Position numbers and translations under genes: made by a program
The notes under the pieces: generated by a model
Database searches by the model: none
What the model was told of the DNA's origin: nothing
What the model saw: the letters and a program-made list of their open reading frames with translations, nothing else
Shown here: positions 1 to 28,498 of the stretch, piece by piece
Numbering within the stretch: the stretch's first letter is position 1
Layout of the letters: each line of letters starts with the position of its first letter
IMG/VR virus record: IMGVR_UViG_3300044625_000400
Span: 1 to 28,498 of that record
Reading direction: 5' to 3' (one strand)
DNA from: a virus
Length of the DNA: 28,498 bases

Positions 1-344
1 TCTACTTCTACTTCATCCTCTTTCTTGGGAGTAATAGCTGATACTTTGCCCTCAAGTACTGAAAGCACAGTGCCATCGGCCACAATATAGTCACCGTCAG
101 CAACAGCCACAGGATTGCCATCAGCATCCTTAGTGTAAATTTCAACCCCAAGATCCCAGCTCTCAGCCGGTGTGAATACGATAGTGCCATCTTCTAGTGC
201 TGTTTCTACCATGAACTTTAGAGCCTCTGCAGTCTCCTCTTTTGTTACCTCAGCAGACTCATCCACTGAGAGCTTTATGTTATGTGCTGAAAGCTTCTCC
301 TGAGCTTTAGCAATAATCTGATAAATGCGGTCTTTTACTTCCAT
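1..344 (-). CDS. Putative capsid scaffold / head protein, cut by the left edge
   Basis: Open frame from the ATG at 344 to the edge; about 114 residues are seen and the C terminus is missing. The N-terminal part is charged and probably helical (MEVKDRIYQIIAKAQEKL...). It is followed by a compact beta-type module: LEDGTIVFTP, then EIYTKDADGNPVAVADGDY and VADGTVLSVLEGKVSAI. This 'EDGT ... G ... DG.Y ... DG..L.V..GK' module is familiar from scaffold or protease-linked proteins that precede the major capsid gene in Bacteroidota phages; that is recall, not a search. The position right after a prohead protease gene fits, and predicts the major capsid gene just beyond the left edge. The gap to the upstream gene is 18 bases and holds TATACTAAG, a weak relative of the TACTAATAGAT motif. 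Confidence 0.6.
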   Translation of the reverse strand, partial: MEVKDRIYQIIAKAQEKLSAHNIKLSVDESAEVTKEETAEALKFMVETALEDGTIVFTPAESWDLGVEIYTKDADGNPVAVADGDYIVADGTVLSVLEGKVSAITPKKEDEVEV

Positions 345-362
345 GTGTCTTAGTATAAATGT

Positions 363-587
363 CTATTTTCTTTTTTCAAATATCTTCTCAATCACTGACA
401 AGCCTAGTCCTCCCCCTGCTATTAAGCACAATGCATCATACATGAACTCTGGACATATTTTGTCCTCATCAGCAGTTGTTGCAATAAATGCAAGGACTAT
501 CACAGTGGCAGTACAGATAAGAGCTGCAAATCTCTTGGAGCTCATATCGTCATTGGCACTGATAAGCTTTTTCATGAAGTCTCTCAT
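363..587 (-). CDS. Small membrane protein with two helices, holin-like
   Basis: 74 residues. Two hydrophobic stretches are visible: about residues 21-38 (FAALICTATVIVLAFIATT) and about 49-65 (MYDALCLIAGGGLGLSVIE). They are separated by a short acidic loop (DEDKICPE). The C terminus ends in basic EKRK. Small proteins of this build (SSKRF ... hydrophobic ... PEF..DAL..I.GGGLGL...EKIF) recur in Bacteroidota phages and are often called holins, but that assignment is uncertain. The start overlaps the stop of the prohead protease gene by ATGA, which implies translational coupling. Its place between protease and scaffold genes is odd for a holin, since the lysis enzyme lies elsewhere (24498-25043). 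It could instead act in virion morphogenesis or DNA entry. Confidence 0.6.
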   Translation of the reverse strand: MRDFMKKLISANDDMSSKRFAALICTATVIVLAFIATTADEDKICPEFMYDALCLIAGGGLGLSVIEKIFEKRK

Positions 588-1213
588 GGATGCTCTAAGA
601 TGTTAAGCTCCTCAATCATCTGATCCAGTATCTTCTCTACTTCGTACTCATCCATCATCTTCTCCTCATTCTCTAGGAAGTACCCCTCTAGTGACCATCC
701 CTTGAATACTCCATTCTTTACATCTTGCCACAAGCCATCATCTTCTACATGCCCTCCAATATACCAGGTGCCAATGGGTGTAGTGAAACCCAATGCAGCT
801 GACTTGTCTTTCTCTGTATCTGCTTGTATCCAGGTCTCTACTATGTTCACTCCTTGCACTGGTATGGCATGCTCTACATTGGTGTATTGGTGCATGCTGT
901 TTCTCATGTACTTCTGAGCAATGGCTTTGATAGTCTCTGCTTTGTAGGTAGCCATCCACTCCTCTTTGGTCTTGTCATTGTAGCGGTAGATAAGTTGGTC
1001 AGGGATCATCACTGGACCATACAGCATCCTCTGCTCTCCACTCTCCACTGCTGCGAACTTTAGCTCCTCTACCTTCTCTTGTGCAGATAATGCTATCCAG
1101 TTGACCAGGATGGCAGGATTCTCTACAAGTGACATGCAATAGACTCCAGTCTTTTGATCATCATCATTGATAACATACTCAATGATCTTCATTTTCTTTT
1201 TATCTTTTTCCAT
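584..1213 (-). CDS. Prohead protease, XkdF-like
   Basis: 209 residues. The order of motifs matches the XkdF-like group of phage head maturation proteases. VYCMSLVENPAILVNWIAL lies near the N terminus. MLYGPVMIPDQLIYRY is at about residues 63-78, followed by the segment EEWMATYKAETIKAIAQKYM. After NVEHAIPV and IVETWIQADTEKDKSAALGF comes the conserved end GTWYIGGHVEDDGLWQDVK...GWSLEGYF. Proteases of this group cleave scaffold and capsid N termini inside the prohead. An alternative start is Met8 at 1192. The chosen ATG at 1213 follows the tape-measure stop by two bases and has GGAGGTGG nine bases upstream, one of the few Shine-Dalgarno-like sequences here; those bases also encode the Gly-rich end of the tape measure, so it may be accidental. 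Confidence 0.75.
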   Translation of the reverse strand: MEKDKKKMKIIEYVINDDDQKTGVYCMSLVENPAILVNWIALSAQEKVEELKFAAVESGEQRMLYGPVMIPDQLIYRYNDKTKEEWMATYKAETIKAIAQKYMRNSMHQYTNVEHAIPVQGVNIVETWIQADTEKDKSAALGFTTPIGTWYIGGHVEDDGLWQDVKNGVFKGWSLEGYFLENEEKMMDEYEVEKILDQMIEELNILEHP

Positions 1214-1215
1214 AA

Positions 1216-2877
1216 TTATCCACCTCCTAGTATAGATGCAGTATTCTTTATTTTAAATTCCGCTTGCTGTGCATTGCTCACTTGACCAGCTAGTACATAA
1301 GTCTGCAAGGGTGCAGTATTGACATTGCCTTCCAAGAAAGAAAGATTCAAAGCACTGGGTGATTGTGCTGTTGGTGCAGACATAGCTCCTCCACCACCTG
1401 AAGATGATGGCATTGATGGAGTATTGATACCTCCACCCCCACCTCCAGCATTAGCATTGAATTGTGAAGATGCTATTTTAGCTATACTGGCTGCACCTGC
1501 TGCACCTATAGCCACAGCATTAGCAACCTTTAAAGCCATACCAAAAGGCTCAGGTACTGTACTCACTGCATTCAATGCATTCTGCACCCCCATGATTGTA
1601 CTGATAGTAGTCTGTGTGATACCTAATGCTTTACTTATTTTGAATGATTTTTCAGCACTTAACAATCCACTAGTAGTCATAGCATCTGTCAAGCTTTGAG
1701 CTGCATTGAGATACTGCACAGCAATTTCTAATTTAGCTTGCTGTACTTTTCTTTCCATCTCAATCTGCTTCTGAGTAGCTTCATCTGCTCTCTGTAACTG
1801 CTGAGCTACAAATACTTTATCATATCCATCAAGTTCTTCATAAGCAGTCTTAGCTATCTCAGTCTTTTCTATTGCTCTCTCTCTTTCCTTGTCAGTTAGA
1901 TCTTGACCTAGCTTACTCATCTGCTCAGTCTGATCAAGAGCCATCTGATAATCTTCTGCATCTTGCTCTGCATTGAAATCAGATAATGCCTTTCTTCTAT
2001 CTATCTTTTCTTTATTGGCTTTTTCTTCCTCTAGTCTTTTCTTTTCAGCTGCTGCTTTTCTTTTCTCAGCATCCAGCTTATCATACTTATCATTGACTTG
2101 AGCAAGTTCCTCATTCATGACAGCATTGATCTCTTTCTGCTTTTGAGCATTACCATTGGCAAGCTCCCACAACCTTTGATATTTTGCAGTGGTCTCTCTT
2201 ATCTCTCTATCCCTATCACTTAAAGTCCGTTTATAGTTGTCCTCTCTCTGCTTATTCAGTTCCTCATTGAGTGTCTTGCTATCTGCTTTTAGTTTCTCAT
2301 TTCTTGCCTTTTGCTTTTCAGCTAACTCATCTGCTTTCATGTCAGTGAGACCAATGGCATCTGTGAAAGCAAAGAATGCCTCTTTTGCACTATTGACAAA
2401 ATCACCGATAGTTCCGAATATCTTACCTACTAGACCTCCTGCTTTTGTCAGTTTTTCAAAGTTCGCTACTATACCCAATACTGCTGTCGCAAGCAAGAAA
2501 AGAGGATTCGTGAGTAGTGCCTTTCCTAAAGTTGCAAAACCACCCGTCACTGACTTCAATCCCTCTCCCATGTCCTTGAATGATACAGACTTCACATTGG
2601 CTCCCATCCGTTTCATTGACTCACCAAAGCCAGTGATGTCTAGCTCACCAAGTTGCCCCCTTGCTATGCTGAGGTTATTACCAAAGCTACCTATTGCTGG
2701 ACCAGCATTGGCATTGACTGCCTCTGCTACATCTTTCATCCTATCCCTCAGCTCTCCAGCTTTCTGAGATAGTTTCACGAACTCTTGAGAGCCAGCATCT
2801 AGACCAGCCATCTGATCTTGTACCGCCCTTAATTCTTGCTTTATGCCTTTAAGGCCACTTAATATCTCATCAGCCAT
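1216..2877 (-). CDS. Tail tape-measure protein
   Basis: 553 residues. Layout: an N-terminal helical part with heptad character (ILSGLKGIKQELRAVQDQ); a hydrophobic segment at about residues 119-140 (ALLTNPLFLLATAVLGIVAN); a long charged coiled coil at about 185-390 rich in Lys, Glu, Ala and Gln; a second hydrophobic block at about 395-475 (ALGITQTTISTIMGVQNAL, then VANAVAIGAAGAASIAKIA); and a Gly/Ser/Pro-rich tail (GGGGGGINTPSMPSSSGGG). This is the standard build of tape measures, which set tail length and sit inside the tube. At about 0.15 nm per residue it predicts a tail of roughly 80 nm, short for a siphovirus. It lies downstream of the tail hub gene, the reverse of the lambda order. The start overlaps the upstream gene by 19 bases. 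Confidence 0.8.
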   Translation of the reverse strand: MADEILSGLKGIKQELRAVQDQMAGLDAGSQEFVKLSQKAGELRDRMKDVAEAVNANAGPAIGSFGNNLSIARGQLGELDITGFGESMKRMGANVKSVSFKDMGEGLKSVTGGFATLGKALLTNPLFLLATAVLGIVANFEKLTKAGGLVGKIFGTIGDFVNSAKEAFFAFTDAIGLTDMKADELAEKQKARNEKLKADSKTLNEELNKQREDNYKRTLSDRDREIRETTAKYQRLWELANGNAQKQKEINAVMNEELAQVNDKYDKLDAEKRKAAAEKKRLEEEKANKEKIDRRKALSDFNAEQDAEDYQMALDQTEQMSKLGQDLTDKERERAIEKTEIAKTAYEELDGYDKVFVAQQLQRADEATQKQIEMERKVQQAKLEIAVQYLNAAQSLTDAMTTSGLLSAEKSFKISKALGITQTTISTIMGVQNALNAVSTVPEPFGMALKVANAVAIGAAGAASIAKIASSQFNANAGGGGGGINTPSMPSSSGGGGAMSAPTAQSPSALNLSFLEGNVNTAPLQTYVLAGQVSNAQQAEFKIKNTASILGGG

Positions 2878-3071
2878 ATTGCTCCGCTTACTATTGTACC
2901 TATTAGTATAACCACTATTGAGTAATTGATGAACTTAGTGATGTACTTGCTCATCTTATTCTTGTACTTACCTTTGGCGATAGCACCCACCTCAGACTCC
3001 GTTGGTAGTTTCTGTTGTAGTAGTGCTAGTGCCTCTGCTATTTGTGCAGGATCTATCTTGTCTATTGTCAT
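2859..3071 (-). CDS. Small single-helix membrane protein
   Basis: 70 residues. The N-terminal 45 residues are soluble-looking (DPAQIAEALALLQQKLPTES), then a basic stretch (KGKYKNKMSKYITKF). One clear transmembrane helix follows at about residues 48-67 (YSIVVILIGTIVSGAIWLM). The predicted topology is N-in, C-out if inserted alone. It starts inside the stop of the tail hub gene (ATGA-type overlap) and overlaps the tape-measure start, so it is translated within the tail block. No family recognised. It could be a companion of the tape measure in DNA delivery, but nothing in the sequence proves it. Confidence 0.6.
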   Translation of the reverse strand: MTIDKIDPAQIAEALALLQQKLPTESEVGAIAKGKYKNKMSKYITKFINYSIVVILIGTIVSGAIWLMRY

Positions 3072-6000
3072 TCTGTTCCTATTTGCGTGAGTATCACTTG
3101 TGCTGTCATGTAAATTTGAGGAGTGGGATAAGACGCAGCTCCAGTGTTCTTTACTTCTAGGTCAAGTATTGCATTGTTCACAGCGTTGGTATTCCATCCT
3201 AGCTCAAAAGTTCCCAAATTGGTATCTATATCTATGATAACATTGTGCGGATTGTCTCCTGCTGCTATGCCTCCTTTATTGTACGCAAAGCTGTATGTAC
3301 GAATACTGTAGTAGTCTGTTGGCTCTAGTCCTGATCCTAGTACACTTGTCAAAGTAGTACAAGTAAGTACTACCTCTGCAGTGTAGATAGCATTCTCTAA
3401 AGTCAAGAATGAGCCTACTACAGTAGTCATAGCTGCTGATGTGAATACATCTTTAGCATGCCATACCATTTGACCACTTGCTGATCTATTGACTAGAACT
3501 CCATCACTACCTCCACCATACCACACTCCCTTATTCTGTACAAGCAAGTCCTCTCCCCCTACTATGCTATTCTTTGCAGCTCCAGTCACAGTCAAGCTTT
3601 TACCAATTACGATAGTTCCGGTAGCTGATGGATCTTTCTTTCCACCAACATTTGTGAACTGATTGAGAAAGCTAGAGGTAACTCCTAAAGTGGGAGAGAT
3701 AATAGGATCTTTGATTCCTCCCTGATTCTGACTTTTGTAGCATATAGAGCCATCCCAATAGTATCCTATCTGCTCACAGCACACTTGACTACCTCCATTG
3801 AGCCACTGCACTGAGCCATCTTTCTCAATAGCTATGGCAGTATCTACGCATAGATTTGGTAAGTCTACTTGACTAAGTTTCTTAATCAATGTCACAGATG
3901 TACTTTGATTCATCCCCATATTGTACCCATCCACTGACAATACTCGCCAGTAGCTGTTGAATAAGAATACACTGTCATTGAAGTTCAAGTTCAAAATGTC
4001 GGTGACATCAAGATTAAACTGAGCAGTGAGTACTTTGCTCTCTTGACTATACAGCTCTTGTAAGTAGTTGTTGTAATACTTGAAATACATAGTATTTACC
4101 GGAGCTGATGTGATAGGATGGAGAGGTATCTCCTGAGCAAAGTTCAAGTCATTTGTTGATAGGTCTACATAGACATGATCATAGTGACCTATAAAAGGGA
4201 CATACAATAAGCTACCATAAGCACTGATACTTCCACCAATAGGCCTGAGTCCCAAAGTGTCTAAAGGATCAAAAGAAAAGTAGAATAATCTAGCATCGGG
4301 ATATACCCACTTGTACTCATCATCTACGAATTTGGGAAAGTAAAAATCTATGTTACTTGCGTTGGGGAACATCTGATTAGGAGTAGTGCTTGCTATTACT
4401 TCTACTTTATTTTCTCCCACTGTGAAATCACTAGCAGTATCATATAAGTTAAGTGATCCAAATACTCTGCCGACTGACTTATATGCTTGACTTGCTACAT
4501 CTGCACCCTCGCTAAATGTAAAATTCTGCTGTCTTGTCTGATAGTCTGATGAGGGTACTATTGTCATTTCACCCATCTCATCTATCTTAGTAGTCCAGTC
4601 TATTGTACCCCCACCTCCTAGGTACTCATTCATGGTCATGATGTCAATCACTCCATAGTTGCTATAGTTTGGGATGGCTACTGCGTTGGTCAGTTTCATG
4701 ATGTCGCGTAAGAAATCAAGTAGCTGATAGTTTTCAGGTGCCATGTCAGCTAAGCTGATAGCATTGGATAAGGTTAGATTGTACTTCTGCAATGTCCAGT
4801 TATTGACTTGAGCAATAATGTCTATCGTGCCTCCTGCTGTTGGATCACCAACAGATGCGAATGCCACCTCTACATAGTCCCCAGCATTAAAGAATACAGC
4901 AGTGTCCTCATTCACTGCAGCATTATTGATGAACACTGGTACTACTATCTCATTGCTTGTAATGACTGGAGCTTGTGCTGTATAGCTTGCTATATCTACA
5001 TCAAGAAAGGGAGATTCAAATTGAGGATATACACCACCTCCTAATATTGAGTTGAATGCTGAGTAAAAGTCTGTACCATTCACTAAGAAACCTGGCACAA
5101 TAGGAAAGGCAGGGCTAGTAGGTGTACCAGCTACATCACCCCTGATAGTGCCAGTGATCTTGAACTGATAGTACCCATCATCCGGTATGACATAACGGTT
5201 ATTCAGTGTATCAAAATTGCTGCCTATATCTATGACATCATTGAAAGCTATTCCAGTGATGGCTGTGTATAGATTGCCAGTAAGTACTGCAAAAGACAAA
5301 GTATCATCAGTGAAGTTAGTTCCTTTCCACTCAATAGCTGCAGCATTGTCTTTATATTTTAGAGTGCCATCCTTACCAATAAATGGCATGCACATCTTGT
5401 CTAGCTCAGCTTGTACATCTGTGCTTAACTCTATCTTTCTTTTATTACCATTCGCTAAGTATGCATTGATTCTGTCAATGAGATAAGTTCCTTTGAGACA
5501 TGGAGTGAGGTCAGTGACATCTATCCTATTTGAATTGCTCACACTTGTATAGTCGGCATTGACAAATGTGCCTGCATAGTTGGATGGGAATGTGATAAAT
5601 TGCTGACCTCTGTCTATTAAGGTCCACATCAGCTTATGATCACTGTAGTCATTGCCTCCAACCGTACCACCATCATTGACTAACCATACATTGTCATAGG
5701 ACATCTGATGCTCAGCATCGGTATAGTCTAGCACAGTGAAATCAAGATCTTTAAGATTAGTCCCAATATCTACTGAGTCACCATAAAAGACTATTGAAAA
5801 ATCAGCCATCTTACCATTCTTGATAAATGACTTTTTGAACTGTACAAAACCTTCTGAGATTGGTATAGTATCCACAGTCAGAACTGCTTTGAACTTTCTC
5901 CGGATATCGTTTCTATGAACTATATTGAAGTCACTCTGCAAGCCAAATAGGTCACAGTTGTTTTGAGTAGCTGGTATCCTAAACTCTTGACTATAAACAT

Positions 6001-6124
6001 CACCAGCCTCTAGTGTAGTGATGCTATTGAAGTTAAAGTTCATGGAGATTGTGTCCTGACCATACAGATCGACTATAAAGCCATTGTTCTGCTGGTCATA
6101 GACAGTGAGTATCACATCATTCAT
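3068..6124 (-). CDS. Large tail protein, likely tail hub / distal tail component
   Basis: 1018 residues, the longest gene in the window. The N terminus (MNDVILTVYDQQNNGFIVDL) and the segment MNFNFNSITTLEAGDVYSQEF followed by RIPATQNN resemble a family found in many Bacteroidota phages next to the tape measure; those proteins are thought to form the tail tip or hub. The middle is beta-rich with frequent aromatic residues. The last 200 residues look like a separate domain: a Cys-containing stretch (NLCVDTAIAIEKDGSVQWL, VCCEQIGYYWDGSICY), then beta-type sequence with TGTIVIGKSLTVTGAAKNS. This end may be a head-binding or receptor-facing module. It starts within the stop of the upstream gene (ATGA). 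Exact role is inferred from size, composition and neighbours. Confidence 0.65.
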   Translation of the reverse strand: MNDVILTVYDQQNNGFIVDLYGQDTISMNFNFNSITTLEAGDVYSQEFRIPATQNNCDLFGLQSDFNIVHRNDIRRKFKAVLTVDTIPISEGFVQFKKSFIKNGKMADFSIVFYGDSVDIGTNLKDLDFTVLDYTDAEHQMSYDNVWLVNDGGTVGGNDYSDHKLMWTLIDRGQQFITFPSNYAGTFVNADYTSVSNSNRIDVTDLTPCLKGTYLIDRINAYLANGNKRKIELSTDVQAELDKMCMPFIGKDGTLKYKDNAAAIEWKGTNFTDDTLSFAVLTGNLYTAITGIAFNDVIDIGSNFDTLNNRYVIPDDGYYQFKITGTIRGDVAGTPTSPAFPIVPGFLVNGTDFYSAFNSILGGGVYPQFESPFLDVDIASYTAQAPVITSNEIVVPVFINNAAVNEDTAVFFNAGDYVEVAFASVGDPTAGGTIDIIAQVNNWTLQKYNLTLSNAISLADMAPENYQLLDFLRDIMKLTNAVAIPNYSNYGVIDIMTMNEYLGGGGTIDWTTKIDEMGEMTIVPSSDYQTRQQNFTFSEGADVASQAYKSVGRVFGSLNLYDTASDFTVGENKVEVIASTTPNQMFPNASNIDFYFPKFVDDEYKWVYPDARLFYFSFDPLDTLGLRPIGGSISAYGSLLYVPFIGHYDHVYVDLSTNDLNFAQEIPLHPITSAPVNTMYFKYYNNYLQELYSQESKVLTAQFNLDVTDILNLNFNDSVFLFNSYWRVLSVDGYNMGMNQSTSVTLIKKLSQVDLPNLCVDTAIAIEKDGSVQWLNGGSQVCCEQIGYYWDGSICYKSQNQGGIKDPIISPTLGVTSSFLNQFTNVGGKKDPSATGTIVIGKSLTVTGAAKNSIVGGEDLLVQNKGVWYGGGSDGVLVNRSASGQMVWHAKDVFTSAAMTTVVGSFLTLENAIYTAEVVLTCTTLTSVLGSGLEPTDYYSIRTYSFAYNKGGIAAGDNPHNVIIDIDTNLGTFELGWNTNAVNNAILDLEVKNTGAASYPTPQIYMTAQVILTQIGTE

Positions 6125-7509
6125 ATTCCAGTGTTATAGTTTATTGCTTGATAGTCTTGTGCATACTTGAGCTTCAGTGTCAGATTGTACTTAGTGCTAT
6201 TGCGTTCCCTTCTCATGATATAGCTGTTATCAGTCACTATCATTGGGATGTAGTCACCTCTGCCATCATAGTTCACTATGTGTACTACCTCTGATACCAT
6301 TAAGCTCTCTAAGTACACGAACTCCTCCTCAGTGATCCAGTCACTTGTCACTGTCAAGTACTTAGTCACCATGTTTTCTCTGCTCACATATTGTCTGTTA
6401 TCTGACCAGTCTGTAGTCAGCATGCCTGGAGTCTCTAAACCATCACCCAGTCTACCATAGTTTCCAAATGGCTTTTTGTATTCAGTCCTTTCAATGTCTA
6501 TGCTGTTCTGATTTGTCTTGATGAAGTTGTAGTAGTTCCATCCTCCCTTCTTTCCTATCCAGCCCAGTTCTATTGGATTGTGATCACAGTCTATATCTTC
6601 AATCACAAATAGCCACTTGGTACTGCAGACTGCATTATTGGTAGAGTCTTTTACTTGCAATGTATAGAATGCAGTTGTAGCTGGTATGCCACCAGTCCTC
6701 AAGTATGTTATATTCCCAGCGAATGCCGGAACGAGTGCCACAGCTCCAGCACTGACAGTGATAGTGAATGAGGTGGTATCTGTGATCAATAATAGACCTG
6801 AGCTTGTATAGAACTTGAGCTCTACATATTTGTTATTGATGTCCTGCTCAGAGCTAAATGTACCATCATCTGAATTGATACAAAAGCTACCCATGTTATA
6901 GGGCAGAGTAGGTACAAAGGTCACTCCTGCTCTGAATGAGGGAGGCACCTTTGATGCTAGTCTCTGATAGTATGTGCTAGATGTGAGATCATTGAAACCT
7001 GGTCCAGGTGAGCTTGCGCTATTATTCTGATTAAATGAGAATGCATTATCCCATCCCCAAAATGCCATGAGGTTTATTTGCTGGGGACCAATAGCATCGG
7101 GATCTTGCGTGAATACTCCAGCTACTTCCCATCCTTCATAAACCTCTATGGCAACCTGAGTATTCATATTGTTTGCAAAACTGATCAAAGATGCAGATGG
7201 ACTATCAGCTTTCGTATTGTGAATATATGGAAAGTTCAATAACTCATCTACTATCCCTCTGTAGTATAGAGCATTGATAAGGTGAGGTCTAAGATTGATG
7301 ATGCCCCTACCATAGGGATTGGGATGGACATATAAATTAGTAGTTATGGCAATGCCATAAAAATCTGTCACAGATATATTGACAATATACCTAAAACCAT
7401 TCTGAGTATATTCAGTGCTGAGTGCTGTGACCACATTATCAATACCACCCTTGCTGACATTGTCGTAAGTAGTGATGGTCTGTGTAGTCCTTTGTAATGT
7501 TAGTGCCAT
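6121..7509 (-). CDS. Tail structural protein
   Basis: 462 residues, beta-rich, no signal peptide or membrane segment. Recognisable stretches are FRYIVNISVTDFYGIAITT and LYVHPNPYGRGIINLRPHL near the N terminus. The C-terminal domain from about residue 340 (RTEYKKPFGNYGRLG; REN.V.KYLTVTSDWITEEE; LTLKLKYAQDYQAINYNTG) looks like a conserved attachment domain. Proteins with this start and end occur beside the hub and tape measure in Bacteroidota siphoviruses. The gene begins 3 bases after the HK97 gp10-like gene and overlaps the hub gene by ATGA. A tail-tip or distal-tail component is the likeliest role; a more exact name is not supported. Confidence 0.6.
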   Translation of the reverse strand: MALTLQRTTQTITTYDNVSKGGIDNVVTALSTEYTQNGFRYIVNISVTDFYGIAITTNLYVHPNPYGRGIINLRPHLINALYYRGIVDELLNFPYIHNTKADSPSASLISFANNMNTQVAIEVYEGWEVAGVFTQDPDAIGPQQINLMAFWGWDNAFSFNQNNSASSPGPGFNDLTSSTYYQRLASKVPPSFRAGVTFVPTLPYNMGSFCINSDDGTFSSEQDINNKYVELKFYTSSGLLLITDTTSFTITVSAGAVALVPAFAGNITYLRTGGIPATTAFYTLQVKDSTNNAVCSTKWLFVIEDIDCDHNPIELGWIGKKGGWNYYNFIKTNQNSIDIERTEYKKPFGNYGRLGDGLETPGMLTTDWSDNRQYVSRENMVTKYLTVTSDWITEEEFVYLESLMVSEVVHIVNYDGRGDYIPMIVTDNSYIMRRERNSTKYNLTLKLKYAQDYQAINYNTGI

Positions 7510-7512
7510 TGC

Positions 7513-8145
7513 TTATGCTTTTTTAACTAGTCTGAAAGTATTGAGTAGCTCTACTTCAATGTCCTTTCCTACACTATTAAGTATATCAGGACCCATTGCT
7601 TTGAGTGTATCTAAGTAGGCATATTCAAAGTAGTGCAAGCCTACTCTACCTCTCTCTTGTATTGCTTTTGCTATTGCGTATGCTATGCCCTCTTTCTTGC
7701 TCTTGGATGGCTTGCTGATGAACTTACCATTCTCATCCCGGAACTTGATATTCTTTCTCTCCATCCACTTGAATATCATTTTTGATGGAGGCATCTTTGC
7801 AGTTGTCGCATTCTTGGAGGGCATGTAGTAGGGATCATCAGTGGGCATACCCTTAGTTCCTTTCTGTCCATGCTCTATTGCCATTGCGTACTGCTTAGCT
7901 GCACCCACCACAAAGAATGAGAGAGTCATGTCCTTATTGACTTTCCCCCTTAGTCCATCTTTGAGCTTACCACTAGCCACGAAGTTCTTTGAGATAGTCT
8001 TGCTCACCTTGAACTTTGATACCTTTTGTGTGGCACCAATGTTACGCTGAGCTTCTTGTACTACCTCAGTGACGAACTCTTGCAGCAGTGCTTTGAGATT
8101 GTTAAGCTCCACAGAACAGTGTATAGGCAGTGTTAGGATCTGCAA
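7513..8145 (-). CDS. HK97 gp10-like neck / tail completion protein
   Basis: 210 residues, basic (many Lys). Visible pattern: an N-terminal helix (LNNLKALLQEFVTEVVQEAQ); TGVASGKL-type segment (KNFVASGKLKDGLRGK); YAMAIEHGQKGTKGMP; then MPPSKMIFKWMERKNIKFR; and IAYAIAKAIQERGRVGLHYF. The 'Y...IEyG ... P....I..W....G ... A..I...I...G...' order is that of HK97 gp10-like proteins, which join head to tail or finish the tail. The ATG at 8145 overlaps the preceding gene by 44 bases. A GTG at 8112 overlaps it by only 11 and starts VELNNLKALL, which would fit the family just as well; I cannot decide between them. Confidence 0.65.
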   Translation of the reverse strand: MQILTLPIHCSVELNNLKALLQEFVTEVVQEAQRNIGATQKVSKFKVSKTISKNFVASGKLKDGLRGKVNKDMTLSFFVVGAAKQYAMAIEHGQKGTKGMPTDDPYYMPSKNATTAKMPPSKMIFKWMERKNIKFRDENGKFISKPSKSKKEGIAYAIAKAIQERGRVGLHYFEYAYLDTLKAMGPDILNSVGKDIEVELLNTFRLVKKA

Positions 8146-8302
8146 TGAGTAAAGCTATAAAGGCATCTATACCTTTAGCTGCTAGTGCTGTGGTGAACTC
8201 TACATTTGAGTCCTCCCATGCAAAGCAGATAGTTCCCCATTGTCCATCTGTTGGTATGGTCAGCTCATTGATGCCGCCATCCTTAGTAAGTGTATAATTC
8301 AT
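8102..8302 (-). CDS. Small protein of unknown function in the fibre region
   Basis: 66 residues; no family recognised. Sequence character is mildly acidic and beta-type (MNYTLTKDGGINELTIPTDG, then WGTICFAWEDSNVEFTTALA) with a hydrophobic, helical end (IDAFIALLIADPNTAYTLF). It starts within the stop codon region of the fibre gene (8299) and ends inside the next gene, so it is packed in the operon like its neighbours. It might be a fibre chaperone or small virion component given its place after two fibre genes; this is inference from position only. Confidence 0.5.
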   Translation of the reverse strand: MNYTLTKDGGINELTIPTDGQWGTICFAWEDSNVEFTTALAAKGIDAFIALLIADPNTAYTLFCGA

Positions 8303-8955
8303 ATTGTTACCATTATTGATAGTGAAATGACTGGAGTGCTATTGGCTGCTGCATTGTTCTGAACTTTGACACTTGATAAATCTGCAGCACTGAATGCTAT
8401 TGATGTAGCGGTATTCGAATAAGTACCTGCCACACTACCTGCAGCTATGGTGATAGCTAGAGCTGTATCTACTTGATTCTTTCTTAGCGTAATGACTAGG
8501 GATCCACTTGCAGGTTGAGTGGCTGATGTCCGCACATACCATCTACTAAGTGAGCATGTCTGTGGTATTGAGACTATTCTTTGAAACTCGTTGGCTGCAT
8601 TGACATAACCACCTCCAGTAATAGCTGTATAGTTAGTAGTAGCTGGAGCTACAACAGTAGTAGCATTCAATCCGACAATAAAGGATGTACCACTTCCTGC
8701 ACCTTGCTTGTTATTAAATGTATTCCAGTCAGTAGATGATAAGTATCCATCGGTAGATGTAGTTGCCTGAGTGATGCCAATGGTACCACTTGTAGTGATT
8801 GTGCCTCCAGTTATGGGTGCAGTAGTAGCCACTGATGTGACTGTACCACTACCTCCGCCTCCTCCACCTGGTATTGTTTTCCATGTACCATCAGCTGCTG
8901 CGTAGTCAGTAGTAGCTCCAGCTGTATTCGTTGTATATACTAACTTCTTTGCCAT
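8299..8955 (-). CDS. Tail fibre / receptor-binding protein with paralogous tip domain
   Basis: 218 residues. The N-terminal segment has the usual phage fibre phrases: TTDYAAADGTWKTIP, a run of glycines, GTVTSVATTAPITGGTI..GTIGITQA, and STDGYLSSTDWNTFNNKQ. These are trimeric shaft-type sequences. The last about 100 residues form a beta domain that matches the end of the upstream gene: QPASGSLVITLRKNQVDTAL, ITIAAGS.A.T, and a final V-T-I. The start codon shares a base with the upstream stop (TAATG), so the two are coupled. It is likely a minor fibre or tip protein that binds the host surface. Confidence 0.7.
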   Translation of the reverse strand: MAKKLVYTTNTAGATTDYAAADGTWKTIPGGGGGGSGTVTSVATTAPITGGTITTSGTIGITQATTSTDGYLSSTDWNTFNNKQGAGSGTSFIVGLNATTVVAPATTNYTAITGGGYVNAANEFQRIVSIPQTCSLSRWYVRTSATQPASGSLVITLRKNQVDTALAITIAAGSVAGTYSNTATSIAFSAADLSSVKVQNNAAANSTPVISLSIMVTI

Positions 8956-10310
8956 TACATGGTGATCTTAAATGAATAAGTGCTAAGTGAACTTGCTGTT
9001 GGTGACGCTCCAGTAGTTCCATTTTGAATTAACTTTAATTGCCAAGTATCATTCGCTGCAAATGTCGCGCTATTGGTTGTATCAAGAAATGTATTGGCTG
9101 CTGATCCTGCCGCTATTGTTATTGTGATGGCAGTATCTACCCCATTCTTTTGAATCGTGGCAACAAAACTTCCATTATTGGGTTGCGTTCCATAAGTTCG
9201 GAAATAAAAGTTACTAATTGTACAAGCCATTGGTAGAGGCACTTGATATGCCACTGCAGAAGATGTCACAGCTCCTGCTATTGCGTGATAGCGTGTGATC
9301 GGTGATGCCTGCACTGTGATTGTCGTACCTATGATGCTACTTTGAATACTCGTATTATAGAGTGTCTGCCATGTCTTATCTCCTCTCCAGTACTGACTTG
9401 TAGTACCTGCTGTGATAGTTGGCTCTTTGGTAGTATGCAAATGATCTAGTGCATCATCTACATTGGTACCAGTCACTTGACTATCATTATTCACCTCTGA
9501 TGCGTGAACATGCTGATGCTGCCACTTAGCTGCACTACCTTTGTATATCCACACTTCATTGTCTGATGGAGTGCCTGATTGAAAGTCTACTCCATGCACT
9601 CTGTGTACTGTTGGATTGGGATAGGTGCCAGTTAGATCACCCCCTGCTGGACCACTAGGTGTACCCCCACCGGTAGGAAGTGTATACCACCCCTTTGTAC
9701 CAGTTGCATCTGTACCATAGTAGTAGTCATTGCCAGGTGTGTCCACATCATTATCAAGCGTGACTGATGTGCCTGATAAGTTCAAGCTATCATCAAAGGT
9801 CAGTACTCCACCACCTGCACCTCCTCCACTTGTAGGAATGTTCAAGTTAAAGTCTACCGGAACTGAGCAAAAGTCAAAGGTGTAGTCTAGCTCAATAGTG
9901 ACAGTACCCTCCACTCCAGTCAAGTTGTTAGTGAATGAGTTAAGGAAGGGAGTGATAGTGATAGGCTTTTGCAGGAGTGCATTGTCACCAAACAATGTAT
10001 TGTTTTCAATGGTAGCTAGCAAGTCCTCAAATAGCTGTGAGCAGTCACTGATGATCTCTTTCTCGTTTTCAGGCTTATCATCTTTGTCTCTGACTAAGTC
10101 AGCAAAGAGAATGTCAAAGGACATCCCTCTCTGACCTTCATCATAGTTGGTAGATGATGGAGCGACATGCATCCAGGGATAGGTACATGACTTGCCGATG
10201 TCTCCCTCTTGGATCGTGCCATAAGTGAAACGATTGATTAAAGGGTGAGCAGTGGCAAAGTCCTCAAATCTTTTAATAATGACATTGTATGTGGTCGTAC
10301 TTGTACTCAT
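8955..10310 (-). CDS. Tail-terminator-like domain fused to a fibre and tip domain
   Basis: 451 residues, three parts. Residues 1-150 (YNVIIKRFEDFATAHPLINR, DIGKSCTYPWMHVAPSS, FDILFADLVRDKDD, SDCSQLFEDLLATIENN, VTIELDYTFDFCSVP) resemble tail terminator or tail-completion proteins of about 150 residues seen alone in related phages. Residues 155-330 are fibre shaft (GGGVLTFDDSLNLSGTSV; GTKGWYTLPTGGGTPSGPAG; GDLTGTYPNPTV; YWRGDKTWQTL). Residues 340-451 are the beta tip domain shared with the next gene. Such a fusion would place a fibre on the head-tail junction or tail end. The ATG at 10310 immediately follows TACTAATAGAT. The DNA for the tip domain has many more CpG than the rest, suggesting a recent swap. 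Confidence 0.65.
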   Translation of the reverse strand: MSTSTTTYNVIIKRFEDFATAHPLINRFTYGTIQEGDIGKSCTYPWMHVAPSSTNYDEGQRGMSFDILFADLVRDKDDKPENEKEIISDCSQLFEDLLATIENNTLFGDNALLQKPITITPFLNSFTNNLTGVEGTVTIELDYTFDFCSVPVDFNLNIPTSGGGAGGGVLTFDDSLNLSGTSVTLDNDVDTPGNDYYYGTDATGTKGWYTLPTGGGTPSGPAGGDLTGTYPNPTVHRVHGVDFQSGTPSDNEVWIYKGSAAKWQHQHVHASEVNNDSQVTGTNVDDALDHLHTTKEPTITAGTTSQYWRGDKTWQTLYNTSIQSSIIGTTITVQASPITRYHAIAGAVTSSAVAYQVPLPMACTISNFYFRTYGTQPNNGSFVATIQKNGVDTAITITIAAGSAANTFLDTTNSATFAANDTWQLKLIQNGTTGASPTASSLSTYSFKITM

Positions 10311-10321
10311 ATCTATTAGTA
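10311..10321 (-). promoter_or_regulatory. TACTAATAGAT motif, copy 2
   Basis: Exact 11-mer on the - strand, directly joined to the ATG at 10310 (tail-terminator/fibre fusion), in the 13-base gap after the chaperone-like gene. Longer form AATATACTAATAGAT. Confidence 0.55.
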
Positions 10322-10323
10322 TA

Positions 10324-10587
10324 TTAAAGGCTCAAGGGATATTTAACATTGTTATATGACTTCATGTAGCTGATGTGAGCAAAGATTTGAGCAGCTGGTA
10401 GGTCAGTGATCATGTTGAACTTAGTGATGTCTCTCTCTGTGAGTTCCTCAATGATATGCCACCATCCATATTGAGATGAGAGTGTAGCTCCTCCTCTATC
10501 AGAGTCAGGCTCTCCTCCATCTGTGTCAGCATCTGCTGGTCTAATAATCTGAGGGAACTGCTCAGCAAATCTTCCCTGAGCAGACAA
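10324..10587 (-). CDS. C-terminal part of the chaperone-like protein, reached by -1 frameshift
   Basis: An 87-codon open frame with no ATG of its own that begins exactly at the T9 run of the previous gene. It reads SAQGRFAEQFPQIIRPADA, an acidic linker (DTDGGEPDSDRGG), then YGWWHIIEELTERDITKFN and AAQIFAHISYMKSYNNVKYP, which looks like a genuine globular domain. Slipping back one base on T TTT TTT joins residue 150 of the upstream frame to this frame and gives a 237-residue protein. Tail chaperones of many phages make such short and long forms (lambda G and GT are the model). The alternative is an indel error in the T run, in which case 237 residues is the only product. Confidence 0.65.
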   Translation of the reverse strand: MSAQGRFAEQFPQIIRPADADTDGGEPDSDRGGATLSSQYGWWHIIEELTERDITKFNMITDLPAAQIFAHISYMKSYNNVKYPLSL

Positions 10588-11036
10588 AAAAAAACCATAG
10601 CACCATTCACATAGGCCATGTCTACCTCTCTAAATAAGTCAGCATTCTTGATGTGGACAGCACTGTCATACTTCTCAATCTCATAGTTATGCATGAACTC
10701 TGATACTACTGGCCTATACAAGATGCTCATGATCTTAGGTAAGTTGTTAGTGAAGTCAGACCTCACTAGCTCATTGAGGTCAAGATACTCACCAAAGCTC
10801 ATAGCTTCTAAGTTGGGATGAAAGCCCATAGTCTTGCCACCCATCTTGATGTACTTCTGCAGCTTGTTCTCATTGTAGCCTTGACAATCCTCTATGAACT
10901 TAGTGATCAAGGGTGCAATGTCATCCATTGACTTCTCTCTCAGCTCATCCTTTGTGTATCCAGTCACCACTTGAGCTTGTAAGAATACATTCTCTCCGGC
11001 ATTCTTAAAGTCTATGTACTTGCCCAGTGTGATCAT
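10410..11036 (-). CDS. Tail assembly chaperone-like protein, zero-frame product
   Basis: 208 residues if no frameshift occurs. Residues 1-150 look like a real conserved protein: KYIDFKNAGENVFLQAQVV, KTMGFHPNLEAMSFGEYLDL, NNLPKIMSILYRPVVSEF, NADLFREVDMAYVNGAMVFF. This 'F.P.L..M..G.YIDL ... NL..IM.ILYRP' pattern belongs to a Bacteroidota phage family that probably acts as a tail assembly chaperone. The remaining 58 residues (CLLREDLLSSSLRLL...) are low quality and Ser/Leu-rich. The well-formed continuation lies in the -1 frame (next entry). The start overlaps the terminase small subunit stop by ATGA. Confidence 0.65.
   Translation of the reverse strand: MITLGKYIDFKNAGENVFLQAQVVTGYTKDELREKSMDDIAPLITKFIEDCQGYNENKLQKYIKMGGKTMGFHPNLEAMSFGEYLDLNELVRSDFTNNLPKIMSILYRPVVSEFMHNYEIEKYDSAVHIKNADLFREVDMAYVNGAMVFFCLLREDLLSSSLRLLDQQMLTQMEESLTLIEEELHSHLNMDGGISLRNSQRETSLSST
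10553..10594 (-). promoter_or_regulatory. Likely -1 ribosomal frameshift signal (slippery run plus hairpin)
   Basis: Read on the - strand: T9 (10594-10586), then GT, then CTGCTCA (10583-10577), a 12-base loop, and its perfect complement TGAGCAG (10564-10558). The T run supplies T TTT TTT in the correct phase (codons TTT at 10592-10590 and 10589-10587). GGGAA in the loop can also pair with TTCCC just after the stem (10557-10553), so an alternative or pseudoknotted fold is possible, though the connecting loops are very short. The spacer from the slippery heptamer to the stem is three bases, shorter than the usual 5-9. Confidence 0.6.
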
Positions 11037-11461
11037 ATCAAAGAGTCTATTGTGATATTGATGCCATTGCCTCCAACCTCTAGCTCAGACTTCTCTACAT
11101 ATCCCCTTTTCTTTCCTTTAGTCTTTAGGTAGAATATACATGCTGTTGGGTTAGGTCCATCCTGGACTGTCAGTACTTCACCCTTAGCTGTTGCTACCTC
11201 ATGCTTAGCTCCATTGATTAACTCCATGAGCTTGCTCTCAGCAAAGTCAATGCATGACTCTTGTATAGCATCTACTGCAGCTGCATAGTCAGGATCTTCC
11301 TTGTACCATTCATAGTGAGTAGTCCTGCTCAAATCAGCTTTCTCACAAGCTTGAGAGACTATACCCATTGACTGCTTTAGGGATTGAATCATTAAATCTT
11401 TTTTCTTGTTAGTTTTGTTAAGCCTTGCGTCAAGTGACTTTTCAAATTTATCTTTTTCCAT
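11033..11461 (-). CDS. terS: Terminase small subunit
   Basis: 142 residues from the ATG at 11461; an upstream ATG at 11485 (MNNAILRS) would lie deeper in the preceding gene and is less likely. A helix-turn-helix is visible: SLKQSMGIVSQACEKADLSR then TTHYEWYKEDPDYAAAVDAI. It is followed by the oligomerisation-type helix ESCIDFAESKLMELI and the typical end TACIFYLKTKGKKRGYVEK. This arrangement is that of small terminase subunits that bind the packaging site and load the large subunit. The large subunit gene is about 10 kb away on the other strand, which is unusual. It overlaps the mini zinc-binding gene by 14 bases and the chaperone-like gene by ATGA. Confidence 0.75.
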   Translation of the reverse strand: MEKDKFEKSLDARLNKTNKKKDLMIQSLKQSMGIVSQACEKADLSRTTHYEWYKEDPDYAAAVDAIQESCIDFAESKLMELINGAKHEVATAKGEVLTVQDGPNPTACIFYLKTKGKKRGYVEKSELEVGGNGINITIDSLI

Positions 11462-11624
11462 ACTTCTCAATATAGCATTGTTCACAGTGAGGTTTAGAAT
11501 TTCTAGTTATAGATATGTTAGCCTCATCAATGTAATAGTAGATATGCCTACCACAAAAAGACTCAGCACACTTTGAGCACTGGTATATCTCTTTTTTTGG
11601 TACTTCACATCCACACTTAGTCAT
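11448..11624 (-). CDS. Mini zinc-binding protein (treble-clef or AN1-like)
   Basis: 58 residues: MTKCGCEVPKKEIYQCSKCA, ESFCGRHIYYYIDEANISIT, RNSKPHCEQCYIEKYGKR. Candidate zinc ligands are Cys4, Cys6, Cys16, Cys19, Cys24, His27, Cys47 and Cys50, enough for two sites. The CxC ... CxxC ... CxxH ... CxxC spacing recalls AN1 or other small treble-clef fingers, but I cannot name the family. The gene overlaps the preceding stop by 8 bases (ATGACTAA) and the terminase small subunit by 14, so it is packed in the operon and unlikely to be chance. Such small fingers in phages may bind nucleic acid or a host protein. Confidence 0.7.
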   Translation of the reverse strand: MTKCGCEVPKKEIYQCSKCAESFCGRHIYYYIDEANISITRNSKPHCEQCYIEKYGKR

Positions 11625-11973
11625 TCAATTTATTCTTAAAGTGATTTATCAATCTTTCCATCTGATGATCATAGTACTTTGTAAAGGTAAGGAATCCCTC
11701 CTTATCTTGTTCATATAGCTTATAGAGTACATTCCTTAGTCTCTGACCATTGCTTTTCTTTTCTAGCTCAAAATCAGCTTTCAAATCTTCCATGACTTCA
11801 ATCTCTTGCTGCATGAAACTTTCCTCTTTGATAGCTACATATACGAAACTGTTTTGTAAAGCAAAAAGCTGACCAGCTGTTGAGGGTGACATTTCTTGAC
11901 TACCTAACACTATAGCAGTTGTTTTGTCTTTTCTTGACTTAATTGACTCAATTTGTCCTGGTATCAATATCAT
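11617..11973 (-). CDS. Conserved Bacteroidota phage protein, first gene of the late operon
   Basis: 118 residues. Segments such as IESIKSRKDKTTAIVLGSQE, SPSTAGQLFALQNSFVYVAI, NGQRLRNVLYKLYEQDKEGF and YYDHQMERLINHFKNKL are typical of a family I know from many Bacteroidota phages, where it often lies near packaging or structural genes. Its function is not established; the short beta start with a basic helical end could suit nucleic-acid binding. The ATG is preceded by TACTAATAGAT three bases upstream, and by the helix-rich untranslated region. It is the first gene after the terminator at 12457-12480. Confidence 0.65.
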   Translation of the reverse strand: MILIPGQIESIKSRKDKTTAIVLGSQEMSPSTAGQLFALQNSFVYVAIKEESFMQQEIEVMEDLKADFELEKKSNGQRLRNVLYKLYEQDKEGFLTFTKYYDHQMERLINHFKNKLND

Positions 11974-11976
11974 GTT

Positions 11977-11987
11977 ATCTATTAGTA
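11977..11987 (-). promoter_or_regulatory. TACTAATAGAT motif, copy 1
   Basis: Exact 11-mer on the - strand, three bases before the ATG at 11973, preceded by GATA so that the longer form is GATATACTAATAGAT. First gene of the late operon. Confidence 0.55.
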
Positions 11988-11989
11988 TA

Positions 11990-12404
11990 TCAATTTACTT
12001 AATTACTAGATAAGTAGTAGTTAATACTTAATCTAGAGAATAGATCCTGAGCTAAGAGAGCATGAGAATATCCTACTGACTTGACATCAGTTGTCACTCA
12101 CCTCTCAAGCATTAAGTCTCAATCTGTCGAATGAGTCCCTCGCTTTCAAGTCCCACAGTATCATCAGTGATCTATGGTCTGGAGTCTACTTTAACAGAGT
12201 GTCTGACCTCTGTGATAGTCTTGCGGCTCACTCCTTGATGCCACCGCTGCACTGTGCTATCATCCCCTAGTAGTGCCTAATTCTTATGCCCTAGCGTATT
12301 TGCACCGCCAACAAAAGAATGTCCCCAAGAGCCATGCACCAGACTCAAGGGGACTTCAAAACTTTCAAACCAAAATTAAAAACCTATGTGTGTGATGCAT
12401 GTGA
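11990..12404 (-). ncRNA. Gene-free, helix-rich leader or small RNA before the late operon
   Basis: About 415 bases with no credible gene on either strand. Possible helices: GTCCCC (12321-12326) with GGGGAC (12349-12354), extended inward by GAG/CTC; TGATAG (12213-12218) with CTATCA (12257-12262), enclosing GCGG/CCGC (12223-12226 with 12244-12247); ACAGAG/CTCTGT (12194-12213); GAGAG..GAG (12056-12066) with CTC..CTCTC (12097-12106), enclosing ACTGA/TCAGT (12075-12091). Composition is more GC-rich than nearby intergenic DNA and CpG is less scarce. The strand is assigned from the promoter-like box at 12405 and from the downstream late genes. It resembles no RNA class I can name. Confidence 0.35.
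12006..12036. repeat. Imperfect inverted repeat before the late operon
   Basis: CTAGATAAGTA (12006-12016) and TACTTAATCTAG (12025-12036) are complementary apart from one extra base, with an 8-base centre. It lies about 20 bases upstream of the TACTAATAGAT motif and 33 bases upstream of the ATG at 11973. It could be an operator for a phage or host repressor, or a hairpin at the end of the leader RNA. Confidence 0.5.
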
Positions 12405-12412
12405 CAAATATA
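12405..12412 (-). promoter_or_regulatory. Possible -7 box of a Bacteroidota promoter, leftward
   Basis: TATATTTG on the - strand fits the TAnnTTTG -7 element of the Bacteroidota housekeeping sigma factor. No convincing TTTG -33 box is seen 19-21 bases upstream, so the promoter may be weak, activator-dependent or not real. If used, transcription would start near 12398 and give a leader of about 425 bases before the ATG at 11973. Confidence 0.35.
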
Positions 12413-12456
12413 GAATCAATTTGTTACAGCTGTGATATTGTTGAAAAGTCATAAAA

Positions 12457-12480
12457 CAAAAAAGCCCACCGTTGTGAGCT
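12457..12480 (-). terminator. Intrinsic terminator of the leftward early operon
   Basis: On the - strand: AGCTCAC, loop AACG, GTGGGCT (seven pairs, one of them G-U), followed directly by TTTTTT. It lies about 60 bases after the stop of the Cys-rich gene at 12537 and separates the nuclease / sigma / Cys-rich operon from the late operon. Confidence 0.75.
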
Positions 12481-12536
12481 CTCTTGAAAAATCAAAAACT
12501 TAAACATAAAGGATAGATAGCTGCTCTTAGTATATC

Positions 12537-13037
12537 TCACTCCTTCTTTTTTCTACTCCTCTTTATTCTTGCAGGAATATCTGAAAAGTTACTTGGGGGG
12601 CTATCGAGTACTACAGTACCATTATGCATATCTTGCAAAAGCTGATCTAGTGTACTGAATATCTGACTTCCACATGAAGTACATGAGAATCCTCGGAAGT
12701 TGGGATCTTCAGTCTGAAAGATTTGATTGAGCATGTCTCTATCCTCCTTAACTATGAACTTCTGCTTAGTAGCTCTCTCTGCTATGTCTTTCAATATAGA
12801 CAGTTGTTTCTTGCTGAATATAGTAGGCCACTTCCCTGCTGGACAATCAAAGTGTTTCAATGATGCCTTTGCTCTGAGGTGGCATCCACATGGCTTGAAT
12901 GTCACTCCGTCAATGGTCACAAGGTCTTGAAAGAGATCCATGAACTTTCCACATGAGCTGCTCTTAGCTACATAGACAGGACATGCCATGCAGATGTCTA
13001 GTCTTTCTTTTCTTTGTTGTGCTGTTGTAAATAACAT
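12537..13037 (-). CDS. Cys-rich, zinc-binding-type protein
   Basis: 166 residues. The N-terminal half carries RKERLDICMACPVYVAKSSS, CGKFMDLF, KPCGCHLRAKASLKHFDCP and GKWP. That is a C..C ... C ... CGC ... C order typical of a family of phage proteins that start with an R...C..C motif and probably bind zinc. A second pair, FSCTSCGSQIF, lies near residue 120. The end is very basic (RIKRSRKKKE), which suggests nucleic-acid contact. The start at 13037 overlaps the sigma-like gene by 40 bases, and TACTAATAGAT lies five bases before the ATG. It may act with the sigma-like protein as a transcription factor, but this is inference from context. Confidence 0.55.
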   Translation of the reverse strand: MLFTTAQQRKERLDICMACPVYVAKSSSCGKFMDLFQDLVTIDGVTFKPCGCHLRAKASLKHFDCPAGKWPTIFSKKQLSILKDIAERATKQKFIVKEDRDMLNQIFQTEDPNFRGFSCTSCGSQIFSTLDQLLQDMHNGTVVLDSPPSNFSDIPARIKRSRKKKE

Positions 13038-13531
13038 ATGTGATCTATTAGTAATTGCTTAGCTGTATTGACTGCCCTAAATACATAGGTCAGAGGTATA
13101 TCAGTGGCATCACTGATCTCTTTGTACTTGAAGCCCATGAGATACAGCTCCAGTGCTTTGCTCTCAAATTCGGGAAGTCTACTGATGATGATGTCAATAT
13201 TCTCCCTATTGACAAAAGATGCAATGTCCGGAACTTTTGTCTGTAAGGCATCCTCAGTAATCTCACTCATGTCATTGGTGAACTTGCGATGAGTGTAGTA
13301 GAATCTACTTGTTGAGCTGTTAGCTGCTAACCTCAATGAGCAGTCCATATATGCCTTGAACTTTCCCCTCTTGATAATATCATCAATAAAGTCAGCCTCT
13401 CTCTCATAGAGTCTAGCAATGGTATCATGTAGAAGGTCATAGGGATCAAAGCTCTTGCCTCTAGACAGAATCTTAGCAAGTGCTAAGAAATCTTTGTAGT
13501 GCAGTTCTATGGCCTTATTCAACTCTCTCAT
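12998..13531 (-). CDS. RNA polymerase sigma-70-like factor
   Basis: 177 residues. The N-terminal part has a region 2-like pattern: FLALAKILSRGKSFDPYDLL, HDTIARLYE, and AYMDCSLRLAANSSTSRFYY. The C-terminal part is region 4-like: ISRLPEFESKALELYLMGFK followed by YKEISDATDIPLTYVFRAVN, a helix-turn-helix with the usual '+G.K..EI+....I....V' spacing. Divergent sigma-like proteins of this size are common in Bacteroidota phages. It overlaps the nuclease stop by 17 bases and is in the first leftward operon. It is a good candidate for switching on the late operon, perhaps at the TACTAATAGAT sites. Confidence 0.65.
   Translation of the reverse strand: MRELNKAIELHYKDFLALAKILSRGKSFDPYDLLHDTIARLYEREADFIDDIIKRGKFKAYMDCSLRLAANSSTSRFYYTHRKFTNDMSEITEDALQTKVPDIASFVNRENIDIIISRLPEFESKALELYLMGFKYKEISDATDIPLTYVFRAVNTAKQLLIDHICYLQQHNKEKKD
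13043..13053 (-). promoter_or_regulatory. TACTAATAGAT motif, copy 3
   Basis: Exact 11-mer on the - strand, five bases before the ATG at 13037 (Cys-rich protein). It lies within the end of the sigma-like gene and so also encodes protein there. A near copy (TACTAATAGGT, 2900-2910) lies 23 bases before the tape-measure start. Confidence 0.45.
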
Positions 13532-13862
13532 TCATGTAGGTAATGATCTCGGATATACAAGCATCAAGGCCCTTACATATCACAGCTCTATATCCTCTCT
13601 TATTCAGCTCATCCCTCCAGGCTTTCTGTTCCGGTGATGCTTGACCCTTGCTTGTCTTAATCTCAATGAATAAGCCATGATATAGCTTTGTGGGATGCAT
13701 GATCTGTAAGTCAGGGAATCCTTTCTTATAGCCAGTGCGTTTCATCTTGATGGCTTGCCTCATGCTAGTCCTCATCCCTCCAGCAGAGGCACAATACAAA
13801 GTACCTGGATAGGTAATATCAATGAACTTGACTACTGCCTCTTGTATGTCTGACTCTAGCAT
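13515..13862 (-). CDS. VRR-NUC nuclease
   Basis: 115 residues, the size of a stand-alone phage VRR-NUC domain. The active-site pattern of the PD-(D/E)XK fold is clear: an N-terminal acidic/Gln pair (Glu3, Gln7), the segment SAGGMRTSMRQAIKMKRTGY, KGFPDL with Asp51, and LFIEIKTSKGQASPEQKAW with Glu67 and Lys69. The end is CKGLDACISEIITYM. VRR-NUC proteins cleave branched DNA; phage members probably resolve replication or packaging junctions. The ATG at 13862 lies four bases after a TACCTTTG box, so the transcript could be leaderless or have a very short leader. First gene of the leftward arm. Confidence 0.8.
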   Translation of the reverse strand: MLESDIQEAVVKFIDITYPGTLYCASAGGMRTSMRQAIKMKRTGYKKGFPDLQIMHPTKLYHGLFIEIKTSKGQASPEQKAWRDELNKRGYRAVICKGLDACISEIITYMNERVE

Positions 13863-13980
13863 GACATCAAAGGTACTATTCTTTTGCTATGTTAATAACT
13901 ATGTTAATAAAAGAATTGATACTTTTTTCGTCTATATTCAAAAGTATTCATATCTTTGCTGAAATCAAAAACAAAAAACT
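13863..13980. promoter_or_regulatory. Divergent promoter region between the two arms
   Basis: 118 bases between the outward-facing nuclease gene and the first rightward gene. Rightward: TATCTTTG at 13951-13958 matches the Bacteroidota -7 box, with a T-rich stretch (13923-13930) about 20 bases upstream, and the ATG at 13981. Leftward: TACCTTTG (- strand, 13875-13868) lies just before the ATG at 13862. A tandem 12-bp repeat sits between them. This is the most likely early control switch. Confidence 0.55.
13887..13910. repeat. Tandem 12-bp direct repeat, CTATGTTAATAA x2
   Basis: Two perfect adjacent copies of CTATGTTAATAA (13887-13898 and 13899-13910). They cover the position where the -33 element of the leftward promoter is expected, so a repressor or activator site is likely. 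Confidence 0.7.
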
Positions 13981-14181
13981 ATGTATCAAGTACACATTTT
14001 TAGAGGCATGGATAGGGAGTGTATCTCATGCGACTCATTGCAGAATGCTAACAGTACCATCATTGACATTGCAAGTCACAATGGATGGAATTACAAGTAT
14101 GATCAAGATGGCTTTGCTTATGCACATGCCGGTGATAATCACTACATCAACATCAATGCATTCATCTTTCAAATCATCTAA
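13981..14181 (+). CDS. Small early protein, unknown
   Basis: 66 residues: starts MYQVHIFRGMDRECISCDSL and has a CxxC-like pair (ECISC), then NSTIIDIASHNGWNYKYDQD and a C-terminal AGDNHYININAFIFQII. No family recognised. The start is the first ATG after the TATCTTTG promoter box and the next gene begins four bases after its stop, so this frame fits the operon. A longer overlapping frame from 13889 does not. As the first rightward gene it is probably expressed early and may act on the host. Confidence 0.55.
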   Translation: MYQVHIFRGMDRECISCDSLQNANSTIIDIASHNGWNYKYDQDGFAYAHAGDNHYININAFIFQII

Positions 14182-14184
14182 GCC

Positions 14185-14349
14185 ATGAGAGGAGAACAAA
14201 AAAACTGGATCATGAAGATGAATGCTAGAGAGGCAGCTGTAGTTGAAATGGCAGTGGCTAAATTCTTACTAGAGTATGAAGGTCAGACATTCACTCAAGA
14301 GGACATCAAAGGTGCTTTAATTGCTTGTAAAAATTCAGAGATCATATGA
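14185..14349 (+). CDS. Small early protein, unknown
   Basis: 54 residues: MRGEQKNWIMKMNAREAAVV, EMAVAKFLLEYEGQTFTQED, IKGALIACKNSEII. It is predicted to be almost entirely helical with no membrane segment. The start follows the previous stop by three bases and the stop is shared as ATGA with the next start, a tight coupling that supports translation. No known family; a small DNA-binding or host-modifying early protein is possible. Confidence 0.55.
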   Translation: MRGEQKNWIMKMNAREAAVVEMAVAKFLLEYEGQTFTQEDIKGALIACKNSEII

Positions 14350-14516
14350 AAGTCAATCTAACCTACCCCAAGAAGTACATCTGTGTACAGTCTGCAAGCT
14401 ATCCCACAGAAAAGCTAGACTTCAATCAGATAGCCCAGCACATAGCAGCAGGGACTAAGAGAACTCCCTTAGAAAGAATGGAGGAACTACTAACCGAAAA
14501 AACCTATCAGAAGTAA
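14346..14516 (+). CDS. Small early protein, unknown
   Basis: 56 residues: MKVNLTYPKKYICVQSASYP, TEKLDFNQIAQHIAAGTKRT, PLERMEELLTEKTYQK. The first 20 residues are beta-like and the rest helical and charged. It overlaps the previous gene by ATGA and the next by TAATG, so it is embedded in a coupled set. No family recognised. It directly precedes the SSB-like gene, so a role near replication is possible but unproven. Confidence 0.55.
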   Translation: MKVNLTYPKKYICVQSASYPTEKLDFNQIAQHIAAGTKRTPLERMEELLTEKTYQK

Positions 14517-15151
14517 TGCCCTGGATCAAAGATGAGGATGGCGCACCCATCCTAGTAGCTGAGGACTCTCCGGAGAATCAGTTGGATAATATCAAAAGAG
14601 CAGTGGAGCATGAAGGCTTCCTCAAAAGTATAGAACAATCAAATAATAAAAAGAAAATGAAAAACGCAAAAGTTACATCATGTGTGTACTCTCGGGAGTG
14701 GGAGGGACCATCAGGCAAAATCTACTACCACAACATCACTCTAGACAATGGAGATGAGGGATCAGTAGGCACCAAAGAAAAGATGCCATCAAAGATCTGC
14801 ACTGGAGCAGAAATCTACTACAGCATCGAAAGTAAGGGTCAGTTCAAGGGCAAGACTCAGTACAGCATCAAGCTGGAGAAAGCACCTGACCAACAGTACC
14901 GACCAAGTACCAACCAAGTAGGGGCCAAGCAGGGACCAAGTCAGCAGGAGAACATTGCTAGATCAGTGGCATTGAAGGCAGCTATTGACGCTATTGGAGC
15001 AGGAGAGAAAGCTGAAGTCTATGTGGACATGGCTCTCTACTTTGAACACTACCTACTTACTGGCAATCAAGCTAATCAAGATGCTGTAGATAATGCATTG
15101 AATGATCGCAAGATGGATGCATCTATAGATGAAAATGACTTACCCTTCTGA
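14516..15151 (+). CDS. Single-stranded DNA-binding protein-like
   Basis: 211 residues. An OB-fold-like beta region spans about 50-122 (NAKVTSCVYSREWEGPSGKI, then YYHNITLDNGDEGSVGT, GAEIYYSIESKGQFKGKTQY). The tail is the classic acidic SSB tip, IDENDLPF at the very end, which in bacterial SSBs binds partner replication proteins. A Gln/Pro-rich linker (SQQENIARS) and a helical segment lie between. The first 47 residues form a separate charged region; an internal ATG at 14657-14660 begins just at the OB region, but the ATG at 14516 is coupled to the preceding stop. It would protect single strands during phage replication. Confidence 0.65.
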   Translation: MPWIKDEDGAPILVAEDSPENQLDNIKRAVEHEGFLKSIEQSNNKKKMKNAKVTSCVYSREWEGPSGKIYYHNITLDNGDEGSVGTKEKMPSKICTGAEIYYSIESKGQFKGKTQYSIKLEKAPDQQYRPSTNQVGAKQGPSQQENIARSVALKAAIDAIGAGEKAEVYVDMALYFEHYLLTGNQANQDAVDNALNDRKMDASIDENDLPF

Positions 15152-15162
15152 ATACCAAAGCT

Positions 15163-15681
15163 ATGGATAGATACGCTAAAACTAAGAAAGGAATGAACAT
15201 AAGTCAAAAAACAAGAGTGAAGGTAGCAGGTCTAATCAATGACCTGCACCTCCTCCAGTCTCTACCAGGCATCACTAACGATGTGGCAAAGAACTATAGA
15301 CTAGGCAAGCAGTTCATGAAGTACCTCAGAGAGCTAGAAATAATTGATACAAAGGATAGGACAGTACTATACGCCAACCCAAAAAACCACAGCACTGACT
15401 ATATCTTAGACTATGTGATGTCTAGGTATGAGGCTGAGTACAGCAAGGAAGATACCCCCTCTGATCTAGTGACATGCGAGGTAGAACTACCAGCTCACAT
15501 GAAAGGCATAACTCAAGACGCAATCTACAAGAATGAGATAAGGAATCTACAATCTGAACTCAATAGACAAGAGGCTAGAATATCTACCCTAGAGTTCACT
15601 ATCAAAACAAAAGATAAGATGATAGCTGAACTACAAAAGAAAAAATCTATATTTGCAAAAATCAAAAACTTATTTCAATGA
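15163..15681 (+). CDS. Unknown protein with C-terminal coiled coil
   Basis: 172 residues. Residues 1-75 are basic and helical (RYAKTKKGMNISQKTRVKVA, NDLHLLQSLPGITNDVAKNY) and could be a winged-helix or similar DNA-binding fold. Residues 120-172 are a clear coiled coil (KNEIRNLQSELNRQEARIST, LEFTIKTKDKMIAELQKK). The overall look is of a transcriptional or replication accessory factor that forms dimers, but no family is recognised. It starts 11 bases after the SSB-like gene and overlaps the next gene by ATGA. Confidence 0.5.
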   Translation: MDRYAKTKKGMNISQKTRVKVAGLINDLHLLQSLPGITNDVAKNYRLGKQFMKYLRELEIIDTKDRTVLYANPKNHSTDYILDYVMSRYEAEYSKEDTPSDLVTCEVELPAHMKGITQDAIYKNEIRNLQSELNRQEARISTLEFTIKTKDKMIAELQKKKSIFAKIKNLFQ

Positions 15682-15968
15682 ATCAGATAGACAAAATCTA
15701 CCTAAGTAGGGCAGATGAAAGCAACCTAATCAATAGACCATTTGTGTCTAAAATGCGCCAATATTTTGTAAGTACATACGAAATGGCGAAAGTTCTCAAT
15801 GTAAGCTGGCCCACAGCAAGACGATGGGAGAAGTATCCAGGCATGATGACAATAGGTGATATCTTTACTTTAGCTGAGCATTGCAAGATGTCGGTGAAAG
15901 ACATGGCTCAGTTCATCTATGACTGCCAGTACAAATCAGTTCAACCTACACAAGAGTCAGACCTATGA
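15678..15968 (+). CDS. Small helix-turn-helix protein
   Basis: 96 residues. The central part looks like a helix-turn-helix of the Cro/excisionase type: VSTYEMAKVLNVSWPTARRW followed by EKYPGMMTIGDIFTLAEHCK and MSVKDMAQFIYD. The turn (LNVSWPTARRWEK) is typical of proteins that bind promoter or recombination sites. It overlaps both neighbours by ATGA. It may regulate the rightward arm or the divergent promoter; no direct evidence of the target. Confidence 0.6.
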   Translation: MNQIDKIYLSRADESNLINRPFVSKMRQYFVSTYEMAKVLNVSWPTARRWEKYPGMMTIGDIFTLAEHCKMSVKDMAQFIYDCQYKSVQPTQESDL

Positions 15969-16117
15969 ACGCATTTGAGATAATGACTGCAATCAAAGCA
16001 GCATCAGAGCAGTATGCCGGAATGAATGAGGATGGTCAATGTGATGGCACTAGACTGATGGCTTTTGAAGCTGGGTGCATGTTCATGTTGAAAATACTAA
16101 ACACTCCAGGCACATGA
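15965..16117 (+). CDS. Very small protein, unknown
   Basis: 50 residues: MNAFEIMTAIKAASEQYAGM, NEDGQCDGTRLMAFEAGCMF, MLKILNTPGT. Helical with an acidic centre. It is overlapped at both ends by ATGA with real genes, which is the main support. No family recognised. Confidence 0.5.
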   Translation: MNAFEIMTAIKAASEQYAGMNEDGQCDGTRLMAFEAGCMFMLKILNTPGT

Positions 16118-16644
16118 GAACTTTCATACCGCTTAAAGCTAAGTACAATGACATCATGGAGTGTGTCATTGAAGAGAGGAGAGGATATGTCCATCAAAAG
16201 CTGATAGACCTATTTGAGACCATCATCCAACAGCAAGTAGATGAAATCAAGATACAGCTGGATGAGAAAGAGGTAGGAGAAGCTGAGGTATTTGCTTGGA
16301 CAGATCCACTACTGCTAGTCAGAGAGGTCACATGCAAGTACTACCACATGCCGGTGAGTGATGTGATGGCTAGAAATAGAGTAGCTGACATCAATCTAAC
16401 TAGGCAAGTCTGCTTCTGGATCTCCAAGTATCTGCCTGACTATTTCTCTCTTACTGTCATTGGCTCCTACTACAATAGAGACCATGCAACAGTTATCAAT
16501 GGGGTGAAGAGGATTGAGAGTCTGTACTCTCTAGATCCAAATTTCAGACAAGATCTAGAGAATATCTTGCTAACTTTACAAGCAAAGGGAATAGATGTGG
16601 GAGACCACTTCAAGATGATGTCAAGAATCAAGATACTGAAATGA
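16114..16644 (+). CDS. Phage protein with DnaA domain IV (DNA-binding) but no ATPase
   Basis: 176 residues; the ATG at 16114 is chosen because it overlaps the previous stop by ATGA. Residues 68-140 match the C-terminal DNA-binding domain of DnaA: REVTCKYYHMPVSDVMARNR, ADINLTRQVCFWISKYLPDY, SLTVIGSYYNRDHATVINGV, with RDHATV at 122-127 as the signature of the second recognition element. The N-terminal 65 residues are a charged helix; no AAA+ Walker motif is present. In bacteria this domain reads DnaA boxes at the origin. Here it may mark the phage origin, recruit the host helicase loader, or block host initiation. Confidence 0.75.
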   Translation: MRTFIPLKAKYNDIMECVIEERRGYVHQKLIDLFETIIQQQVDEIKIQLDEKEVGEAEVFAWTDPLLLVREVTCKYYHMPVSDVMARNRVADINLTRQVCFWISKYLPDYFSLTVIGSYYNRDHATVINGVKRIESLYSLDPNFRQDLENILLTLQAKGIDVGDHFKMMSRIKILK

Positions 16645-17243
16645 AAAAAGATGTTATCAATAAGCTAAGAGGTATGCACTCACACCATGTGGGTGTGTAC
16701 TTCAAGCTCTACTATCTTTGTAAAGAGAACAAAGTAGCGGAGATAATTAGTGACAATATAGCTCTGCACATTGCATCTATATTCATCTCACCTGGTATCT
16801 CAATGCGAGAGGCAAAGGTCCAGCAGGAAGCTCTCACTCTTGATGTGGCGTTCACTGCACTGGAGAAAGCAAATCTGTTGACATACAATGAGCATCAGAT
16901 AGTAGTCACTGAGCTGTACAAAGAGCCTCGCCATCAAGACATGATAGGACTGCTAGATGGATGCTGGGATGAATGGATAGACTACAAGATCAATGTATCT
17001 AAGACTCCATACAGGTCTGGCAGAAGTGAATACATGGCATACAGTATCCTCATGAGAGACTGCTCCAATGACTATGAGCTAGCAAAAAAAGTGATTATCA
17101 ATGCTATTGGTAGGCAGTGGGTGGGTTTCAATGTGGATGTATATTTGGAGCAACAATCAAAACTTAAAACTCAATCAAATGACACAGACAAAATCGGTAG
17201 AATTAGTAGGCAAGACCTACAGCAGTGGATTGACTCCGAGTGA
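16641..17243 (+). CDS. Putative replication protein, DnaD/initiator-type context
   Basis: 200 residues. MKKDVINKLRGMHSHHVGVY and FKLYYLCKENKVAEII near the N terminus are followed by DVAFTALEKANLLTYNEH, a winged-helix-like piece. The C-terminal part (GCWDEWIDYKINVSKTPYRS, EYMAYSILMRDCSNDYELAK, VIINAIGRQWVGFN) is helical and resembles the tail of phage replisome organisers, which help load helicase. The family is not certain. It follows the DnaA-domain gene with an ATGA overlap and precedes another replication-type gene, so a replication role is the best reading. Confidence 0.45.
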   Translation: MKKDVINKLRGMHSHHVGVYFKLYYLCKENKVAEIISDNIALHIASIFISPGISMREAKVQQEALTLDVAFTALEKANLLTYNEHQIVVTELYKEPRHQDMIGLLDGCWDEWIDYKINVSKTPYRSGRSEYMAYSILMRDCSNDYELAKKVIINAIGRQWVGFNVDVYLEQQSKLKTQSNDTDKIGRISRQDLQQWIDSE

Positions 17244-17955
17244 GCAGGCACTGATCAAGGCACAGCAATCAGTTAGAATCAATGCTATCACTGCCTCACA
17301 ATTCAAGATGAGCATGGTGAAGCCTATCACAATATCCGGTATCAAGCAGCTTCCATCACAAGAGGAGTTCACTATCCTATCTCAGCTCATAGTCGAGAAG
17401 TATGGCAACATCACACTGGGTGAGCTGCAGCTAGCTTTTGATATGAATGCACTAGGCACTGAGTGGAATAGGATTGAACACTACAATATGTTCTCAGTCC
17501 AGTTTGTTAGTGATGTCTTGCGTCAGTATATTGAATACAGCAGAAAGGCAATGCAAGATATTAGCAAGAAAGAGGAAAGGAAGCAGATGAAAGTGGAAGA
17601 GAGAGTGAATATACAAGCACTGCACGACATGCTGATGGCTGATAAGCAAGATGAGAACTTTGAAAAGAAACTGAGATACACTGCACCCCTGATCATGCAG
17701 TCACTAATCAAGAGAGGATATTTTAAAGATGATTATATCTCTGATGAGTGGCTCAATGAAGTGAGGTACCAGGTGAAAGGAAATCTGTACAAGATAGTAG
17801 GTGAGTGGGATAGATCAAAGTACAACAGAGGAGAGTGGAAAGCAGTACTAGACAATGAACAGCTGAGCCAAATCAAGTGCGAGGTGTACAAGCATATCAT
17901 AAAGAATGAAGAGCTATTCACTACTATCATGAACAATATCACTGCAGACCTATGA
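17179..17955 (+). CDS. Conserved Bacteroidota phage protein, probably replication
   Basis: 258 residues from the ATG at 17179, which overlaps the previous gene by 65 bases; no later start preserves the conserved part. The segment QLPSQEEFTILSQLIVEKYG then NITLGELQLAFDMNALGTEW and EHYNMFSVQFVSDVLRQYIE is familiar from many Bacteroidota phages, always in the replication region. A charged coiled region (KKEERKQMKVEERVNIQ) follows, then a helical C-terminal domain. The function is not known; a helicase-loader or primosome role is plausible by position. The stop overlaps the HNH gene by ATGA. Confidence 0.55.
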   Translation: MTQTKSVELVGKTYSSGLTPSEQALIKAQQSVRINAITASQFKMSMVKPITISGIKQLPSQEEFTILSQLIVEKYGNITLGELQLAFDMNALGTEWNRIEHYNMFSVQFVSDVLRQYIEYSRKAMQDISKKEERKQMKVEERVNIQALHDMLMADKQDENFEKKLRYTAPLIMQSLIKRGYFKDDYISDEWLNEVRYQVKGNLYKIVGEWDRSKYNRGEWKAVLDNEQLSQIKCEVYKHIIKNEELFTTIMNNITADL

Positions 17956-18566
17956 GAAAGTACACTGATGAATTTATAGCTCAGATATTAGCTGACTATC
18001 CCCACACCAATACTGCTGAGATGGCTGTCAAGTATGGTATCAATGTCAATAAGATCAGCAGTATAGCACTCAATAGAGGTGTGAGAAAATCAGCTGAGTT
18101 CATGAAAGAGATGCTGGATAGAACAAGTAAGAATCTGCATGATAGTGGCATGAGTCACAGATTTAAGAAAGGTCATAGTGTGTGGAACAAGGGACAGTAC
18201 ATGAGAATGCATCCCCCTACTGAGTTCAAGAAAGGACAGAAACCACATAACTATAAACCAGTAGGCAGTGAGAGAATTACTAAGGATGGATATCTTGAGA
18301 GGAAAGTAGCAGAGCCTCGCAAGTGGAGAGGAATACATCTACTCGTATGGGAGGAAGTCAATGGACCAGTACCACCTAGACACAAAGTAATTTTCATAGA
18401 CAATAATAAGATGAATGTGTCTATAAATAACTTACTTTTAATTACATTTGAAGAGGCAATGCGGAGGAATACAATCCACCGTTATCCCAAAGAAATCAAA
18501 GAAGCAATCAAAACAATATCAAAACTAAAAAAAACAATTAGGAATCATGGCAAGGAACAAAATTGA
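17952..18566 (+). CDS. HNH endonuclease with NUMOD-like repeats
   Basis: 204 residues. N-terminal helix-turn-helix (NTAEMAVKYGINVNKISSIA). The central basic repeats FKKGHSVWNKGQ and FKKGQKPHNYKPVGSERITK are like the GxxxxNKG repeats of phage HNH proteins. The HNH core is HLLVWEEVNGPVPPRHKVIF, IDNNKMNVSINNLLLITFEE, AMRRNTIH, with the first His at about residue 135. In place of the second conserved His the chain has HKVIF-IDNN, and the last Asn is present (MNVSINNL). It nicks or cuts DNA and may be a free-standing homing enzyme or a packaging aid. It overlaps the preceding stop by ATGA, so it is not a loose insertion. Confidence 0.7.
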   Translation: MRKYTDEFIAQILADYPHTNTAEMAVKYGINVNKISSIALNRGVRKSAEFMKEMLDRTSKNLHDSGMSHRFKKGHSVWNKGQYMRMHPPTEFKKGQKPHNYKPVGSERITKDGYLERKVAEPRKWRGIHLLVWEEVNGPVPPRHKVIFIDNNKMNVSINNLLLITFEEAMRRNTIHRYPKEIKEAIKTISKLKKTIRNHGKEQN

Positions 18567-18795
18567 GGATTTAAGAAACCATCTCTTTGAGGTCATTGAG
18601 ATGCTAAAGGATGGAGAAATAGACTTAGAGAAAGCTCAGACTATCTCAGATGTTGCACAAGTGATAGTCAATAGTGCAAAGGTAGAGGTTGACTTCATGA
18701 AAGTAGTACATGGCAATGGCTCTGGCTTTATCCCACTAGACAACAGAGGGGAATACACTCAGCCAAAATTGATAAGCAATGACATCAATCAATAA
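18547..18795 (+). CDS. Conserved small phage protein
   Basis: 82 residues. NKIEDLRNHLFEVIEMLKDG then EIDLEKAQTISDVAQVIVNS and AKVEVDFMKVV is a well-kept pattern found as a small protein in many phages of different hosts, with no settled function. The body is helical and amphipathic, suggesting an oligomer or an adaptor. It overlaps the HNH gene by 20 bases and ends 19 bases before the AT-rich gene at 18815. Confidence 0.6.
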   Translation: MARNKIEDLRNHLFEVIEMLKDGEIDLEKAQTISDVAQVIVNSAKVEVDFMKVVHGNGSGFIPLDNRGEYTQPKLISNDINQ

Positions 18796-18814
18796 ATTTA
18801 TCTATCTTTGAATT

Positions 18815-19429
18815 ATGAGCGACAAAATAAAAAAAGAACTAATTAAAACAGACAACTATCTACTTGTTGTAGATGATTCAGAAATTAAAGTTGGAGATGT
18901 AATTACAGATAAGTATAATGTATGGACATGGAAAGATGATTCTTCTTTACTTGGTAGAAAAAAAGTAATTGCTCACCTACCACTTAACAACTCACCAATC
19001 ATTGAAGGAGTACCACTACTTCCACCACTTGAACAAGAAGATGATATTAACAAATTGGCTTATGAAAAATGGAAAAAATCAGATGAAAGGTCAGGTAATC
19101 CACCCTACATCTATAGGATTGGTTATAATGAAGGTTACAACAAAGCAAAGGAGAAGTACAAGTACACAGAGGAGGATATATTGAAAGCATGGAACGCTGC
19201 ATATATTGATGCACTTGCAATAGATGAAATAAATTACAAACCATTATTCTTTGATAATTTTATCCAATCTCTCCAACAACCATCAAGACCTACTCATTTT
19301 GAGTGTGAGACTATTACAATGAATAAAGGCTATACTGATGAATTAGATGTTCCTTATCAAGAAATTGAAGTACCTAAAACAACAACCAACTCTCAAGGTC
19401 AAGAAGTAGCTTGTGGTAAATACATTTAA
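18815..19429 (+). CDS. Unknown protein of a Flavobacteriia-phage type, AT-rich gene
   Basis: 204 residues. Typical phrases are DNYLLVVDDSEIKVGD and NPPYIYRIGYNEGYNKAKEK, YTEEDILKAWNAAYIDAL, and the end VPYQEIEVPKTTTNSQGQEV. Such proteins are scattered in Flavobacteriia phages with variable middles; no function is known. The DNA is visibly more AT-rich than the genes on either side, with TTA, AAA and AAT codons dominating. TATCTTTG at 18803-18810, a -7-like box, lies four bases before the ATG, so this gene may have its own promoter with an almost leaderless transcript. It opens a set of accessory genes (18815-20046). Confidence 0.5.
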   Translation: MSDKIKKELIKTDNYLLVVDDSEIKVGDVITDKYNVWTWKDDSSLLGRKKVIAHLPLNNSPIIEGVPLLPPLEQEDDINKLAYEKWKKSDERSGNPPYIYRIGYNEGYNKAKEKYKYTEEDILKAWNAAYIDALAIDEINYKPLFFDNFIQSLQQPSRPTHFECETITMNKGYTDELDVPYQEIEVPKTTTNSQGQEVACGKYI

Positions 19430-19433
19430 AACT

Positions 19434-19805
19434 ATGAAAAAAACAATTACACTTGATGGAGTTGACTATGAGTTAACTCCCATTAAAAAACAAGAATCAT
19501 TGATTCTTAAACAGCAATTTAACTTAGAAATTCACCCTGATGAATTGGGTAAAATGACTTGGGATGAAGCGGTTGAAGCAGTTAAACAATTAGGTGATGG
19601 ATGGAGATTACCAACCTTACTTGAATTACATTTAATTTACAACAGTGAATTAAAAGACAAATTCAAAATTGATGATTACTACTGGTCCTCGTCGGAGGGC
19701 AGTTCCAGCTACGCATGGCTATTCTACTTCGGCAATGGCGCCACCCTCAACCTCAATAAGACCAACTACAGCTCTGTTAGGGCTGTTCGTGATTTAACTA
19801 TTTAA
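19434..19805 (+). CDS. C-type-lectin-fold (DUF1566-like) protein, probable DGR target
   Basis: 123 residues from the ATG at 19434. A first part (KKTITLDGVDYELTPIKK) leads to the DUF1566-like lectin domain: MTWDEAVEAVKQLGDGWRLP, TLLELHLIYNS, then DDYYWSSSEGSSSYAWLFYF and VRAVRDL at the end. WRLPT and YWSS ... AW ... VRAVRD are the fixed positions of this fold, in which variable residues form the binding face. The last 114 bases are much more GC-rich than the AT-rich first part and contain most of the gene's CpG. Variable positions carry NNC codons (see the next entry). There is no signal peptide. It could be a displayed ligand-binding protein of the virion or an intracellular binder; it lies far from the fibre genes. 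Confidence 0.7.
   Translation: MKKTITLDGVDYELTPIKKQESLILKQQFNLEIHPDELGKMTWDEAVEAVKQLGDGWRLPTLLELHLIYNSELKDKFKIDDYYWSSSEGSSSYAWLFYFGNGATLNLNKTNYSSVRAVRDLTI
19683..19796 (+). other. Probable DGR variable region (VR)
   Basis: From TGG at 19683 to TTA at 19796. Fixed codons (TGG, GAG, GCA TGG, TTC, AAT, AAG, GTT AGG GCT GTT CGT) alternate with codons GGC, TCC, AGC, TAC, TAC, GGC, GCC, CTC, CTC, ACC, TAC and AGC. All the latter have the form NNC, as expected when AAC codons of a template are mutated only at adenines. One site, CTA at 19719, does not fit. Five CpG lie in 19681-19740 in an otherwise CpG-poor genome. No template repeat or reverse transcriptase is in the window. Confidence 0.6.
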
Positions 19806-19816
19806 CTATTTAACTA
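19793..19816 (+). repeat. Three tandem copies of TTTAACTA at the end of the lectin gene
   Basis: Perfect octamers at 19793-19800, 19801-19808 and 19809-19816, covering the last codons and stop of the lectin gene. The repeat sits exactly where the variable region ends, so it may mark the edge of retrohoming or simply be slippage in an AT-rich tail. Confidence 0.75.
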
Positions 19817-19824
19817 TTAAAATT

Positions 19825-20046
19825 ATGAGTAAACAAACAGCAGTATATACTTTAGTTGAAATACTAATACAAGAATTTGGTTTTGATGCAGATGCAGCTA
19901 CTGATGTAATTCAACAAGCACTACAAATGGAACGAGAGCAAATGAAGTTAATATATGATGGATTATTACAAAATGTAGGAACATCTATAAAAGAATCAGA
20001 TTTGCCAACATTTGAACAATACTACAACGAAACATTTGAGAAATGA
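19825..20046 (+). CDS. Small helical protein ending in YYNETFEK
   Basis: 73 residues, starting MSKQTAVYTLVEILIQEFGF. The C-terminal phrase FEQYYNETFEK and the helical centre (ATDVIQQALQMEREQMKLIY) place it in the same small family as the gene at 20843 (YEEYYKETFGEQE). Several copies per genome are usual in Bacteroidota phages; function unknown. AT-rich, like the two genes before it. Its stop overlaps the next start by ATGA. Confidence 0.6.
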   Translation: MSKQTAVYTLVEILIQEFGFDADAATDVIQQALQMEREQMKLIYDGLLQNVGTSIKESDLPTFEQYYNETFEK

Positions 20047-20285
20047 AAACACCGGCACAGACTTTCAGAGATGAAGTAAATATCATCATTGATGCTAAGA
20101 TGAGCAGATCAATGAACACTTACAATAGTGGCTATGTACAAGCACTGCATGACCTTGAAGAGCTAATAGAAAAGCTCATACTAGATGAGAGAGACCACTT
20201 TGATCTCTGCTGTGAAATGGGACAGCTCTACCGCGAGTATGATCCCTCAGACTTAATGAACAAAAGATACAATCATGGGATATAG
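20043..20285 (+). CDS. Small helical protein, unknown
   Basis: 80 residues: MKTPAQTFRDEVNIIIDAKM, then NSGYVQALHDLEELIEKLIL, then DLCCEMGQLYREYDPSDLM. Helical and acidic, without membrane segments. Base composition returns here to that of the main genome. The start overlaps the previous stop by ATGA and the stop lies inside the next gene. No family recognised. Confidence 0.5.
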   Translation: MKTPAQTFRDEVNIIIDAKMSRSMNTYNSGYVQALHDLEELIEKLILDERDHFDLCCEMGQLYREYDPSDLMNKRYNHGI

Positions 20286-20622
20286 ATGCACACTTTGCTC
20301 AAATGATAGACCAGGATCTGAACTTCCTCAATGGTTTAAGGATAAGTATGACAAGTATTTTTTCTTTCCTGATGGATTGACTGTTACTACTAAGCAAGAG
20401 ATAAAATTCTATGATAATGACTTCTTTGAGGACTACCGAAAAGCTATAATTGAAAGTGGACATTTTGATAAATTTAGTGATCTATATGAAATATACCTAT
20501 CTGTACTGGGTGAAGATGGATCAATACATAGAGTAACAATTAACAAAAATGAAATCAAAATACATTTGTTGTCGGAATATCTAGAAACATCAGAAGTATT
20601 ATCATACATCGGAAATATATGA
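20275..20622 (+). CDS. Unknown protein with an N-terminal CxxC, AT-rich gene
   Basis: 115 residues. It begins MGYRCTLCSNDRPGSELPQW with one CxxC pair and no second pair, so a full zinc finger is not evident. The rest (KYFFFPDGLTVTTKQEIKFY, FEDYRKAIIESGHFDKFSDL) is rich in aromatic and acidic residues. It overlaps the previous gene by 11 bases and the next by ATGA. The DNA is AT-rich compared with its neighbours, suggesting it is a newer member of the operon. Confidence 0.5.
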   Translation: MGYRCTLCSNDRPGSELPQWFKDKYDKYFFFPDGLTVTTKQEIKFYDNDFFEDYRKAIIESGHFDKFSDLYEIYLSVLGEDGSIHRVTINKNEIKIHLLSEYLETSEVLSYIGNI

Positions 20623-20846
20623 GCAAGCTCCTAGCATCCCCAAAAGCACAAGCAAAGTTCATGCTCAAGCATGCACTAGCAGTAGTGAAAGAAATGAAAC
20701 TAGAACAGCTGACTAGAGACAGAGTCAAAGAGTCAGTTATGTTAGCTGTAGATAAGATACTTGCAGCTCCAGTAGAAGATAAGACTGGAGAGCAGCAAGC
20801 TATCAAGTATTGGACAAGAGTCAAGAAACATATCAAAGAACTATGA
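20619..20846 (+). CDS. Small basic helical protein, unknown
   Basis: 75 residues: MSKLLASPKAQAKFMLKHAL, AVVKEMKLEQLTRDRVKESV, MLAVDKILAAPVEDKTGEQQ, AIKYWTRVKKHIKEL. Basic and fully helical; it could bind nucleic acid or act as a small adaptor. Both ends overlap neighbours by ATGA. No family recognised. Confidence 0.5.
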   Translation: MSKLLASPKAQAKFMLKHALAVVKEMKLEQLTRDRVKESVMLAVDKILAAPVEDKTGEQQAIKYWTRVKKHIKEL

Positions 20847-21052
20847 GCAAAAAACAAAGTAGTGTTGAGTGGTTCGCATCCGTAACAGCACAACTCGGGT
20901 ACGTGTCAATGGAGATACTAGAGCAAGCCAAAGCAATGCACAAGGAGGAGATAGCGAATGCTTGGAATGATGGACATACTGAAGGAATGGAAGGAGGATA
21001 TTGTACTACTTATGAAGAATACTATAAAGAAACATTTGGAGAACAAGAATGA
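20843..21052 (+). CDS. Small protein of the YYxETF family
   Basis: 69 residues from the ATG at 20843 (ATGA overlap with the previous stop). ILEQAKAMHKEEIANAWNDG then HTEGMEGGYCTTYEEYYKET is the pattern 'A+.MHK.EI..AW.DG ... YY.ETF' common in Bacteroidota phages. It is a likely paralogue of the gene at 19825, from which it differs in the middle. Function unknown. The start region shows a CpG-rich spell (TCGCATCCGTAAC...CTCGGGTACGTG). Confidence 0.6.
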   Translation: MSKKQSSVEWFASVTAQLGYVSMEILEQAKAMHKEEIANAWNDGHTEGMEGGYCTTYEEYYKETFGEQE

Positions 21053-21285
21053 AAGCTACCATCACCTTTGACTTGAATGATCCCGAAGATAGAGCAAAGC
21101 ACAAGCTCATCACTCATATAGATGAAATCACTTTTGTATTGTGGGAAATAGATGAGTACATGCGGAGGGCAGTGAAGTATGACGAAACTAAAAGTGAGGA
21201 GTACAAGCAAGCCTATTGTGATCTAAGAGAATACCTCAGAGAACTACTCACAGAGAAAGGACTATCAATAGAACTAATAAATTAA
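21049..21285 (+). CDS. Conserved small phage protein
   Basis: 78 residues: MKATITFDLNDPEDRAKHKL, VLWEIDEYMRRAVKYDETKS, LREYLRELLTEKGLSIELIN. The opening 'M.ATITFDLNDPEDR..H' with a helical 'W.I+...R...KY' body is seen in small phage proteins of unknown role in several host groups, often just upstream of packaging or replication genes. It overlaps the previous stop by ATGA. Confidence 0.6.
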   Translation: MKATITFDLNDPEDRAKHKLITHIDEITFVLWEIDEYMRRAVKYDETKSEEYKQAYCDLREYLRELLTEKGLSIELIN

Positions 21286-21287
21286 AT

Positions 21288-21437
21288 ATGCCACTACCTA
21301 AAAAAAAACAAAATGAGTCTGATGAGCAATTCATTGGCAGATGCATGAATGATGAAGTCATGAACTCCGAGTTCACTGACTACCAGCAGAGGTATGCAGT
21401 GTGCAAAGCTCAGCTCATCATGAGCAAAGAAAAGTGA
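21288..21437 (+). CDS. Small protein with the FIGRCMND...QRYAVC motif
   Basis: 49 residues: MPLPKKKQNESDEQFIGRCM, NDEVMNSEFTDYQQRYAVCK, AQLIMSKEK. The phrase 'ESDEQFI.RCM.D......F.D..QR.AVC' is well known in phages, usually as the start of a portal or protease protein or as a stand-alone small protein. Here it stands alone and is coupled to the large terminase gene by ATGA. It may be a chaperone or connector for the packaging motor. A nine-A run at its fourth to seventh codons could be slippery. Confidence 0.7.
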   Translation: MPLPKKKQNESDEQFIGRCMNDEVMNSEFTDYQQRYAVCKAQLIMSKEK

Positions 21438-22744
21438 TGGAACTACTAGACAAGCAGAAAGAAGCACTGGTCTATCTACGCAATAACCATCCTGCCAACA
21501 TGATCTTGTATGGAGGTGCAGCAGGAGGAGGCAAGACAAGACTGGGCTGTATTTGGCAGATACAGAGGAGACTCAAGTATGCAGGCACTAAGTCTCTCAT
21601 TGGGAGGTCTAAGCTAGATACCCTAAAAAAGACTACCATAGCGTCATTCTTTGAGACTACTAGACTGATGGGACTACAGCCCCACACTCACTACAATTAC
21701 AACCAACAGAGCAATACTATCACATTCTACAATGATAGTCAGATAGTGCTTGCAGACTTAGCTTACAAGCCCTCAGATCCCCACTATCAAGACTTGGGAG
21801 GACTGGAGCTGACTGATGCATTCATAGATGAGGCAGCAGAGGTACATGAGAGAGCTATCACTACTGTGCTAAGTAGGATAAGATATAAGCTCAATGAGTA
21901 CAACCTGGTACCTAAGCTGCTCATGACATGCAACCCCTCTAAGGGATACCTATACAATGAGTTCTACCATCCCCATCGCGAGGGCAGATTGAGTCCTGAT
22001 AAAGCTTTCATCCAGTCTCTCAGTGCAGATAATTACATGCTACCCTCATCATACATGGGCATCCTTAACACATTGCCGGAAGTGGATAGGAAAAGACTAT
22101 TATTGGGAGACTGGGACTTTGATAGCAGTGATGATAGACTGTACTCTTATTCTGAGCTGCTCAGATGTTTCAGAGATAAGTCAGACAGTCTCACTGATTG
22201 CTACATCACAGCTGATATTGCGCGTTTGGGTAAGGATAGGACTGTCATTTGTGTATGGAACGGATTGCACCTGGAGAGGATGGATCTACATCTTCACAAG
22301 AGAGTCAATGAGATAGTGGACATCATCAAGAGACTGATGGAGGAGTATCAGGTAAAGCTCTCCAATGTTATCTGTGACGAGGATGGTATCGGGGGAGGTG
22401 CGGTAGATTATCTCCGTTGCCCAGGATTTGTCAATGGATCAAAAGCTTTCAGACCTAACTACAAGAATTTAAAAGCTGACTGCTACTTCAAGCTAGGTGA
22501 TATGATAGACAAGAATGAGATCACATTCAACAGCAAGTATAAAGATCAAATCACAAAGGAGCTAGAGCTAGTAAGGAGAGCCAATGTAGGCAGTGATGGT
22601 AAGCTGATGGTAACTGATAAGGAAACTATTGCAGCCAAAGCTGGAGGACTCTCCCCTGACATTGCAGATAGTATCATGATGCGTGCCTACTTTGAAGTCA
22701 ATAAGAGAGACGGTAGGTACTTTGTTGGAGGAGTAGCTGTCTAA
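21437..22744 (+). CDS. terL: Terminase large subunit (ATPase and nuclease)
   Basis: 435 residues from the ATG at 21437. Walker A is GGAAGGGKT at 26-34. Walker B is LTDAFIDEAAEV, and the coupling motif is KLLMTCNPSKG. The RNase-H-like nuclease has its three acidic stations: TADIARLGKDRTVICVWNG, VICDEDGIGGGAVDYL, and GLSPDIADSIMMRAYF. All three are present, so the enzyme should be active in cutting and pumping DNA into the prohead. It ends the rightward arm and its stop overlaps the stop of the opposing gene (22741-22744). The small subunit lies about 10 kb away on the other strand. Confidence 0.95.
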   Translation: MELLDKQKEALVYLRNNHPANMILYGGAAGGGKTRLGCIWQIQRRLKYAGTKSLIGRSKLDTLKKTTIASFFETTRLMGLQPHTHYNYNQQSNTITFYNDSQIVLADLAYKPSDPHYQDLGGLELTDAFIDEAAEVHERAITTVLSRIRYKLNEYNLVPKLLMTCNPSKGYLYNEFYHPHREGRLSPDKAFIQSLSADNYMLPSSYMGILNTLPEVDRKRLLLGDWDFDSSDDRLYSYSELLRCFRDKSDSLTDCYITADIARLGKDRTVICVWNGLHLERMDLHLHKRVNEIVDIIKRLMEEYQVKLSNVICDEDGIGGGAVDYLRCPGFVNGSKAFRPNYKNLKADCYFKLGDMIDKNEITFNSKYKDQITKELELVRRANVGSDGKLMVTDKETIAAKAGGLSPDIADSIMMRAYFEVNKRDGRYFVGGVAV

Positions 22745-22989
22745 TTCTTTTTAGCTATTGCTGATATTCTGATTGACTGCTTTTCTTGATGTGCTGCCAT
22801 GACAGCCATGATACCTCTCAGTTCCTCATAAAAAAATTGAGCAATGAACTCACCATTCTCATTCAAGATTTGCACTTTTTCCTCATCAATATAGACCGTT
22901 GCACTCAGTAGCTCCTCATCGTTATCATCATCAGGATTGATGAAGATACATGGCTTGTATAGGCCCATCTTTATGTAGGTATTATTCAT
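22741..22989 (-). CDS. Small acidic protein, unknown
   Basis: 82 residues from the ATG at 22989, which overlaps the upstream stop by ATGA. It reads MNNTYIKMGLYKPCIFINPD, then DDNDEELLSATVYIDEEKVQ and FIAQFFYEELRGIMAVMAAH. It has a very acidic N-terminal half and a helical end. No family recognised. It is the last gene of the lysis block, and its stop codon overlaps the terminase stop in the opposite direction with no spacer at all. Confidence 0.55.
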   Translation of the reverse strand: MNNTYIKMGLYKPCIFINPDDDNDEELLSATVYIDEEKVQILNENGEFIAQFFYEELRGIMAVMAAHQEKQSIRISAIAKKN

Positions 22990-23348
22990 AAGATCAGAGC
23001 TAAAATGATCACCAATATACCACCCTCTACCAGTGCAGCAGTTCTCCATCCTCTTATACGTTTCTCTTTTTTACTGATAATGTCCTTTTTTTGCGATATA
23101 TCACCCTCTAATTGTGCAATATATTGCACATTGTGACTAATTATCTCATTTAGTGAGTGATTTATCATACTAAGATTGTCATTATCTGCCTGCAGATATT
23201 CCATCCTAGTGACTCCCATCACTACCAGTCTCCTCTCAATCCTTAAAGTATCCAGCTTTCTCAAGCTCACTGAGTCTTTTGATAGCTTTTGTGTAGCTGC
23301 TATCAATGGCAATGCTATCATACAGATAGATAGTATCAATCTTCTCAT
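22986..23348 (-). CDS. Spanin-like protein with signal peptide and C-terminal helix
   Basis: 120 residues. A basic start and hydrophobic run (MRRLILSICMIALPLIAATQ) look like a signal peptide or N-terminal anchor, then a coiled-coil stretch (LSMINHSLNEIISHNVQYIA, QLEGDISQKKDIISKK). The last 20 residues (WRTAALVEGGILVIILALIL) are a transmembrane helix. Its start lies inside the upstream gene in another frame, a 113-base overlap as in nested Rz/Rz1 pairs. This suggests the inner part of a two-component spanin, or a single-protein spanin. The assignment is from architecture alone. Confidence 0.5.
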   Translation of the reverse strand: MRRLILSICMIALPLIAATQKLSKDSVSLRKLDTLRIERRLVVMGVTRMEYLQADNDNLSMINHSLNEIISHNVQYIAQLEGDISQKKDIISKKEKRIRGWRTAALVEGGILVIILALIL

Positions 23349-23541
23349 GGTATATCTCTTTGATTTTTACTCTTGTCTTGACAAGTGTGTCAATTCTTTG
23401 CTCTATTACTTTTTGTATTGAGTCATGTCTCACTGTCACTACTTCCACTTTCTTTCTGCCACAGCTCTGAATGATTGCAGCTATCAATAATAGTACTGCA
23501 ATGCTTATCATGATCACTGCATCAATATACTTTGCCTTCAT
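23236..23541 (-). CDS. Spanin-like protein, lipoprotein or N-anchored
   Basis: 101 residues. An N-terminal hydrophobic segment (DAVIMISIAVLLLIAAIIQS) ends at Cys27 followed by GRKK. IIQSC is a possible, imperfect lipobox, and Bacteroidota tolerate loose ones. The rest is an extended, charged periplasmic part with regular hydrophobic spacing (VVTVRHDSIQKVIEQRIDTL, KIKEIYHEKIDTIYLYDSIA). It starts 20 bases inside the metallophosphoesterase gene and overlaps the next gene by 113 bases. If Cys27 is acylated this is the outer-membrane partner; if not, a simple membrane-anchored i-spanin. Confidence 0.5.
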   Translation of the reverse strand: MKAKYIDAVIMISIAVLLLIAAIIQSCGRKKVEVVTVRHDSIQKVIEQRIDTLVKTRVKIKEIYHEKIDTIYLYDSIAIDSSYTKAIKRLSELEKAGYFKD

Positions 23542-24505
23542 ATATTTTCTTATTCTCTACATGGAAATTTTTTCCGTCTCTGTGCAAGATAGCAAAGCCA
23601 TGATTCCACTGATTAGCTGGTCTGTATCTAGGTGATAAGTCACAGAGACAACCAACAGACCATGTGGTGATGATCTTACCATTGATGTCCTTCTCATTGT
23701 GTTCAGATGTCTGATGCCAGTGTCCACAGATTGCATGACTCTTAGCTCTTAGGTAGAGACCCCTTGCAATGTTTACAGGACTGAATACATTCTGCCCAAA
23801 TTCGTGACCATGTACTACATTCAAGCTGTTGAACTTAGCAAATGTCCTACCATCAATCCACTCTACTCCATACTGATCTAGCCACATAAGAGACTGCAAG
23901 TTGAATGCATCTATCTCTACCAGTTCCGGTGCATGTGATGATAAGTATCTCCAGTACCTCTCCTCATGATTGCCCTCTTTGTAGTATACTTTTTTGAATA
24001 GTGGGGATACCATCTTCAGGAATGACCTCACTGTCTCAAGCTCTTGAGAGAATGACCTAGATTCGGGATCCTTCTCCCATCTTGATAGCGTGTGGCAGTC
24101 TAGTATATCTCCATTGAGATACAATGTATCACAGCCTTTCTCTAGTCCATAGGTCAGAGCAATGCTCAAAGCTTCCTCATCATGGTAGGGGAAGTGAATA
24201 TCTTTGAGCAAAAGTATCTTTTCACCCTTGATATTGACTGGCATCCTCTTGACAATGGCTGATTTAGGCAGTGTGAAGTAGGGTGATTTAGCTACATACA
24301 GACTCTTGTCTGTTGTTTCTAGATGATTTCTAGAGCCTTTCTGTCCCCTAATTATTCTTATCAAATCTCTAGCTGACTCTGTATTCTTGTAAAGCTTTCC
24401 ATGCTCTTTCTTTAGGAGCTTAGCTAGTGTCATGTGAGGCATGTCTTGATGATTTCTGCAGTATTCCTCTGCTGTCAATCTAGCTAAAGTCTTAGGTCTA
24501 CTCAT
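23522..24505 (-). CDS. Calcineurin-like metallophosphoesterase
   Basis: 327 residues. The metal-binding set of the fold is complete: KDIHFPYH (Asp102, His104), LNGDILDCH (Asp132-Asp136), EGNHEERY (Asn179, His180), VVHGHEF (His232, His234) and CGHWHQT (His262, His264). The N-terminal 85 residues are a basic helical domain (ARLTAEEYCRNHQDMPHMTL, KNTESARDLIRIIRGQ) that may bind DNA. Phage members are known as DNA phosphatases or nucleases; the substrate here is unknown. The gene lies between the lysis enzyme and the spanin-like genes, which is unexpected for a DNA enzyme. The ATG at 24505 is preceded by ACTAATAA, a weak relative of the TACTAATAGAT motif. Confidence 0.85.
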   Translation of the reverse strand: MSRPKTLARLTAEEYCRNHQDMPHMTLAKLLKKEHGKLYKNTESARDLIRIIRGQKGSRNHLETTDKSLYVAKSPYFTLPKSAIVKRMPVNIKGEKILLLKDIHFPYHDEEALSIALTYGLEKGCDTLYLNGDILDCHTLSRWEKDPESRSFSQELETVRSFLKMVSPLFKKVYYKEGNHEERYWRYLSSHAPELVEIDAFNLQSLMWLDQYGVEWIDGRTFAKFNSLNVVHGHEFGQNVFSPVNIARGLYLRAKSHAICGHWHQTSEHNEKDINGKIITTWSVGCLCDLSPRYRPANQWNHGFAILHRDGKNFHVENKKIYEGKVY

Positions 24506-25043
24506 TTATTAGTGTATAGGTGAATACTCCCTTCCCACTGTCCTTGCATTTCTTTAGTAAAAAATTGAAATCTGATGGGTCAGCTATCACCTGGCACCCT
24601 GCACTCCACTTGTCCACTAGCTTGCTCATCAAATTAGCATTGGCTCTGTGTATATTGATACCAAACATGCCCCTATCTATCACTCCCCCTACATCTGCTT
24701 TCTCATCTCTGTTGGCATCTCTGAACACATTGACTGGCATGATCTGTACAAGCGCCTCATATTTGCCCTGATGCAGTCCTATCCTCCAGCTATTTTTGTA
24801 CTGCCCCTCTTGGAGGACAGCGGTACCTTTAGGATTGAGTAGATTTTTTAGCCAGTGCTTACCTGGTCTAGTAGTGGCATGAAATGAATAGGCCTTGTCT
24901 CCATCAATCAAGAAGATATTGTCACAAAAAGTATTGGGTACATAGTCTTTCGTTCTGATACCTACTAGGTGAAACCTCTCCCACTGATATCCCTTGATGG
25001 CGAACTTTTCCTGCATCCAGGATAGGTTACTTATTGTCAGCAT
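24498..25043 (-). CDS. L,D-transpeptidase-like lysis enzyme
   Basis: 181 residues. The C-terminal active-site segment GMFGINIHRANANLMSKLVD followed by KWSAGCQVI has the order His (132) ... Ser (147)-x-Gly-Cys (150) of the YkuD L,D-transpeptidase fold. IFLIDGDKAYSFHATTRPGK at about 43-62 fits an early strand of that domain. Small phage proteins of this type occur next to holins in Bacteroidota phages and probably cut or modify peptidoglycan. An alternative start is Met10 (25016), which would avoid the 17-base overlap with the gene before. No signal peptide, so it needs a holin. Stop overlaps the metallophosphoesterase gene by 8 bases. Confidence 0.7.
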   Translation of the reverse strand: MLTISNLSWMQEKFAIKGYQWERFHLVGIRTKDYVPNTFCDNIFLIDGDKAYSFHATTRPGKHWLKNLLNPKGTAVLQEGQYKNSWRIGLHQGKYEALVQIMPVNVFRDANRDEKADVGGVIDRGMFGINIHRANANLMSKLVDKWSAGCQVIADPSDFNFLLKKCKDSGKGVFTYTLINE

Positions 25044-25218
25044 TCAGCTTTTGTATTTTCTTATGATAATAGATGATGGTCATAACTCCCACGACAATAG
25101 CGACCAGACCAGCAATGATCTTGACAATGATCTCCACTTCCTCTAGGTTAGCTACTGATGCCATGCTTATTGATGTGACTGCACCTATTGTACCCGGTGT
25201 GTCATTATTTGTTACCAT
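25027..25218 (-). CDS. Single-helix membrane protein, holin candidate
   Basis: 63 residues. A short polar N-terminal part (VTNNDTPGTIGAVTSISMAS) precedes one transmembrane helix at about 31-50 (VKIIAGLVAIVVGVMTIIYY), then a basic C-terminal tail (HKKIQKLNADNK). Small proteins with one helix and a charged tail act as class III holins or as pinholins. It sits directly upstream of the lysis enzyme, with a 17-base overlap, which is the main support. Confidence 0.6.
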   Translation of the reverse strand: MVTNNDTPGTIGAVTSISMASVANLEEVEIIVKIIAGLVAIVVGVMTIIYYHKKIQKLNADNK

Positions 25219-25276
25219 TATTCTCTCTTTTTTTTAAGTCATTCATCATCTTGTTGTAGAAAGATTTCATTTTCAT
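25205..25276 (-). CDS. Possible very short basic peptide
   Basis: 23 residues, MKMKSFYNKMMNDLKKRENN plus GNK, between the connector and holin-candidate genes. It fills the only gap in this block and its stop overlaps the next start by 14 bases. It is too short for composition to judge, and it may be non-coding. Confidence 0.25.
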   Translation of the reverse strand: MKMKSFYNKMMNDLKKRENNGNK

Positions 25277-25296
25277 TTCATACTCTTTCCTCTTGT

Positions 25297-25869
25297 CTAC
25301 TTGACTGGTAGGAAGTCTTTTATTGACCATCGTAGTGTAGATTGTTTTAGACCTTGTGAGTACATCAATCCAGTCTGTGTATACAGTTGGGTATAAGGTG
25401 ACTGATCGGGTGATGTATTGCTGCTATATTCAGGGAATAAAGATACATTCTGTCTGATGTAGTCTAGCATTCTCTGTGTGTAATATCTCGCGTTATCTTT
25501 TGCTGCATCCATAAGCTTGTGCAGTTCACTCTCACTGATGCTTGTAGCATTCTCACTGTCTCTGCTGACTATATTTCCATTGTCATGCTTGTACACTAGC
25601 AAGGGATAGAGCTCAATCATGGTCCACCACACTAGCATCTTTCTCACATATTGGTCTATGAGTGTCTCATAGTCTCCTGCAAGGGTGCCAGCTTGTGCAT
25701 CTGCTTTCAGCTTATTGGTCAAATCAGTACCTAGATAGTTCACTAGATACTTGTCTTGTGCAAGATATATGCATGGTCTGATGATGGCAGTGTCTACACT
25801 GTCATTGATTGCTGTATATTTCTTGATGAATGTCTCATCAATTAAAAGTATTTCCGGTAGTACTGCCAT
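25297..25869 (-). CDS. Head-tail connector-like protein
   Basis: 190 residues from the ATG at 25869, four bases after the portal stop; an upstream in-frame ATG at 25929 would lie inside the portal gene and is rejected. The sequence is mainly helical: ETFIKKYTAINDSVDTAIIR, ACIYLAQDKYLVNYLG-type (PCIYLAQDKYLVNYLGTDLT), DQYVRKMLVWWTMIELYPLL, NARYYTQRMLDYIRQN. This helix plan, just downstream of the portal, matches the gp6-like connectors that extend the portal ring in Bacteroidota phages (DUF6712-type in my memory). The end (SLFPEYSSNTSPDQSPY) is polar and probably flexible. Confidence 0.6.
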   Translation of the reverse strand: MAVLPEILLIDETFIKKYTAINDSVDTAIIRPCIYLAQDKYLVNYLGTDLTNKLKADAQAGTLAGDYETLIDQYVRKMLVWWTMIELYPLLVYKHDNGNIVSRDSENATSISESELHKLMDAAKDNARYYTQRMLDYIRQNVSLFPEYSSNTSPDQSPYTQLYTQTGLMYSQGLKQSTLRWSIKDFLPVK

Positions 25870-25873
25870 TTTA

Positions 25874-28168
25874 TTATCCGTATTTAAGTGATCCTCTGCC
25901 TGGTCTGTTAATTGGTGCAATTCCCTCAATGCCTTTCGGCTTTACATAAGGTACATTTCCCACTCTCTTATCATTGTCAAGTCCCTTGTTAGGTAGGAAC
26001 TTTCCTTTCTCTTGTTTTCTAAAGTATATCTGACGCCTCCAGTGATGATGACAGTAGGCTCCCCCGACCCAACGGAAGATATCGTATTCACTCTGCCCTG
26101 CAGGAGCGAACTCACCATTCACTCCATCATCACTCATCTGTTGAATGTCCTCATATTTGAACACTGCCCCAGCTTTTGACATTGCTACCATCTCAATACA
26201 GAAGTCTCTGCTATTAGCTGATAGATTTTGACTGTATGCATATCTCAGTTTGTATAGTCCAGCATCACCCCACTGACTTCTCTCTGACTCATCACCCTTA
26301 GCATAGCTATCAAGTGACTGACACTGTAGTACAAAGTCCTCCTCTGCTAGTGCATCAGTGACTTTCTCATCACTAAGTAGCTCCCATTCATCATTGATGT
26401 ACTCAGCTTTTGCTTTTAGTTGCTCAATGAATGCTGCACCTTGCTCATCTGAAAAGTCATTCCATCCACCTGCACATGATTGTGAATTTGCTCTCTCTAG
26501 TATTCTAGCTGCCCAGTCTTTACCTGGATCTCCACCCCATAACTGCCATGCTATTCTGCCTGCTGTTGGAAATCCTTCCTCTCCCTGATTCCACCCTAGA
26601 GCTTCCTTGTCCACTTCATGTCTAGCAAAGTAACTATTCATTCTAGCCACAGTGTCTAGTGATAAGTTACGCATGTTGGAGATGTCTCTAGCTCTCGCTA
26701 CTCCTACCTCAGTTCCTCCTCTCTTGTACTCCTCTCTCCACTTTAGACCTAGCTCAGCCTCTGCTGCCATTTCTTTAGTGGGTGCAAAAGAGTTCTCCTC
26801 CTCCTCCGCAGCTAGTACTTTTTTTTTTAAAGCACTGAGTACAGTTGCTGGATTGATAGGTGTAGTAGATAGGTTATCAAAGATGCTATTGATCTGCTCT
26901 TGGCTTAGCATTGGGAATGATGCAGTAGTGATAGCTTTTGCTGATGGAACTGTCAATACATTCGCTGTAGTCTGTACAATGATCTCAAGTAGAGATGCTA
27001 TCTGCGCTCCATTGAGTGCTTGACTTGCTACATCTATTGGTGCAGCAGCAGTTGTATCAGATGGTAGAGCACCTTGCTCTTGTGCTATCTCAATGATGTC
27101 ATTCTTTTCAATGGTCACTTGTGATGGTACTCCATTGAATGCTAGTATCTGCTCTACTGCATCTGTGATGATGCGTTGAAATGGCTCAATTACTTGTTTA
27201 GTGAATACATATAGAGCAGCCTTAATCTCATCAGTGTTAGAGCCCAACCCATTGCCATCTGTTCTCACTCCCATAAGGAGAGGTGATGTCACTCTGTGAG
27301 CCACAATGATTTGAGAGGTAGCCTCTTTAGAGAGGTACTCATATTGCTTGTCAGCATCAGTGACTGGAAATGGCTGTATCACTGGTGCCTCATCTTTACC
27401 CTTAGTGAATGTGATGAGGAACTTACCAGCGTTCTGAGTGCCGGATAGATTTCTCTCAATCTCTCTAGAGATCAATCTCTGAGCTTCGGGTGATGGCTCA
27501 CCGTTGGGGAAGTTAATGTGAAAGGATGGAAAGAAACCATTCAGTATATTGTTCACATGGTACTCACTGATATGTCTAGTCAGTTCAATCCAATCTTTAC
27601 TACTGATATAATCGGGACGAGGATAGTACAATGATCCCACACTATGCAGATGGAAGAAAAGCACTTGTCTTGGTGATTGATCTTCGGGATTGAAAAGAGG
27701 TACATATTCGGGCTTGTTCTTTTGCTTTCTGATGTCTTGCCAGTCTCTGCTATACCATACTCCACATACATGATCTTCCTCATCTGATATAGCTAGTCTC
27801 ACATTCTCGAAAGGCAAGTGATTTACTTGCACAATGCGAGTGTGATCCATGCTGTAGATGAGTTCCCAATAGACTCCACCTTGTAGCTTTAGGTCTAGTG
27901 CAGATGAGCCTAATATATTATCTAGCTCAAGCTTTGCCATGTTCACCTGGCTTGCTGGATTCTCACTCTTGAAACCTTTACCAGCTATCATGAATGATAT
28001 ACTATTGACTAAGCTGCCATGTACCGGAGAACTCTGATAAAGGTCTATCAAATACTGCGGCATTGCATTTCCCTCTCCCCATTCAACCCATCCCTTCGTA
28101 GTCTCTTTCTCTACTTCCTCTACTTTGATGTACTTAGCTAAAGCTATATTTGTCAATTTATCATCCAT
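25874..28168 (-). CDS. Portal protein with long C-terminal extension
   Basis: 764 residues; standard portals of this kind are 400-500. The portal part covers about 1-445: VSFMIAGKGF-type start (NSISFMIAGKGFKSENPASQ), DLKLQGGVYWELIYSMDHTR, HVNNILNGFFPSFHI, and VAHRVTSPLLMGVRTDGNGL followed by IKAALYVFTKQVIEPFQRII. After an A10 run and an acidic linker (AAEEEENSF) come two more modules. One (about 470-565: KRGGTEVGVARARDISN, ARHEVDKEALGW, GRIAWQLWGGDPGKDWA) is known in phage head or protease proteins. The other (about 650-735: SRDFCIEMVAMSKAG, GGAYCHHHWRRQIYFRK) has a possible metal site. The last 25 residues are a Gly/Pro-rich tail. The portal is the DNA gate of the head; the extension may bring a minor head function. 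Confidence 0.8.
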   Translation of the reverse strand: MDDKLTNIALAKYIKVEEVEKETTKGWVEWGEGNAMPQYLIDLYQSSPVHGSLVNSISFMIAGKGFKSENPASQVNMAKLELDNILGSSALDLKLQGGVYWELIYSMDHTRIVQVNHLPFENVRLAISDEEDHVCGVWYSRDWQDIRKQKNKPEYVPLFNPEDQSPRQVLFFHLHSVGSLYYPRPDYISSKDWIELTRHISEYHVNNILNGFFPSFHINFPNGEPSPEAQRLISREIERNLSGTQNAGKFLITFTKGKDEAPVIQPFPVTDADKQYEYLSKEATSQIIVAHRVTSPLLMGVRTDGNGLGSNTDEIKAALYVFTKQVIEPFQRIITDAVEQILAFNGVPSQVTIEKNDIIEIAQEQGALPSDTTAAAPIDVASQALNGAQIASLLEIIVQTTANVLTVPSAKAITTASFPMLSQEQINSIFDNLSTTPINPATVLSALKKKVLAAEEEENSFAPTKEMAAEAELGLKWREEYKRGGTEVGVARARDISNMRNLSLDTVARMNSYFARHEVDKEALGWNQGEEGFPTAGRIAWQLWGGDPGKDWAARILERANSQSCAGGWNDFSDEQGAAFIEQLKAKAEYINDEWELLSDEKVTDALAEEDFVLQCQSLDSYAKGDESERSQWGDAGLYKLRYAYSQNLSANSRDFCIEMVAMSKAGAVFKYEDIQQMSDDGVNGEFAPAGQSEYDIFRWVGGAYCHHHWRRQIYFRKQEKGKFLPNKGLDNDKRVGNVPYVKPKGIEGIAPINRPGRGSLKYG
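26819..26828 (-). other. A10 run, possible slippery site inside the portal gene
   Basis: On the - strand TTA AAA AAA AAA GTA (residues 447-451), followed 10 bases later by GGAGGAGGAGG. A slip of -1 gives 14 more residues then TAA, i.e. a portal of about 464 residues. A +1 slip stops after one codon (TAC TAG). Both end almost exactly at the portal domain boundary. Confidence 0.4.
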
Positions 28169-28498
28169 TGTATATGTAGTCTGATGGTGTAGTAAATGAT
28201 GGAGTCTGATAGTAGGTCACTCCCGTTGTAGCTTCCATGAAACCTTCCTCTACCAGTCCCAAAGATAATGATGGGTCTAAATTACTCCCACTGTTTTGTG
28301 CATAAATATTGTAACAATATCTGCCTGGATCTACAAGCAAGATACCCCCATTCAAGGGGTCATTGACATTGGTGTCAAATTGCAAGTGAGTAACTCTGTT
28401 GTTCTCACTTAGTACTGTTGGAATGAAAAAATACTCCTTACCAGTGTTCTCATGTACGAGCTTCACTAGGTAGTGAGTATAAGTAGCAGCCAAGATCA
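28161..28498 (-). CDS. Structural protein of unknown role, cut by the right edge
   Basis: About 111 residues are seen; the frame is open to the edge so the N terminus is missing (a TTG at 28493 is not a safe start). The sequence is beta-rich: TYTHYLVKLVHENTGKEYFF, TVLSENNRVTHLQFDTN, NGGILLVDPGRYCYNIYAQN, SLGLVEEGFM. This pattern (R...F.I ... L..G...L..G.Y.Y.IY ...) is familiar from small virion proteins just upstream of the portal in Bacteroidota phages. It overlaps the portal start by 8 bases. Confidence 0.55.
   Translation of the reverse strand, partial: ILAATYTHYLVKLVHENTGKEYFFIPTVLSENNRVTHLQFDTNVNDPLNGGILLVDPGRYCYNIYAQNSGSNLDPSLSLGLVEEGFMEATTGVTYYQTPSFTTPSDYIYNG

Follow-up and report, generated by a model that had tools for sequence, protein, structure and literature searches.

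The last 35 codons of a small phage gene, from the TGG at 19683 of the window (the whole 28,498-base stretch analysed), are the variable region (VR) of a diversity-generating retroelement (DGR) and not the product of ordinary drift. The window is not a complete cis DGR, as a reverse transcriptase (RT) and a template near the VR are both absent, and the match between this patch and genes of a lake bacterium, while no virus contig has the machine, suggests that the viruses borrow a host mutator. We consider it somewhat probable that the gene is an RT-less phage target, a cassette moving between phages that is overwritten in trans by the DGR of the host. The broader proposal could as easily fail as hold: phages with a naked DGR target would use the host DGR in trans for the diversification of a small intracellular binder, which spreads as a one-gene cassette, the phage supplying the target and the host the mutator in a division of labour.

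Table 1. Coordinates of the target gene, its variable region and adjoining features in the window
Feature	Position	Strand	Basis or remark
DGR target gene, 123 aa, Lcl_C domain	19434..19805	+	Pfam PF07603 E 4.6e-12
Variable region, skeleton WSSSE..S..AW.F.F..G.T....K.....VRAVR with variable NNC/NNT/NNA codons	19683..19790	+	Allele and template comparisons
GTTAGGGCTGTTCG, invariant VR 3' end, candidate IMH-like	19776..19789	+	No difference among five phage alleles and three cellular genes; role inferred from analogy to the BPP-1 IMH
TAACTATT(TAACTATT)n tail spanning the stop codon	19795..19818	+	Common to several phage copies and partly to cell copy L019; without hairpin
Exchanged one-gene cassette, approximate	19430..19821	+	blastn: homology to L006 and L004 begins/ends near the gene's own edges
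Upstream neighbour, function unassigned	18815..19429	+	L006 and L008 have parts of it close to their target genes, in changed order in L006
Downstream small gene (MSKQTAVYTLVEIL...)	19825..20046	+	'KQTAV' start as in the gene after the target in L003, L007, L008, L010

The VR differs from the rest of its gene in composition (GC 52.6% vs 30.5%, CpG observed/expected 0.77 vs 0.17, third-position GC 68% vs 24%) and in the way it varies. The window and the seven other IMG/VR contigs with the target gene represent five distinct phage alleles, among which variable columns at codon positions 1/2/3 number 12/2/26 in the gene body (63 columns each) and 19/17/4 in the VR (27 each; p 5e-7). Differences in the body are mainly at third positions and many are silent; summed over allele pairs, codon differences that change the amino acid stand to silent ones as 70:105 in the body and 150:5 in the VR. 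Twenty VR codons change their amino acid, and 16 of these 20 keep the third base, which is C in 13 of the 16. Adenine specificity was assessed against the template repeat (TR) of L047, an independent template from a related bacterium and not the cognate one: among the phage alleles 32 of 40 A columns are variable and 11 of 62 non-A columns (p 5e-10). A silent-site test restricted to unchanged amino acids was not significant by itself (p 0.18). The VR also lies at the 3' end of a gene from a DGR-diversified fold family (CLec-type, here Lcl_C), and the L047 target has the same domain.

An earlier note, made from the window's letters, had proposed a DGR variable region here, and the codon-position shift, the A-site test and the Lcl_C fold all agree with it. 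Its GC- and CpG-rich patch in an AT-rich, CpG-poor gene is borne out, its count of twelve changing NNC codons was close to the 13 found, and sister phages do differ mainly at NNC codons, as it had predicted. The start at 19683 stands, but the end at 19816 does not, since the skeleton stops at about 19790 and the further letters take in the stop codon and the AACTATTT repeat. At window position 19712 the base is C in the window and in the cell genes and T in the four other phage alleles, a split that suggests more than one template lineage.

Cellular genes with the same skeleton do exist. A GTDB-wide skeleton scan gave six matches, of which only L011 is real; L012-L015 were judged from their translations to be chance matches, and L016 looks like a separate Lcl_C-type gene. 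L011, in the freshwater Flavobacteriales MAG ZE-Jul18-93 (G008), encodes 347 aa that include Lcl_C, collagen repeats and an N-terminus resembling a signal sequence. This MAG holds three surface-type Lcl_C genes with the VR skeleton, L011 included, and an avd beside one of them (L019), where the VR gene is followed by a truncated bAvd homologue (PF22296 E 2.9e-15). No RT was detected in the MAG, even with the L047 RT as query at E up to 10, and together with the truncated avd this means that the cell may hold DGR remnants only. At L019:1695-2392 the avd is broken off where a PIN-type gene sits on the opposite strand, possibly a toxin-antitoxin insertion that broke the DGR.

A complete DGR is present in L047, from a genome (G038) of the same family as the MAG, in the order VR gene-avd-TR-RT (Lcl_C gene; bAvd, PF22296 E 4.6e-16; TR at 1047; RVT_1 E 1.1e-20). 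Its TR and VR differ by 12 mismatches in a 70-nt core, every one at a TR adenine, and its template, which contains the run TGG TCG TCG TCG GAG TAC AAC AAT AAC AAC GCG TGG AAC TTC AAC TTC AAC AAT GGC, encodes the phage skeleton codon by codon. The skeleton (TCC form, up to 3 mismatches) was not found in 113 other genomes of the bacterial family, and a looser form searched in 399 genomes of the order returned only these two genomes. The cognate template was not found anywhere searched, and L047 is a relative, not the donor. The same family also contains a second complete DGR with another skeleton (WWSSSASGSSTAW; L034, genome G116), with TR, VR and RT, and a Deltaproteobacteria MAG (L016, L017) has an Lcl_C-like, VR-looking sequence (DAWRVNFYFSLG...YVRAVRS) with an RT on another contig.

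Between L011 and the phages there is agreement at all 59 phage-invariant VR columns, including 28/28 third positions, and where the amino acid is the same the codon is identical in 92 of 96 comparisons. The window VR matches L011 at 61 of 62 non-A template sites, compared with 54-58 for the sister phages and 49/62 for the L047 template, the only one found. The lone mismatch, 19698, falls on a first codon position that is variable, and the true template could well carry an A there. Only 55% of A-sites are alike in the window and L011, which is within the range of other pairs, and the window VR is thus not simply a copy of the L011 allele. Cell and phage gene bodies cannot be aligned as DNA, only short motifs being common and these mostly in other codons. 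Agreement in the VR despite such bodies requires either one template in common or recombination that repeatedly affected the VR alone, and retrohoming is the simplest process that would give both a shared VR and changed A-sites.

No RT or template was found in the window or in the seven other phage records (eight fragments, about 109 kb together); in the window the template search covered both strands. Skeleton patterns that would fit a template as well were scanned against IMG/VR and returned VR genes only, a scan with a template-like string returned no match, and a search there for relatives of the L047 RT detected none. No avd-like gene was noticed among the window ORFs, by reading only and with no model run on all of them. 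The earlier note was right that the window lacks an RT, and its suggested search for a near copy as template yields nothing in the contig and a close relative, not the exact template, in the cellular DGR L047. It had allowed for a template and RT in another part of the phage genome or in the host, or for their loss; the cellular skeleton genes and the related complete DGR favour the host, with the exact template still not found.

The record, IMGVR_UViG_3300044625_000400, is a linear fragment and not a whole phage genome, and its terminase (21401-22744) is closest to that of Flavobacterium phage 11b (44%). The target gene has replication-type genes on one side and the terminase on the other, with small genes at 19825-20622, and its product is, as the earlier note had it, a small accessory protein and not a tail fibre. 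Phage relatives are 69-80% identical to it in amino acid sequence and cellular DGR targets 33-38% (aligned part); among named phages neither the protein nor the record's DNA has a relative. No signal peptide was seen at the N-terminus by eye, without a signal-peptide program, and on that reading alone the protein is apparently cytosolic. Structure prediction was too poor for use (pLDDT 45), a PDB sequence search gave one good match (HbP1 8q4e, E 5e-13), and in PADLOC the gene falls in no defence family. An HNH endonuclease gene (phrog_1891, E 2e-55) lies 0.9 kb 5' of the target gene (17952-18566) and could aid gene exchange.

Unrelated phages exchange the target gene as a single-gene cassette. 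Four contigs from four metagenomes (L007:587-1171, L008:9770-10354, L009:268-852, L010:9773-10355) have about 585 bp in common at 99-99.8% identity with an identical VR, a unit that reaches at most 12-14 bp 5' of the start codon and 42-44 bp beyond the stop. The flanks of L008 and L010 are unrelated phage DNA, and the window, L006 and L004 have little in common beyond the target gene itself; unrelated flanks and homology limited to the gene indicate that it moves alone. The identical VR in all four near-identical cassettes implies that rewriting is too slow to erase recent transfer. Phage gene bodies are 87-92% alike and A-sites only 40-65%, so VRs appear to have been rewritten after the phage-type body arose. 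The four-contig cassette ends slightly inside the next gene (MEKKQTAVEWL...); the conserved start of that gene is a possible recombination edge. In L003, positions 3380-3425 directly 5' of the target gene look like what is left of another VR gene at its 3' end (...CIRPVRDLII*).

The 3' boundary of the phage VR is less easily reconciled with present activity. In BPP-1 a hairpin after the VR is required for efficient homing (PMC3240598), although low residual homing without it has been reported (PMC3240598, PMC12875486). L047 has a clear hairpin in this place; the phage sequences have no GC-rich hairpin directly after the VR, and fold there about as well as shuffled sequences or worse. The phage VRs lack the hairpin that BPP-1 needs, and their present activity is accordingly unproven.

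Given the observed DGR mutation signature, the RT-less and template-less phage records, the skeleton in cells, the complete DGR in a related cell and the exchange of the cassette, a course of events may be proposed. A Bacteroidota host (of the family of MAG ZE-Jul18-93, or a close relative) would carry avd-TR-RT and its own surface targets, and phages of such hosts would encode a small, stripped-down Lcl_C protein in which VR skeleton and 3' end are those of the cellular targets. While the phage infects the cell or persists as a lysogen, mutagenised host cDNA would retrohome into the phage copy, rewriting positions that are adenine in the template, and the phage would gain a diversified binder without machinery of its own, the gene then passing between unrelated phages as a one-gene cassette. 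That the cell's RT wrote the VR in trans within the phage genome, and still does so, remains an inference without read data. It is likewise inferred that the protein has a ligand, which it probably binds inside the cell; a role in anti-defence or exclusion would suit a gene located with early accessory genes. The link between phage and host is indirect, through skeleton and terminase, and this counts against the proposal, as do the missing cognate template and hairpin, the lack of a detected RT in the MAG, the VR that is identical in four contigs and the fragmentary state of all phage records.

It might instead be supposed that the phages captured VRs already diversified, by ordinary homologous recombination with host targets or other phages, and that these have stayed frozen with no DGR acting on phage DNA. 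We hold this unlikely, though it has support in a gene that swaps among phages as a cassette, in the same VR found in four contexts, in the missing hairpin, and in the L003 remnant, which is what recombination would leave. Host and phage DNA are similar, however, only over the short VR and tail, which leaves little homology for ordinary recombination, and a single phage-type body with five or more VR versions would require many separate captures. The constancy of VR third positions while the body drifts argues the same way, with the caveat that the silent-site comparison alone is not significant.

Harder to credit is a DGR of the phage's own, in an unsequenced part of its genome and acting on a remote VR. 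All the phage records are fragments, the present one only 28.5 kb, and gut prophages with their own RT do have distal second VRs (PMC12629997); yet none of the eight records has an RT, IMG/VR holds no template of this skeleton and no detected relative of the L047 RT, and the skeleton occurs in cellular genes. Almost nothing remains of the possibility that this is an ordinary Lcl_C gene whose recombined, GC-rich end is under diversifying selection without any DGR. Lcl_C genes without DGRs do exist, but such a gene would not be expected to have the A-site pattern, NNC codons and constant third bases seen here, or avd and a complete DGR on its relatives, and the A-site test against the L047 template contradicts it.

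If phage targets are served by a host mutator, a bacterium's diversification machine is usable by its viruses, and a non-tail, apparently cytosolic target points to diversified binders beyond receptor recognition. Surveys detect DGRs by their RT, and remote targets are missed according to Roux et al. (PMC8144416); host-served phage targets would be a class that such surveys do not see. In the open-access DGR literature, to which our search was confined, no description was found of an RT-less phage target served by a cellular DGR, or of one that has the skeleton of a cellular DGR lineage and moves alone between phages. Trans-acting DGRs within a single cell genome are already known (PMC10907252), as are distal VRs within one RT-bearing phage (PMC12629997).

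The nearest system, the cellular DGR L047, has the same skeleton codon by codon, the same Lcl_C domain family and A-only changes, but its template lies in cis with an RT, a hairpin follows its VR, several skeleton codons differ synonymously, and its target belongs to a longer protein that begins beyond the stretch examined. The Legionella collagen-like adhesin Lcl (NCBIfam NF046116, Pfam Lcl_C) has the C-terminal domain family in common with the phage target and is, unlike it, a long surface adhesin. The DGRs of BPP-1, hankyphage and gut prophages with distal VRs (PMC3240598, PMC6199706, PMC12629997) are alike in a phage-borne VR and adenine mutagenesis; they differ in that they encode RT and template and have tail proteins as main targets, with a hairpin at the BPP-1 VR. 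The trans targets of Thiohalocapsa PB-PSB1 (PMC10907252) also have VRs without a local RT that match a distant template at non-A sites, but there template and target are in one cell genome, whereas the present target is phage-borne and its exact template has not been found.
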